Position numbers and translations under genes: made by a program | The notes under the pieces: model-generated | Databases searched by the model: none | The model's input: the letters and a program-made list of their open reading frames with translations, nothing else | Told to the model about the DNA's origin: nothing | Source: Erythrobacter sp. | Lineage (GTDB): Bacteria; Pseudomonadota; Alphaproteobacteria; Sphingomonadales; Sphingomonadaceae | Reading direction: 5' to 3' | NCBI GenBank assembly: GCA_009993635.1 | Contig: JAACTC010000005.1 | Span: 248,001-312,000 of the forward strand | DNA length: 64,000 nucleotides | Shown: piece after piece, positions 1 to 64,000 of the stretch | Position numbering within the stretch: position 1 is the stretch's first letter | Layout of the letters: every line of letters starts with the position of its first letter

Positions 1-105
1 CATTGGTACCGCGAATGCCATCGCATCTGGCGCGAAGAAGGGATCGATCCCTACGATCTGCTCGGCAACACGCCCGGCGATACCGGCACGCCTGCGGCGG
101 CCTGA
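1..105 (+). CDS. C-terminal end of an unidentified protein (partial)
   Basis: The reading frame is open from the first base of the window to a TGA at 103-105, giving the last 34 residues of a gene that begins to the left. The visible tail is rich in Trp, Tyr, Arg and Glu and ends in a short Gly/Thr/Pro/Ala stretch. I do not recognise the family from so little. It converges on the nitroreductase gene, whose stop codon begins only three bases further on. Confidence 0.55.
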   Translation, partial: HWYRECHRIWREEGIDPYDLLGNTPGDTGTPAAA

Positions 106-108
106 CCG

Positions 109-795
109 CTAGAGCCAGCTGGCGATCCGGCTCAGCGGTTTTTTGCGCAAGGCGTGTTCGGGAACGGTCGCGTCCGGCGCGGGGTGCCCGGCCACCACGA
201 TCATCAGCGGTTTCTCCCACTCGGGCCGCTCGCAGATTTCTCGCAGGAACCCCATCGGGGATGGCGTGTGGGTCAGCGTCGCGAGGCCTGCTTCATGCAG
301 TGTCGCAATCAGCAGTCCGCATGCAATTCCGACGCTTTCGTTGACGTAGTAGTTCTGCGTTGTGCCGTCCTCTTCGATCCCGCCCTTGCGCTGCGCGAAG
401 CAAACAATCAGCCACGGCGCGGTTTCGAGGAACGGCTTGTTCGCATCGGTGCCTATGGGCGTCAGTGCGTCGAGCCATTCGTCGCTCGCTTTCGGTGTGT
501 CGCCATCCGCACCGTAGAAGCGCCGCTCCTCCGCCTCTGCCGCCTCGCGAATGGCGCGCTTCTTCTCGGCCGAGCTGACCGCCGCAAAATGCCATGGCTG
601 ATGGTTCGCCCCATTGGGCGCGGTGCCCGCCGCGCGGATCGCTTGCTCGATCACCGCGCGCGGTACGGGCGTGTCGGCGAAGCTGCGGCAGGAGTGGCGG
701 GTTTTCAGGCGTTCATAGACGGCACGGGCGCGGGCGATGCGCTCTTCGTCGGTCAGGTGGGGCAGCGGTGGGAAAGAGTGATGGCGTTCGGTCAT
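109..795 (-). CDS. nitroreductase family protein, iodotyrosine-deiodinase-like
   Basis: An FMN-dependent oxidoreductase of the nitroreductase fold, 228 residues. The RHSCRSF segment near the N-terminus (flavin-phosphate contacts), the APNGANHQPW motif and the C-terminal GHP segment are typical of the family. The spacing of the GTDANKPFLETAP block resembles the iodotyrosine deiodinase/BluB-like branch more than NfsA or NfsB. The substrate is not predictable. I chose the ATG at 795 because an AGGGG ribosome site lies about ten bases upstream. The in-frame ATG at 816 lies inside the dispersed inverted repeat and is unlikely to be used. Confidence 0.9.
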   Translation of the reverse strand: MTERHHSFPPLPHLTDEERIARARAVYERLKTRHSCRSFADTPVPRAVIEQAIRAAGTAPNGANHQPWHFAAVSSAEKKRAIREAAEAEERRFYGADGDTPKASDEWLDALTPIGTDANKPFLETAPWLIVCFAQRKGGIEEDGTTQNYYVNESVGIACGLLIATLHEAGLATLTHTPSPMGFLREICERPEWEKPLMIVVAGHPAPDATVPEHALRKKPLSRIASWL

Positions 796-810
796 TCGAT
801 TGCATCCCCT

Positions 811-894
811 CGTCATTGCGAGCGTAGCGACGCGATTCAGAGCGGCAAGGCGCTAGCTCTGGATCGCCACGTAACTTCGCTCCTCGCGATGACG
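811..894. repeat. dispersed inverted repeat (REP-like, about 84 bp)
   Basis: The left arm begins CGTCATTGCGAG and the right arm ends CTCGCGATGACG. The two arms are imperfect reverse complements over roughly 35 bases each, around a short A/G/C-rich centre. Elements with this CGTCATTGCGAG start are known as dispersed intergenic palindromes in many alphaproteobacterial genomes. It fills the gap between purL and the nitroreductase gene and could fold as a hairpin in either transcript. Confidence 0.8.
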
Positions 895-905
895 TCGGCG
901 CGAGA

Positions 906-3170
<2,265 letters not shown>

Positions 3171-3215
3171 GCGGGCGCGCTTAAACCGCTCCGCGCGCCA
3201 GCGCCAGTCCCGGCG

Positions 3216-3863
3216 CTAGGGTTTCGCACGCCGCGTGCGCCCCAGCCACCACGCGGCGAGCGTGGTCAGGCCATAGGCGAAGAACGCTGTGTAGGAGAGT
3301 GCGGGCGTCACCGCCTCAGGCTCCGGCCCGAACCAGTTGATCGACTGGACCAGCAGCAGCACCGCGCCAAGGACGATCGCGGGCAGGGCGGGGCCGCGCG
3401 TGCGAGCAAGGAAGAAAGCCAGCGCGCCGAAGGTCAGCGCGAGCTCCAGCGGCATTTCGATGGCCGGGTGGTTCCACAACCCGAGACCGTATTTGGGCGC
3501 AGCGCCCGCGATGGTCAGGTCGGGGCGGTGGACCAGCAGATCGAGCAGCCAGTGTGAAAGCACCACGCAGCCTGCCAGCACGCTCACTAGCCTGTTACGC
3601 GTCGCGATCAGCACCAGCAGCGCAAAGCCCAGCGCGAAACCTGCGCTGCCCAGCAAGCTGTGCGTATAGGGCATGTGGTACAGGTCCATCGGGTTCATCG
3701 CGGTGATGCCCGGCACGATGCGCATGTCCTCCATGCCGATCAGGACGAAGGCGAAAAAGGCCCAGTCGACCAGTTGCGCGGCGATGAAGTACAGCCCCAG
3801 CCTCGGACGGTCGGGCGTGGCCGCAGCAGCGACAAAGGCAGGTGCGAAGTGCCCGATAAACAT
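3216..3863 (-). CDS. polytopic membrane protein, YdjM/DUF457-like metal-dependent hydrolase
   Basis: 215 residues with about six hydrophobic segments. His-containing motifs typical of the membrane-bound metal-dependent hydrolase group are present: HF near residue 5, PYTHSL at about 65-70 and SHWLLD at 103-108, with a further His in the following loop. The family's true substrate is unknown; members are often called LexA-regulated or hydrolase-like without biochemical proof. It lies downstream of purL on the same strand but in the direction of transcription precedes it by 45 bases, so co-transcription with purL is possible. Confidence 0.7.
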   Translation of the reverse strand: MFIGHFAPAFVAAAATPDRPRLGLYFIAAQLVDWAFFAFVLIGMEDMRIVPGITAMNPMDLYHMPYTHSLLGSAGFALGFALLVLIATRNRLVSVLAGCVVLSHWLLDLLVHRPDLTIAGAAPKYGLGLWNHPAIEMPLELALTFGALAFFLARTRGPALPAIVLGAVLLLVQSINWFGPEPEAVTPALSYTAFFAYGLTTLAAWWLGRTRRAKP

Positions 3864-3934
3864 GTGCGTACCTCCCCATGCGCCGCATCGCTCTGCTTGA
3901 CCCGCCTGTGGCGGGGCGTCAATGCTCCCGCGCG

Positions 3935-4186
3935 ATGGCTGAAGACGCTCAGAAAATTTCCGAATTGAGTTTCGAAGAGGCGCTGAAGGCGCTGCAGCAG
4001 GTGGTGCGCCAGCTGGAAGACGGCGAGGTTCCGCTCGACCAGTCGATCACGCTGTACGAACGGGGCGAAAAGCTGCGGGCGCATTGCCAGGCGCGGCTAG
4101 ATGCGGCGCAGGCGCGGATAGAGGCAATCGTGCTCGATTCAGGTGGCAAACCGGCGGGCACGAAGGCCTTCGATGGCGACAGCTGA
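3935..4186 (+). CDS. xseB: exodeoxyribonuclease VII small subunit
   Basis: 83 residues. It matches XseB: a two-helix hairpin with the LSFEEALKALQ start, the LEDGEVPLDQSI middle and LYERGEKL before a second helix ending CQARLDAAQARIE. It forms a multimer with the XseA large subunit to degrade single-stranded DNA; xseA is not in the window. The ATG at 3935 is preferred because upstream in-frame codons add a non-homologous leader. It overlaps the start of the next gene, the xseB-ispA order common in proteobacteria. Confidence 0.95.
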   Translation: MAEDAQKISELSFEEALKALQQVVRQLEDGEVPLDQSITLYERGEKLRAHCQARLDAAQARIEAIVLDSGGKPAGTKAFDGDS

Positions 4187-5096
4187 GATGGAGTTCGGCG
4201 ACACCGACGATGCCCGGCTGAGCATGGCTCTGGCCACGATCGGCACCGATATCGATCAGGCGTTCGATCGGCTGCTGCCGGTGCCCGACGATACCCGTGC
4301 GCCGCTGTTCGAAGCGATGCGCTATGCGGCCATCGGCGGCGGCAAGCGCGTGCGCCCGCTGCTGCTGGTTTCCACCGCGACCATGCTGGGCGTATCGCGT
4401 CAGGCTGCGGTTCTGGCGGGCGCTGCGGTAGAATCGATCCACGTCTATTCGCTGATCCACGACGATCTGCCATGTATGGACGATGATGACATGCGGCGCG
4501 GCAAGCCGACCGTGCACAAGGCCTACGACGAGGCGACCGCCGTGCTCGCGGGCGATGCGCTGCACGCCCTCGCATTCGAGATTCTGACTTTCGAGGAGGT
4601 CAGCACCGTTCCATCCGTACAGGCGGAACTGACGCGCTGCCTCGCACTGGCGAGCGGCATGGGCGGCATGGCGGGCGGGCAGGCGATGGATATGGCCGCC
4701 GAAAGCGCGACCTACGACCTGCATACGATCACCCGCCTGCAGCAGCTCAAGACCGGTGCGCTGCTGACCGCTAGCGTGGAAATGGGCGCGATCCTCGCGC
4801 GCCTTCCGCACGAGGGTCGCGCTCCGCTGATCAATTATGCACGCGACATCGGCTTGGCGTTCCAGATCGTGGACGACCTGCTGGATCACGAAGGCGACGA
4901 AAAAAAGGCCGGCAAGGCGCTGCGCAAGGACGACGAGCAGGGCAAGCAGACCTTTGTCTCGCTGATGGGCGCCGACGCCGCGCGCCAGCAAGCGCAGGCG
5001 CTGATCGACCAGGCCTGCGGGCACCTCGCGCATTATGGCGAGGATGCGGGCGTGCTGTGCGATCTGGCGCGCTACATCGTGGAGAGAGATCGGTGA
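4173..5096 (+). CDS. ispA: polyprenyl (farnesyl) diphosphate synthase
   Basis: A short-chain trans-prenyl transferase that builds geranyl/farnesyl diphosphate for quinones, carotenoids and undecaprenyl carriers. The first aspartate-rich motif is HDDLPCMDDDD followed by RRGKPT. The second is DDLLD in the VDDLLDHEGD block, and GGKRVRP is also present. The start is either ATG 4173 (GAAGG six bases upstream; overlaps xseB by 14 bases) or ATG 4188; the Shine-Dalgarno favours 4173. The end overlaps the coaD start (GTGA). Confidence 0.93.
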   Translation: MATAEMEFGDTDDARLSMALATIGTDIDQAFDRLLPVPDDTRAPLFEAMRYAAIGGGKRVRPLLLVSTATMLGVSRQAAVLAGAAVESIHVYSLIHDDLPCMDDDDMRRGKPTVHKAYDEATAVLAGDALHALAFEILTFEEVSTVPSVQAELTRCLALASGMGGMAGGQAMDMAAESATYDLHTITRLQQLKTGALLTASVEMGAILARLPHEGRAPLINYARDIGLAFQIVDDLLDHEGDEKKAGKALRKDDEQGKQTFVSLMGADAARQQAQALIDQACGHLAHYGEDAGVLCDLARYIVERDR

Positions 5097-5605
5097 GCAC
5101 CCGCACAGGCATCTACCCCGGCACGTTCGATCCGATTACGCGCGGCCATGCGGATATCATCCGCCGTGGGAGAAAGCTGGTCGATCACCTGATTATCGGC
5201 GTGACCACCAATCCATCCAAGAACCCGATGTTCGAGACCGAAGAGCGTCTCGCGATGGTGAAGCGCGAAGTCGCTGCCATGGATCTGGACAACGTATCGG
5301 TGGTCGGCTTCAACGCGCTGCTGATGAAGTTCGCCGAAGCCCAAGGCGCCAGCGTCATCCTGCGCGGCCTGCGCGCGGTCGCCGATTTCGAATACGAATA
5401 CCAGATGGCGGGCATGAACCAGTATCTCGACGACGAAATCGAGACCGTGTTCCTGATGGCGGACGTCTCGCTTCAGCCGATTGCGTCCAAGCTGGTGAAG
5501 GAAATCGCGCTCTACGGCGGCGACATCACGTCTTTCGTCAGCCCCGCAGTGCGTGACGACGTCGTCGCCCGTGTCGAACGGATCGGTATGAAGGGCGATT
5601 ATTGA
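5093..5605 (+). CDS. coaD: pantetheine-phosphate adenylyltransferase
   Basis: Transfers AMP to 4'-phosphopantetheine, the penultimate step of coenzyme A synthesis. It has the nucleotidyltransferase signature YPGTFDPITRGH near the N-terminus, the RGLRAVADFEYE block and the C-terminal SFVSPAV segment. At 170 residues it is full length. The start is GTG at 5093, overlapping the ispA stop as GTGA; longer in-frame starts would add a non-homologous leader. The overlap implies translational coupling with ispA. Confidence 0.97.
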   Translation: MSTRTGIYPGTFDPITRGHADIIRRGRKLVDHLIIGVTTNPSKNPMFETEERLAMVKREVAAMDLDNVSVVGFNALLMKFAEAQGASVILRGLRAVADFEYEYQMAGMNQYLDDEIETVFLMADVSLQPIASKLVKEIALYGGDITSFVSPAVRDDVVARVERIGMKGDY

Positions 5606-5694
5606 CGCGCCCGCCGCTGACGCACATCGTTCATTGCACCGACAGCGCGGCCTTTGTATCGCCCCGCAATCCCGATATTTTGTCCGTGAGGCCC

Positions 5695-6402
5695 ATGCTC
5701 AAGAAATTCCTTCTCGCAACCGCGCTTGCTGCGATGGCTGCCACCCCGACCCTGGCTCAGGATGCGCCCGAACAGGCCGCAGACGCGACCGAGCAGGCCG
5801 TTCCGTCGCGTCCCAGCTCGAACTATGCCACGATCGATTACAATCTTCAGGAAGACCGGGACAATATCCTGTTCCTCGACCTGTCGAACGGTCGCCGCGT
5901 CGCGATCCGCCTGATGCCCGACTGGGCGCCCAATCATGTGGAGCGGATCAAGACGCTGGCCCGGCAGGGCTTCTACGACGGCGTGATCTTCCATCGTGTG
6001 ATCGAAGGCTTCATGGCTCAGACGGGCGATCCGACCGGCACCGGGCAGGGCGGCTCAGAGCTTCCCGACCTCGAAGAGGAATTCAACCCGATGCCGCATG
6101 TTCGCGGTTCGGTTTCGATGGCGCGTGCGCAGAGTGAAGACAGTGCCAACAGCCAGTTCTTCATCGTGTTCTACCCGCGGTTCAGCCTGGACAAGAACTA
6201 CACCAATTTCGGGCGCGTGATCGAAGGGATGGACGCCGTCGACACGATCGTGCGCGGCGAGCCGCCCACCAATCCGACCCGGATCGTGCAGGCGTCGATC
6301 GCTTCGGACAACAAGCCGGCGCCCAGTCCCGCCGCGCTCGCTCCGCAGCCTGAACAGCCCATCACTGCGGCCGATCTGCGCGCGTCTTCCTCGCAGGATT
6401 GA
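5695..6402 (+). CDS. periplasmic peptidyl-prolyl cis-trans isomerase (cyclophilin)
   Basis: 235 residues. A signal peptide of about 22 residues ends in TPTLAQ and is followed by a Glu/Ala-rich linker and a cyclophilin domain. Cyclophilin motifs are FYDGVIFHRVI, QTGDPTGTGQGG, the SMARA segment and SQFFI. A low-complexity Pro/Ala tail follows the domain. It probably catalyses prolyl isomerisation of exported proteins. The ATG at 5695 is chosen because it begins exactly at the signal peptide; upstream in-frame codons overlap coaD. Confidence 0.93.
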   Translation: MLKKFLLATALAAMAATPTLAQDAPEQAADATEQAVPSRPSSNYATIDYNLQEDRDNILFLDLSNGRRVAIRLMPDWAPNHVERIKTLARQGFYDGVIFHRVIEGFMAQTGDPTGTGQGGSELPDLEEEFNPMPHVRGSVSMARAQSEDSANSQFFIVFYPRFSLDKNYTNFGRVIEGMDAVDTIVRGEPPTNPTRIVQASIASDNKPAPSPAALAPQPEQPITAADLRASSSQD

Positions 6403-6435
6403 TCCAAGCGGCGCGGCGCGCCTGGGATAGAAACC

Positions 6436-7482
6436 ATGCGCGTCGATCTGTTCGATTTCGAGCTGCCGCCAGAGCGGATTGCGCTGCGTCCCGTGTCGCC
6501 CCGCGATGCCGCCAAGATGCTGGTGGTAGACGGCGGCGCTCCGTTCGCGGACCGTCAGGTGCGCGACCTGCCCGAACTGCTGCGCGAGGGCGATGTGTTG
6601 GTGCTCAACGACACTCGCGTAATTCCGGCGCAGCTTGAAGGGGAGCGGGTGCGACCCGGCGCATCGGGCGCGGGGATTGGCGCGACATTGCACAAGCGGA
6701 TCGACGCGCGCCGCTGGCAGGCCTTCGTGCGCAACGCCAAGCGCCTGCGTGACGGCGACATGATCCGGTTTCCCGAGGGCGTATGCGCGATTGCCGAAGC
6801 CCGCGCCGACGATGGCAGCTGGACGCTTGCGTTCGAGGGCGAAGAGCCGGTCGAAATCCTGTTGCAGCGCGCAGGCGCGATTCCGCTGCCACCCTATATC
6901 GCAGGCAAGCGCCCGGCGGATGACCGCGATGCGAGCGATTACCAGACGCTGTTCGCGGACAAGGCCGGGGCGGTCGCCGCGCCCACGGCCGCGCTGCATT
7001 TCACACCCGAACTTGTCGCCCGGCTGGACGACGCGGGGATCGCCCGCGAAACGCTCACCCTTCATGTCGGCGCGGGCACCTTCCTGCCGGTAAAGGCGGA
7101 CGATACGGACGAGCACGCGATGCATTCCGAATGGGGTGAAATATCTCCGGCGGTTGCCGATCGCCTCAACACGGCGCGGGCCGAAGGGCGGCGGGTGATC
7201 GCGGTGGGCACGACCAGCCTCCGGTTGCTGGAAAGTGCGGCGGACGAGAACGATACGATCCAGCCTTTTTCTGGCGACACGGATATTTTTATCACCCCGG
7301 GCTACCGCTTTCGCGCCGTGGACGGGCTGATGACCAATTTTCACCTGCCGAAATCGACACTTATGATGCTGGTCAGCGCCCTGATGGGTCGCGAACGGAT
7401 GATGGAAGTCTACGCCCACGCCATCGCGAATGAATACCGCTTCTATTCGTACGGAGATTCTTCGCTATTATTGCCGGCATGA
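6436..7482 (+). CDS. queA: S-adenosylmethionine:tRNA ribosyltransferase-isomerase
   Basis: Adds the epoxycyclopentanediol ring to preQ1-modified tRNA, the step before queuosine. At 348 residues it is full length, with the family's [13 protein letters not shown] start, VLNDTRV, the PPYI.GKR-like block, HVGAGTF.PVK and the C-terminal [10 protein letters not shown] and YSYGD segments. tgt, the enzyme acting earlier in the same pathway, lies about 4 kb downstream on the same strand. The stop overlaps the next start (ATGA). Confidence 0.97.
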
Positions 7483-8102
7483 CATCGGAGCGACACCTCC
7501 CCATACATCACCGCGCAGAGGACCCGGGCGGAAGGCTGGACAGCTTCGGTGATGTCATCTGGGTGCACTGCCCGGAGTGCGACAAGGCATCGAAGAAGGA
7601 CGCCAATGGGGTAAGTTGCGGGCATTGTGGCTACACCACTGTTCAGAGCCGTAAATCATCTAACACAAAGTGGGCGGTACCGGCGTCCCCCAAGCAGAAA
7701 TGCAGCCATTGTAGCGAACCGATCGGCTCAGAGAGCCGACCCACGGCACGCACGAAGGACGGCGAGCTTTTTCTCTGGGTACGGTGCCCCCATTGCGGCG
7801 AGACGGATGACTACCCGGCACGACAGAGCTGGAACACACAGCACTTCGGGTATGAGCCGGGGCCACCCCTGTTCCTTTCAACACAGGTCGCGGGCGAAAC
7901 GCTCTGGGTGAATAATCTTGCCCATCTCGATGCGCTGGAAGACTGGCTTGGCGCGAAAGTGCGCGAACGTGGGCCGCAGCCGGGTCTGACCATGATGGCG
8001 AAACTGCCACGCTGGATGAAGGCATCAACCAATCGTGACAAGGTCTTACGCGGACTTGCGCAGCTGCGCGATCGCGCGCAGAAGGCAGGCATCGACCAAT
8101 AG
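7479..8102 (+). CDS. uncharacterised double zinc-ribbon protein
   Basis: 207 residues, no family recognised. Four CxxC pairs (CPEC, CGHC, CSHC, CPHC) in the first 110 residues form two likely zinc ribbons; the first ends before a Ser/Lys linker. The C-terminal half is helical, with the segment [15 protein letters not shown] and a basic tail. Its ATG overlaps the queA stop, so it is probably translated from the queA message. A nucleic-acid or tRNA-related role is a guess from zinc ribbons and neighbourhood only. Confidence 0.75.
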
Positions 8103-8163
8103 GGGCGGATCGGTCGCAATAAGTTCCCTTGTAAAACCTTTCCGGCGCGTCAAATAGACGAGC

Positions 8164-9111
8164 ATGTCCGAACCGATCCTAGAGCTTTCCGGCCTTACCA
8201 AACAATTTGGCGGGGGCGTCAAAGCACTCGACGATGTGGACCTCACCATCAATCGCGGCGAGATTTTCGCGCTGCTTGGCCCCAATGGCGCAGGCAAGAC
8301 GACGCTGATCGGCGCAGTCTGCGGGCTGGTGCGGCCGACGGGCGGTACGATTCGCGCATTTGGCGAGGATCTGCAGGGCAACTGGCGTCAGGCGCGCGCG
8401 CGCATCGGCCTGGTGCCGCAGGAAATCTCGACCGATATGTTCGAACCGGTGCTGCACGCGGTATCTTACTCACGTGGGCTCTTCGGGCTGGCGCCCAATC
8501 CGGCACGGATCGAGGAGATCCTCAGGTCGCTCAGCCTGTGGGATAAGCGTGACGCCCGCATCATGGAGCTGTCCGGCGGGATGAAGCGCCGGGTGCTGAT
8601 CGCCAAGGCGATGGCGCACGAGCCAGACCTGCTGTTCCTCGACGAGCCGACCGCCGGCGTTGATGTCGAGCTGCGAAAGGACATGTGGCACCAGATCGAT
8701 GCCATGCGCGCGCGCGGCGTTACCGTGATCCTGACCACGCATTATATCGAGGAAGCCGAGGAAATGGCCGACCGGGTGGGCATCATCCGTGGAGGCAAAA
8801 TCCTGATGGTGGACCAGAAGGACGCGATGATGGCCCGCCTCGGGCGCACCGAGGCGCATATTGCGCTTGCGCAGCCGCTCGATACGCTGCCGCCAGCCAT
8901 CGCCGCCTTTTCGGTCGAGCTGGAAGAGGGCGGACGTTCGATCTGCTATCGCGGCGGCGACGGCACAGGCAAGGGCCGCGAGGAAGTGGCCGACTTGACC
9001 AAGGCGCTGATCGCCAGCGGCATCGACTATATCGGGATCGATGTGCGCGAAAGCAGCCTGGAGGACATTTTCGTCTCACTGCTGGGCGAGGAAGAGGAGC
9101 AGGCGGCATGA
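8164..9111 (+). CDS. ABC transporter ATP-binding protein
   Basis: 315 residues. Walker A is GPNGAGKTT at about residues 39-47, the signature is LSGGMKRR, Walker B is LLFLDEPTAGVD and the switch His is in LTTHYIEEAEE. The accessory C-terminal 80 residues resemble those of NodI/CcmA-like drug or polysaccharide export ATPases. It is translationally coupled by an ATGA overlap to the permease gene that follows, and the pair forms a complete ABC-2 exporter half-set. The substrate cannot be predicted. Confidence 0.95.
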   Translation: MSEPILELSGLTKQFGGGVKALDDVDLTINRGEIFALLGPNGAGKTTLIGAVCGLVRPTGGTIRAFGEDLQGNWRQARARIGLVPQEISTDMFEPVLHAVSYSRGLFGLAPNPARIEEILRSLSLWDKRDARIMELSGGMKRRVLIAKAMAHEPDLLFLDEPTAGVDVELRKDMWHQIDAMRARGVTVILTTHYIEEAEEMADRVGIIRGGKILMVDQKDAMMARLGRTEAHIALAQPLDTLPPAIAAFSVELEEGGRSICYRGGDGTGKGREEVADLTKALIASGIDYIGIDVRESSLEDIFVSLLGEEEEQAA

Positions 9112-9875
9112 GCTTCAACGCGCGTTCCGCATGGTCAATCTATCACCGCGAGCTGTGGCGGTTCCTGCGCACGGCGTTCCAATCCGTGCTGGCGCCGGTG
9201 CTCACCACCGCGCTCTATATCCTCGTCTTCGGCAGCGCGATCGGCGATCGCATGCCTGAGATCAACGCGGTCGATTATGGTGCCTTCATCATCCCCGGCT
9301 TGCTGATGCTGACCCTGCTGGGCGAGACCACCAGCAATTCCAGCTTCGGGATCTACATGCCGCGCTTCACCGGCACGATCTACGAATTGCTGTCCGCCCC
9401 CGTCGGCGTGGCGGAAACGCTGGTGGGGTTCGTCGGTGCGGCGGCCACCAAGAGCCTCATCCTCGCCGCGATCATCCTGCTCACCGCGCGGATCTTCATC
9501 GACTATTCGATCGCGCACCCGTTCCTGGCGTTCATCTTCATCCTGCTGGTCGCGGCCGCTTTCAGCCTGTTCGGCTTTATCCTGGGCATCTGGGCGGACA
9601 GTTTCGAAAAGCTGGGCATCATCCCCATGCTGATCCTGACGCCGCTGACCTTCCTTGGCGGTACGTTCTATTCGATCGCGGATCTGCCTGAGCCGTGGAA
9701 CAGCGTGGCCCTGCTGAACCCGATCGTCTATCTGGTCAGCGGCCTGCGCTGGACGTTTTACGGTTCGGCGGACGTCAGCATCTGGGTCTCGCTCGGTATC
9801 ACCCTGGCATTTCTGATCCTGTGCGTCGCGGTGATCGGCTACATCTTCAAGACCGGCTGGCGATTGCGCGATTGA
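9108..9875 (+). CDS. ABC-2 type transporter permease
   Basis: 255 residues with six hydrophobic segments and the ABC-2/NodJ-like C-terminal block (LGGTFYSIADLPEPW, then LLNPIVYLVSGLRW). It partners the ATPase encoded immediately upstream. The ATG at 9108 overlaps the ATPase stop. Inner membrane. The family exports lipids, polysaccharides or drugs; nothing here narrows it further. Confidence 0.94.
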   Translation: MSFNARSAWSIYHRELWRFLRTAFQSVLAPVLTTALYILVFGSAIGDRMPEINAVDYGAFIIPGLLMLTLLGETTSNSSFGIYMPRFTGTIYELLSAPVGVAETLVGFVGAAATKSLILAAIILLTARIFIDYSIAHPFLAFIFILLVAAAFSLFGFILGIWADSFEKLGIIPMLILTPLTFLGGTFYSIADLPEPWNSVALLNPIVYLVSGLRWTFYGSADVSIWVSLGITLAFLILCVAVIGYIFKTGWRLRD

Positions 9876-9893
9876 GGCGCTAGCAATGCGCGC

Positions 9894-10841
9894 ATGGTTC
9901 GTTTCCCATTGCTCGCCGCCGCCGCTTTCTCTCTCGCCCCGACCCCCGCACTGGCGCAGATTCCGCCCGACGTTCAGGCGATGATCGACGCCGCCATCGC
10001 CACCGGCGATCCGGCCAAGGTCGAAACCGTTATCTCTCTCGCCAAGCAGACGCAGCCCGACAGCGTCGAGGAGATCGAGGAGATCGCGGCCCATTGGCGC
10101 GGTGAACGGGCGGAAGCGAAGCGGCTCGCGAAGCTGGAGGAGCAGGAGCAGATCCGCGAAGCGAACCTGTTCGATCTATGGAGCGGGGAAGGGCAGGTGG
10201 GCGCCTTCCTGTCGACCGGGAACAGCGATGACACGGGCCTGTCGGTTGCGTTGGCACTCAAGCGCGAAGGGATCGACTGGACGCATGCGCTGCGCGCGAC
10301 TGCGGACTATCAACGCTCCAACGGCGTCACCAGTCGAGAACGATATCTGTTCGCCTACGAACCGCGGCTGCAGATGGGCGAAACCCTGTTCGCTTACGGT
10401 CTCGTGCAGTACGAGCAGGACCGGTTCCAGGGGTTCGACCATCGCTACGCGGTTTCGGGCGGGATCGGCTACAAGCTGGTCGACAGCGACTCGATCTCGC
10501 TATCGGTCAAGGCCGGCCCGGCCTACCGCGTGACCGAGCGCATAGACGGCATGAAGCTGGATCGGCTCGCCGCACTGTTCGGTGCCAATCTCGACTGGAA
10601 GATCGCCGACCGCGTCACCTTCAGCCAGGATGCCAACGCGGTGACCGAAACGGGGGCTGAGGCGCTGCTGATCGTGGACAGCGCCAACACTACGCTCAAG
10701 CTGCTGAGCGCGATCGATTTCAAGGTCACCGACCGGTTGCAGTCGCGCCTGTCGCACCAGCTGGAATATAACAGCGCGGTCGCGCCGGGTCGGGACACGA
10801 CCGATATGTTGACCCGGTTTACCCTGGTTTACGGGTTCTGA
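9894..10841 (+). CDS. DUF481 family outer-membrane protein
   Basis: 315 residues. A signal peptide of about 22 residues ends in PALAQ. A helical, Glu/Lys-rich region follows, then from about residue 95 a repeated amphipathic beta-strand pattern ending in an aromatic residue (LVYGF), as expected of an outer-membrane barrel. The segment VGAFLSTGNSDDTGLS is the typical first strand of the DUF481 (YdiY-like) family. Function unknown; members are salt- or acid-inducible in some bacteria. Confidence 0.88.
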   Translation: MVRFPLLAAAAFSLAPTPALAQIPPDVQAMIDAAIATGDPAKVETVISLAKQTQPDSVEEIEEIAAHWRGERAEAKRLAKLEEQEQIREANLFDLWSGEGQVGAFLSTGNSDDTGLSVALALKREGIDWTHALRATADYQRSNGVTSRERYLFAYEPRLQMGETLFAYGLVQYEQDRFQGFDHRYAVSGGIGYKLVDSDSISLSVKAGPAYRVTERIDGMKLDRLAALFGANLDWKIADRVTFSQDANAVTETGAEALLIVDSANTTLKLLSAIDFKVTDRLQSRLSHQLEYNSAVAPGRDTTDMLTRFTLVYGF

Positions 10842-10845
10842 TCGC

Positions 10846-11361
10846 TCAATCAGCCGGGCACACACGGAACGGCACGTCTTCGTTCACGGCGCTTCCCAGT
10901 TCGAGGAACAGGGCCATGACCCGCGCAAGATTGGCCGGCGGCAGCGGAGCCAGTTCGGCCAGCAGCCGGTCCGCCACGCGGCATTGCTCGGCATCGAAAC
11001 CGCGCGCGATCATCGTTGCGGCGGCGGGTGCCAGCGCGACTTTCGCGATATTCTCGAACGGGCCGTCGATGGGAATGCTTGGCCCGGCAAAACGCTGCGC
11101 CACCTTGCGCGCGCGCGGCCAGGCTTTCTCCGATTGTGGTTTCAGCCGGGATTGCAACGCGGCCGAGCGCGAACCCAGAAATGCGCCCGGTGGCAGGCTG
11201 CGCGCGCAGCGAAGCTCCAGCGCGCCGATTAATTCCGGCATCACGTAGGCGACCAGTGCCTCGTTCTCGTCCGGCGAAATGCAGGGGCGGGCCGGGGTCT
11301 GCGCGGTGGCGGACGATCCGGCGGCGAGCAGACAGGCGACGGCGGCTATGGTGCGGATCAT
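10846..11361 (-). CDS. secreted hypothetical protein
   Basis: 171 residues starting with a signal peptide (MIRTIAAVACLLAAG, likely cleavage after TAQ). The mature part has four Cys in two pairs (near residues 27 and 52, and near 130 and 168), which could form disulfides in the periplasm. It is mostly helical and Ala-rich. I do not recognise the family. It converges with the DUF481 gene, the stops being four bases apart. A GAAGGAA site precedes the ATG. Confidence 0.72.
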   Translation of the reverse strand: MIRTIAAVACLLAAGSSATAQTPARPCISPDENEALVAYVMPELIGALELRCARSLPPGAFLGSRSAALQSRLKPQSEKAWPRARKVAQRFAGPSIPIDGPFENIAKVALAPAAATMIARGFDAEQCRVADRLLAELAPLPPANLARVMALFLELGSAVNEDVPFRVCPAD

Positions 11362-11472
11362 TGATGCAGGTTCCTTCAGGCGCGGCGATGGGCTTTACCC
11401 TGCCGCGCTGAGCGATTGGTGAATGCACTGGTGGATCGACAGGCGCGATGCGCTCGCCTAGCGATTTTTTCA

Positions 11473-12606
11473 ATGAGACCCCGTTTCGATTTCACGATTG
11501 CCGCCCGCAGTGGCGCCGCGCGCACCGGTACCATTTCCATGCGGCGCGGCGATATCCGCACGCCCGCCTTCATGCCCGTCGGCACGGCGGCGACGGTGAA
11601 GGGGATGAAGCCCGAAGCCGTCCGCGCTGCCGGGGCCGACATCATCCTTGGCAATACCTATCACCTGATGCTGCGCCCGGGGGCGGAGCGGGTCGCCAGG
11701 CTGGGCGGGCTGCACGGCTTTATGAACTGGGACCGCCCGATCCTGACCGATAGCGGCGGCTATCAGGTGATGAGCCTGTCCGACCTCAACAAGCTGACCG
11801 AGGAAGGCGTGGAGTTTCGCAGTCATCTCGACGGATCGAAACACATGCTGACCCCGGAACGCAGCATGGAAATCCAGCGCCTGCTTGGCAGCGACATCGT
11901 GATGGCGTTCGACGAGTGCCCGCGCGCGGACCGCCCGCTGGCCGAGATCGAAGCGAGCATGGAAATGTCTATGCGCTGGGCAAAGCGAAGCCGCGATGCC
12001 TTCGATGCGGGCGGCGACCATGCGAGCAGCGCGGCGTTGTTCGGCATTCAGCAGGGCGCGCTGGACGAACGCCTGCGCCAGCGATCGGCGGACGCATTGC
12101 GAGAGATCGGCTTCGATGGCTACGCAATCGGCGGGCTGGCGGTGGGTGAGGGGCAGGAGGCGATGTTCGCCACGCTCGATTTCGCGCCCGCGCAACTGCC
12201 CGAGGAAGCGCCGCGGTATCTGATGGGCGTGGGCAAGCCGGACGATCTGGTTGGCGCGGTGGAGCGCGGGGTCGATATGTTCGATTGCGTGCTGCCGACC
12301 CGATCGGGCCGGAACGGGCAGGCCTTTACCTGGAATGGCCCGCTGAACCTGCGCAATGCCCGCTTCGCGGAGGATGCGGGGCCGCTCGACCATCGTTGCA
12401 GTTGCCCGACATGCACGACCTACAGCCGCGCCTATCTGCACCACCTTATCAAATCAGGCGAAATGCTGGGCGCGATCCTGCTGACGGAGCACAATATCGG
12501 CTTCTATCAGCAGCTGATGGCTGCGATGCGCGAAGCCATTGCGCAGGATCGCTTCGCCGCCTTTGCGAGACGGTTTCGCGATGACTATCTGGGCAGGGAT
12601 GGATAG
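11473..12606 (+). CDS. tgt: queuine/preQ1 tRNA-guanine transglycosylase
   Basis: Exchanges guanine-34 for preQ1 in tRNAs with GUN anticodons, the step preceding QueA. 377 residues, with [11 protein letters not shown], the catalytic region [12 protein letters not shown], the [12 protein letters not shown] loop and the zinc site C-x-C-x2-C followed by HH (CSCPTC...YLHH). The ATG at 11473 gives the usual N-terminus; upstream in-frame codons add unrelated sequence. The end overlaps the next gene by eight bases. Confidence 0.97.
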
Positions 12607-13312
12607 TTTTCGCGAACAGGACCGGCAGCAGAGGATCACGCTGCTCGTCATTTTGGGCCTTGGCTCTCTGATGCTCTGGCACACCCCGTTCGGCGCACTG
12701 CTGCTGTATCCCTTCACCATCCTGACCACCTGGTTTCACGAGATGGGGCACGGGATAGCGGCGATCCTGATGGGCGAGCGGTTCGACCACCTGCTGATCT
12801 ATCCTGATGGTTCGGGCGTCGCGATGTCGGAAGTATCGCCCACCCGCAATGTCGTGCAGGACGCAATCATCTCTGCCGGCGGGCCGATCGGCCCCGGGCT
12901 GGCCGGAGCCGCCCTGATCGCCTCTTCACGCACCTTGCGCGGTACGCGCATTGCGCTCGCCGTGCTAGGCGCAACCCTTCTGGTGAGCACGGCGGTCTGG
13001 GTCCGCAGCCTCACCGGGCTGATCGTATTGCCGCTCACCGGATTGGCGATCCTGGCCATTGCGAACAGGGCGAATGCAGACCAGCAACGCTTCGCCATCC
13101 AGTTGCTGGGGGTGCAGGCCGCGATCAGCGTATGGTCGCAGACCGGGTACCTGTTCACCGAAGGCGGCACGATCGGCGGCTACGCGCAGATATCGGACAC
13201 TGCGGCGATAGAGCAGGCGCTGCTGCTGCCCTACTGGTTCTGGGGCGTCGTGCTGAGCATCGCCAATATTGCCCTGCTGTGGTGGAGCCTTCGGTTCGCG
13301 TTCAGGCGCTAG
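12599..13312 (+). CDS. M50B-like membrane zinc peptidase
   Basis: About 237 residues with six or more hydrophobic segments. HEMGH at about residue 47 is an HExxH zinc site inside a membrane-associated helix, and [11 protein letters not shown] is the glycine-rich second motif seen in site-2-protease-like M50B proteins. The third ligand typical of rseP/site-2 proteases (NxxPxxxLDG) is not obvious, so it belongs with the compact M50B group of unknown substrate. The start is ATG 12599 or 12581; neither has a strong ribosome site. It overlaps tgt and converges with the next gene by four bases. Confidence 0.8.
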
Positions 13313-15843
13313 GCGACCTTGGGCATATCGGGCGCAGTCGTATCCTCCAACTGCGCGACGAAGCCGGCAACCTCGGCCAGTGGCATGGCGGGGCTGAAGT
13401 GGTATCCCTGCAAATGCGTACAGCCGAGGCTCGACAAAAGCAGCCGCTGCTTTTCGCATTCCACCCCTTCGGCCACGATCCCCATCGAAAGCTGGCGGCC
13501 AAGCCCGACCACCGCTTCCACGATCGCCCGCGACGATTTCGAAGTCTCGACTCCCGCGATAAACGACTTGTCTATCTTCACCTTGTCGAACGGGAATTTC
13601 TGGAAATAGCTGAGCGAGGAATGGCCCACGCCGAAGTCGTCCATCAGGATCTGGATGCCTAGGCCGCGCAGTTCTTCGAGCTGGACGAAGGTTTCCTCCG
13701 CATTCTCGATGACCAGTCGCTCCGTCACTTCGAGCTGAAGACGATCGGGCGCGAGCCCGGTGCGTCTGAGTGCCGCCCGCACGATTGACGGAAGCTCACC
13801 GGATTTGAACTGCTGCGGCGAAAGATTGACTGCGAAGCGCAGATTTCCCGGCAGGGTCAGCAAATCGTCGCACGCCCGGTTGAGAAGATCGCTGCCCAGT
13901 CTTTCGATCAGTCCGCAGTCCTCAGCGAGCGCCACGAAAACCTCGGGGCTGACCGGTCCGCGCGTGGCGTGGTTCCACCGTGCCAGGGCTTCGAGGCTGT
14001 TGACCTTTCCGGTTCGGCAGGAGATGACCGGCTGATAGTGCAGCACGATCTCATCCCGATCTATCGCGGCCCGCAAGTCACTTTCCAGCAGGCGGCGATC
14101 ACGGACTTCGGCGTCGAGCAGGGCATCGAACAGGCAGGTTCGTCCGCCGCCTTCCTTCTTGCTGCGATGAAGCGCAAGATCGACATTGTCGCGCAATGCT
14201 TCGGGCGTCGCACCGTCGAGCGGATGGAACGCCAGGCCGACCGACGCACCGGTCTGTGAAACGATCCCGGTGGCAGGGGCAGGGTGCCGACCGATCCGGA
14301 CGACCTTTTCGGCCAGTTCTACGGCCCGGACGTCCAGCTTTTCTCCCTGCATCAGGATGACGAATTCGTCCCCACCCACGCGGCCGACAATGCAGTTATC
14401 GTCGCACAGCATCTGCAAACGCGTCGCGACCTCTCGCAAAACGTCATCGCCGGCATCCTGGCCGAACTGTTCGTTCACCGCCTTGAACCGGTCCAGATTG
14501 ATGCACAACATCGCGAAGGGAACGTCATCTTCGACCAAGCTTGCAAGGCGTTTTGCCATGCTGGCGCGGTTGAGCACCCCGGTAAGTTCGTCATATTTGA
14601 GAAGCCATTTCTTCTCGGCTTCCGTGCGGCGAAAATCGGTCATGTCTTCGCCGACGCCAAGGATGTACTGCCTTGGACGGTCAGGCCCATCCATCACGAT
14701 CCGCGTGGTACGGACGTCAAAAGCCTCGCCATCGTCTCGTACGAACCTGCTTTCGTAACGGAATGGCTGATCTGTTTTTGCCGCCTGATTGTCGCGCTCT
14801 TCGAAACCTTCACCGACCGCGCCGAACAGATCCCTGTCGCGCAAGCCGATGATCTCGCTCGCAGGCAAGCCGATGATGTCGGACGCCTTCTGGTTTGTCA
14901 GCACGTATTTCTTGGTCGCAAGATCCTTGACGAACAGCGCGGCGGGCAGGTTCGCAACGATCGCGTCGAGCAGATTGCGCGCCTGGTTTCGGTCTGCCTC
15001 AAGGGCCCTTCGTTCGGTGGTATCGCGAAGGATCACCGCGAAGCCCCCGTCACGCCCTCCGTCGCCCCATGGGGCAATGGATGCTTCGGTTTCAATCTCG
15101 TGTCCGTTCCGGGTCTTGACGGAAACCTCCAGAACCGTATCGGCCTGCCCCGCCTCGATCTCGGCCACGACGCTATCCGGCAGCAACAGCGTCATAGGCT
15201 GTCTCAGGGCCTCCTCCGCCGAGTAGCAGAACAGGTCTTCGGCTGCGCGATTGAGCAGAACGATGTGCCCCGATCGATCCACCGCCACGATCGCGTCTGT
15301 CGTGGAGCGGACGACCTTTGCCGCGATCTCGCCGCGCAATCGGTTGCGCCGCGCGGAAAGCAGGTTGGCAGCCAGATTCGCCAGACCCTCCAGCATGGCA
15401 AGGCTCTTGTCGTCGAAATCGGGTCGCGGGTGCGGATCGATGATGCACAGACTGCCGACACAATGACCATTGTCGAGCAGGAGGGGCGCCCCGGCATAGA
15501 AGCGAATGCCATCCTTTGCCGTGACCAGTTTATTGTCCCTGAACCGATCATCGAGCAGGGCATCGTTGATCACCATGGTTTCGCGACGTTCGACCGTATA
15601 ATGGCAGAACGCAATATCCCGCGGCGTTTCGGAAAAAGGCAGATTGACCCGCGATTTGAACCATTGCCGATCGTGATCGACCAGACTGACTGCTGCACTC
15701 CTGGTTTGCAGTACCGAAGCCGCGAGCTGCGTCAGCTCGTTGAATTCGGCTTCCACCGGTGTGTCGAGCACCGCCAGCGCAGCGAGTGAGTCCAACCGAT
15801 TGTCTTCGTCGTGAATTCGGCAGGCAACATCGGCGTAATCCAT
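13309..15843 (-). CDS. GAF-PAS-PAS-GGDEF-EAL cyclic-di-GMP signalling protein
   Basis: 844 residues, no membrane segment. In order: GAF domain (about 10-165), two PAS domains (about 172-285 and 292-410), GGDEF (about 420-580) and EAL (about 595-835). The diguanylate cyclase motif is intact (VGGDEF, 489-494) but the usual RxxD inhibitory site upstream is absent. The phosphodiesterase motifs are present: EAL at 618-620, NLSP, DDFG at 735-738 (followed by VGHSS rather than TGYSS) and EGVE. Both activities are therefore possible; which dominates is not visible. Its neighbours give no clue to its signal. Confidence 0.95.
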   Translation of the reverse strand: MDYADVACRIHDEDNRLDSLAALAVLDTPVEAEFNELTQLAASVLQTRSAAVSLVDHDRQWFKSRVNLPFSETPRDIAFCHYTVERRETMVINDALLDDRFRDNKLVTAKDGIRFYAGAPLLLDNGHCVGSLCIIDPHPRPDFDDKSLAMLEGLANLAANLLSARRNRLRGEIAAKVVRSTTDAIVAVDRSGHIVLLNRAAEDLFCYSAEEALRQPMTLLLPDSVVAEIEAGQADTVLEVSVKTRNGHEIETEASIAPWGDGGRDGGFAVILRDTTERRALEADRNQARNLLDAIVANLPAALFVKDLATKKYVLTNQKASDIIGLPASEIIGLRDRDLFGAVGEGFEERDNQAAKTDQPFRYESRFVRDDGEAFDVRTTRIVMDGPDRPRQYILGVGEDMTDFRRTEAEKKWLLKYDELTGVLNRASMAKRLASLVEDDVPFAMLCINLDRFKAVNEQFGQDAGDDVLREVATRLQMLCDDNCIVGRVGGDEFVILMQGEKLDVRAVELAEKVVRIGRHPAPATGIVSQTGASVGLAFHPLDGATPEALRDNVDLALHRSKKEGGGRTCLFDALLDAEVRDRRLLESDLRAAIDRDEIVLHYQPVISCRTGKVNSLEALARWNHATRGPVSPEVFVALAEDCGLIERLGSDLLNRACDDLLTLPGNLRFAVNLSPQQFKSGELPSIVRAALRRTGLAPDRLQLEVTERLVIENAEETFVQLEELRGLGIQILMDDFGVGHSSLSYFQKFPFDKVKIDKSFIAGVETSKSSRAIVEAVVGLGRQLSMGIVAEGVECEKQRLLLSSLGCTHLQGYHFSPAMPLAEVAGFVAQLEDTTAPDMPKVA

Positions 15844-15939
15844 TCGGTTCCAGCTAACGGAAAGCTCTTAGCAAATTCTTGCCAGCGCGTTGACCAAACC
15901 AGCCGTGCGTGGCCGGGACTTTCTTTCCCTGCCAGACAC

Positions 15940-15970
15940 AAAAAAGGCGGCCACGCGGGCCGCCTTCTTC
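15940..15970 (-). terminator. rho-independent terminator of rpsD
   Basis: Read on the minus strand, a 9-bp stem AAGGCGGCC/GGCCGCCTT with a five-base loop is followed directly by a run of six T. It lies 20 bases past the rpsD stop. It also lies upstream of nothing on that strand for another 97 bases, before the signalling gene start. Confidence 0.9.
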
Positions 15971-15989
15971 GTAGGAATTCGCCGATCGA

Positions 15990-16604
15990 TCAGCGCGAGT
16001 AGAACTCGACGATCAGGTTCGGTTCCATGGTCACGGGGTAGGGCACCTCGTCCAGCTTGGGCACGCGGGTGAGGGTCACCTTGTCGTCGCCTTCGGGCGC
16101 GACGTAATCGGGGATGTCACGCTCGGGCAGGCTCTGCGCTTCGATAACCAGCGCCATGTCCTTCGCCTTGCTGCCAAGGCCGATCACGTCGCCCACCATC
16201 ACGCGGCGGCTAGGGATGTTGCACTTGCCGCCGTTGACGGTGATGTGGCCGTGGTTGACCAGCTGGCGCGCGGCGAAAATCGTCGGCGCGAACTTGGCGC
16301 GGTAGACGACCATATCGAGACGCTGTTCCAGCAGGCCGATCAGGTTCTGGCCGGTGTCGCCCTTCATCCGCGACGCTTCCTGGTAGGTGCGCTTGAACTG
16401 CTTTTCGGTGACGTCGCCGTAGTAACCCTTCAGCTTCTGCTTGGCGCGCAGCTGCAGGCCGAAGTCGGACATCTTGCCCTTGCGGCGCTGACCGTGCTGG
16501 CCGGGGCCATAGGACCGCTTGTTGACGGGCGAATTCGGGCGACCCCAGATGTTCTCGCCCATGCGGCGATCGAGCTTGTACTTGGCGCTCTTGCGCTTCG
16601 ACAT
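15990..16604 (-). CDS. rpsD: 30S ribosomal protein S4
   Basis: 204 residues. It nucleates 30S assembly and binds 16S rRNA. The [14 protein letters not shown] start, the [18 protein letters not shown] block and the S4 domain ([12 protein letters not shown]...[13 protein letters not shown]) are clear, and it ends at EFYSR. The ATG at 16604 is preceded by a GAAGGA ribosome site; a longer in-frame frame upstream is non-homologous. It is a monocistronic gene here with its own candidate promoter and terminator. Confidence 0.98.
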
Positions 16605-16761
16605 AATCCATTCCTTCAATTTGCTGTCGCCGCCCGCATGGCGGCGCTTCAACCCGGCATCGCACCGACAGGCCTCAACGCCTGCCGCGGCCACCGCTTC
16701 ACCGGGATGCGGGGCCAATTTCGTGAGGCTTTATGGAAGAAAGCTCGCGAAGCGAGCGCGC

Positions 16762-16789
16762 GATTTAGCAATATTCGCCGTTTCGTCAA
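16762..16789 (-). promoter_or_regulatory. candidate sigma-70 promoter of rpsD
   Basis: On the minus strand TTGACG (16784-16789) and TAAATC (16762-16767) are separated by 16 bases. They lie in an AT-richer stretch about 160 bases upstream of rpsD. A short perfect stem-loop, GCTCGC-TTC-GCGAGC (16743-16757), sits just after it, near where transcription would begin. The -10 match is only partial, so this is a prediction. Confidence 0.45.
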
Positions 16790-16829
16790 GGTCTCGACAC
16801 ATCGCCCCGCGCAGGGCAGAGGCTGCACC

Positions 16830-17141
16830 ATGATCGAAAGCGTGAAACAGCCGGAAGACTGCGCAACAATGGCCGATGTGCGTGCGGGCGTCGACGCGCT
16901 CGACCGCGAGCTCATGCGGCTGCTTTCGGTGCGCTTCGGCTATATGCGCGCCGCCGCCCGGATCAAACCGGAGCGTGGCCATGTTCGCGACGAAGGGCGC
17001 AAGGCCGAAGTGGTCGATAATGTGCGCAAGGATGCGCGCGAGGCCGGAATTCCCGAAGAGGCGCTGGCAGAGATCTGGGATCGCCTTGTCGAAACCTCGA
17101 TCGCATACGAAATGGTCGAGTGGGAGCGGCTGCGCAGCTAG
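16830..17141 (+). CDS. chorismate mutase type II (AroQ/PchB-like)
   Basis: 103 residues, all-helical AroQ fold. The N-terminal PEDC and DVR..VDALDRE pattern is closer to isochorismate-pyruvate lyase PchB than to the E. coli pheA mutase domain. Arg and Lys residues expected in the active site are present (SVRFGY and RIKPE). The C-terminal catalytic Gln of the bacterial enzymes appears to be Glu in AYEMVEW, as in some eukaryotic mutases. No siderophore genes are nearby, so chorismate mutase in Phe/Tyr synthesis is the likelier role. An AGAGG site precedes the ATG. Divergent from rpsD. Confidence 0.88.
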   Translation: MIESVKQPEDCATMADVRAGVDALDRELMRLLSVRFGYMRAAARIKPERGHVRDEGRKAEVVDNVRKDAREAGIPEEALAEIWDRLVETSIAYEMVEWERLRS

Positions 17142-17144
17142 GCC

Positions 17145-17954
17145 TCAGGCTACCCGCTGCGCCATTTGAGTGGCTGTAAGTGGCCGCTCTGCCAGCATGT
17201 CGTAATGCCGCCCGATGCCGAATTTGCGCCAAGCGGTGAAACCGGCGGCGTTCAGCATGGCGCGCACTTCATCCGCATCGGACCACCTTTCGTCCATTTC
17301 GTAGAACAGCGCCATGATCCGCCCTGCATGTGCGGACTTGAGCAGCTGGCGAATCGCCACTGGCTCATAACCCTCGATATCGATCTTCACGAACAGTGGC
17401 AGGTTGGCCGGGAGGTGGGGATCTAGCTCGGCGATCGAGAACAGCCTGATGGTCTGGCTGGCGCCGCCAAAATCGGTCCCTTCGCGCAGGCTTGCCGCCC
17501 CGCTATGCTCGGGCTTCAGCGCGATTTCGGCACTGCCCGCACGATCGGCGATCGCCGCATTGAACGCCTGTGCACGGTCCTCCAGCCCGTTGAGCTCCAG
17601 GTTTGCCTGCAATTTGGCAAAAGTGGCGGGTACCGGCTCCATCGCCACGATTTTGCGGCAATTGGGGTTCTTCGCCGCGACGAGGGAAAACAGGCCCTGA
17701 TTGGCCCCAATGTCTACAAAAGCGAAAGGCGTGTCGATCGCCGCCAGCACGTTTGGCAGATAGTCGCCGTAGGTCGCATAGTGACAATAGGCGAAGGTGC
17801 GGTCCGACCAGTCGGGTAACATCGGCACGCCATAATGGCCGACGACCGGCTGCGGTTGCTTGCCCGCGGCCATGGAGGCTCGTTTGTGCACCTGCCGCAT
17901 GGCGCGCGCACGTGCCACCCGCAGGTGGCGAAACAGCAGAAAATCAAACAGCAC
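17145..17954 (-). CDS. FkbM family methyltransferase
   Basis: 269 residues. The SAM-binding motif VDIGANQGLFSL lies near residue 100, with EPVPATFAKLQANLELN as the next motif and the FkbM-type KIDIEGYE block near residue 190. The family O-methylates sugars, polyketides and other small molecules; the substrate is unknown. The start is GTG 17954, with an AGGGG ribosome site; a nearby ATG is in another frame and hits a stop at once. It lies 18 bases downstream of the TrmJ-like gene, probably in one transcript. Confidence 0.9.
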   Translation of the reverse strand: MLFDFLLFRHLRVARARAMRQVHKRASMAAGKQPQPVVGHYGVPMLPDWSDRTFAYCHYATYGDYLPNVLAAIDTPFAFVDIGANQGLFSLVAAKNPNCRKIVAMEPVPATFAKLQANLELNGLEDRAQAFNAAIADRAGSAEIALKPEHSGAASLREGTDFGGASQTIRLFSIAELDPHLPANLPLFVKIDIEGYEPVAIRQLLKSAHAGRIMALFYEMDERWSDADEVRAMLNAAGFTAWRKFGIGRHYDMLAERPLTATQMAQRVA

Positions 17955-17972
17955 GCATGTCCCCTCGGGCGA

Positions 17973-18779
17973 TTACCCGTCTTCCCGTCCCGACGATTGC
18001 GCGCCGTCAGACTCACGGTCCCGCTCCAGCGAGGATAGGACGCCGCGCAAGGTACGCAACTCCAAATGATTCCAGCCCGGCTTGGTCAGCACGCCGCGTA
18101 GCGTACGCCGGGTCGCGTCGGCGCGCGCCGCTGGCAGGAAATAGCCCTTTGGCTCCAGCATCCGTTCGAGATGCGCAATCAATCCGTCCAGTTCTTCCTG
18201 CGGACCGGGCGGAAGCAGATCCTCCTTGGGTGGCTGGGCGAGCCCCTTGCGCTTGGACCACTCGTAGGCACACAAAATCACCGCCTGTGCGAGATTGAGG
18301 GAGCCGAAATCGGGATCGATCGGAACGGTCACGATGCTGCGGGCGAGGGCAACGTCCTCGGTCTCCAGACCGGAGCGTTCAGGCCCGAACAGGATCGCAC
18401 TGCGCCCTGCCTCGCCATGAATGGCGTCGGCGGTTTCTTCCGGCGTGAGAACCGGCTTGGTGACCCCGCGCTTGCGCACCGTGGTGGCGAATACATGCGC
18501 GCAGTCCGCCACGGCCTCTGCCGTGGTCTCATAGACCGGTGCATCGTTCAGGATGAAGTCCGCGCCAGCGGCCGCGGGGCCGGCACTGGGATTGGGCCAG
18601 CCATCGCGCGGGGCGACAAGCCGCATCTCGCGCAGGCCGAAATTGGCCATCGCGCGCGCCGCCTTGCCAATATTCTCGCCCAATTGAGGCCGGACGAGCA
18701 CGATTACGGGATTGGGTGTCAGCGTTTGATCCGACGATAGAGCATGTAGCCGGCACCCGCCGCAAGGCCGACCGGCCAA
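17973..18779 (-). CDS. SpoU/TrmJ-type tRNA or rRNA 2'-O-methyltransferase
   Basis: A SPOUT-class methyltransferase closest to TrmJ, which methylates position 32 of tRNAs. Motifs are VLVRPQLGENIG..ARAMANFGL near the N-terminus, LFGPERSGL in the middle and SLNLAQAV (motif 3 of the knot). The C-terminal extension of about 80 residues is typical of TrmJ. The start is uncertain: the frame is open to a TTG at 18779, but the first 20 or so codons overlap the upstream gene and are not family-like. A non-ATG start overlapping that gene's stop near 18722 is equally plausible. Confidence 0.88.
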   Translation of the reverse strand: MAGRPCGGCRLHALSSDQTLTPNPVIVLVRPQLGENIGKAARAMANFGLREMRLVAPRDGWPNPSAGPAAAGADFILNDAPVYETTAEAVADCAHVFATTVRKRGVTKPVLTPEETADAIHGEAGRSAILFGPERSGLETEDVALARSIVTVPIDPDFGSLNLAQAVILCAYEWSKRKGLAQPPKEDLLPPGPQEELDGLIAHLERMLEPKGYFLPAARADATRRTLRGVLTKPGWNHLELRTLRGVLSSLERDRESDGAQSSGREDG

Positions 18780-18940
18780 GTGAGAACGGGGAGCAAGATT
18801 GCGGCACCGACGCCGACAGCCGCCCCGGTCAGCACCGGTTTGGTTGAGGGATGATCCATCCCATCCTTCAGCATGCCAGACAGTTCGTTGCGGGCATCGC
18901 CCACCCAGTCCTGCTCATTTTGAGGTCCGTCGTCGCGCAT
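18719..18940 (-). CDS. small membrane protein of unknown function
   Basis: 73 residues: a hydrophilic, acidic N-terminal 40 residues, then one long hydrophobic segment (VGVGAAILLPVLTWPVG onward) that could be a helical hairpin, ending in a basic YRRIKR tail. No family recognised. It starts three bases after the glyA stop codon in the glyA direction and its stop meets the TrmJ-like gene, so it is likely part of a glyA-led transcript. Confidence 0.65.
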   Translation of the reverse strand: MRDDGPQNEQDWVGDARNELSGMLKDGMDHPSTKPVLTGAAVGVGAAILLPVLTWPVGLAAGAGYMLYRRIKR

Positions 18941-18943
18941 CGC

Positions 18944-20263
18944 TTATCTCCCTGGATAGACTGGGAAGGCGGCGCACAAATCGCCAACCTCTGCCCGCAC
19001 GGCCTGTTCGACCTGCGCATCGCCTTCCGGCCCGTTTTTGGCCAAACCATCGACCACGCGGGCGATCAGTTCGCCGATCTTGGTGAACTCGTCGGTGCCG
19101 AAACCGCGCGTCGTGCCCGCCGGGCTGCCCAGACGAAGCCCGCTGGTCACGAAGGGGCTGCGTGTGTCGAACGGAATGCCGTTCTTGTTACAGGTGAGGT
19201 AGGCGCGATCGAGAGCTTTCTCGGCGTCCTTGCCCGTCACGTCCTTGGCGGTGAGATCGACCAGCATCGAATGGTTGTCCGTCCCGCCCGATACGATGCG
19301 AAGGCCGTTGTCTTCCAGGCTCGCCGCTAGCGCGCGGGCATTTTCGACCACACGCTGCGCATAGTCCTTGAAATCGGGCCGCAACGCCTCGCGGAAGGCG
19401 ACGGCCTTTGCGGCGACGATGTGCATCAGCGGACCGCCCTGCATGCCGGGGAACACCGCCATGTTGAGCGGCTTTGTGTACTTCTCGTCGTTCCACAGGA
19501 TCACGCCCGAGCGGGGGCCGCGCAGGCTCTTGTGCGTGGTGGTCGTCACAATGTCGCAATGCGGGAAGGGGGAGGGGTGAGCACCGCCCGCCACCAGCCC
19601 AGAAATGTGGCTCATGTCGCACAGCAGGATCGCGCCCACTTCGTCGGCGATCTTGCGGAAGGCCGCAAAGTCCCACACGCGCGAGTAAGCGGTACCGCCG
19701 CAGATAATCAGCTTGGGCTTATGCTCGCGCGCGATCTCTGCGACTGCGTCCATATCGATCAGTTCGTCGCCTCTGCGCACGCCGTAGGGCACGGGATTGA
19801 ACCACTTGCCGCTCATGTTGACCGGTGACCCGTGCGTCAGGTGGCCGCCCGAATTGAGGTCCAGCCCCATGAAGGTGTCGCCCGGCTGCAGCATGGCGAG
19901 GAACACTGCCTGGTTCATCTGGCTGCCGCTGTTGGGTTGAACGTTGGCGAATTCGCAGCCGAACAGCTCCTTCGCCCGGTCGATCGCCAGCGTTTCGACG
20001 ACGTCGGCATATTCGCAGCCGCCATAGTACCGCTTGCCCGGGTAGCCCTCGGCGTACTTGTTGGTGAAGACGCTGCCGGCCGCCTCCAGCACCGCGCTGC
20101 TGGCGATATTCTCCGACGCGATCAGTTCGATCTTGTCGCGCTGACGGTTCAGCTCGCTTCGAATCGCGGCGGCGATTTCGGGATCGGCGTCGGCGAGACT
20201 GTCATTCCAGAAGCGATCCATCGGATCGGCCTTGGTGGCGGGAGCGGAAGTGATGCTGGCCAT
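18944..20263 (-). CDS. glyA: serine hydroxymethyltransferase
   Basis: Interconverts serine and glycine and loads tetrahydrofolate with one-carbon units; PLP enzyme of 439 residues. LIASENIAS, the [13 protein letters not shown] block, the PLP lysine in [12 protein letters not shown], and the C-terminal [12 protein letters not shown] segment are intact. The N-terminal 15 residues before DRFWN are a variable extension. It follows rpiB by three bases on the same strand. Confidence 0.98.
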
Positions 20264-20266
20264 GGA

Positions 20267-20716
20267 TCAGGCGCCTCCGGTGATGTCGGGGTTGGAAAGC
20301 TTGTCGACACGGCGCTGATGGCGCTCGCCCGCGAACGCGGTTTCGAGGAACGTCTGCACGCAGGCCTTGGCCTGTTCAATACCGATCAGCCGCGCGCCCA
20401 TCGCGATGATATTCGCGTCGTTGTGCTCGCGCGCGAGCCTCGCGGAGAGCTGTTCGGAAACGAGTGCACAGCGAACGTCGGGATTACGGTTGACCGCCAT
20501 CGAGATGCCGATGCCCGATCCGCACAGCGCAATGCCACGCATCGCGGTACCATCGGCGACGACGCTGGCCAGCTTGTAACCGTAATCGGGGTAATCGACG
20601 CTGTCGGCCGAATGCGGACCAAGGTCGGCGACCTCGTGTCCCTTCTCGACGAGCCACTCGTGCAGGGCCGCCTTCATGTCGAGCGCGGCATGGTCTGAAG
20701 CTATCGCGATACGCAT
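20267..20716 (-). CDS. rpiB: ribose-5-phosphate isomerase B
   Basis: Interconverts ribulose-5-phosphate and ribose-5-phosphate. 149 residues: MRIAIASDHAA start, the catalytic Cys in LCGSGIGISMAVN, the REHNDANI block and the C-terminal ERHQRRV..L segment are typical of RpiB/LacAB. The ATG at 20716 is chosen because it begins at the family N-terminus; a second in-frame start nine bases upstream is possible. The rpiB-glyA order on one strand is common in alphaproteobacteria. Confidence 0.96.
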   Translation of the reverse strand: MRIAIASDHAALDMKAALHEWLVEKGHEVADLGPHSADSVDYPDYGYKLASVVADGTAMRGIALCGSGIGISMAVNRNPDVRCALVSEQLSARLAREHNDANIIAMGARLIGIEQAKACVQTFLETAFAGERHQRRVDKLSNPDITGGA

Positions 20717-20887
20717 GGGGGGCACATAGTCGCAGGTGCGCTCAGACGCTACCCGGAACTACGCCCGCATCCCCGGAGTGCGTTCGCTGCGTGGGTTCGT
20801 CAGGTCAGAAGCCGATCGCTGTGGCCAATTGCGCACCTTTCAGACGAAGATGAGCCGGGCCCCCGGTCAGCAATCCGCGCCTGTCCT

Positions 20888-21958
20888 TTATCTGGAATAG
20901 CTCGGTGGGCAGGTCTCGGGAAGCACGACAACCCCGTCGAACATTCTGCTCCAGTCCGCTTCTTTAACGCCGCCCATCAGGCGTGAGGGGGAGCCGTCCT
21001 GCTGGCGGAGGCGATCATCATAGATATAGGACAATGCGCCGCTCGCGTCTCTTGCGGCGCCTTGCTCGAGCGAATGGGGAGGCAGTGCCTCCAGTGCAGA
21101 TGGGCTAGCGCCCATGCGCGCCGTTTCGCCATCCAGCACGGTGAAGGCGACCGACCGGTAATGGTCTCCCAGCTCAGTGGCTAAACGCTGGCCCATGGGC
21201 GTGATGCCTGAGGGGCCCGTCGCCTCGGCAATGTGTGTGTTGGCGGACCAGATGATCGTCTTTAGCGCACGGTCCTTTTCCAGGTGCCAGAGGGCGATGG
21301 TGGCCATGCTGGCATCGCGCGTTCCGAACGCTTCGATCCCTGCCTGTCTCGCATAGAGGCGCAGAAGCACCTCGACCGCAAAGCTCTCCTCGGGCGAGAG
21401 GGTGTCGCCGCGAATGCTGGCGAGACATGAGAAAAGGAGAAACTGCTCGCTCACATCGTACGGAGCGGCGTCTCCGTAGCGCCAGAATAGATTTCGCTCG
21501 ACCGCCCTGCCGCATTCTGGCTGTCCGCTGGCGCGTGCGATGAGGGCGGGAAGAAAAGTGCGGCTGAATTGCGAACTGGCCCCGATCTGATCGTCGATGC
21601 CGCTAACGGACACTTTGCCCGCTGTGACCTTGTCGAACAGCCATGCCCGGAATGGCGCCAGATTATCACTGCTCAGGAAACCGCCCAGCGCATTGTCGGA
21701 ATTCGCGCGCGTCATTGCGTCCTTTTCGAGCGAAAAGAACTCGATGGCTGCGCTTTCGAACAGCACGCGCTGAAAACCGCATTGTTCGATCAACTCGTGG
21801 GTGATCGAAGCGCGCATTTCCTGCACCGCTGCTTCGCCGTGCGAGGGGAGTTCACCGAGCGCGACGACATCGGCATCGCACAGCGACGATACCACCGCGT
21901 CTGTATCCATGGCGAGCGCGGGCTGCGCGAACGCAACCCACAGGAACGCAAGCCCCAC
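20888..21958 (-). CDS. erythromycin-esterase-like protein with signal peptide
   Basis: 356 residues. A signal peptide (hydrophobic stretch ending ALA) is followed by the erythromycin-esterase/succinoglycan-biosynthesis fold: GELPSHGEAAVQEMR near residue 36, ESAAIEF, and SANTHIAEA near 240. The His in SHG and in NTHIA correspond to conserved family residues. Members hydrolyse macrolide lactones or have unknown roles; resistance should not be assumed. The start is GTG 21958, the only reasonable start codon after an in-frame stop. The coding frame begins 48 bases after rpoD on the same strand. Confidence 0.85.
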   Translation of the reverse strand: MGLAFLWVAFAQPALAMDTDAVVSSLCDADVVALGELPSHGEAAVQEMRASITHELIEQCGFQRVLFESAAIEFFSLEKDAMTRANSDNALGGFLSSDNLAPFRAWLFDKVTAGKVSVSGIDDQIGASSQFSRTFLPALIARASGQPECGRAVERNLFWRYGDAAPYDVSEQFLLFSCLASIRGDTLSPEESFAVEVLLRLYARQAGIEAFGTRDASMATIALWHLEKDRALKTIIWSANTHIAEATGPSGITPMGQRLATELGDHYRSVAFTVLDGETARMGASPSALEALPPHSLEQGAARDASGALSYIYDDRLRQQDGSPSRLMGGVKEADWSRMFDGVVVLPETCPPSYSR

Positions 21959-22006
21959 ACACCATCGCCTGACAAGGTGGAGCAGCGGGGTCAGCAGCCG
22001 GGTATC

Positions 22007-24004
22007 CTACTGATCCAGGAACGACCGCATCTTCCGCGACCGGCTCGGGTGCTTGAGCTTGCGCAGCGCCTTGGCCTCAATCTGGCGGATACGTTCACGC
22101 GTCACGCTGAACTGCTGGCCGACTTCTTCCAGCGTGTGATCGGTGTTCATCCCGATGCCGAAGCGCATGCGCAGCACGCGTTCTTCGCGCGGGGTCAGGC
22201 TGGCGAGCACGCGGGTGACGGTTTCCTTGAGGTTGCTCTGGATCGCGGCATCGACCGGGATGATCGCGTTCTTGTCCTCGATGAAATCGCCCAAGTGCGA
22301 ATCTTCCTCGTCGCCGATCGGCGTTTCAAGGCTGATCGGCTCCTTGGCGATCTTCATCACCTTGCGCACCTTTTCGAGCGGCATGGAAAGACGCTCTGCC
22401 ATTTCCTCGGGCGTGGGCTCGCGGCCCTGCTCGTGCAGGAACTGGCGGCTCGTGCGGACCAGCTTGTTGATCGTCTCGATCATATGCACCGGGATGCGGA
22501 TGGTGCGCGCCTGATCGGCGATCGAGCGGGTGATCGCCTGCCGGATCCACCATGTCGCATAGGTGCTGAACTTGTAACCGCGGCGGTACTCGAACTTGTC
22601 GACCGCCTTCATCAGGCCGATGTTCCCTTCCTGAATCAGGTCGAGGAACTGCAGCCCGCGGTTGGTGTATTTCTTGGCGATGGAAATCACGAGGCGCAGG
22701 TTTGCCTCGACCATTTCCTTCTTCGCGATGCGCGCTTCACGCTCGCCCTTCTGGACCATGTTCACGATCCGGCGGAATTCGGGCAGCGCCATGCCGGTCT
22801 GGCTGGCGATATCACTGATTTCCTGGCGGATACGTTCGACCGAGTCGGCTTCCTTCTCGGCGAAGGCGGCCCACTTCTTGTCCTTGGTTCGGCTCGTCAG
22901 CCAGTCGTCGTCAAGCTCGTTGCCGATATAGGCGTCGAGGAAGTCGATCCGCTTGATCTTGTGCCGTTCGGCAAGCCGCAGCATCTGGCCGCCCAGCGCG
23001 GTCAGGCGGCGGTTGAAGGCGTAGAGGTTGTCGACCAGGAATTCGATCTTGGTCGCATGGAACTGCACGCTTTCGACTTCCGCCGTCAGCTGTTCGCGCA
23101 GATCCTCGTACTTCTTTTCCTTCGCGGGCGGGAAGGCATCGCCGCGACCGAGCGTGTCGACGCGTTCGCCCTGCAGTTTCTCGAACTTGCGGAACAGGTC
23201 GGTGATGCGCGCAAAACGCTCGAGCGCGTCGGGCTTGAGCGCGGCTTCCATCTGCGCGAGCGACATGGTGTTGTCTTCGTCGTCATCGTCGTCGCGGCTG
23301 GACTTGCTTTCGCCGTCACCATCTTCGTCGTCGCCGTCGGAATCCGAATCGTCGTCATCCTCGTCGTCGCGAATGGTGGGGCCGGCGGTTTCCTCGGAGA
23401 TTTCGCCGTCGTCGTCTTCGGCGCCATCCTCCATCTTGTCGGCCGGTGGCTCCTTGGAGAGCATGGCGTCGAGATCGAGGATCTCGCGCAGCTGCATCTC
23501 GCCTTCGTTGAGCGCATCGGACCACTGGATGATCGCGTGGAATGTGATCGGGCTTTCGCACAGCCCGATGATCATGGTGTCGCGCCCGGCCTCGATACGC
23601 TTCGCAATGGCGATTTCGCCTTCGCGGCTGAGCAGTTCGACCGCGCCCATTTCGCGCAGGTACATGCGCACCGGATCGTCCGTGCGGGCGTCGACGGTCT
23701 TCTTCGGCGCCGCGGCGGCGGGTGTCTTCGTGTCTTTCTTACCGGCGGTTTCGGGCGCGATCTCTTCGACCTCGTCCTTTTCCGATTCAACCTCGTCGTC
23801 CGACTCGACGATCTGCACACCCATTTCCGAGATTGCGGACTGGATATCCTCGATCTGGTCGGAGCTCATCTCGCCCTGCGGCAGCGCCTCGTTCAGCTCG
23901 TCATAGGTGACGTAGCCGCGCTTCTTCGCCTTGGTGATGAGCTTCTTGATCGATGCCTCGTTGAGGTCGATCAGCGGTGCATCTTCGGTTTCTTTGGTCG
24001 CCAT
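22007..24004 (-). CDS. rpoD: RNA polymerase primary sigma factor (sigma-70)
   Basis: 665 residues. Region 1.1 covers about 1-75, region 1.2 begins at [11 protein letters not shown] (about 110), regions 2.1-2.4 cover about 440-510 ([27 protein letters not shown]) and the region 4.2 helix-turn-helix is at about 614-643 ([20 protein letters not shown]). The non-conserved region between 1.2 and 2.1 holds a very acidic stretch, residues about 191-245, dominated by Asp, Glu and Ser. The gene follows dnaG by three bases, the classic macromolecular-synthesis order without rpsU. Confidence 0.98.
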
Positions 24005-24007
24005 GGG

Positions 24008-25921
24008 CTATTGAAAATCCGTTTCCTGACCGATGCGTTCCCCGTCTTCCGGTGAAGCCGCAGCGGCCTTTGAATCTGTCGTCGGTGTCGCTCTCGCGAT
24101 CCGCCTCGTCGCCATCTGGCCCAAGCGCGCGTCAAACGCCAGCTTCCGCTTCAGCAGACGCTGTTGTTCGGCGAACGCACCCTCCGGATCGTGTTCGAAT
24201 CGCTCCGTAGCGGCGGCCAGTGCCTTTTCGAGCGCCGGCCCTTCGACCAGCAACGCGATGGCTTCGGCCAGGTCCTCGCGCGCGGTCGCTGCATCTTTGG
24301 CTTCTCCAGGTAAGCCAGGTGCGGATTGTTCAGCGGACCGGGAGCCCCAGCGCGGGTCGAATATGGCGCTTTTGTCGTCGGCTTCAAGCGTTTGTGCGCG
24401 GGCAAGCACAGGTTCGACCAAACTTGTGGTCGACGGATCGATTTCCCCCAGCTCTCTGAGCGCCTCGCGGTGGCCTGCAGCAAGCTCGGGAAAGCGGGCC
24501 ATCTGCTCCATCACATCCGCCAGCAGGCGTTGCCGCATGCCCCCCGCCGAAAGGCTCGAAAGCCTGCGCGCTAGCTCGGGCGAAAGCGGTTCCGGCTCGT
24601 CCCGTCGCCATGATCCGCGCGGCTTGAATGGCTGTTTTTCGCGCTTGGGGAAGGCGAATGCCGAAAAGCGATCGAGCAAGTCGCGGCGATAAAGGGAGCG
24701 GACATCGCTATCCTCGATCGTCTCTATATGCGCCATCAGTCGCGCCTTGAGGCCCGCCTTCGCCTCCGGCGTGTCGAGCGGTACGGCTCGCGCTTCAAGC
24801 GCCCAAAGCGCCTCAAGCAGAGGCTGCGCTTTTTCCAGCACCTGTTCGAAAGCGGCAACACCCTTGGCCTTGATCAGATCGTCCGGATCGAGACCTGCGG
24901 GCAGCCACGCGATCCTGAGCGAATGGCCGGGGTGCAGAAGCGGCAGGGCCCGCTCTATCGCGCGGCGCACCGCCCGCTGGCCCGCCGCATCGCCGTCGAA
25001 ACACAGGATGGGGGAAGGGACGTGGCGCCACAATTCGGCGATGTGGTTTTCCGTAAGTGCCGTCCCCAGCGGGGCGACGCCTTCCGCCAGGCCCGCATTG
25101 GCGAGCGCGATGACATCCATATAGCCTTCGACGACGATGATCCGCCCACCATCCTTGCCGCTCTTGCGAGCGGCGGGCCCGGCGCGGTGAATGTTGTAGA
25201 GCGTGCGGCCCTTGTCGAACAAAGGCGTCTCGGGCGAGTTGAGATATTTGGGCGCGCCTTCTTTTGCCGTCAGGATGCGCCCGCCGAACGCGATCACCCG
25301 GCCGCGCACATCGTGAATAGGCAGCATCAGCCGGTCGCGGAAGCGATCGTACGGATCCTTGCCGTCGATCGCGATGCGCAGGCCACCTTCGACCAGCAGC
25401 TGCGGCGGCATCGATCCCAGTGCCTTGGCCAGCGCCTGCCGATCGTCTGGAGCATAGCCGAAGCCGAATTCGCGCATGATCGCGGGCGAAAAACCGCGTT
25501 TGGCCAGATAATCGCGTGCGGACGAGCCGCGCTGGCTCGCCAGTTCGGAGACGAAGAATTCCTGCGCCGCGCCCATCGCATCGTGCAGCCCGGCACGCCG
25601 CTTTGCCTTGCGCGCTTCCTGCGGATCGGGTGCGGGCATTTCCATGCCTGCCACCACCGCCAGTTCCTTGACCGCATCCATGAACTGCAGGCCGCGCTGG
25701 TCGGTCATCCAGCTGATGACGTCGCCATGCGCCCCGCAGCCAAAACAGTGGTAGAAGCCCTTCTGGTCGTTGACCGTGAAGCTGGGCGTCTTCTCGTCAT
25801 GGAATGGGCAGCACGCCTTCCACTCGCGGCCCGCCCGCTGCAGCTTGGTCGTGCGCATGATGACGCTGGAGAGCGTCACGCGCGTACGCAGCTGATCTAG
25901 CCATTGTGGGGAAAGCGCCAT
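24008..25921 (-). CDS. dnaG: DNA primase
   Basis: Makes RNA primers at the replication fork. 637 residues. The CHC2 zinc domain is at the N-terminus (CCPFHDEKTPSF, then FHCFGCGAHGD-like spacing with C-F-G-C). The TOPRIM core carries IVVEGYMDVIAL and FDGDAAGQRA. The C-terminal part, which binds the DnaB helicase in other species, is poorly conserved and Ala/Glu-rich. It lies immediately upstream of rpoD. Confidence 0.98.
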   Translation of the reverse strand: MALSPQWLDQLRTRVTLSSVIMRTTKLQRAGREWKACCPFHDEKTPSFTVNDQKGFYHCFGCGAHGDVISWMTDQRGLQFMDAVKELAVVAGMEMPAPDPQEARKAKRRAGLHDAMGAAQEFFVSELASQRGSSARDYLAKRGFSPAIMREFGFGYAPDDRQALAKALGSMPPQLLVEGGLRIAIDGKDPYDRFRDRLMLPIHDVRGRVIAFGGRILTAKEGAPKYLNSPETPLFDKGRTLYNIHRAGPAARKSGKDGGRIIVVEGYMDVIALANAGLAEGVAPLGTALTENHIAELWRHVPSPILCFDGDAAGQRAVRRAIERALPLLHPGHSLRIAWLPAGLDPDDLIKAKGVAAFEQVLEKAQPLLEALWALEARAVPLDTPEAKAGLKARLMAHIETIEDSDVRSLYRRDLLDRFSAFAFPKREKQPFKPRGSWRRDEPEPLSPELARRLSSLSAGGMRQRLLADVMEQMARFPELAAGHREALRELGEIDPSTTSLVEPVLARAQTLEADDKSAIFDPRWGSRSAEQSAPGLPGEAKDAATAREDLAEAIALLVEGPALEKALAAATERFEHDPEGAFAEQQRLLKRKLAFDARLGQMATRRIARATPTTDSKAAAASPEDGERIGQETDFQ

Positions 25922-25997
25922 CGCAGGGGCAGTCTAGAGGCTGACGGCGGTGCGCGCCAGTGCCAGCGGATGAGCTCCACAGGCCGGTCCACAAGTT

Positions 25998-26720
25998 CTA
26001 GCGATCCTCTGCGCCATCTTCCGGCTTGGGCGGGAAAGGCCCGGTCGCCATTGCGATCTTTTCGTCCGCACGCAGCGAATAGGCTTCTGCCGGTCCTTCG
26101 GGCGGCAGCGTGCTTTGCCAGAAGAAGGTGATCGGCTCGCCGGTCTGCCAGCCATTGCCGCCGACAACCCGCCAGACCAGCGTGCCATTATCGTCCTGCA
26201 CGCGGATCGTACCGTCGGGCCCGAGCGCGGCTTCCGCCTGCGCACGATCGAAGCCGATCGACCCGGTGAAACCCGCCGCCTTGCGGATGGTGGCGAACAC
26301 GGTTGCCGCCTCCACCTCGTCGAGGCCGACGGGGCGCTCGAACGGCGGATCGTTCGGCTCGTCGACACCCGGCGTTACCGTATGGACGTAGGTGTACACC
26401 GTGCCTTCGGGCATGTTTTCGGGGTCGCATTCATCGTATTCTGCGGGGCAGGCGACGAAGCTTTCAATCCCGCCGATCGAGCGGCCATCGACGATGATCG
26501 ATGCCTCGACTTCCGGCCCGACCGGGCCTTCGATCTTTGCGCCAAGCCGCATCTCGCCAAGATCCGCCGCCACGAGAGTGTGCGGATCGGACGGCGCATC
26601 TGCCTGCGCGCTCTCTTCCGCCGTGGGGGTGGGGGCAGGTTCGTCTCGCCCGCCGGAACATCCGGCAAGCGCGGCGATGGCGAGTGAGGCGGCGAGCCAG
26701 TGGGTTGGGGCAGGTTTCAC
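25998..26720 (-). CDS. lipoprotein of unknown function
   Basis: 240 residues. A signal with lipobox LAGC followed by SGG indicates lipid attachment and export. A Pro/Thr/Glu/Ala linker is followed by a mixed alpha/beta domain containing two Cys in the ACPAEYDEC segment. No family recognised. The start is GTG at 26720, which overlaps the stop of the YqeY gene as GTGA; an ATG at 26741 would overlap by 25 bases and place a polar leader before the signal. Confidence 0.75.
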   Translation of the reverse strand: MKPAPTHWLAASLAIAALAGCSGGRDEPAPTPTAEESAQADAPSDPHTLVAADLGEMRLGAKIEGPVGPEVEASIIVDGRSIGGIESFVACPAEYDECDPENMPEGTVYTYVHTVTPGVDEPNDPPFERPVGLDEVEAATVFATIRKAAGFTGSIGFDRAQAEAALGPDGTIRVQDDNGTLVWRVVGGNGWQTGEPITFFWQSTLPPEGPAEAYSLRADEKIAMATGPFPPKPEDGAEDR

Positions 26721-27169
26721 TGGAGCGATTCTTTCACCCATCCGCTGGTGCGGGTCATGTCCAGAGTTGCGCCGTGGCGGCTTTTCAGTTCGGCCATGAC
26801 CTTGCCCATATCCTTGATGCTGGCAGCGCCGGTATCGGCCTTGACCTGTTCGATCGCGGCCTTCGTTTCGGCCTCGTCCATCTGTTTGGGCAGGAATTCC
26901 TCAATCACGGCGAGCTCGGCCTCTTCCTGCGCGGCCAGCTCTTCACGCCCGCCATCGCGGTACATCTCGATCGATTCCTTGCGCTGCTTGGCCATTTTCA
27001 GCAGCACATCGGTGACCACCTCGTCGTCGTCGGCCTTGGTGCTGGCGGTGCGCAGCTCGATGTCCCGATCCTTGATCTTGGCCTGGATGAGACGGAGCGC
27101 AGCCGTGCGCTCCTTGTTGCCGCCTTTCATCGCGGCGATGACTTCCTGCTGGATCGTCTCGCGTATCAT
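26717..27169 (-). CDS. GatB/YqeY domain protein
   Basis: 150 residues and full length for the YqeY family. The domain resembles the tRNA-binding tail of GatB and is built of helices, with RTAALRLIQAKIKDRDIE, ELAVIEEFLPKQM, and a C-terminal KDMGKVMAELKSRHG helix. It is suspected to act with tRNA-dependent amidotransferase but free-standing members have no proven function. It is divergent from carA across a 160-bp gap. Confidence 0.93.
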   Translation of the reverse strand: MIRETIQQEVIAAMKGGNKERTAALRLIQAKIKDRDIELRTASTKADDDEVVTDVLLKMAKQRKESIEMYRDGGREELAAQEEAELAVIEEFLPKQMDEAETKAAIEQVKADTGAASIKDMGKVMAELKSRHGATLDMTRTSGWVKESLQ

Positions 27170-27252
27170 GGTTTCCGATTTGCCTTTACGTGTTGGTCTT
27201 CAGACGAGCGGATATAACAAATGTTCCTGTGGGTGGGAGGGGTATCGAGTGC

Positions 27253-27281
27253 TTGACGGGTGGGAACCGCAGGCCTAGCCG
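27253..27281 (+). promoter_or_regulatory. weak candidate promoter of carA
   Basis: TTGACG at 27253-27258 is followed after 17 bases by TAGCCG. The -35 is good, the -10 poor. It lies about 50 bases upstream of the carA start. Prediction only. Confidence 0.25.
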
Positions 27282-27329
27282 GATGGCTTAGCGCACATCG
27301 CCGGAAACACTTAAGGAACGGACAGGCCC

Positions 27330-28508
27330 ATGGCTTCAGCCGACATTACCCCTGCGCAACCTTCTGGCGCGACCGGGGTGTTGCTTCTTGCCGATGGAAC
27401 GGCGCTGTGGGGGATTGGCTGCGGCGCCGAGGGCAGCGCCGTGGGCGAGGTTTGCTTCAACACCAGCATGACCGGTTATCAGGAAGTGATGACCGACCCG
27501 AGCTATGCCGGGCAGATCGTCACCTTCACCTTCCCGCATATCGGCAATGTCGGAGCGAACCCCGAGGATATCGAGAGCAAAGTAGAAAGCGCGCTCGGCT
27601 GCATCATGCGCGAAAAACCCACCGGGCCCAGCAATTTTCGCTCCACGGTCGATCTCGACGGTTGGCTGAGGGACGAGGGCAAGATCGGCCTTGCAGGCGT
27701 AGACACCCGTGCGCTGACCCGCCTCATTCGCCTTAACGGCGCGCCCAACGCGGTGATCGCGCACAGCGCGGATGGCGTGTTCGATCTCGATGCGTTGCTC
27801 GAAAAGGCGCAGGGCTGGCCGGGGCTGGAAGGCATGGACCTTGCCCGTCGCGTGTCGCGCAAGGCGCACGAGGGCTGGCGCGGCGGCGTGTGGGAACTGG
27901 GCAAGGGCTACAGCGAAAGCGGGGCGGAGAAACCGCACGTGGTCGCGATCGATTTCGGCGCGAAGGACAATATCTTCCGCCAGCTCGTCCGCGCGGGCGC
28001 ACGGGTTACGGTCGTGCCTGCGGAGGCGACGCTGGAGGAGGTGCTGGCGCACGAACCCGACGGCGTGTTCCTCTCCAACGGCCCGGGCGATCCGGCTGCG
28101 ACCGGCGTCTATGCGGTGCCGGTGATCCAGGGCCTGCTTGAGCGCGATATTCCGATCTTCGGCATTTGTCTGGGCCATCAGCTGCTTGGGCTGGCTGCGG
28201 GCGCGAAAACGTCGAAAATGTTCCAGGGCCACCGCGGCGCGAACCACCCCGTACAGCGTGTCGGGGAAGGGTGGGGCGAGCACACCGGACTGGTCGAGAT
28301 CACCAGCATGAACCACGGCTTCGCCGTCGACGGCGACACGCTGCCCGCAGGCGTCGAGCAGACGCACGTCTCGCTGTTCGACGGCACCAATTGTGGGATC
28401 GCGATCACGGGCAAGCGGGCGTTCGGCGTGCAGTACCACCCCGAGGCGTCGCCGGGGCCGCAGGACAGCTTCTACCTGTTCGAGAAGTTTGTGGGGATGT
28501 TGGGGTGA
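27330..28508 (+). CDS. carA: carbamoyl-phosphate synthase small subunit
   Basis: 392 residues. It supplies ammonia from glutamine to CarB for arginine and pyrimidine synthesis. The N-terminal CPSase_sm_chain domain contains CFNTSMTGYQE. The class I glutaminase has its Cys in GICLGHQLLGL and the His-Glu pair in QYHPEASPGP. The start at 27330 has an AGG about six bases upstream. Its stop overlaps the start of a small gene (GTGA) that separates it from carB. Confidence 0.97.
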   Translation: MASADITPAQPSGATGVLLLADGTALWGIGCGAEGSAVGEVCFNTSMTGYQEVMTDPSYAGQIVTFTFPHIGNVGANPEDIESKVESALGCIMREKPTGPSNFRSTVDLDGWLRDEGKIGLAGVDTRALTRLIRLNGAPNAVIAHSADGVFDLDALLEKAQGWPGLEGMDLARRVSRKAHEGWRGGVWELGKGYSESGAEKPHVVAIDFGAKDNIFRQLVRAGARVTVVPAEATLEEVLAHEPDGVFLSNGPGDPAATGVYAVPVIQGLLERDIPIFGICLGHQLLGLAAGAKTSKMFQGHRGANHPVQRVGEGWGEHTGLVEITSMNHGFAVDGDTLPAGVEQTHVSLFDGTNCGIAITGKRAFGVQYHPEASPGPQDSFYLFEKFVGMLG

Positions 28509-28774
28509 TACAAATTCTGTTCCTGATGTTTGGCGCGTTTTCTGGGCTTCTAGCATTGATCGCGATCTGGTTCGCGGTCGTGGCATACGCGAGGGGATAC
28601 TCCGGACAGATCATAGATGATCGGCATCCGGGCCCCAAAGCCATCTCTCTCGCCATTGTCGCTGCAATTTGCGCGTCAATCGTTGTTTATCACGGCGCTA
28701 AGTCGTTCGGTGCGGACCTTCTCTTTCGTGGGGATGACGAGGGACCAAACTATCGCGGCTATCCGAACGAATAA
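28505..28774 (+). CDS. small two-helix membrane protein between carA and carB
   Basis: 89 residues. The start is GTG 28505, overlapping the carA stop (GTGA). Two hydrophobic segments (about residues 3-24 and 45-63) flank a short loop, and a polar Asp/Asn/Tyr-rich tail follows. No family recognised. Base and codon use look less GC-rich than carA and carB, which suggests a later insertion between the two subunit genes. It ends 12 bases before the carB start. Confidence 0.7.
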   Translation: MIQILFLMFGAFSGLLALIAIWFAVVAYARGYSGQIIDDRHPGPKAISLAIVAAICASIVVYHGAKSFGADLLFRGDDEGPNYRGYPNE

Positions 28775-28786
28775 TTTGGAAAACTA

Positions 28787-32242
<3,456 letters not shown>

Positions 32243-32365
32243 CGACAGTACCTTTCCCTGAAAACCCCTCTTCGTCTTCCCCGCCCCGGCAACGGCGCGG
32301 CGCGATTCGGACTTTCATGGGGAAGGGCGCGGGCCAGGCAATTTGAGATAGATCGGGGGTACCCA

Positions 32366-32833
32366 ATGGAAAAAGTTCCGATGCTGGCAGAAGGTTACGA
32401 GCGGCTCACCGCCGACTTGAAAACCCTGCGCGCGGAACGTCCGAAAATCGTCGACGCGATCGAAGAAGCGCGTGCACATGGCGATCTTTCGGAAAACGCA
32501 GAATATCACGCTGCCAAGGAACGGCAGGGTCAGGTCGAGGCGCAAATCGCCGAGATCGAAGACCGGGTGACCCGCGCACAGATCATCGATCCCTCGACCC
32601 TGTCGGGCGACAAGGTGGTGTTCGGAGCGACGGTGACGCTGCTCGACGAAGACGACAAGCCGATCAAGTACCAGATCGTCGGCCAGACCGAAGCGGACGC
32701 GAAATCCGGCCGCATCTCCTACAACTCGCCGTTGGCTCGTGCGCTGATCGGCAAGAAGGTGGGCGACGAGGTCGAGGTAACGGTGCCGTCGGGCGACAAG
32801 TTCTACCTGATCGACAAGATCGAATTCATCTGA
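32366..32833 (+). CDS. greA: transcription elongation factor GreA
   Basis: 155 residues. Rescues backtracked RNA polymerase by stimulating transcript cleavage. The N-terminal coiled coil carries the acidic tip [15 protein letters not shown], and the C-terminal FKBP-like domain includes [18 protein letters not shown]. Full length. A terminator hairpin follows the stop. Confidence 0.97.
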
Positions 32834-32843
32834 TCGTATCGTG

Positions 32844-32872
32844 GCAAGGCCCTTTAACCGGGGGCCTTTTCC
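32844..32872 (+). terminator. terminator after greA
   Basis: AAGGCCC and GGGCCTT pair around a nine-base loop and run into TTTTCC, eleven bases past the greA stop. The stop codon of the convergent GNAT gene lies inside the loop region. Confidence 0.75.
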
Positions 32873-33330
32873 ATTGCGAAATTGTGGATCGCCACGCCGT
32901 CGATTGAGAAATCGCGGCGCTGCGTGACGCGGTACCCTGCGCGCTCGAAAGCGGGCCGGGCGAGTTCGCTCGCCTCGGTATAGAGCCGCGTCGTGCCCGC
33001 ATCCTGCGCCAGGGTGTCGACCTGGGCCAGCAGGTGCTCGGCCAGACCGCGGCGGGTATGCGCGGGATCGCAGTAGAGATGGTCCACATGGCCATCGCTT
33101 TCGACAATGACATAGGCCACCGCCCGATCGTCGGATCGTGCAGCAACGATAATCGCGTCGCTCCGAGCGTTCCTTTCAAGGAAACGTTCGGGGCCGGGAT
33201 GACGCGCCGCCCACGCCCTTACCTGCGCTGGCGAATAGGCGCGCGGACCGATGACGGCGATCGCAGTGTGGATGATTTCCGCCAGAATATCCGCATCCTC
33301 ATCGCGAAACGGGCGGATGCGGTATTCCAT
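32854..33330 (-). CDS. GNAT family N-acetyltransferase
   Basis: 158 residues, one acetyltransferase domain. The acetyl-CoA motif A is DHLYCDPAHTRRGLAEHLL, with the RRGLA pyrophosphate loop, followed by a YTEAS strand and the FERAGYRV C-terminal motif. The substrate is unknown. Cytoplasmic. It lies seven bases downstream of the DUF4170 gene and is probably co-transcribed with it. Confidence 0.9.
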   Translation of the reverse strand: MEYRIRPFRDEDADILAEIIHTAIAVIGPRAYSPAQVRAWAARHPGPERFLERNARSDAIIVAARSDDRAVAYVIVESDGHVDHLYCDPAHTRRGLAEHLLAQVDTLAQDAGTTRLYTEASELARPAFERAGYRVTQRRDFSIDGVAIHNFAMEKAPG

Positions 33331-33337
33331 GCGCGGA

Positions 33338-33595
33338 TCAGGCGGTCGGTTCGAGCAGCTTGTGGATATGCACGATCACGTATTTCATTTCCGCATCGTC
33401 GACCGTGCGCTGGGCGTTCGAGCGCCAGGCTTCTTCCGCCAGTTCATAGCTGCTGAATACGCCGACGACGTGAATACTCTCAGGATCCTGAAATTCGACC
33501 GAGCGCGGGTCTTTGACCCGGCCACCCATCACAAGGTGCAGGCGCTGGCGGGTGGTGGTTTCCTGGGGCGGGGTGGTGGGGGTGTTGTCTGACAT
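33338..33595 (-). CDS. DUF4170 family protein
   Basis: 85 residues. After a Thr/Pro/Gln-rich leader of about 17 residues, the sequence LHLVMGGRVKDPRS and the HVVGVFSSYELAEEAWR block identify the small alphaproteobacterial DUF4170 family, which has no known function. The ATG at 33595 is chosen over an upstream in-frame start that adds a non-homologous Arg-rich leader running through a terminator. Confidence 0.85.
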   Translation of the reverse strand: MSDNTPTTPPQETTTRQRLHLVMGGRVKDPRSVEFQDPESIHVVGVFSSYELAEEAWRSNAQRTVDDAEMKYVIVHIHKLLEPTA

Positions 33596-33617
33596 GGGGG
33601 AGCCTTCCGCTGGATCT

Positions 33618-33650
33618 GAAAAAGCCCGCGAGCCATAACGCGCGCGGGCC
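33618..33650 (-). terminator. terminator of the 34.2 kb stress-protein gene
   Basis: On the minus strand GCCCGCG and CGCGGGC pair around a twelve-base loop and are followed by five T. It lies about 65 bases past the stop at 33716, closing the small-protein cluster before the DUF4170 gene. Confidence 0.75.
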
Positions 33651-33715
33651 TTCAGGCAAGGGCGTACCCTCGCAATTTGCAATCGGACGACCCTTGGGGC
33701 CGACCTGCTTAATGG

Positions 33716-34195
33716 TCAGTACGGCAGGCGAGCCTTGAGATCGCGATAACCGCGGCCCGCCTTGCGCGCGGCCTTGCGGCCCGCGTGATGGGCTGCCTGC
33801 TTCTGGCGTTCGGCGAAATAGCGTGCATCGCGGCGCGCCGCACGGCTGCCGAAGGCAACGTCATCGCCGAAATCAACCAGGCGATCGCCGCTGTGACGGG
33901 TCACATCGCCAACCTTGGTTGCCATGCCGCCGGCGTAGGCCATCCCGAGATCGACCAGGTGATCGGCAAAGCCGACCGCACGGCCGGTCAATTCACGTCC
34001 GCGCGTGGTGCGCGAACCGATGGCGAGACCCACCAGCGCAACGACGCTGACGGTCAGGATCGGGTGTTCCTTTACGAATTCGGTCGCCGTGTCGGTCGCT
34101 TCGCGCGCCATGTCGGCATAGCTGCGCTCGTCCTGCCGGCGCTCGCTCTCTTCGATCTTGCGGCGCAGTTCGTCGCGCTGTTCCTGGGTGCTCAT
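33716..34195 (-). CDS. YqjD/ElaB (DUF883)-like membrane-anchored protein
   Basis: 159 residues. The N-terminal 35 residues are a charged helix (RDELRRKIEESERRQ), followed by a segment FVKEHPILTVSVVALVGLA that matches the membrane anchor of the ElaB/YqjD ribosome-associated stress proteins. The C-terminal half is very basic (Arg, Lys, His, Ala) and could bind nucleic acid or membrane. An EcfG-like promoter with one mismatch lies just upstream, and a terminator follows. Confidence 0.72.
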   Translation of the reverse strand: MSTQEQRDELRRKIEESERRQDERSYADMAREATDTATEFVKEHPILTVSVVALVGLAIGSRTTRGRELTGRAVGFADHLVDLGMAYAGGMATKVGDVTRHSGDRLVDFGDDVAFGSRAARRDARYFAERQKQAAHHAGRKAARKAGRGYRDLKARLPY

Positions 34196-34232
34196 TTTCT
34201 ATCTCCAACCTCAAGGTGTGCGTTATTAATCA

Positions 34233-34257
34233 AGCGCAGAGGAGGGCAGAGAGTTCC
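34233..34257 (-). promoter_or_regulatory. possible EcfG-type stress promoter, one mismatch
   Basis: On the minus strand GGAAC (34253-34257) is followed after 16 bases by CGCT where the consensus has CGTT. It lies about 40 bases upstream of the DUF883-like gene start. Confidence 0.4.
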
Positions 34258-34272
34258 GGACGAAACGACGGT

Positions 34273-34584
34273 TCAGTCGTTTTCGTCCCACGCGTAATCC
34301 TCGTCGTCCGATTTGCCGGAATTGCCACCGCCCAGCGCCCACCAGCCAAGAACGAGTGCCAGCACCGCGCCCACGCCGTACGATGCAGGCTTGTGCTTTT
34401 CGACCAGCTCCACCCCTTCCTCCACGATGTCGGCCGTGCCGAGCGCGGCGGAACTGGCGATCCGGGCGACGATACCCTTTTCTTCGATATCGCCGCGCAA
34501 ATGGGCGATGTCGCCCTTCACCAGAGCCAGTGCCGCATCGCGCAGCGCGCGGTCTTCCGCCAATTGCCTTGCCCGCTGGCTCAT
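34273..34584 (-). CDS. small membrane protein, stress cluster
   Basis: 103 residues: a helical N-terminal 70 residues with alternating charges (RQLAEDRALRDAALALVKGDI), one membrane segment (YGVGAVLALVLGWWALGGG) and an acidic tail rich in Asp and Glu. I recognise no named family; its position and architecture suggest an envelope stress accessory protein. Its ATG overlaps the stop of the upstream holin-like gene. Confidence 0.65.
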   Translation of the reverse strand: MSQRARQLAEDRALRDAALALVKGDIAHLRGDIEEKGIVARIASSAALGTADIVEEGVELVEKHKPASYGVGAVLALVLGWWALGGGNSGKSDDEDYAWDEND

Positions 34585-35024
34585 GTCTGTTCACTCTCGA
34601 AAGCGCGCGTAATCCGCTTGAAACGCCCGCGCGCGAGCAAAGCGAACAGGACGCCGGCAATAATCAGAACTCCCACCGTCGCGCCCATGGCACCAAAGGC
34701 ACCGAGGTACGGCTCCAGCGCGATGATCATGCCAACCACCAGGCCGAGCAGGGCGAGATGCAGAAACGCGAGCGCCGCCATGGCGAAGACGATGCCGGAC
34801 CTGCTTTCATGTGCGGCATAGGTCGCACGCGACTTCTGGAAGGCAACTTCGGCCTCCACATAGGTGCGACCATCTTCGTACAGCGCATAGGCATCGTCGA
34901 ACAGGGAACCGAGCGGCTCCTCGTCGGCACGCGTTCCCTGTGGCGGGGCGTCGTTCGGGTTAGGAAAACCTGCCGCGTCGGGTGATGACGCGGCAGGTTG
35001 GTTATCGTCGGAATAGTCCGGCAC
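34581..35024 (-). CDS. phage-holin-superfamily (DUF1469-like) membrane protein
   Basis: 147 residues. A disordered Pro/Asp/Asn-rich leader of about 40 residues precedes a helix (LYEDGRTYVEAEVAFQKSR) and two membrane segments (about 85-105 and 112-133). The arrangement matches the DUF1469/YqjE group, which often neighbours YqjD/ElaB proteins, as it does here. The start is GTG 35024 with a GAGGAGGGG ribosome site. It overlaps the next gene by four bases. Confidence 0.75.
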   Translation of the reverse strand: MPDYSDDNQPAASSPDAAGFPNPNDAPPQGTRADEEPLGSLFDDAYALYEDGRTYVEAEVAFQKSRATYAAHESRSGIVFAMAALAFLHLALLGLVVGMIIALEPYLGAFGAMGATVGVLIIAGVLFALLARGRFKRITRAFESEQT

Positions 35025-35047
35025 GGCCCCTCCTCGGTCGATCCGCC

Positions 35048-35596
35048 TCAGCGGCGGAACAGACGGGCGATGACGTAGCCGCCGAACGCTGCCATGCCGA
35101 CCGAAAGGCCGGGGTTCTTGCGCACGAACTCGCGCGCTTCACCGGTCAGCTCGTCATAGGACCGGGTGTCGATGTGCGCAGCGGCATCCTGCAGGCCACG
35201 CGCGGCATTGCGTGCGTGATCGCCATACTTGGGGCCGAAATTGTCGTCGATCTTGGCGGCGTTTTCGGCCACCAAACGGCTGAGAGAGGTAAGGGCTTCG
35301 CTCGCCTTGTGCTTGCCTTCGACGGCCAGCTCGCCGCCCTTGGCCTTCGCCTGTTCGGCATATTCGCCGCCCTTGGCCTTGGCCTGTTCCTTGTAGGCAC
35401 CAGCCCGCTGGCTCGCTTCGCCGCGCAGTGCCTGGGCGCCTGCCTTGGCTTCGTCGAGAGCGGAGTTGAAGCGCGATTTCGCCTCTTCCTTCCCACCGGT
35501 GGGTTGAGCGGTGGCCGAACCGGCTGCGGCGCCGGTGGCATCGGTTTTCAGCGGCACGGCGCTGGTGGTTCCGTCAATCTTGTCATCCGTAGCCAT
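35048..35596 (-). CDS. LEA-like/DUF883-type stress protein with C-terminal anchor
   Basis: 182 residues. The middle part has tandem LEA-like repeats with the unit EQAKAKGGE (two copies about 11 residues apart, near residues 70-92), typical of hydrophilic desiccation/stress proteins. The C-terminus has a segment FVRKNPGLSVGMAAFGGYVIA that resembles the DUF883 membrane anchor. An AGAGGGA ribosome site and an exact EcfG promoter match lie upstream. First gene of the four-gene cluster. Confidence 0.75.
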   Translation of the reverse strand: MATDDKIDGTTSAVPLKTDATGAAAGSATAQPTGGKEEAKSRFNSALDEAKAGAQALRGEASQRAGAYKEQAKAKGGEYAEQAKAKGGELAVEGKHKASEALTSLSRLVAENAAKIDDNFGPKYGDHARNAARGLQDAAAHIDTRSYDELTGEAREFVRKNPGLSVGMAAFGGYVIARLFRR

Positions 35597-35660
35597 GGGA
35601 TTTCCCTCTTTTTTGCAATTCCTGTCGACAGGCCAAACGTGGCGCCGTCCTCAATTGTGC

Positions 35661-35685
35661 AACGCACCTTGCGCCCCATCGTTCC
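35661..35685 (-). promoter_or_regulatory. EcfG-type general stress promoter (GGAAC-N16-CGTT)
   Basis: On the minus strand GGAAC (35681-35685) and CGTT (35661-35664) are separated by 16 bases, an exact match to the published sigma-EcfG consensus of alphaproteobacteria. The predicted start of transcription is about 55-60 bases upstream of the LEA-like gene. Divergent from eno. Confidence 0.7.
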
Positions 35686-35742
35686 ACCGCATAAGCCGCG
35701 CCGAAGCTGAGGCCGTGCGATCCTTGTGCCGGTCCGGAATAG

Positions 35743-37050
<1,308 letters not shown>

Positions 37051-37070
37051 GACCTGACGGGGGAGGGCGG

Positions 37071-37379
37071 CTAGCTCTCCTCCGCCTCGACTTCGGCTTC
37101 GGCCTCTTCCTCAAGCTCTTCGAGCTTTTCGATCTTCTTCCGGTTCTTCGGGCTGAGCAAATATTGCCACACGCCCCACGCATTGATCAGCAGCAGGATG
37201 GCGTTCATCGCGGCGATGGGCATCGCATTCTCGATCAGGCCGGAGACGACCCAGGTGATCGCCACCGCGCAGAACAGCACGAAGCCCCATCCCGTTGCCT
37301 TGCGGCCGAGATCGGCGGCGATCATTCCTGCGGCGATCATCGTGCCGATCGCGGCGATCCATTCGAGAGGTCCGTTCAT
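37071..37379 (-). CDS. small membrane protein, unknown function
   Basis: 102 residues. Three hydrophobic segments (near residues 5-22, 28-50 and 54-74) are followed by a basic KNRKKIEKLEELEEE coiled-coil-like tail that ends in a run of Glu and Ala. No family recognised with confidence. The ATG at 37379 begins exactly before the first hydrophobic segment. It converges with eno. Confidence 0.7.
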   Translation of the reverse strand: MNGPLEWIAAIGTMIAAGMIAADLGRKATGWGFVLFCAVAITWVVSGLIENAMPIAAMNAILLLINAWGVWQYLLSPKNRKKIEKLEELEEEAEAEVEAEES

Positions 37380-37442
37380 GCGGCGGGTAACACGCCCCGC
37401 ACCCGAATGGTCTCGCAACTGCGCAAAGGTTAGGTTTCGCGC

Positions 37443-37871
37443 CTAGCCGCGCGGAGCGAATTTCTCCGCGATATCGAGCAGCGCGATGGCCGCACGTGCC
37501 GCCTCGCCGCCCTTGTTCTTCTGTTCCGGATCGGCGCGCACCTGTGCCTGAATTTCGCTCTCGACGGTCAGGATGCCGTTGCCGATGGCGATCCCGTCCA
37601 TCGTCAGCGCCATGATCGCGCGCGCGCTTTCGCCCGCGACGATCTCGAAATGATAGGTCTCGCCGCGGATCACGACGCCGATCGCGACGAAGCCGTCGTA
37701 CTGGCCGCTTTCTGCCGCCAGCGCGATGGCACCGGGTATCTCGAGCGCGCCGGGCACGGTTAGCACGTCCGCCTGGTGCCCCGCGTCTTCCAGCGCAGCC
37801 CGCGCGCCAGCGATCAGCTGATCGTTGAAATGTTCGTAGAACCGCGCTTCGACGATGAGAAATTTGGCCAT
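37443..37871 (-). CDS. ribH: 6,7-dimethyl-8-ribityllumazine synthase
   Basis: Penultimate step of riboflavin synthesis, condensing the RibB product with the pyrimidine from RibA/RibD. 142 residues: FYEHFNDQL near the N-terminus, [13 protein letters not shown], the [14 protein letters not shown] block with the catalytic His and the NGILTVE segment. The ATG at 37871 overlaps no other gene and lies four bases after the ribB gene stop, so the two are one operon. Confidence 0.96.
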
Positions 37872-37875
37872 CAGG

Positions 37876-39144
37876 TCACTCCGGAATCGATTTTTCGCCC
37901 ACCACGGAAATGCCGTAGCCTTCCAGGCCGACGACATTGCGATGGGAATTGCTGAGCAGGGTCATCTCCGAGACGCCCAGATCGGCGAGAATCTGCGCAC
38001 CGATGCCGTATTCGCGCAAGGTATCGCTTGCAACCGGCGTGCCCGCGACTTCGCGGCGCAGCCCTTCCTGCTCACCGGGGAAGATGCATACGATCAGTCC
38101 GCGCTCCTGTTCGCCGATGGCGCGCATCGCGCGTTGCAAGGTGTTGCGCCGGTCCCCATCGCGACCCAGAAGGTCGTCGAACAGCGAGACGCGGTGCATC
38201 CGCACCAGAGTGGGCTCGCCGGGCCGGACTGTCCCCTTCTGCAGGACGACGGACACGCTGCCGTCGACCGTGCTGCGATAATTGATCGCGCGCCATTCGC
38301 CGCCGTGTTCGCTGGTAAAGATGCTTTCGCCCGCGCGCTCGACCAGGTGGTCGTGCTTCATGCGGTATTCGATCAGGTCGCGGATGGTCCCGATCTTCAG
38401 CTTGTGGCGCCGGGCGAAGCCGACCAGATCGTCGAGCCGCGCCATAGAACCGTCCTCGTTCATGATCTCGCAGATCACACCGGATGGATTGAGCCCGGCA
38501 AGGCGCGAGATATCGACTGCCGCTTCGGTATGGCCCGCGCGCACCAACACACCGCCATCGCGCGCGATCAGCGGGAAGACATGACCGGGCGTCACGATGT
38601 CGTGTGCGCCGCGCGTCGGGTCGATCGCCACCGCGACAGTGCGTGCGCGGTCCGCCGCGCTGATCCCGGTGGTCACGCCTTCGCGCGCTTCGATGCTGAC
38701 CGTGAAGGCGGTCTCGTGGCGGCTGCCGTTGCTGCGGCTCATCAGTTCGAGGCCGAGCGCCTCGACCCGCTGGCGTTGCAGCGTCAGACAGATGAGGCCG
38801 CGGCCATAGGTAGCCATGAAGTTGACCGCGTCGGGCGTCGCCATCTGTGCGGGAATGACAAGATCGCCCTCGTTCTCGCGATCCTCGTCGTCAACCAGTA
38901 CGAACATCCGCCCGTTGCGCGCTTCCTCGATGATCTCCTCGATGGGGACGAGCACCGGCGCATCTTCCTGTGCATCGAGAAAGGCGTCGAGCTTGCGCAA
39001 AGTCTCGGCGGTGGGGTTCCAATCGGGCTCCGCGCAGTCGCGCAGGGTATTGGCATGAAGCCCCGCCGCACGGGCCAGGGCGGCGCGCGTGATCTCTCCC
39101 GAAGAGATGGCGGCGCGCACGCGGATAATGGTCGAATCGCTCAT
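37876..39144 (-). CDS. ribB: HTH-fused 3,4-dihydroxy-2-butanone-4-phosphate synthase with degenerate RibA domain (RibBX-type)
   Basis: 422 residues in three parts. Residues about 8-56 look like a lambda-repressor/XRE helix-turn-helix ([17 protein letters not shown]). Residues 66-268 are an intact RibB domain ([11 protein letters not shown], the TPGHVFPL region, [11 protein letters not shown]). Residues about 272-422 align with GTP cyclohydrolase II but lack the zinc-binding Cys residues: the region that should hold C-x10-C-x-C reads [14 protein letters not shown]. RibA activity is therefore unlikely. A perfect palindrome lies just upstream of the start, and ribH follows. Confidence 0.92.
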
Positions 39145-39157
39145 GGCCGCAGCGTGT

Positions 39158-39175
39158 ATCACATTAGAATGTGAT
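39158..39175. promoter_or_regulatory. perfect palindromic operator candidate upstream of ribB
   Basis: ATCACATT and AATGTGAT are exact reverse complements separated by two bases. The site lies 14-31 bases upstream of the ribB ATG, in the 47-bp gap after the giant accessory gene, and overlaps the likely promoter. The protein encoded downstream carries a helix-turn-helix, which makes autoregulation a reasonable inference. Confidence 0.65.
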
Positions 39176-39191
39176 TGGAAGGCCTGCCTAC

Positions 39192-42100
39192 CTAGTCCGG
39201 TGGATCCTTGTCGGTCCTGCTCCGCAGCGACGCGACGTGATCGTAGGCGAGGATCGAGGCGATGTCCTCCGAGTCGTAATCGGGTAGCATCCAGTGGAAG
39301 CCGCGTAACGCCAGCGAAAATCCATCCTCTGGAAGCTGCGGCTGCCAGATGCTGGAGTGACCGCCATTTTTTGCTTGCGACGCACTGCAGCGCGGTTGGA
39401 GGCGAGCCAGCTCGCGGTATGACCAGTAAGACCACGCATGAGCCGCCAGCCTTACGTCCGGCAGCGCGACCTTCCCAATCCGTTCGCGCTGATAATACAG
39501 AACCACATCATTGCGCCCGGGCGACTGCTGCACGCTCACGAAATAGTCGATCAGATCGCGGTCGCGGGGCTTCGCACGGCCCGCGCGGTTTCGTCGCACA
39601 GTGAACGCTCTTTCGATCTGGCGCTTGAAATCGTGACTATCCAACTCTTTACGAAGATCGCTACCCTTTAACTCGAAGTGTTGCAGGATCCGCTTCTGGA
39701 TGTGATCCGGATCGTACATCAATCCATAGTCGGGGTTCGACGTGTTCGGCTCGAAATCGCAAAGCGACGAAAGAAACCTCTGGTAGAGCGCATCCGCATT
39801 GCCTTCCAAACCTTCATGCGGGGGGCGTTCAACCAAGTCCAAATTCTTTATGTTGAGCTCGTCACCTAGTTTCAGCCCCGCAAAATACCCGTAGAGAATC
39901 CCGCCGATATGCATTGCGCGCGCCCGGCGCAGGATACGCGAGACCAATTTTGCTGCGGGGGTTGAACGGGACCGGTCGGATTTCAGGCGCACTTCCTGGC
40001 GCAGATGGAAAAACTGCTCGCTACCTTCCTGAAGGTATTCGGGCGGAGTGGAGAATCTTTTGGCCTTGGCCGCAGCACTATTGCTCGTCATTGCGCGGGC
40101 AACGCATTGCGGCCGCAGGTGCAGGTCCGTTCGGGACACCATCCAGTCGTTGAAGATCGCCTGCTGAATGAGGAAGACAGTTGCAAGCCGATTGGGCGTT
40201 TCGAGCCTGTCTGTTCGCGCCCCGTGGGATTCGGGATATTCGCACAGGACGAGCATCAGGTCGCCCCAGCCTTCCGTCAGGTAGGCATGATCGCCTTCTT
40301 CGAAGAGCACCCCGATCTGCTCGATCGATGGCGAACCGAGGGGCATGACGTAGCCACCCATCAGACTTTCACTCGACACGCCGGGGTTCTGGCCCTTCGC
40401 TTCCTCCGCCTTGCCGATGATCGTGCGCAACCGCGACAGAAATTCGAGCCGGGAATGCCGTCGGGCCAGTCTGATGGAGATGAATGCCAGCACATCCGGC
40501 TCCGGCTTATCCGGGCTCACGATGATACCTTGAGACTCTGCGGCAATATCGCTCGTGGACTTCAAACCGCCTTGCCTGCTCAATTCCAGCGGAGTCCCCT
40601 TGATGCTGCAGCGCAAGCCCAATTCCCGCCGTTCAAGAAAAGGAAGAATGAACCTTTCGCTCAGGTAACTGGGACGCCGGATCGGTTCGGCGGTGGCATT
40701 CTCGTTTGGCGCTTCGATCGAGGACACGATGCCGTTCAGGAATTTGGTTGCCTCGTCCTCGGCATTTCGCGGCAGGGGCTCACCCTTCGCTATCGCAATG
40801 ATCACGTCGATCAGGAATGGTGTATTCTGTCGATCCTTGAAAAAATCCTTGGCGGACTCCAGCAGGTTATCGAACGCCAGTCCGACATTCTTTTCATTAT
40901 GATCCGAGCTCGAAGTCAGCCTGAAGGCTACCTCATCCCGGATGTAAGGCAGCAGGTCATCGGCTATCGTTTTCAGGTCTTCGGCGAAATTCCCGTACGG
41001 CGGACGGCGGATGTTGGCGTAAAGGATGATCCAGAATATCTCGTACCATTCGCGGCCCTTGAGACACATAAGGGAACCGAGCGGCCCATGGTTGACCTGC
41101 ATGCGCTCCTTGTGAAGCAATAGCTCGGAGCGGCGGAGCGGGGCGCGCGGTGCCGCATTGCCCGGTGCCGTCCTCACCCACATCTGGTATGCCTTTGCAA
41201 GATCGCCAAGCACTTCACGCAGGGTCTGCGGCACGCTCAGGTCGTGGCGCTCCTGCACCGGAAGCCTCCAGCGCCATTCTCCGGCAGCATCTGCCACCAT
41301 GATGGAATCGTATTTGCCCAGCACGTTGAAGCTGCGCAGAATCTGGGGCGGCTTGGTATCCTCGCCGGTACGCCATGAAATATCGTAATAGAAGCGCGCC
41401 CGATCGAACCGGTGAATGCCGTCGATCGATTGCGGGCGCTGCGGATCGACCCAGAACTTCAGCGAGTCTGCGATCGATATGCGGGAGAGCTTTTTGACCG
41501 TTATCCTGTCGAGCTCTTTCGAGCCGCGATTTTGCCTGCCGATCGCGCCGATGGCGCGCCTTATATCGTCCAGCTCGCGCAGCGTGTCTTTGTGATGCTC
41601 GATCTCCTTGTTTCGGGACCAGGCATTCAGGTTGTGAGCGAACTCGAATAGCGATGAAAACTCCGGCTGTTCGTGAAAACCGGCATTTTCGAGGATGTCG
41701 CCAAGCGCGCCGACCTTGCAGCGGCAGAGCACTTCGTAAAATTCGATCGTTTCTTCGGGAAGGCGTTCGAAGGACCGCCAGGGGCGCTCGTCCATACTTT
41801 CCCTGCCAGCGCGAGGATAAAGGGCCAGCAGATGCAGCGCGCCAAAGCGGCTGATATGCTCGTCCTTGGGGAAGGCCTTTGCAACCTTGCGATGCACCAC
41901 CTTGCCGGCAGATCTGCCCTGGGCCTGTGCAGCATCGATGAAGGGCCGGACTTCGGCAGCCTGCGCGATGATCTTGCGCCGCAGATCGTAGCCGGTGCGG
42001 GCGAAGGGCTGCGTGGAAGTGGTGGTTTCTGAAAGGATTCCGGAAATGAGAGATCGGGAAACTTCCGCAATCTGCCTCTCGATACCGAACCGCGTTTCCT

Positions 42101-44678
42101 TTTCCCCTTCGTCTGAAATTTTCCGGATTGCTGAAAACAGCGCCTCGGCGGTGTCCTGACCGAGGTACCAGATGACGATCTCTTCGATCAGCAATTTACC
42201 ATTTACCGACTTTGGACCCACGGCGTCGCGAACGAGCGAATAGGGCGATTCGCAGACCGCCCATTGCCAGGAGTCGCCGGATGCTTTTTCCCGCGCGTAT
42301 TCGCGTGCCAAGGTGTTGAGCAAAAAGAGGTAGTCCATTTTTCGGTCGGCCGGACCAGGCTCGATCGACCGGGACATCGAGATGTTTGGATCGGAGAACA
42401 GGTTGACCACCCGCCGAACCGATGACCGAAGCCGTTGAACCGGCCGCTTCTTGGCGAAAGAGACGAACTCCAGCGCGGTGAAATAGCTCTCGCGCCCCGG
42501 TGAGAAGTCATGACACAAGGCCGTCAGTTCGAGCGGTTCGGAGCCCCTGGCGGCATTATGGCCGTAAGCTTCGCTCAATCCGAACGATCGCGCCCGCAGC
42601 AGCCCGGCCTGCCACGGAATATCATAGGCATATCGGAAGATCGGGACCGAATGTCGCTTGTGCTCTTCGGCTAACTTTCGCTCGCTGGCAGGCACGCCAG
42701 GCAGATAGTTCTTGAAGAAGAATCTGACCTGTTCCTTCAGCTCTTCGTTCGGATCCTCGTACAGGGACTTATCAAGCCGCCGCGCGCGATCGATCTTCTG
42801 TGCGACAAGATTGTCGATGAGCTGGTCGCGAACCTCGGGATACAACCTCTCGGTGTTCGCGAAGCCATGGAGGGGAACGCCATCTTCTTCCCCCAGCGCA
42901 CACTTATCCAAATTTTCCGCGTTTTCCCGATGAGATTTTACCGCCTCGCAAAAGCCCGACTTGTCGAGCACTTCCTCCATATCCTCCAGCATCTCGCGCC
43001 AGTACGGGCCCCAGTTGGCGTGGAATTGCTGACACCGCTTTTCGACAAATTCGAACAGGATGCGGCACAGCAGATCCGTACCCTGAAGGAAATCGCCGGT
43101 CAGAACCCTGGAATCGCTTTCCCGCTGCGTTTTCTCGATCCACCGGCACAGCAGGCGCAAGCGGATGTACCATGAGGCATCGAGCGGTACTTTTCCGAAC
43201 ACGCCGACGGACGAAAACCGCGTCACCGCCATCGACAGGTCCGAAAGGCCGTCCGCCTGAGGGGTGTTGAGAATGTCCTGGAATTGATAGCCAATCAGCT
43301 CTTGCAGCAGCGCGTAGAGGTAGGAGGGGCCGTAAACGGTCGCGGCAAGCAGGTCCGACATGATTTCGATCACGAGCTCGCGCGTGTCTATGTGATCGCG
43401 CTCCCAATAGCTTAGGCCGTGATAGTTGTTCATCTCACGCGAGAGCCCACGAATAAGCTCGGTGAATTCGTCCGAGTCCTGCAGTCTGCCGAAATGAACC
43501 AGATCGTCGAAATGCGATCTCAGAATTCCGTGCGCGCACTCGTGTGCCAGCAGCGGTTGCAGATCCGGCCGGTCGGGCATGAAGAACGAGCTGTGGACCA
43601 GGTGATAGGCGAAAACCGGCCGCCCCTTGGTGGCGTTGATGGACTGCGAGCTGCGAAAGCTCTTGGCGCTGTCAATCAGCGGAGTGTTGAGCGCGATGTT
43701 CTTCAGCCCGGAAAAATGCATTGCGGACGTCTGTTCGAAGTCGAATTTGCCTGGGTATTTCTTGGAGAAGAACTCCTCCAGCTCGGCGTAAATGCTGATC
43801 GTCTTTTCGGCCAGGTTGTCGTTGTAGAGGCCCTGCTCGCGCCGGCGATCCATAAACGGACGAAGGCGATCCTGCGTTTCGAGATCGAGAATCTTGTCGA
43901 GCTGCCCCTTGAGGTCGCGGAACGCGTCGATCGAAACGTGCAGGTTGCTCATCGCCCCGGCACGCACGATCATCAGCTGTGAGATCGGATCGAAGTTGTC
44001 GACAAACCTGCCAAGCAGAAAATGGCGGTTATCGGGGTCGGTAACATCCTTCTCGTAAAACTCTTCGTTGGCCAGGTGCCGGGTCGCCTGCTTCACCCAC
44101 CAGCACAAGTGCAGCTTGTCGATCAGGATGTTGCGCTTGAGAGACTGTAGCGCATCGAAGCAGCGATATTCTGCCAGAAATGCTTCGTCGATCCGGCCGG
44201 TATCGTGGCAATGCCGCACGCGATCCTTGATCGGGTGGACGATCCGCTGGCGATAGAACGGGGATGCAGTCTCGCGGATGACATCCTTGAAAGCCACTTC
44301 GCCGTCGCGCGCGAGATGATCCATCGGATCTTGCCGCTTGTCGATGATCGAAGGGAGGCGCGGCACCCACACTTCGGAAAGGTTCGCGAAATCGTGCGGG
44401 CCGATCCGGATATCGTCGAACAGATCATCCCAGGTGCGCTTGCGCCCCTCGGTGGGCTTCTTCCCCGTTTCGAGGCGCTCGACCGTGCACCACAGATAAT
44501 CCTCTTCGAACCGCAGGAGCATATTCAGCTCGGAAATGTCGAGGACGTACGAAAGGTTCGTCTGGAAATGGCGCGCTTCCATCAGCAGGATGTCGAGGCG
44601 TTCGATCATGTCGGCAGACAGGATCACCGCCAGATCGCAGATGTTGTCGATCGCGCTGCGGGTGCTGGTGCTAGCCAT
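39192..44678 (-). CDS. giant uncharacterised protein with an HExxH metalloprotease motif
   Basis: 1,828 residues, no signal peptide and no clear membrane segment. I recognise no family over most of its length. At residues 379-383 it has HECAH, preceded by a hydrophobic LLA and followed about 55 residues later by ELVIEIMSDLLAA (E438, D442), the spacing of a gluzincin-type third ligand and a common bacterial pattern. The rest is helical and charged, with no P-loop, nuclease or TIR motif that I can see. The ATG at 44678 overlaps the stop of the membrane-protein gene by eight bases; a longer in-frame start at 44732 would overlap it by 62. It looks lower in GC than the flanks and sits 47 bases upstream of ribB. 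Confidence 0.85.
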   Translation of the reverse strand: MASTSTRSAIDNICDLAVILSADMIERLDILLMEARHFQTNLSYVLDISELNMLLRFEEDYLWCTVERLETGKKPTEGRKRTWDDLFDDIRIGPHDFANLSEVWVPRLPSIIDKRQDPMDHLARDGEVAFKDVIRETASPFYRQRIVHPIKDRVRHCHDTGRIDEAFLAEYRCFDALQSLKRNILIDKLHLCWWVKQATRHLANEEFYEKDVTDPDNRHFLLGRFVDNFDPISQLMIVRAGAMSNLHVSIDAFRDLKGQLDKILDLETQDRLRPFMDRRREQGLYNDNLAEKTISIYAELEEFFSKKYPGKFDFEQTSAMHFSGLKNIALNTPLIDSAKSFRSSQSINATKGRPVFAYHLVHSSFFMPDRPDLQPLLAHECAHGILRSHFDDLVHFGRLQDSDEFTELIRGLSREMNNYHGLSYWERDHIDTRELVIEIMSDLLAATVYGPSYLYALLQELIGYQFQDILNTPQADGLSDLSMAVTRFSSVGVFGKVPLDASWYIRLRLLCRWIEKTQRESDSRVLTGDFLQGTDLLCRILFEFVEKRCQQFHANWGPYWREMLEDMEEVLDKSGFCEAVKSHRENAENLDKCALGEEDGVPLHGFANTERLYPEVRDQLIDNLVAQKIDRARRLDKSLYEDPNEELKEQVRFFFKNYLPGVPASERKLAEEHKRHSVPIFRYAYDIPWQAGLLRARSFGLSEAYGHNAARGSEPLELTALCHDFSPGRESYFTALEFVSFAKKRPVQRLRSSVRRVVNLFSDPNISMSRSIEPGPADRKMDYLFLLNTLAREYAREKASGDSWQWAVCESPYSLVRDAVGPKSVNGKLLIEEIVIWYLGQDTAEALFSAIRKISDEGEKETRFGIERQIAEVSRSLISGILSETTTSTQPFARTGYDLRRKIIAQAAEVRPFIDAAQAQGRSAGKVVHRKVAKAFPKDEHISRFGALHLLALYPRAGRESMDERPWRSFERLPEETIEFYEVLCRCKVGALGDILENAGFHEQPEFSSLFEFAHNLNAWSRNKEIEHHKDTLRELDDIRRAIGAIGRQNRGSKELDRITVKKLSRISIADSLKFWVDPQRPQSIDGIHRFDRARFYYDISWRTGEDTKPPQILRSFNVLGKYDSIMVADAAGEWRWRLPVQERHDLSVPQTLREVLGDLAKAYQMWVRTAPGNAAPRAPLRRSELLLHKERMQVNHGPLGSLMCLKGREWYEIFWIILYANIRRPPYGNFAEDLKTIADDLLPYIRDEVAFRLTSSSDHNEKNVGLAFDNLLESAKDFFKDRQNTPFLIDVIIAIAKGEPLPRNAEDEATKFLNGIVSSIEAPNENATAEPIRRPSYLSERFILPFLERRELGLRCSIKGTPLELSRQGGLKSTSDIAAESQGIIVSPDKPEPDVLAFISIRLARRHSRLEFLSRLRTIIGKAEEAKGQNPGVSSESLMGGYVMPLGSPSIEQIGVLFEEGDHAYLTEGWGDLMLVLCEYPESHGARTDRLETPNRLATVFLIQQAIFNDWMVSRTDLHLRPQCVARAMTSNSAAAKAKRFSTPPEYLQEGSEQFFHLRQEVRLKSDRSRSTPAAKLVSRILRRARAMHIGGILYGYFAGLKLGDELNIKNLDLVERPPHEGLEGNADALYQRFLSSLCDFEPNTSNPDYGLMYDPDHIQKRILQHFELKGSDLRKELDSHDFKRQIERAFTVRRNRAGRAKPRDRDLIDYFVSVQQSPGRNDVVLYYQRERIGKVALPDVRLAAHAWSYWSYRELARLQPRCSASQAKNGGHSSIWQPQLPEDGFSLALRGFHWMLPDYDSEDIASILAYDHVASLRSRTDKDPPD

Positions 44679-46248
44679 TTCGGATCTGTTCCGTGTTGAT
44701 GAGGTGGGGGCCGGGCGGGGCGTCGCTGGCATTCATGGCGGCGATCATGGTGAGCAGCAGGGTCGCGTAGCCCACCGTCGCGACCGCAAGAGACCAGACC
44801 GTCGCCTTGGCTTGAATACTGGAGACCGCAACGGGCAGCTCGTCCGCCTCCACGTCAGGAATCAGCGAAATCGGCAAGCGGCTGAAATCGCGATAATGGC
44901 GCGCTTCATGCAGCACGAAGTCGTTCTCGAAGTGACTCCACTCGATCATCGTGAAGAAGCCGGTGGCCACCAGCCAGGCAATGACCATCAGGGATGCCTG
45001 TTCGGGGGAGACCGACTTTGTGGCGGTGAAGAACAACACCACCACTCCGGATGCCCACGCGGGCGACCAGCAGTAGAAGAAGTACTTCAGTACCGGCAGG
45101 TAAGTCAGGCCGAACCCGTTGGGCCGGTCGGTCATCTGATTGAGAAACGGGTTGAGCAGCGAGATCGCGGCAGCGTTGGATAAGGCCCAGGAGGTTGTGT
45201 TCCTTCCGAACCAGCTGGCGGGGGAGCGGGCATAGTAATTGGGGACGAGGAGCGCGCATATCAGCGCACGCGGAAGCCTGAAAAGCTCGTTCAATTCATA
45301 GATCACGCGTTCCGATATCGGCGAAGATCCCTTCATCGGGCGGTCCCGCGATCCGGTCAGCACCACCCGGATTCTGGTCATCAGGTTTCGTACCCGGATG
45401 AGACAATGAGCTACGAATGGGAATGGCCTGCGAAGAGCGACCCGTGCCCACCAGCTGCGCCAGGCATTCGGCCATTTTGCGACGCCAAGCGAAAATGGCA
45501 TCATCAATGCCCGCATCTGGCGGTATTCGGCGTGCGGCAGGTCTCCGAAGCGCAAGGGGAGTACCGGAACGGCGAGAACGACGAATAGGAGCGTGGGAGC
45601 AAGCCAGGCCACCCATCCGAGCACCTGCAGCAGGACGAATAGCTCATCCCGAAAATCCGAGGCTTCGAACCCGCTTTTCACCGTTCCGTGCAGGTACAGC
45701 AGCCACACCAGCACCGGCGGGGCGGCCCAGAAGACTCCCTTGACCAGGAAGCCCTTCGTCTTCCGCCAGCCCTTGGCGAAGATCATGGAATCGACACCGC
45801 CAGTCGTGGCTTTGATAGCGATATAACTGATCGGGATGCACAGGAAGGCTACCGCAATGCACATCACGGCCAGCCTGGGCGAAAGCGTACCAATCGGCGC
45901 GATAGCCGCGCTGCCGGCGAGGATGTAACCGAAGGCCAGAAAATATCGCGCCAGCCTGCCCGGCACCAGATAGACCTGCTCGACCGCGTTGCTGCCCGGG
46001 ATCCTCCAGTTGAAATTCGCGGGGCCGCGAAGCTGGCGAATGATGCTCAGAAAATTGGGCGAGCCGGTGGTCAGAAAGAACAGAGGGATGGGCCTGAAGG
46101 CAAATCGCAAATTGCGACGGACATGCAAGCCGAGTGCCGCGAACAGACTGACCTGAAGGAAGGCGACCTGAACGAATACGAGCTCGAAGATCGTACTCGG
46201 CGCACCGACGCTTCCATCCAAAAATGTCGCAATCGGTCCGTTCAGCAT
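44671..46248 (-). CDS. polytopic membrane protein of the accessory operon, with an HExxH motif
   Basis: 525 residues with roughly eight to ten hydrophobic segments, no family recognised. A long basic loop (about residues 235-325) separates two membrane halves. Near the C-terminus, after a hydrophobic stretch, HEARH occurs at residues 447-451 in the segment NDFVLHEARHYRDF, facing a soluble, acidic loop before the last membrane segment. One HExxH can arise by chance, but its partner gene has one as well. The start is ATG 46248; a TTG 42 bases upstream is possible. Translationally coupled to the giant gene. Confidence 0.8.
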   Translation of the reverse strand: MLNGPIATFLDGSVGAPSTIFELVFVQVAFLQVSLFAALGLHVRRNLRFAFRPIPLFFLTTGSPNFLSIIRQLRGPANFNWRIPGSNAVEQVYLVPGRLARYFLAFGYILAGSAAIAPIGTLSPRLAVMCIAVAFLCIPISYIAIKATTGGVDSMIFAKGWRKTKGFLVKGVFWAAPPVLVWLLYLHGTVKSGFEASDFRDELFVLLQVLGWVAWLAPTLLFVVLAVPVLPLRFGDLPHAEYRQMRALMMPFSLGVAKWPNAWRSWWARVALRRPFPFVAHCLIRVRNLMTRIRVVLTGSRDRPMKGSSPISERVIYELNELFRLPRALICALLVPNYYARSPASWFGRNTTSWALSNAAAISLLNPFLNQMTDRPNGFGLTYLPVLKYFFYCWSPAWASGVVVLFFTATKSVSPEQASLMVIAWLVATGFFTMIEWSHFENDFVLHEARHYRDFSRLPISLIPDVEADELPVAVSSIQAKATVWSLAVATVGYATLLLTMIAAMNASDAPPGPHLINTEQIRNG

Positions 46249-46373
46249 TGCCGGACCGGCAAATAAGATCGCATGACACCCCCGCAGCAAAGGTGCGCGG
46301 AAGCGATTTTCAAATCAAGTACGTATTTGCGGGTGGGCAGGCCCGATGAGCGTGCCTGAAGTAAAACCGGCGA

Positions 46374-46742
46374 TCAGTTGTTCGTCGGGCCTAGTCGGCG
46401 CAGCGACATCGTTTTGGTCTGCAGGGCTCCGCGGCTCGGCGAGATATATCTCGACGGGGGCTTTGCACCGGATAGCTTCGCACGATCGAGTGCCGGCGCC
46501 CAGTCCTGCGGGTTGCGTTCGTGCCGTTCGCGGCGGAACAGTTCTCGCTCTTCCAGTGAAAGGCCGCGGCCTTCGAGTTTGGACAAGCGGGAATCAATTT
46601 CTCCTAGATTTTCGCGAACGGAAAGCATGTCGCGGTTCAAGGACTGCATATCCCGGGTAAGGGACTCACCATTCTCCCGAACGGCTCTCACCTCATCCGC
46701 CAGGTTTACCGCCCACTTTGGCGGGGTATCGTCAGTGCTCAT
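46374..46742 (-). CDS. small coiled-coil protein, first gene of the accessory operon
   Basis: 122 residues. Residues about 10-55 form heptads (VRAVRENGESLTRDMQSLN onward) expected to be a coiled coil; the middle is charged (EERELFRRERHER) and the tail is basic and unstructured. No family recognised. The ATG at 46742 is preferred: AGAGGA sits eight bases upstream, whereas the in-frame ATG at 46751 has that site directly abutting it. A 125-base gap separates it from the membrane protein, so the operon link is likely but not certain. Confidence 0.6.
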   Translation of the reverse strand: MSTDDTPPKWAVNLADEVRAVRENGESLTRDMQSLNRDMLSVRENLGEIDSRLSKLEGRGLSLEERELFRRERHERNPQDWAPALDRAKLSGAKPPSRYISPSRGALQTKTMSLRRLGPTNN

Positions 46743-47291
46743 AGAGGCCATCCTCTTTCGCGTTGCTGCTAGCTGGCCTCATGCGCTCCCGCACCCCCCA
46801 TCAACCTGAAGAAAGACTGCGGCGCGATAACCAGTTTGCACGAAGTAGGCAAGAGACCCAGTTCGTGGTCCCATGTAGGGCGCAGAGGTGATAAATCCAG
46901 GTGCACTAACTTGGCTAACAAGTAGTTGCGGGAAAACCGGGATCTTATTCGAGCCATTCGGCACGGCGACACCTGCATTGAATTGAAACGCCAATTGTGG
47001 AAACTGCACTGACGCCAGATGTTTCCCGTTCGATGGCGATAAGGTGCAAGCTATACAACCTCACGGCAAATGGTGCGGGGCAAGGCTGAGGATCGATCAG
47101 AACCGACCCCAAAAAAGAGCCCACCCTCGTTCAATCATCGCATGACCGGCAAGCTGCGTCGGTCAGCGCAGCCGGTTATCCACCCGGAGCACGTCTCTCG
47201 CACCTATCTCCGGCCCAAAGGCGCAAGGCAGATGCCTTTGCGGCCAGCAAACATCGCTGGTCCGGCTATCAGGATGAAATCCTTGGAAAAA
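46743..47291. other. 550-bp intergenic region without a recognisable gene
   Basis: Between the accessory operon and tRNA-Lys. It looks lower in GC than its surroundings and holds only short overlapping open frames with no ribosome site, signal or recognisable domain. It presumably contains the operon promoter. I see no integrase remnant and no copy of the tRNA 3' end. Confidence 0.6.
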
Positions 47292-47367
<76 letters not shown>

Positions 47368-47487
47368 ACACCGGCGATCTGAGGGCGATGCCGCGCCGGC
47401 GATTCGATGGTCGATTCGCCAGCAGGAGGCGGTCACATAAGGCCTGTGGCGAAAGGTGCAAGCCCTTGCGCGCACTCCATCGCCAAA

Positions 47488-48609
47488 TCAGCTCTGCACC
47501 AGCCCGCCGCCGCGCCCCTGCGTGTTCCAGCGATAGACCATCATCAGTGCGCCCAGGCACATCATATTGGTCATCATGGAGGAGCCGCCGTGGCTCATGA
47601 AGGGGAGGGGGATCCCCACGACGGGCGCCATGCCCATCACCATCATCAGGTTGATCGCGATGTAGAAGAACATCGTCGCCACCATCCCTGCGGCCAGCAG
47701 CCGGTCGAAACGGTTCTGCGCATTGCGCGCCACGCTGAGCCCCCAGTGAAGGATCAGACCGAATGCGACCAGCACGAACAGCCCGCCCAGGAACCCCCAT
47801 TCCTCCGCCATCGTCGCGAAGACGAAATCGGTGTGCGGTTCGGGCAAGTACTGCAGGTGGCTTTGCGATCCCTCGTTGAAGCCCTTGCCGGCAAAGCCGC
47901 CGGATCCGATTGCGATCTTCGACTGGGTGATGTGATAGCCACTGCCCAGCGGATCGCTCTCCGGATCCATGAACGTGGTCACCCGGCGCTGCTGATAGGG
48001 CTTGAGCGCGAAATTATAGGCCAGAGGCACCGCGACAGCGGCGGCGGCGCCAGCAGCAAGAAACCAGCTCATCGGCAGGCCCGCCAGGAACATCACCACG
48101 GCGCCCGAAAACAGGATGGCCAGCGCGGTGCCCAGATCGGGCTGCATCAGCACCAGCAGCACCGGCATGGTGATAATCACGCCGGCGGGCAGCAGCGCGC
48201 GCCACGAGCTGAACATGCCTGTGGGCAACGTGTCGTAGAAGCGGGCGAGGGCCAGGGCGACCGCCGGTTTCATCAGCTCGGATGGCTGGATGCGGATCGG
48301 GCCAACCTCCAGCCACCGCTGGCTGCCGCCACCGATTGCCCCGGCAGCTTCCACCGCGACCAGCATGATCAGGATCACCACGTAGGCGGGATAGGCCGCG
48401 AACTTGGCGAAATCGCGTGAGAAGGTGGAGATGACCAGCGCGACGACCATAAAGATCGCAAAGCGAAGCAGGTGCGTATCCGCAAAGGGCGAGAGGTTGC
48501 CGCCCGCGGCGGAGTACAGCACGGCGGAGCCGAAGCAGGTCAGCAGGATCAGCGGGATCAGCATCGACCACGGCTGACGCGCGATGGGAGTGGGGATGAT
48601 GGAACTCAC
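47488..48609 (-). CDS. rodA: rod-shape-determining peptidoglycan polymerase RodA
   Basis: SEDS-family glycosyltransferase that polymerises lipid II with PBP2 for lateral wall growth. 373 residues, ten membrane segments, with RIQPSELMK, the QPDLGTAL motif and the GIPLPFMSHGGSS block near the C-terminus. The ATG overlaps the mrdA stop (ATGA). It is the last gene of the mreBCD-mrdA-rodA operon and ends 120 bases before tRNA-Lys. Confidence 0.97.
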   Translation of the reverse strand: MSSIIPTPIARQPWSMLIPLILLTCFGSAVLYSAAGGNLSPFADTHLLRFAIFMVVALVISTFSRDFAKFAAYPAYVVILIMLVAVEAAGAIGGGSQRWLEVGPIRIQPSELMKPAVALALARFYDTLPTGMFSSWRALLPAGVIITMPVLLVLMQPDLGTALAILFSGAVVMFLAGLPMSWFLAAGAAAAVAVPLAYNFALKPYQQRRVTTFMDPESDPLGSGYHITQSKIAIGSGGFAGKGFNEGSQSHLQYLPEPHTDFVFATMAEEWGFLGGLFVLVAFGLILHWGLSVARNAQNRFDRLLAAGMVATMFFYIAINLMMVMGMAPVVGIPLPFMSHGGSSMMTNMMCLGALMMVYRWNTQGRGGGLVQS

Positions 48610-50672
48610 TGCGCGTCGTCCGCCGAATTCTGGGCCTGAGCATTAACGGATGTATCGACGTCGGGCCGACGGACCCGGCGCGGGTTGTTGCGCGCGAACT
48701 CCTCGCTCCGCTGTGCCTCGATCCGCGCTTCGGCATCGACCCGCGCCTGGATTTCGCGGTCGAGCGGGGGGCTGGCGGGAATCGTCTCCCCGGCAGCGCG
48801 GGCATATTCGGCGTAGCGGCGCTGCAGGCGTTGCTGCGCGGTGCCGCCCCACTCTTTTTCGTAAGCGAGCAGCGCGTCCATCCCTTTTTGGGGGTCGAAC
48901 ATGAAGGTCATCACGTCGCGTGCGATCGGATAGGCTGCGCCGGAGCCGCCGCCATGCTCGATCACCACCGCGCCCGCGTAGCGCGGATTGTCGAACGGGG
49001 CAAAAAAGACGAACAGGCCGTGATCGCGGTATTTCCACGGGCCGGTCTTGCCGTTCGAGACACTGAGCGAGACGACCTGCGCCGTCCCCGTCTTGCCCGC
49101 CATCAGTACGTTTTCGATCGGCAGGCGCGCGCGCCCTGCGGTGCCGGGGCCGTTGACCACATCGCTCATCGCCTGGCGGATATAGGCGATCTCGTCGCTC
49201 TTGAAATCAAGCGAGGGCGCGGGTTTCTGCTTGTCAGTCTTGATCAGCGCAGGCTCGAAATGGCGGCCGGTGGCGATCCGCGTGGCCATCACGGCAAGTT
49301 GCAGCGGGCTCGCGAGGTAATAACCCTGACCGATCGATGCGTTCACCGTGTCGTACGGCTGCCATTGCTGATCGTATTTCTTCAGCTTCCACGCGGAGTC
49401 GGGGACGGTGCCGTAGAACTGGCTGGCGACCGGCAGATCGAATTCCTGCCCCAGGCCGAACTGGCGGGCGTAGGCGGCAACCTTGTCGAAACCCACCTTC
49501 TGCGCAAAGTGATAGAAATAGCTGTCGCACGACTGGTAAATGCCCTTGGCCATGTCGACCCGGCCATGATTGCTCCAGCAGTTGAAGAAGCGGTTGCCGA
49601 TGCGGCGTCCACCACCGCAAATGATCGACTCGTTCGGGTCGATGCCTTCGTGCATGAAGGCCATTGCATGCATCGGCTTGACCGTGGAGCCAGGCGGGTA
49701 GAGGCCCTTGAGCACCTTGTTGCGCAGCGGAACGCGATCGTTCTCGCTCAGCATCGCGTATTCGACGCTGCCGATCCCGTCGGAAAAGGAATTGGGATCG
49801 AAGCTGGGCATCGAAGCCATGCAAAGCAGATCGCCGCTCGCGCAGTCCATCACCACCACGGAGCCGCTTTCGAGCCCCAGGCGCCGCGCCGCGTAATCTT
49901 GCAAGGGACCGTCGATGGTCAGCTGAACAGCATTTCCCTGGACGTCGGGCCGCGTGCTGAGATCGCGCACGATCCGGCCCGATGCGGTCACTTCGACGCG
50001 CCGTGCGCCGGGCTTGCCGCGAAGTGTTTGCTCGAACTGCTTTTCGAGACCGTCTTTGCCGATCTTGTAGCCCGGAGTGATCAGCAGGGGGTTGCGATCT
50101 TCCTCGAACTCTTCGCGGCTCGCCGCACCGACATAGCCGATCAGATGGCCGACCGAGGGGCCGGTGGGATAGTACCGCGAAAACCCGCGCTGGGGCACGA
50201 TGCCCGGCAGTTCGGGCAACCGGATGCTGACCGACGCGAAGGCATCGTAATCGAGCCCGCTGGCGACTTCGATAGGCGCGTAGCCCGCCGACTCGTCGAT
50301 CCGCTTGCGCAGATCGCGCATCTTCGCATCGTCGAGGTTGAGCAGCTTCGCCAGTGTTTCCAGCTCGCGCTCGCTATCCTGCAGGCGTTCGGGAATGATA
50401 TCGACGCGGAAATCGGCCTGATTTGAGGCGAGGGGGGCACCGTTACGATCGAGAATCCAGCCCCGCCGCGGCGGGATCAGCGTCAGATTGACGCGGTTGC
50501 TCTCGCTCTCGGTCGCGTATTTATCGTTCTCCGCAATCGCGATGAACCCCATCCTGCCCGCGAGCAGCATGCCGACCGAAAGGCCGCCGACGCCCAGAAC
50601 GAAGCTGCGACGGTCGAAGCTGTCGGTCAGCACGCTTTCGTTGAGGATCTTTTTGGTCAGGCCGAGGGGCAT
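48606..50672 (-). CDS. mrdA: penicillin-binding protein 2
   Basis: Transpeptidase of the rod complex, 688 residues. A membrane anchor near residue 30 is followed by the PBP dimer domain and the catalytic domain with PPGSTVKPM (active Ser and Lys), the SCDSYF motif and AGKTGTAQ. The C-terminal tail of about 60 residues is charged and disordered, with an EARIEAQRSEEFAR helix. The ATG at 50672 overlaps the mreD stop by one base; the open frame continues upstream but only as antisense-free shadow of mreD. Confidence 0.97.
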   Translation of the reverse strand: MPLGLTKKILNESVLTDSFDRRSFVLGVGGLSVGMLLAGRMGFIAIAENDKYATESESNRVNLTLIPPRRGWILDRNGAPLASNQADFRVDIIPERLQDSERELETLAKLLNLDDAKMRDLRKRIDESAGYAPIEVASGLDYDAFASVSIRLPELPGIVPQRGFSRYYPTGPSVGHLIGYVGAASREEFEEDRNPLLITPGYKIGKDGLEKQFEQTLRGKPGARRVEVTASGRIVRDLSTRPDVQGNAVQLTIDGPLQDYAARRLGLESGSVVVMDCASGDLLCMASMPSFDPNSFSDGIGSVEYAMLSENDRVPLRNKVLKGLYPPGSTVKPMHAMAFMHEGIDPNESIICGGGRRIGNRFFNCWSNHGRVDMAKGIYQSCDSYFYHFAQKVGFDKVAAYARQFGLGQEFDLPVASQFYGTVPDSAWKLKKYDQQWQPYDTVNASIGQGYYLASPLQLAVMATRIATGRHFEPALIKTDKQKPAPSLDFKSDEIAYIRQAMSDVVNGPGTAGRARLPIENVLMAGKTGTAQVVSLSVSNGKTGPWKYRDHGLFVFFAPFDNPRYAGAVVIEHGGGSGAAYPIARDVMTFMFDPQKGMDALLAYEKEWGGTAQQRLQRRYAEYARAAGETIPASPPLDREIQARVDAEARIEAQRSEEFARNNPRRVRRPDVDTSVNAQAQNSADDAQ

Positions 50673-51232
50673 CAGGAAATGGTCCGCAAACGCATCAGTC
50701 GAAGCTTGTCGAGACGCGAGACGATGAAGGAAATGAAGGGGTAGGCGACAACCGAGAGCAGCAATTGGGGCACGATACTGGCGAACAGCGGCAGGCTGAG
50801 CCGACTGCCCGATACGAGCGTCGCCACCAGGATATAGATCACCGCGATCGAGGCGGCGATCATCCAGTCCTGGGCGAACCCGCGCCACGGGAAGCGGATA
50901 TCGATAATCTCGATGGCCAGCATTGCCGCGGAGAACAGAAGGATAGCAGATCCAAATGGCTGGCCACTGAACAGATCGTCCCACACGCCGAAGATCAGGC
51001 CTGACCAGATCGGCAGGACGCCGGGGCGCAACAGCCGCCAGGCGAGCATGAAGAGGAACCCGATCGGCGGCAGCAGGGGGCCTGTGACCGCGATCGGCAC
51101 GCTCTGCAGGTACGAGGCGAGCATGATCGTCGCCCACGGGATGAACACCAGCAGGAAGGGCGAATGATCGCGGTTGATCTGGCGCCGCCCGGAGCTGTCG
51201 CGCCGGTTGGTAAAGCCGCGCCGCTCGATCAT
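50672..51232 (-). CDS. mreD: rod-shape-determining protein MreD
   Basis: 186 residues, five or six membrane segments, basic N-terminus. It links MreC/MreB to the wall-synthesis enzymes in the inner membrane. Identification rests on length, hydrophobic profile, the PIGFLFMLAWRLLRPG-like middle and its position between mreC and mrdA. Start overlaps the mreC stop (ATGA). Confidence 0.92.
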   Translation of the reverse strand: MIERRGFTNRRDSSGRRQINRDHSPFLLVFIPWATIMLASYLQSVPIAVTGPLLPPIGFLFMLAWRLLRPGVLPIWSGLIFGVWDDLFSGQPFGSAILLFSAAMLAIEIIDIRFPWRGFAQDWMIAASIAVIYILVATLVSGSRLSLPLFASIVPQLLLSVVAYPFISFIVSRLDKLRLMRLRTIS

Positions 51233-52191
51233 TGTGCGTCGGGCTCCCCACCTGCCTCGGCGGCGTCCGCCGCGCCATCGCCGACGATCGTCTCGTTCGA
51301 TCCGATCGCCTCTTCGATGGGGGTGTTGGCGCCGCGCCGTGCATCGGGTTGCCAGATGGGTTCGACCGCGACGAAATCGGTCGCCGCCGGGTTGCTGATG
51401 ATCCGGGCCACCGCGCCGTCGTCCGTCAGACGCGTGACGATCGCGACCGCGATTCCGGGGCGGTAGAGGCCGCCTGCGCCGCTGGTCACGAACACATCGC
51501 CGCGCTTCAGCGGATTGATGCCAAGATTGATGAGGCGGATGTTGATCAGGCCGTCGCCGCGCCCTTCGGCAAAGGCCACCGTGTTGTCCCCTGCGCGGCG
51601 CACGGGCAGCACGCTTTCGCTATCGGTGATCAGCAGGACGCGCGAGGAATGGCGCGCCGATTCCAGCACCCGGCCCACGATCCCGCGCTCGCTGCGCACC
51701 GGCATGCCGGGCTTGACCCCATCGGAACGGCCCGCGCCGAGATAGGCGAAACGGCGGGTGCTTGCGCTGCTTGACCCGACGAGGCGTGCCACCGCGACCG
51801 GATCGACCTCGGTCTCACCAAGGCCCAGCAGCGCCTTCAGACGCCGGTTTTCTTCCTCCACCGCGCGCGCCTCGGCCAGGCGGATGCGCGCGATTTCGAC
51901 CTCTTTCTTCAGCTCGGCATTTTGCTGCCCCGCCTCGAAATAGCCTTCGACCGTGTCGAGGAAGTTGCGCCCGCCGGTGCGCCCGGCGGCATTGGCTTGC
52001 GCGACGGGGGCGGTGGCATCGCTGAACAGGCCGCGCAGTCCGTTGAAGGACGCCGGCTGGACGAGAGACACGACCAGCAGCGCGATGCCCACAAGCACCG
52101 CGAGCACGATCAGCACATAGCCGGTAAAGGCGCTGTACTGGGCCTTGCGCGAATGGCCCGATATCCGCTGCTTTGACCCCGACAGGGGCAT
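51229..52191 (-). CDS. mreC: rod-shape-determining protein MreC
   Basis: 320 residues. One membrane anchor at about 25-47, a coiled coil around 90-125 (ELKKEVEIARIRLAEARAVEEE) and the two beta domains of MreC with YLGAGRSDGVKPGMPV and RGIVGRV. A Pro/Ala/Asp/Glu-rich tail of about 50 residues is variable. Periplasmic scaffold for PBP2/RodA. Confidence 0.96.
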   Translation of the reverse strand: MPLSGSKQRISGHSRKAQYSAFTGYVLIVLAVLVGIALLVVSLVQPASFNGLRGLFSDATAPVAQANAAGRTGGRNFLDTVEGYFEAGQQNAELKKEVEIARIRLAEARAVEEENRRLKALLGLGETEVDPVAVARLVGSSSASTRRFAYLGAGRSDGVKPGMPVRSERGIVGRVLESARHSSRVLLITDSESVLPVRRAGDNTVAFAEGRGDGLINIRLINLGINPLKRGDVFVTSGAGGLYRPGIAVAIVTRLTDDGAVARIISNPAATDFVAVEPIWQPDARRGANTPIEEAIGSNETIVGDGAADAAEAGGEPDAQ

Positions 52192-52222
52192 AGTTCCTCC
52201 GTCCGGTTCGGCCCCGGTCGAC

Positions 52223-53386
<1,164 letters not shown>

Positions 53387-53457
53387 TTAAGCAGAAAATG
53401 GGCGTAAGTTCGCGGGGCCCGTCGAATTTTTCCACCGTCCCGGCTAGCTTCGCGCAA

Positions 53458-55347
53458 ATGCCCACTATCAGACGACTTCCAGAGGGACTGATCAACCGAA
53501 TCGCCGCGGGCGAGGTGATCGAACGTCCGGCCGCTGCACTGAAGGAACTGCTCGAAAACGCAATCGACGCAGGCGCGACTCGAATCGAGGTGTCGCTCGA
53601 AGAAGGGGGCATCGGCGCGATCGAGGTGATCGACGATGGCTGCGGGATGGACCGCGCCGCGATGGAGCTTGCGCTGGAACGCCATGCGACCTCCAAGCTG
53701 CCCGAGGAGCTGGTCGGCGATGGCCATGCGCTGGAACGTGTGGCGACACTCGGCTTTCGGGGCGAAGCCCTGCCAAGCATCGCCAGCGTGGCGCGCTTCA
53801 CGCTCGAAAGCAGGCCGCATTCTGCCGGTGACGGGGCGGAGCAGGGCTGGCGACGGGTGGTCGACCATGGCCGCGTGGTCGAAGACAGGCCATCGGCCGT
53901 CCCGCCCGGTACGCGCGCCCGCATCGAGGATTTCTTTCGCGAGGTGCCCGCGCGCCGCAAATTCCTGCGCACTCCGCGCAGCGAATATGCCGCGTGCAAC
54001 GACATCGTCCGCCGCCTTGCCATGGCGCGGCCCGAAATCGGGTTCACCTTTTCCAACAACGGCCGCCGCATCCTCCACCTGCAGCGCGGCGAGGCCCTGC
54101 CCGAGCGCGTGGTGCAGCTGGTCGCGCGCGAGCTGAAAGACAATTGCGTGCCGATCGATCTGGCGCGGCAGATAGACGGGGGCGGCGAAATGACGCTGAC
54201 CGGGCTGGCAGGCCTGCCCACGTATAATCGCGGCGTGGCGGACCATCAGTACCTGTTCGTCAATGGCCGCCCGGTGAAGGACCGCCTGCTGGTCGGTGCG
54301 GTGCGCGGTGCCTACGCGGAAATGCTGGCGCGCGATCGGCATGCGGTGCTCGCGCTGTTCCTCGACCTGCCGCCAGAGGATGTCGACGTGAACGTGCATC
54401 CGGCGAAAAGCGAGGTGCGCTTTCGCGACCCGCAGGGCGTGCGCGGCATGATCGTGGGCGGGCTGCGCGCCGCGCTGGCCACCGGGGACAAGCGCAGCGC
54501 ACAGGCGCCCGATGCCTCTGCGATGGCCAAATGGCAGGCGGAGCCCATCTTCGGAGAACATCAGTCCCCCTCCCCGTTCGGGGAGGGGCCAGGGGAGGGG
54601 TCTGTGCCTTTTCCACCATGGCACGGTACACCCCACCCCAACCCCTCCCCTCAAGGGGAGGAGCTTCTGTTGCGCGAAACCGCGTCCGTTTACGGCGCAC
54701 CGCAAGGCCGCGCGGTCGACGCAGGGGAGGGCGCACAGCCCGATACCGACTACCCGCTCGGCATCGCGCGCGGGCAGATCGCCAACACCTATATCGTGGC
54801 CGAAGCGGCGGACGGGCTGGTGCTGGTCGATCAGCATGCCGCGCACGAACGCCTGACGCTCGAACGGCTGCGCGGCGCGGATGCGGGCGCGGCCGCCGCG
54901 CGCAGCCAGGCGCTGCTGATGCCCGAAGTGGTCGAACTGTCCGAACCCGAGTGCGACCGGCTGGAGGCGATTGCCGCCGATCTGGACCGGATGGGGCTGG
55001 CCATCGAACGGTTTGGCCCTTCCGCAATGCTCGTGCGGAGCCTGCCGCACGCGCTGCCCAAGGCCGACCCGCACGCCCTGCTGCGCGACATTGCAGACGA
55101 CCTCGCCACCAATGGTATCGACGGGGAGGGGGGATCGCTGTTACTCACCGAAAAGATCGAATACGTTTTGGCAACAATGGCTTGTCATGGTTCGGTGAGA
55201 GCGGGACGCACCTTGCGGGTCGAGGAAATGAATGCGCTGTTGCGCGAGATGGAACGCACGCCGCGTTCCGGCCAATGCAATCACGGCCGCCCAACCTGGG
55301 TGAAGCTGTCGATGGAAGAAGTAGAGAAACTGTTCGGGAGACATTGA
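53458..55347 (+). CDS. mutL: DNA mismatch repair protein MutL
   Basis: 629 residues. The N-terminal GHKL ATPase has IAAGEVIERPAAALKELLENA, DDGCGM, TLGFRGEAL and GTR..DFF-like motifs. The C-terminal domain has the endonuclease motif DQHAAHERLTLE (DQHAx2Ex4E), so this MutL should nick DNA itself, as expected where MutH is absent. The linker contains an in-frame palindromic repeat at about residues 370-403. The ATG at 53458 gives the canonical N-terminus; the upstream in-frame stretch is not homologous. Confidence 0.97.
   Translation: MPTIRRLPEGLINRIAAGEVIERPAAALKELLENAIDAGATRIEVSLEEGGIGAIEVIDDGCGMDRAAMELALERHATSKLPEELVGDGHALERVATLGFRGEALPSIASVARFTLESRPHSAGDGAEQGWRRVVDHGRVVEDRPSAVPPGTRARIEDFFREVPARRKFLRTPRSEYAACNDIVRRLAMARPEIGFTFSNNGRRILHLQRGEALPERVVQLVARELKDNCVPIDLARQIDGGGEMTLTGLAGLPTYNRGVADHQYLFVNGRPVKDRLLVGAVRGAYAEMLARDRHAVLALFLDLPPEDVDVNVHPAKSEVRFRDPQGVRGMIVGGLRAALATGDKRSAQAPDASAMAKWQAEPIFGEHQSPSPFGEGPGEGSVPFPPWHGTPHPNPSPQGEELLLRETASVYGAPQGRAVDAGEGAQPDTDYPLGIARGQIANTYIVAEAADGLVLVDQHAAHERLTLERLRGADAGAAAARSQALLMPEVVELSEPECDRLEAIAADLDRMGLAIERFGPSAMLVRSLPHALPKADPHALLRDIADDLATNGIDGEGGSLLLTEKIEYVLATMACHGSVRAGRTLRVEEMNALLREMERTPRSGQCNHGRPTWVKLSMEEVEKLFGRH
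54566..54663. repeat. palindromic GC-rich repeat inserted in frame in mutL
   Basis: The element has a hairpin CCCCTCCCC..GGGGAGGGG at its left end, AGGGGAGGGGT at 54591-54601 and its exact reverse complement ACCCCTCCCCT at 54641-54651, then a second small hairpin. It encodes the peptide pattern SPFGEGPGEG...HPNPSPQGE, the coding form of a repeat otherwise found between genes in sphingomonads. It falls in the disordered linker of MutL. Confidence 0.8.
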
Positions 55348-55871
55348 TGCGTTTGGGGGAGGGTTTTGGAGTATCATCGGGGTCGATCGCGGCGCTGTTA
55401 TTGCTGGCCGGTTGCAGTGGAGAGCCGGCAAATACCGCGGAGCAGGATCGCGCCGACGCGAAGGCCATCGCGCAGGTCATGGCGCAGCAGACGCCGCCCC
55501 CTGCACTGCTCAAACTGCAACCGATGCTGATCGAAGACATTACCGCTCACAACGCGCTGTCGGGACCGGGATGTTTCTTCACGCCCAATGGCGGTGAAGA
55601 CCCGACCGTGATCGTCGGGCCGGAGCTTGGCTACGTGAAATACGAGGGCAGCGTGCAGCGGCTCGCCAATGATCCGGGCAGCGCGCAAGGGCCGTTCGAC
55701 ACGCACGAGAAATACGACGGGCGAGAATATACGCTGCGCATCGCGATCGACCAATCGGCGAGGGATGACGCGGACCTGGGATCATGGGTCGCACCCGCCA
55801 CTGTCGTCGTTCTCGACGGGTTCGACCGTACGCTGGTGGAAAGCCGGGGCCGCGCGGGCTGCGGGGCCTGA
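55347..55871 (+). CDS. small lipoprotein of unknown function
   Basis: 174 residues. A signal with lipobox LAGC, followed by SGEPANTAEQ, indicates an exported lipoprotein. The mature domain has two Cys (near residues 76 and 172) and a beta-rich pattern. I do not recognise the family. Its ATG overlaps the mutL stop (TGATG), so it is translated from the same message. Confidence 0.75.
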   Translation: MRLGEGFGVSSGSIAALLLLAGCSGEPANTAEQDRADAKAIAQVMAQQTPPPALLKLQPMLIEDITAHNALSGPGCFFTPNGGEDPTVIVGPELGYVKYEGSVQRLANDPGSAQGPFDTHEKYDGREYTLRIAIDQSARDDADLGSWVAPATVVVLDGFDRTLVESRGRAGCGA

Positions 55872-55883
55872 GTTGGCGAGCGC

Positions 55884-56348
55884 CTAGTCGGGGTCGCCTG
55901 CGTCCGGGTTGCGCACACGGATGATGCCATTGCCGATCATCGTCATCACCGGCTCGTCATGCTGGTTGAAGGTGGTCTGGCGGGTCTTGGTGAATCCCAT
56001 GTGGGGTTTCGACTTCGACTGGCGCTTTTCGATCAGTTCCGATTCCACGCGCAGCGTATCGCCGGGATAGACCGGCTTCAGCCAGCGCAGCTCGTCGATC
56101 CCCGGCGATCCGAGCGACGCGGCCTCCTGCGACGAGAAATGTTCGACCATCATCCGCATGGTCATGGCGCAGGTGTGCCATCCGCTGGCGGAGAGGCGGC
56201 CGAAATAGGTTTGCGCCGCGGCCTCGTCATCAAGGTGGAAAGGTTGGGGGTCGTATTTCGAGGCGAACTCGATCACTTCCTCGCGGGTGACCTCGTAATG
56301 GCCGAAAGACGCCTTGGTGCCGACTTCCAGATCCTCGAAATACTGCAT
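55884..56348 (-). CDS. MaoC family hot-dog-fold dehydratase
   Basis: 154 residues. The FASKYDPQPFHLDDEAA motif is the hydratase-2 signature (catalytic Asp and His), and ASGWHTCAMTMRMMVE follows. Members hydrate enoyl-CoA thioesters. The substrate is unknown and no fatty-acid degradation genes lie nearby. Twenty bases downstream of the glutaredoxin-MauE gene on the same strand. Confidence 0.94.
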   Translation of the reverse strand: MQYFEDLEVGTKASFGHYEVTREEVIEFASKYDPQPFHLDDEAAAQTYFGRLSASGWHTCAMTMRMMVEHFSSQEAASLGSPGIDELRWLKPVYPGDTLRVESELIEKRQSKSKPHMGFTKTRQTTFNQHDEPVMTMIGNGIIRVRNPDAGDPD

Positions 56349-56367
56349 GGGTTACGCCCTCAGATGG

Positions 56368-57105
56368 TCAGAGCGCGGGGCGTAGCAGCATCCAGATTCC
56401 CATGGCAATCATCGCCAGGTTCTCGGTCAGCGATACGAAGCCCAACGGCACGTTGCTCCCGCCGCCCACGCACGCGCATTTCAGTTCGCGCTTCTGTACA
56501 TAGACCGCGTAAAACACGCTGACCGCGCCCACCGTGCCGATGAACAGCGCGACCGGGATGGAGAGCCAGGGCAGGATATGCCCCGCCATCAGCACCGCCG
56601 CCAGAGCCTCCAGGTAGGGATAGGCATAGGCGTAAGGCACGAAGCGGCGCCCGAGCAGATCGTATCCCACGAACATCGTCGAAAACTGCTCCACATCCTG
56701 CAGCTTCAGCATGGCCAGCATCGCCATCGAAAAGGCCACGAACCACTCGACCGTCCGGATCGTCAGCCCATCGAGCAGCCCGAGGCTGAGCGTGATGGCA
56801 AGCATCGCCGCAACCGCGAACACCGCCAGCACCGGGCGGTAGCTGGTGGCGTCAGGATCGCGAACCGTCTTGCCGAGGTATCGGGTCAGAGCCTCGTGGC
56901 CGCCGATCCGCTCGCCGTCGATAAACGTTTGCGGGGTGGTCTTCACCCCATGCTCCGCCTTGAACGCGTCGGTCTGCTCACGGGTGGTCAGGTGATGGTC
57001 TTCGACCCGGTATCCCGCCTTTTCCAGCAGCCATTTCGACTTGATGCCATAGGGGCAGACATGCGTGTCCATCACCATGCGGTAGAGTTCGGCCGTCTTT
57101 TTCAT
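56368..57105 (-). CDS. glutaredoxin fused to a MauE-type membrane domain
   Basis: 245 residues. The first 80 residues are a glutaredoxin with a CPYG active site (monothiol; the second Cys is Gly), TTPQTFIDGERIGGHEAL and the cis-Pro after TT. The rest, from about residue 90, has four membrane segments and the MauE/DoxX-like block EALAAVLMAGHILPW, then a KCACVGGGSNVPLG motif with two Cys near the C-terminus. The fusion suggests redox transfer across or at the inner membrane. The substrate is unknown. Confidence 0.88.
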   Translation of the reverse strand: MKKTAELYRMVMDTHVCPYGIKSKWLLEKAGYRVEDHHLTTREQTDAFKAEHGVKTTPQTFIDGERIGGHEALTRYLGKTVRDPDATSYRPVLAVFAVAAMLAITLSLGLLDGLTIRTVEWFVAFSMAMLAMLKLQDVEQFSTMFVGYDLLGRRFVPYAYAYPYLEALAAVLMAGHILPWLSIPVALFIGTVGAVSVFYAVYVQKRELKCACVGGGSNVPLGFVSLTENLAMIAMGIWMLLRPAL

Positions 57106-57155
57106 GCCGCTTCAGATATTCAGCGCAGTCCCGGCTTCAAGTCGATCCGACGGCA

Positions 57156-57959
57156 CTATGCGCGGAACTTGGGCACCTTGCCGCCTTCGCCCAGTTCCGG
57201 AATGATCCGATAGCGGGCAAGGATGAAGCTGAAGATGCCGAACAGCAGCAGGCCGATCGCAACCAGGGTGAACCAGATGCCGTTGTCGGCAAGGCTGGCG
57301 ACCGCATCGCCGATGGTTTTCACCTGATCGCTTCCGCCCGAGAAGAGCCCCGCGCCGATTAGCGACCAGCCAATGATCGCGAATACGACCGCGCGCGAAA
57401 CGTAACCCGCGCCGCCGATCCATCGGGTGAAGTCGGGCGCCTGCGGGCTCACCCGGTTCATGAAGCTGCCGGTGATCCCTTTCTTGCCCTGGTTGAAGGC
57501 GGCGATGAAGAAGGTAACGCCCAGCAGGGCCAGCACGACGCCGCCGAATTCTACGCCGAGCACGCCCGAGGCGGCCTCCTGCGCGCCGCCGCCGCCAGAA
57601 TTGCTGTCGGTCGCGAACTTGAAGGCCGACCAGGCGAGGGCGAGGTGGCCGATCGCGCTGCCCGCATGGCCGATTCGCTTGCCCCAGCCTTTTGCGTCCG
57701 AACCTTCATTCTCGATATCGAACAGCGGCGAGCAGAAGCGGAACAGCGCATAGCCGAACAGGCCGAACACCATGATCCACAGGATCACGACGCCCGCCGG
57801 AAAATTCTCGATAGCCTGAAAGATACCGGCCGTTCCTTCGGAGATGCGCCCCGCGCTGGTCAGCGCAATAAGGCCCACCACCGTGTAGAGAACCGCGCGG
57901 CTGAAATAGCCCACCCGCACCAGCCAGCTGAATTTTTCGGACTTGTCGACCACGTACAT
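57156..57959 (-). CDS. DUF1206 family membrane protein
   Basis: 267 residues with three repeats of a two-helix unit, each starting with a Gly-rich aromatic helix (VRVGYFSRAVLYTVVG, RIGHAGSAIGHLALA, GYVSRAVVFAIIGW). This is the DUF1206 pattern, of unknown function. The ATG at 57959 is chosen because upstream in-frame codons are polar and Arg-rich and overlap the phoD remnant region. Confidence 0.88.
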   Translation of the reverse strand: MYVVDKSEKFSWLVRVGYFSRAVLYTVVGLIALTSAGRISEGTAGIFQAIENFPAGVVILWIMVFGLFGYALFRFCSPLFDIENEGSDAKGWGKRIGHAGSAIGHLALAWSAFKFATDSNSGGGGAQEAASGVLGVEFGGVVLALLGVTFFIAAFNQGKKGITGSFMNRVSPQAPDFTRWIGGAGYVSRAVVFAIIGWSLIGAGLFSGGSDQVKTIGDAVASLADNGIWFTLVAIGLLLFGIFSFILARYRIIPELGEGGKVPKFRA

Positions 57960-58009
57960 CTCCCCTGTTTCACAGGCCCAACGGGGCAGATGCCATATCG
58001 TGCCCGGAC

Positions 58010-58483
58010 CTAAGTGATTGAGAGGTTTGCCGGTCCGGCTCCGATGACCGCGCTGGCCCGGCGATTGAGTGTTCCGCCGGGTACCGACACCTTGTCGAGC
58101 ACCTTGAAATCGGTCCGCCAGCTTTCCGGGGTAACCTCGCACACGCCATAACCGCGCTGGTCGTTGATGAACTTGAGCTGCGGGTTTTCCGCCAGAATGC
58201 GGTCGCTGCCCGGGCGCTGGTCCTGCCCGTCGCCGCCGCTGCTGATCGATGTCGTGACGCATTCGACGCCGACGGGATCGTCGTCCGACATCAGCAGGCC
58301 TGCATAGTTCTGGTGCTCGTCCCCCGTCAGCACCACGGCATTGTCGACCCTGGAGAGCCGCATCATCATCCGCTCGCGCGGCACGGCATAGCCCGCCCAG
58401 CTATCGAGGTTGTACATCAGCTGGGGCTGATCGACGGCCGCGCCTGCGGCGGTCGAGCGGATGAGCGAGCGACGAGTGATCAT
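58010..58483 (-). pseudogene. alkaline phosphatase D (phoD) remnant with an internal deletion
   Basis: The frame starts with a twin-arginine signal (MITRRSLIRS) and after about 17 residues jumps straight into the C-terminal part of PhoD: the LDSWAGY and RERMMMRL region, the metal motif NAVVLTGDEH, and the domain end. A normal PhoD is about 500 residues; only about 157 remain, and the N-terminal metal-binding motifs are missing. The junction, near 58430, is in frame. It is almost certainly inactive. Confidence 0.8.
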
Positions 58484-58534
58484 GGCTCGGCCCGTATGGC
58501 TGAACCGTGACACAAACGTGTCAGGCAGAGCCGG

Positions 58535-59635
58535 TCACACGTTAAATTTGAACATCAGGATGTCGCCGTCCTGCACGAGGTATTCCTTGCCTTCCTGCCG
58601 CAGCTTGCCCGCTTCCTTGGCGCCCGCTTCGCCGCCCAGCGCGACGTAATCGTCGTAGGCGATGGTTTCGGCGCGGATGAAGCCACGTTCGAAATCGGTG
58701 TGGATCTCGCCCGCAGCCTGCGGGGCCTTGGCACCCTTGGGGAAGGTCCAGGCGCGCGCTTCCTTGGGGCCGACGGTAAAGAAGGTTTGCAGGCCCAGCA
58801 GTTCGTACCCGGCCCGGATGATTTTTGCCAAACCGCTTTCTTCCAACCCGAGTTCGCTGAGGTACTCGCTGCGGTCCTCGGCCTCCATTTCGACCAGTTC
58901 GGATTCGATGGCCGCGGAGACGACCACCGACTGCGCACCCTCTGCCGCGGCCTTTTCGGCCACCAGCTGCGACAGGGCATTGCCCTTGGCCGCGTCTTCT
59001 TCCGCCACGTTGCACACATAGAGCACCGGCTTGGCGGTCAGCAGCTGCGCCTGTTCGAACAGCCGCGCTTCCTCATCGTCACCCGGTTCGACGAGGCGGG
59101 CGGGTTTGCCGTCCTTGAGGAATTCGAGCGCCTGCCCGAGCACGCTGGCCAGCGCCTTGGCTTCCTTGTCGCCGCTGGTCGCACGCCGCTTGGCATTCTC
59201 GACCCGTTTCTCGACGCTTTCGAGGTCGGCGAGCATCAGCTCGGTCTCGACCACTTCGGCATCGGTGATCGGATCGACCTTGTTGTTGACGTGCTGGATG
59301 TCGTCATCCTCGAAGCAGCGCAGCACGTGGACGATCGCATCGACCTCGCGGATATTGGCGAGGAACTGGTTGCCCAGGCCTTCGCCCTTGCTTGCGCCTT
59401 TCACAAGGCCCGCAATATCGACGAAGGCGAGCTGGGTGTGGATGATCTTGGCGCTCTTGCCGATCTCGGCGATCGTGTCGAGCCGGTCGTCGGGCACCGC
59501 GACCTGGCCCACATTGGGCTCGATCGTGCAGAAGGGATAGTTCGCGGCCTGCGCGGCCTGCGTCTGCGTGAGAGCATTGAAGAGCGTCGACTTGCCGACA
59601 TTGGGCAGGCCGACGATACCGCATTTGAAACCCAT
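58535..59635 (-). CDS. ychF: ribosome-associated ATPase YchF
   Basis: 366 residues, OBG/HAS subfamily. G1 motif GLPNVGKSTLFNAL, G3 DIAGLVKGASKGEGLGN, the coiled-coil helical hairpin in the middle and the C-terminal TGS domain ending in DGDILMFKFNV. It binds ATP rather than GTP and associates with ribosomes, with a role in oxidative-stress regulation. Full length. Confidence 0.98.
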   Translation of the reverse strand: MGFKCGIVGLPNVGKSTLFNALTQTQAAQAANYPFCTIEPNVGQVAVPDDRLDTIAEIGKSAKIIHTQLAFVDIAGLVKGASKGEGLGNQFLANIREVDAIVHVLRCFEDDDIQHVNNKVDPITDAEVVETELMLADLESVEKRVENAKRRATSGDKEAKALASVLGQALEFLKDGKPARLVEPGDDEEARLFEQAQLLTAKPVLYVCNVAEEDAAKGNALSQLVAEKAAAEGAQSVVVSAAIESELVEMEAEDRSEYLSELGLEESGLAKIIRAGYELLGLQTFFTVGPKEARAWTFPKGAKAPQAAGEIHTDFERGFIRAETIAYDDYVALGGEAGAKEAGKLRQEGKEYLVQDGDILMFKFNV

Positions 59636-59662
59636 GGGAATCCTCTGGTCGGGTAGGGCGCG

Positions 59663-60034
59663 TCAGCTGTCCATCGAGGGAAGCTTCGGATCGATCTTGC
59701 AAGCTTGCAGCGCCTTGGACCGAACCGAGATGACGCGCGTTATGGTCATCGTATCGGGATCGATCGTAACCGCCATGCACGCGCATTCATAGCCGTAATT
59801 GCCATTTACGCTCACCCGTTCTTGCACGCCCTCCCATGGAGCATCGGCGAAACCGGGCGCCTGGTAGCCACCCTGTTCGCCGATGGTCCATTCGCCGTCG
59901 GCGTCGATCAGCCACCAGTTACCGGGCGTCGGATTGATCAGCCATCCACAGCGCGTTTCCGGGACCGGGGGACCTGCGGCCACCGGTGCGAGCGCGAGCG
60001 CGGCGGCCAGCATCGCCGGGGTACTAGCCCACAT
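59663..60034 (-). CDS. DUF4087 family secreted protein
   Basis: 123 residues. A short signal sequence ends near AAG and is followed by the RCGWLINPTPGNWWLID motif and a GYQAPG block, which identify DUF4087. Four Cys are present in the mature part, so disulfides are likely. Function unknown. Its start overlaps the upstream SDR gene end by eleven bases. Confidence 0.82.
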   Translation of the reverse strand: MWASTPAMLAAALALAPVAAGPPVPETRCGWLINPTPGNWWLIDADGEWTIGEQGGYQAPGFADAPWEGVQERVSVNGNYGYECACMAVTIDPDTMTITRVISVRSKALQACKIDPKLPSMDS

Positions 60035-61028
60035 TGTGCACCGCCTTTATCAATGGCCCATAGCCCGATCCGCCGAGCCATCCGACCTGCGTTGCGGCCG
60101 CAACCTCGTTGATCTTCATCTGGGGTTTGGAGCCGGGATGCACGGCGGTGCGCAAGGGGCGGGTGCCCGGTGGCATGGCGATGATCTGCGCGATGGCGCG
60201 GGGCACATCCATCGGGTCTGCGCTGCGGCCCGATCCGTCTTCCTCGCCCATCGAGGCGACTACGCGGGGGTAGCCATCCGTGTGGATCTCCTGCGCGCGC
60301 TCCTTGAGTGCGGAGGTGTAGATGTTGCGGTTGACCCAGACCTGCGTCGGGTACCCACCCGGCTCGATGATCGCGACCTCAATGCCATGCGGGACCAGTT
60401 CGTAAGCCAGCTGTTCTGACATGGCCTCCAGCGCAAACTTGGTCGCCGAGTAGTGGCCCGAGTAGGGCACGATCACGCGGCCCAGCTGGCTGGAGATCGG
60501 GACGATCAGCCCGCCGCCCTTCGCGCGCATACCCGGCAGCACGGCCCGCGCCATGCGATGCGCGCCCATCACATTGGTGCCGAAGATCAGGTCGGTCGCC
60601 CGCATGTCCTGAACCTCTACGGGTCCGGAGATGCCGATCCCGGCATTGTTCACCAGAACGTCGATCGGCCCGCCATTGAGCCGCTCCGCCTCCGCCACGC
60701 CAGCGGAGACCTGTTCGTCGGACAGCACATCGATTCCGATCACGGTAATGTCGAGGTTCTGGTCCGCGGCGAGCGTTCGCAGCTCCTCCGCCTCGCGCCG
60801 GGGAAGGTTGCGCATGGTCGCAAAGACCTTCGCGCCGAGCCGGGCGTAATGCTCCGCGCCAAGCCGCCCGAAGCCCGAAGAGCAGCCCGTTATCAGGATG
60901 CTGACGCCGGCAAGGTTGGGCGTGCTCGCCACGCTATCGGGCAGGGCGCGGGCGGCGGTGGCGGCAAGAACGCCGGTGGCGGCGGCTCCGACCATCAGGC
61001 TGCGGCGGGAAAGGTTGGGCATGGTCAT
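60024..61028 (-). CDS. short-chain dehydrogenase/reductase with a twin-arginine signal
   Basis: 334 residues. The N-terminal 30 residues are a Tat signal (SRRSLMVGAAATG, cleavage near ARA). The SDR domain has the NAD(P) site TGCSSGFGR, NNAG, an active site with Ser and YSATK (YxxxK), and EPGG. A Tat signal on an SDR is unusual and implies folded export with cofactor. The start is ATG 61028, overlapping the CPBP gene's stop as TAATG; ATG 61022 is also possible. Confidence 0.9.
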   Translation of the reverse strand: MTMPNLSRRSLMVGAAATGVLAATAARALPDSVASTPNLAGVSILITGCSSGFGRLGAEHYARLGAKVFATMRNLPRREAEELRTLAADQNLDITVIGIDVLSDEQVSAGVAEAERLNGGPIDVLVNNAGIGISGPVEVQDMRATDLIFGTNVMGAHRMARAVLPGMRAKGGGLIVPISSQLGRVIVPYSGHYSATKFALEAMSEQLAYELVPHGIEVAIIEPGGYPTQVWVNRNIYTSALKERAQEIHTDGYPRVVASMGEEDGSGRSADPMDVPRAIAQIIAMPPGTRPLRTAVHPGSKPQMKINEVAAATQVGWLGGSGYGPLIKAVHNVG

Positions 61029-61654
61029 TACTCCATCGGTTCGGGCGCAAACACGTTCAGTCGGTGCATTTCCTTTTGCAGATACCACAGGGCGAACACA
61101 TCGTAGAGCGCGTGGCCGATCATCACCGCCAGCAGGCTCTCCGTCTGCCAGTAGATCGTGCCGAACAATGCGCCGATCGCGAAGATGATCGCCGCAATCG
61201 GCGGCTTGGCCATGTGGACGATCGCGAACAGCGCGGACGCGAGGATTATCGCCAGCGGGACGGGCATGTAATTGGCAGCGAGTGTCTGCACGCCGCCACG
61301 AAACAGCGCCTCCTCGCCGATCCCCGCACACAGCGAGACGACCACGATGGCCCAGAGGGGCAGGGGCTTTTCAAGAAGGAAAGCGTAAGTGTCCTTCTGC
61401 GCGCGGACCAGCCATTCCGACAGGCGGGGAAGGCCTTTGAAAGTCGCGAAGGCGACCGCCGCCAGAATGGCGGCCAGCACCAGCCCGAGGGCGATCTCGT
61501 CCGGGCGAAACGACACGAAAGACGCCGAGGAAGGGCCGCCAAACCCCCACAGCGTCAGGCCGATCACCACGAAGGCGCCCGCCTGCAGGGCCAGCAGGCC
61601 GAGCGTCCCGGGGAGACTGGGTAGAGGCTTGGCCGTCCTGTCCGGCTGCTTCAT
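61028..61654 (-). CDS. CPBP family intramembrane metalloprotease
   Basis: 208 residues with six to seven membrane segments. The EEALFRG motif near residue 120, an HMAKPP segment near 150 and a third His near 180 (IGHALYD) are the zinc-site pattern of CPBP/Rce1-like glutamate proteases. Substrate unknown; members process prenylated proteins, bacteriocins or stress signals. The ATG at 61654 is chosen because earlier in-frame codons encode an Arg/Cys-rich non-homologous stretch. Confidence 0.88.
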   Translation of the reverse strand: MKQPDRTAKPLPSLPGTLGLLALQAGAFVVIGLTLWGFGGPSSASFVSFRPDEIALGLVLAAILAAVAFATFKGLPRLSEWLVRAQKDTYAFLLEKPLPLWAIVVVSLCAGIGEEALFRGGVQTLAANYMPVPLAIILASALFAIVHMAKPPIAAIIFAIGALFGTIYWQTESLLAVMIGHALYDVFALWYLQKEMHRLNVFAPEPME

Positions 61655-61706
61655 CGGTCGGCTCAGTCGCCGGTGCCAGCAAGTGGCGCGTTGGCTTTCA
61701 TACCGG

Positions 61707-62276
61707 TCACTCCTGCATCCTGAGCGCAACATCGTTCATAAAGCGCGCATCGTCGCCACTGGCGAGCCTCTCCGCCTCGCTTGCCATCGCGCCCAGCATC
61801 GTGGCGAGATCGTCCATTTCCGCCTTGGCGTAGTTGCCCAGAACGTGGCCTGTCACCCGGTCCTTGTGCCCGGGATGGCCGATGCCGATCCGCACGCGGC
61901 GGAAATCGGGGCCGAGATGCTGGTTGATCGACCGCAGCCCGTTGTGCCCCGCCAGCCCGCCGCCCATGCGCACCTTCACCTTGAACGGGGCGAGATCCAG
62001 CTCGTCATGGAACACGGTGAGCGCGTCGGGCTCCAGCTTGTAGAACCGCATCGCTTCGGCGACCGAGCGGCCGCTTTCGTTCATAAAGGTGGCGGGTTTG
62101 AGCAGCAGGACCTTGTGATTGCCGATCCGGCCTTCCTGTACCCAGCCCTGGAACTTCTTCTGCACCGGGCCGAAATCATAGGCTTCGGCCAGCACGTCGC
62201 ACGCCATGAAGCCGATATTGTGCCGATGGAGCGCGTAGCGCGGTCCGGGGTTTCCAAGGCCAGTCCAGATTTGCAT
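61707..62276 (-). CDS. pth: peptidyl-tRNA hydrolase
   Basis: Releases peptides from stalled peptidyl-tRNA. 189 residues: GLGNPGPRYALHRHNIGF with the catalytic His near 20, KPATFMNESGRSV, FHDELDL and GGLAGHNGLRSI. Lies just upstream of the CPBP gene and follows rplY after a terminator-like hairpin; the rplY-pth order is common in bacteria. Confidence 0.97.
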   Translation of the reverse strand: MQIWTGLGNPGPRYALHRHNIGFMACDVLAEAYDFGPVQKKFQGWVQEGRIGNHKVLLLKPATFMNESGRSVAEAMRFYKLEPDALTVFHDELDLAPFKVKVRMGGGLAGHNGLRSINQHLGPDFRRVRIGIGHPGHKDRVTGHVLGNYAKAEMDDLATMLGAMASEAERLASGDDARFMNDVALRMQE

Positions 62277-62308
62277 GGTCGCAGTCCCTAATCACTCGCC
62301 CCCGAAAT

Positions 62309-62346
62309 GAAAACGCCGGACCTCCGCGAAGAGGCCCGGCGTTCGG
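62309..62346 (-). terminator. terminator-like hairpin after rplY
   Basis: On the minus strand AACGCCGGGCCTC pairs almost perfectly with GAGGTCCGGCGTT around a six-base loop. The following TTTTCATTT run is short, so termination may be partial, allowing some read-through to pth. Confidence 0.65.
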
Positions 62347-62367
62347 GATTGCAATGTGCGGCGCGGC

Positions 62368-63045
62368 TTATTCGCCGTCGACCACCTGGTCGTCTTCGCC
62401 CATCACGGTTTCGGCGTGCTGTTCGATGACTTCGGTTTCGGTGACTTCGTCCTCGCCTTCGCCTTCGGCCTTCTTCAGCGCCGACGGCGCGACGAAGGTT
62501 GCGATGGTGAAGTCACGATCGGTAATCGCCGAGGTGCTGCCGTCGGGCAGGTCGACTTCGCTAATGTGGATCGAGTCGCCGACTTCCTTGCCCTTGACGC
62601 TGATCGAAATCTCGGACGGGATCTTGTCCGCGTCGCAGACCAGTTCCAGCTCGTGACGGACCACGTTGAGCACGCCGCCCTTCTTGAGGCCGGGCGAAGC
62701 TTCTTCGTCGGTGAACACGACGGGGACGCTCACATCCACCTTGGCACCCTTGGACAGGCGCAGGAAGTCCACATGCTCGGGCCGGTCGGTAACCGGGTGC
62801 AGTGCCACGTCCTTGGGCAGGGCGCGGACCGTCTTGCCGCCGACTTCAAGCTCGATGATCGAGTTCATGAAGTGGCCGAGGTCGAGCTGGCGAACCAGTT
62901 CGCGCTCTTCGACGTGGATCGGCATGGGTTCTTCCTTGCCGCCATAGATCACGGCGGGGACACGGCCTTCGCGACGCAGTGCCCGGGAGGCTCCCTTGCC
63001 AGCCCGGTCGCGCGTCTCGGCCGGCAGGGTCAGAGCGTCGCTCAT
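62368..63045 (-). CDS. rplY: 50S ribosomal protein L25, general stress protein Ctc type
   Basis: 225 residues. The N-terminal L25 domain ([22 protein letters not shown]) binds 5S rRNA, and the second CTC domain follows ([22 protein letters not shown]). The acidic tail of about 25 residues is typical of the alphaproteobacterial long form. An AAGG site precedes the ATG, and a TATAAT box is about 25 bases upstream. Confidence 0.96.
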
Positions 63046-63069
63046 CGTATACTACCTTTCGAAATGCTG

Positions 63070-63098
63070 ATTATATGCTTCGGTCCGCCACGCCTCCA
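63070..63098 (-). promoter_or_regulatory. candidate promoter of rplY
   Basis: A perfect TATAAT (63070-63075, minus strand) lies 25 bases upstream of the rplY start; the sequence 17 bases further upstream, TGGAGG, is a poor -35. The -10 alone is convincing. Confidence 0.4.
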
Positions 63099-63161
63099 GG
63101 GATGCACATGGCGCCGAAGCGCGCAGCTGTTAGTGGCAAAGCCGCGCAAACGCAAGCCGCG

Positions 63162-64000
63162 TCAGTTGAGGCGGGTCACCCGGTAGCCACCGGCGCGCAG
63201 CAGCGCCACCAGCCCATCGTCGCCGATCATGTGCGCTGCGCCCACCGCGATCAGCGGGCGCCGTTCGTCGGCCAGCAGGGTCTCGATCTTCGGCAGCCAG
63301 TCGGCATTGCGCCGGGTCAGCAGGGTGGAGCGGATTTCCGCATTCTGCAGCATCCCTTCGCGGCTGAGCTGTTCGAGCCCCTCTTCGTCGCCCGCAAGAT
63401 ACAGCTCCAGCGGGCGCATTCGCGTTTCGAGCGGGGAATTCGATTCCTCGACGATTGCCGCCAGCATGGCGCGCTGGGCGTCTTCGGACAGGCTGTCGAA
63501 CGCCTCGAACTGCGCACGCGCACCCTCCAGCTCGACCACCTGCCGGCGGCCGAAATCGCGGATCAGAGCGCGATCCACGCCGTTGGCCGGGTCGGCACCC
63601 GACTTTACTGCCTGCGCCAGGATCAGCGCCGCACCCCAGCTTTCGATCTTGCCGAAATCGTCGAGCCGGTAGCGCGTCTTGCCGACCAGCTCGGTTAGCC
63701 GCTCGCGCTTGTCGGGCGCAACGCGGGCGACCAGCGGCGGCTGCCCGGCAGACATGGCCAATGGCAGGAACGCGCTTGCCAACGCCCTGCCATCGCCCAG
63801 ATCGGCCACTTCGACCGCCAGAATGTCCGCTTCGGAGATGACCCGATCGGTGTCGTAGTTTCGCCATCGGGCATCGTCGGGCAGCGCGTGGATGGTGCCC
63901 AGCAGCCAGCCTTCGACCTTCCCGGCATCGGGGCCATCGGCCCGCGCGATCTCCCACAGCAGCGGGTTCGTATCGTCGGACCGGCCACCCTCGCCCTGGT
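63162..64000 (-). CDS. TraB/GumN family protein (N-terminus beyond window)
   Basis: 279 residues visible; the start lies beyond the right edge. The TraB/GumN (TIKI-like) family is recognised by PLLWEI and GWLLGTIHALPDD near the visible N-terminal end and by the C-terminal VGAAHMIGDDGLVALLRAGGYRV. The two conserved GxxH motifs suggest a metal-dependent protease-like site. Probably exported, but the signal is outside the window. No other genes of the family are nearby. Confidence 0.9.
   Translation of the reverse strand, partial: QGEGGRSDDTNPLLWEIARADGPDAGKVEGWLLGTIHALPDDARWRNYDTDRVISEADILAVEVADLGDGRALASAFLPLAMSAGQPPLVARVAPDKRERLTELVGKTRYRLDDFGKIESWGAALILAQAVKSGADPANGVDRALIRDFGRRQVVELEGARAQFEAFDSLSEDAQRAMLAAIVEESNSPLETRMRPLELYLAGDEEGLEQLSREGMLQNAEIRSTLLTRRNADWLPKIETLLADERRPLIAVGAAHMIGDDGLVALLRAGGYRVTRLN

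Follow-up and report, generated by a model that had tools for sequence, protein, structure and literature searches.

The window analysed here, 64,000 nucleotides of contig JAACTC010000005.1 from Erythrobacter sp., carries an accessory block of three genes, a gene set that is rare, mobile and present in distantly related bacteria and that looks like an undescribed, possibly anti-phage device for cutting proteins. The explanation we favor, at a probability of roughly 0.45, is that of a mobile, self-contained three-gene conflict system, in which a membrane-associated and ligand-controlled metalloprotease would cut a cognate partner. All three genes follow one direction on the minus strand, as originally proposed, and their open reading frames were confirmed: a small protein of 125 aa (46374..46751) with a basic, Pro/Ser-rich C-terminal tail; a polytopic membrane protein (44671..46290; 539 aa from TTG or about 525 aa from the first in-frame ATG near 46248) with six hydrophobic segments in a Kyte-Doolittle scan; and a giant probable metalloprotease (39192..44678), for which the same scan gave no hydrophobic segment fit as signal or membrane anchor. 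In its longest form, read from the first ATG, the giant spans 39192-44732 and comprises 1,846 aa; the length of 1,828 aa given in the original prediction matches a start at M19 (44678), and with this start the eight-base overlap with the membrane ORF falls at 44671-44678. As for the coiled coil ascribed to the small protein, the gene stood, and the coiled-coil character is probable as judged by eye only.

The block occupies 8.1 kb (39184..47291, approximate ends) and is distinguished by low GC content (0.57-0.60 versus 0.60-0.66 elsewhere in the window, as calculated in 2-kb windows). Its right border is formed by the tRNA-Lys (ctt) gene (47292..47367, minus strand), which is an insertion hotspot of the genus. 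Both flanks are present in all ten genus genomes compared, and the giant has no counterpart in any of the other nine, where the site is empty or differently filled; low GC and this comparison together bear out the assignment of the block as accessory. In two congeners (G387 and G422) the hotspot harbors integrase elements with a repeat of the tRNA 3′ end, and restriction-modification systems reside at the same insertion site. In a third one (G495) it is occupied by a metabolic TonB-receptor/halogenase operon, so that location in the hotspot does not by itself imply defence. A second copy of the tRNA-Lys 3′ end was not found in the window, and insertion by a tRNA integrase within the window was set aside as unsupported, given neither a second tRNA end nor an integrase in the block. 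An HTH-like gene lies directly to the left of the block and, by eye, is conserved in congeners devoid of the latter.

The catalytic assignment of the giant relies primarily on conservation. The motif HECAH (residues 397-401 in 1,846-aa numbering, or 379-383 as counted from M19; 43530..43544, minus strand here and below), recovered by the signature search, is predicted to supply two zinc ligands and the catalytic Glu, and the motif EIMSD (residues 456-460; 43353..43367) the third ligand E456, accompanied by D460 (E438 and D442 in the earlier numbering). By itself, such a combination is unconvincing, since shuffling the 1,828-aa protein 5,000 times produced HExxH in 10.5% of cases and HExxH with ExxxD 20-90 residues further on in 3.0%. 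Nevertheless, exactly the residues named in advance turned out to be conserved: H397, E398, H401, E456 and D460, together with G468 and Y471 of the GPSY motif (residues 468-471; 43320..43331), are among the 18 columns invariant in the alignment of six giants, which show 19-27% identity to that of the window. Residues E52, H55 and Q57 of the N-terminal motif ERLDxLLxExRHxQ (residues 44-57; 44562..44603) are also invariant in six of six, and most of the giant outside the zinc site diverges. In L188, a seventh giant, the motifs read HEVAH and ELAVD. Thus, a gluzincin-type zinc site, predicted from sequence, is well supported by conservation, and the occurrence of ExxxD downstream of HExxH corresponds to the peptidase-type arrangement. 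That the block represents a decaying insertion without current function, as the lack of an integrase and of a second tRNA end in the window might suggest, is very improbable in view of three intact ORFs, one of them of 1,846 codons, and full conservation of the active site.

None of the three genes matched a family of Pfam, PADLOC or NCBIfam, which agrees with the original statement that no family is recognizable in any of them. The giant gave no Pfam family even at E 10 and no NCBIfam match up to E 1; in PADLOC-DB 2.0.0 the proteins P0001 and P0002 remained without match up to E 1 and P0003 reached only the chance level (E 0.055), and four related giants, as well as one membrane protein, had no PADLOC match either. 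Among particular Pfam profiles, Peptidase_M48 (PF01435) was matched neither by the window giant nor by four related giants, the ImmA/IrrE (CapP-like) profile was unmatched by the giant, HTH profiles were unmatched by all three window genes, and scans of the giants returned no toxin-delivery domain. A profile search of solved structures yielded nothing for A3. In the literature covered (titles and abstract openings of open-licence papers), no description of this three-gene set was found.

Relatives of the giant were revealed with the signature search as a lead. Its pattern, composed from recall, describes HExxH followed by ExxxD, hydrophobics, Ala/Gly and GP; in genome contigs it detected at least 117 stretches, a lower bound implying that more relatives probably exist, and among the matches listed 47 are in-frame, two are clearly related to the giant and 18 shorter look-alikes were picked by eye. 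Altogether, relatives occupy at least seven further places in six genomes (the giant of G957, whose gene is split over two contig ends, is counted once), and the giants range from 1,044 to 1,846 aa. A multi-pass membrane ORF adjoins seven of eight giants, and so does a small ORF of coiled-coil look (by eye); exceptions in the layout are L174, where no membrane ORF was seen, and L181, where the contig ends and the membrane ORF is convergent. The link of the giant to a membrane and a small protein therefore recurs, and on the level of gene neighborhood a recurring module is well supported, homology of the two window partners to those of other loci not being implied. The window membrane protein compared with the others gave hhalign P 0.43, a value that the best shuffles surpassed; by BLASTP, likeness among membrane proteins is confined to L173-L188 (E 1e-6 to 2e-5) and L188-L197 (E 0.001). 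For small proteins, C-terminal tails are alike in two pairs, L173-L188 and L174a-L174b (0 of 2,000 shuffles each), and the tail from the window weakly resembles one other (p 0.045); taken together, all eight tails are no more alike than random segments of the protein bodies (p 0.72).

The distribution is extremely sparse. As a single sequence, the window giant matched only its own genome in searches through 296 order, 397 family and 385 class genomes, and a profile search found relatives in three others of 398 genomes. No counterpart of the giant was detected in phages, in viral contigs, in genome contigs probed by six arbitrary 8-mers or in plasmids, where relaxing the threshold to E 10 brought up nothing but an IS66 segment (E 8). 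Two related giants (P0006 and P0010) had none in plasmids either, and the window membrane protein had none in plasmids and only E 0.6 and 2 in phages. On viral contigs, alignment A1 gave 71 pattern stretches with 0 confirmed, and the second version of the signature gave four pattern-only matches; ten matches of its first version were judged on reading as chance or unrelated.

Three of seven relatives have defence or mobility neighbors; the PADLOC scan covered chosen neighboring genes. The giant of L180 is located directly behind TnsC-like and TnsD/TniQ genes, with no convincing terminal repeat pair, i.e., no Tn7 ends, found around the locus; L172 is accompanied by IetA (E 3e-79) and IetS (E 2e-37); and in L174 two bases separate the giant pair from the KAP NTPase PDC-S20 (E 6e-97) downstream of it. 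Flanks of L173 and L197 look ordinary by eye. Together with restriction-modification systems at the same site in two congeners, these surroundings make the possible link to defence put forward originally plausible on contextual grounds. The position of L180 resembles that of defence cargo in Tn7-like transposons, and the main text of the paper on such cargo (PMC8649781) does not contain the terms "metallo", "HEXXH" or "peptidase", so this cargo is not described there in those words.

The same surroundings bear on two other interpretations. An accessory envelope or protein-quality-control protease with a role like that of M48/HtpX would clear damaged or mislocalized proteins on the platform of its membrane partner and confer a niche stress benefit with no anti-phage role. 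Peptidases of family M48 (HtpX and BepA) indeed combine HExxH and downstream ExxxD with a membrane connection, as the giants do, the membrane partner recurs, the flanks of L173 and L197 are ordinary, and a short relative (L095) weakly matches Peptidase_M48 (E 0.013, below cut-off). However, the giants scanned are without profile match, their membrane part is a separate protein and their signature includes GPxY and a distant Arg. Very sparse distribution, the hotspot and ietAS, KAP or Tn7-like neighbors point rather to a mobile conflict gene, so that we consider quality control rather unlikely. Even less credence, and in fact very little, is given to a toxin-delivery or interbacterial-competition module with the giant as toxin and its partners serving export and immunity. 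The large size of the giant would suit this role, and genes upstream of the Tn7-like block in G1145 resemble, by eye, TssM of T6SS; but such a gene was seen at one locus only, the giant has neither a hydrophobic segment for signal or anchor nor a toxin-delivery domain in Pfam, and gene order with overlap suggests a cytoplasmic complex.

For the favored reading, that of a metalloprotease cutting its own partner, known systems offer partial parallels. ImmA/IrrE and CapP are small cytoplasmic HExxH enzymes of mobile elements and CBASS that cut a cognate HTH repressor and are represented by Pfam models. The giant would share with them the tie to mobile elements or defence and the cleavage of a cognate partner, and differs in size, in having no Pfam match and in the lack of an HTH match among the three genes of the operon. 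In the VMAP/FtsH ternary conflict systems, as presented in PMC7159879, metallopeptidases and small proteins form "peptide-processing" pairs, in which it is the C-terminal peptide that is conserved. Compared with the pairs outlined there, the gene of a zincin-like enzyme likewise adjoins that of a small fast-diverging protein (seven of eight giants) in a conflict context; unlike them, the enzyme here has 1,044-1,846 aa, a membrane protein is the third gene, no vWA, MoxR or AP-ATPase partner was noticed among neighbors scanned in part, and tail conservation is seen in two pairs only.

Modification or oxidative cutting of the small protein's C-terminal tail in the RiPP style, by a giant acting as an alpha-ketoglutarate/iron HExxH oxygenase, is quite improbable. 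PMC12636437 and PMC13060819 indicate that HExxH proteins of zincin-like fold proved to be such oxygenases of RiPP pathways, one of which cleaves the precursor at a C-terminal motif; here, too, there is a small partner gene that evolves fast, and the C-terminal part of its product is the proposed target. Yet the window giant had no NCBIfam match up to E 1, and no RiPP genes (radical-SAM, MNIO or exporter) were noticed beside it. The NCBIfam library presumably includes the HExxH hydroxylase model, and ExxxD after HExxH is the arrangement of peptidases.

Structure modelling added a putative control element. The AlphaFold2 model contains a ferredoxin-like (beta-alpha-beta-beta-alpha-beta) domain at residues about 1413-1539 (40116..40496, minus strand), confident over about 130 residues only, with pLDDT mostly 70-82 and loop dips to 43-60. 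Foldseek relates it to AsnC (E 0.025, prob 0.90), and the top ten VIA-align rows have Z of 6.3-6.9, the top rows being Lrp/AsnC proteins; it is thus a possible ligand-sensing domain akin to effector (RAM) domains of Lrp/AsnC. The catalytic region was modelled with low confidence (mean pLDDT 55; 65-69 in the HExxH helix), and no protease or zincin fold appeared among Foldseek or VIA rows for this low-confidence N-terminal model. Assembling these data, we infer that the active part would be the giant, as a zinc metalloprotease from a gluzincin-like family without a name (HExxH ... ExxxDxxA ... GPxY ... R), acting beside the inner membrane together with its polytopic partner. The C-terminal ferredoxin-like domain may serve as a switch responding to some small molecule or to a cue of infection, upon which the activated protease would cleave a cognate partner. 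The likeliest substrate would be the small fast-evolving protein, cut at the C-terminal tail or ahead of it; the alternative is the membrane protein. Cleavage might release or open a membrane-acting effector, and the infected cell would stop growing. The system probably travels as cargo, at a tRNA hotspot here and with Tn7-like genes, ietAS or KAP NTPase in its relatives, as would befit a system directed against phages or plasmids. If right, this gives a defence module centred on a protease, for which the gene set is named, the signature can be searched for and the catalytic residues are defined. Caspase-like and trypsin-like proteases serve as triggers of bacterial cell-suicide effectors, and the same function would then become testable for a metalloprotease.

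A broader generalization, which we regard as doubtful, would assign the set to a new class of immune systems, where a membrane-tethered giant metalloprotease with its own small-molecule sensor responds to a metabolite made on infection by cutting free a membrane-killing peptide or pore, and where the zinc domain of the shorter proteins, unnamed in Pfam, acts as a general "proteolytic trigger" paired with nuclease, kinase, ThiF and deaminase effectors across phyla. These shorter unnamed proteins have a common zinc signature and a conserved Arg; a GPxY-like motif is also found in them, GP having been required by the search pattern. Comparison of the 18 shorter proteins with the giants gave a profile match probability of 96.9, partly by construction, because seven residues common to both had been prescribed by the search pattern. 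For the alignment A5, which includes 16 of the 18 (L086 and L160 were dropped), solved structures offered helical chance matches only, and further invariant Pro and Arg emerged, neither required by the pattern. In four of five loci examined, shorter relatives of the zinc domain adjoin PD-(D/E)XK, PIN, kinase, ThiF or dCTP-deaminase-like genes, which also speaks for the protease-effector logic of the favored reading. If that reading is right, an unnamed zinc-domain family comes to light that has nucleases, kinases and a nucleotide-depleting enzyme as its neighbors in several phyla.

Three codirected ORFs on the minus strand make up the block, namely a small protein of 125 aa (46374-46751), a membrane protein of 539 aa counted from TTG (44671-46290) and a giant of 1,846 aa (39192-44732), for which a start at M19 (1,828 aa) reproduces the 8-base overlap with the membrane ORF reported in the original prediction. 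The same prediction recognised no family for any of the three, in agreement with the lack of meaningful Pfam, PADLOC or NCBIfam matches to these proteins (for Pfam even when the E limit was raised to 10) and of any solved structure found to match the giant. The system is real, conserved and mobile, being without a name in the libraries used (Pfam, PADLOC, NCBIfam). Whole-sequence searches with the window giant gave no relatives. Scanning of genome_contigs with a DNA pattern (HExxH separated by 49-59 residues from ExxxD, then two positions with a hydrophobic leaning, Ala/Gly and GP) returned at least 117 stretches, and an in-frame filter kept 47 among the matches listed, including two true relatives, L124 (BLASTP E 5e-62) and L088 (E 2e-34). 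Whole-genome searches from these two led to seven further places in six genomes: L172 in G928, L173 and L174, both in G929/G1026, L180 in G1145, L181 in G1029, L188 in G1434 and, in G957, L197/L198, a single gene divided between the ends of two contigs. The three-gene system is rare and patchily distributed, since profile-based genome counts, which include the own genome where it is part of the set, gave 4/398 for the phylum, 2/229 in the class of G1145, 3/48 in the class of G1026 and 1/190 in the window's own class, the last being the window's genome itself.

Across six giants, 19-27% identical to the window giant, 18 columns are invariant, among them H397, E398, H401, E456, D460, G468, Y471 and R524, together with E52, H55 and Q57 in the N-terminal part. 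HEVAH and ELAVD are also present in a seventh giant (L188), while the row of the L197 fragment in the eight-row alignment stops ahead of the motif and says nothing on the zinc site. HECAH lies at 397-401 followed by E456/D460 (379-383 and E438/D442 in the original numbering), and it is this invariance across giants that confirms the two downstream partners, though the motif alone arises in 3-10% of shuffled sequences. An HExxH protein may also be read as a member of the alpha-ketoglutarate HExxH oxygenase family, as presented in PMC12636437 and PMC13060819; this is a serious rival, against which stands the absence of an NCBIfam match for the window giant. We consider a zinc enzyme highly probable, and the conserved gluzincin-type site belongs to a gene set that recurs and is mobile.

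L172, L180 and L188 have the window's arrangement, with the small-protein, membrane-protein and giant genes following one another in this order on a single strand; at L188 the membrane region appears as two separate ORFs. At L173 the small gene lies on the opposite strand; in G957 the membrane gene precedes the N-terminal part of the giant and the small gene comes after its C-terminal part; at L174 the giant is split into two ORFs, flanked on either side by a small gene, and no membrane ORF was seen; and at L181 the giant, at a contig end, is accompanied by a convergent nine-segment membrane ORF. This recurring layout is well supported as an arrangement, the two partner proteins of the window being at most putative homologues of those at other loci, and we put the probability of a recurring three-gene module at about 0.85. 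The membrane proteins have little common sequence, with BLASTP matches for L173-L188 and L188-L197 and no significant match of the window protein to those of other loci. The small proteins, called coiled-coil by eye, have tails alike in two pairs (0/2,000 shuffles each), and as a set these tails showed no excess similarity over random body segments (p 0.72). Small proteins of different genomes, at L173:11733-12143 and L188:7205-7552, have in common a C-terminal tail LVEP...(F/Y)(K/R)R.R....R and are otherwise divergent; those beside the split giant, on opposite strands (L174:5714-6241 and L174:6772-7173), have a common tail DWxxxLDDD plus a MEPV...RLxPP stretch upstream.

The left border of the window block (39184-47291) is a flank with an HTH-like gene, reaching to about 39183, and the right border a tRNA-Lys gene (47292-47367); farther out lie enolase in one direction and RodA, PBP2, MreC and MreB in the opposite one. 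The GC content of the block is 0.57-0.60 versus 0.60-0.66 elsewhere in the window (2-kb windows). Both flanks are present in 10/10 genus genomes, none of the nine others encoding the giant, and the distance between them, 8.1 kb in the window, is about 110 bp (G297, G474), 223 bp (G449) or 292 bp (G523) in nearly empty sites, about 830 bp where small 0.8-kb inserts are present (G345, G509), and 11.3, 15.2 and 20.4 kb in G495, G387 and G422, respectively. This interval (also L026, L027, L028, L029 and L030) is an insertion hotspot of the genus. A NotI-type restriction enzyme, C5 methylase, primase-polymerase and integrase-like gene are inserted in G387, an integrase and type I R-M system in G422, and an operon of TonB-receptor, SapC, cupin and tryptophan-halogenase in G495; therefore the site accepts several cargo kinds, defence included. 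Both the G387 and G422 inserts carry a tRNA-end repeat, and no second tRNA end was found in the window block. The G495 insert also holds a putative 982-aa minus-strand ORF (L027:1503-4451) having no Pfam or PADLOC match, and the 0.8-kb insert of G345 (L029) resembles, by eye, a decayed outer-membrane efflux (TolC-type) gene.

Neighbours of related giants were scanned with PADLOC in five chosen cases (three at L172, one each at L174 and L180). At L172 (2514-6003) a convergent ietAS pair (IetA E 3e-79, IetS E 2e-37) lies at most 2.6 kb from the three-gene set, and at L174 a KAP NTPase begins two bases past the giant's second half (Pfam E 2e-35; PADLOC PDC-S20 E 6e-97). Directly upstream at L180 are TnsC-like (AAA_22, TniB) and TnsD/TniQ genes; transposon ends were looked for around this locus and not found. 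According to PMC8649781, the cargo of Tn7-like transposons is defence-rich, with innate immune systems of described types in 26% of these elements. The flanks of L173 and L197 are ordinary-looking by eye. A defence or anti-mobile-element role is somewhat favoured. In G1145, a 684-712 aa ORF ahead of TnsC, lacking a Pfam match, is TnsB-like by position only, and a long minus-strand ORF upstream of the Tn7-like genes (L180/L201) appears by eye T6SS TssM-like.

AlphaFold2 models of the giant, built from eight-row alignments, were poor for residues 19-800 (mean pLDDT 55; HExxH helix 65-69, ExxxD helix 73-84), with no useful matches in fold searches, and poor overall for 1100-1846 (mean pLDDT 43). 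Residues of about 1413-1539 form a predicted beta-alpha-beta-beta-alpha-beta unit with pLDDT blocks mostly of 70-82 and AsnC as best Foldseek match (E 0.025, probability 0.90). The ten best VIA rows for this unit, with Z 6.3-6.9 and rmsd 2.4-5.7 over 73-87 residues, are Lrp/AsnC-family by title except 2cvi and 2djw, which we take to be stand-alone domains of that type; because Z under 8 may, by the tool's warning, reflect common arrangement alone, the Lrp/AsnC likeness of this ferredoxin-like domain is a lead. The giant may act as a membrane-associated protease, controlled by this C-terminal domain, that would cut a cognate partner and so unleash a membrane-acting effector during infection. 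We give this full mechanism slightly less than an even chance at best, and cleavage of a cognate partner is proposed tentatively. For a zincin combined with a small fast-diverging protein, the nearest published analogue is the peptide-processing pair of PMC7159879.

Among the matches listed of the pattern scan, 18 unnamed proteins of smaller size, with open frames of 375-611 aa, have the same signature, HExxH...ExxxD...GPxY...R, and hhalign related them to the giants with a probability of 97, partly by construction. Nine columns are invariant in 16 of the 18, including Pro and Arg outside the search demand, and in the hhalign comparison the stretch around this Arg lines up with R524 in the giants; none of four scanned had a Pfam match above cut-off. 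Their loci look like a separate multi-gene conflict system. Ten neighbours scanned across five of them include sigma-70, PD-(D/E)XK and PIN (L121:2-7341), a protein kinase (L127:2700-4818), weak sigma/LuxR-type matches only (L163:3120-5631), ThiF about 1.6 kb away (L073:617-4893) and a dCTP-deaminase-like gene with a 4-base overlap (L164:3192-5188). In several of the shorter-protein loci the HExxH gene is directly adjoined by an ORF of 140-180 aa.
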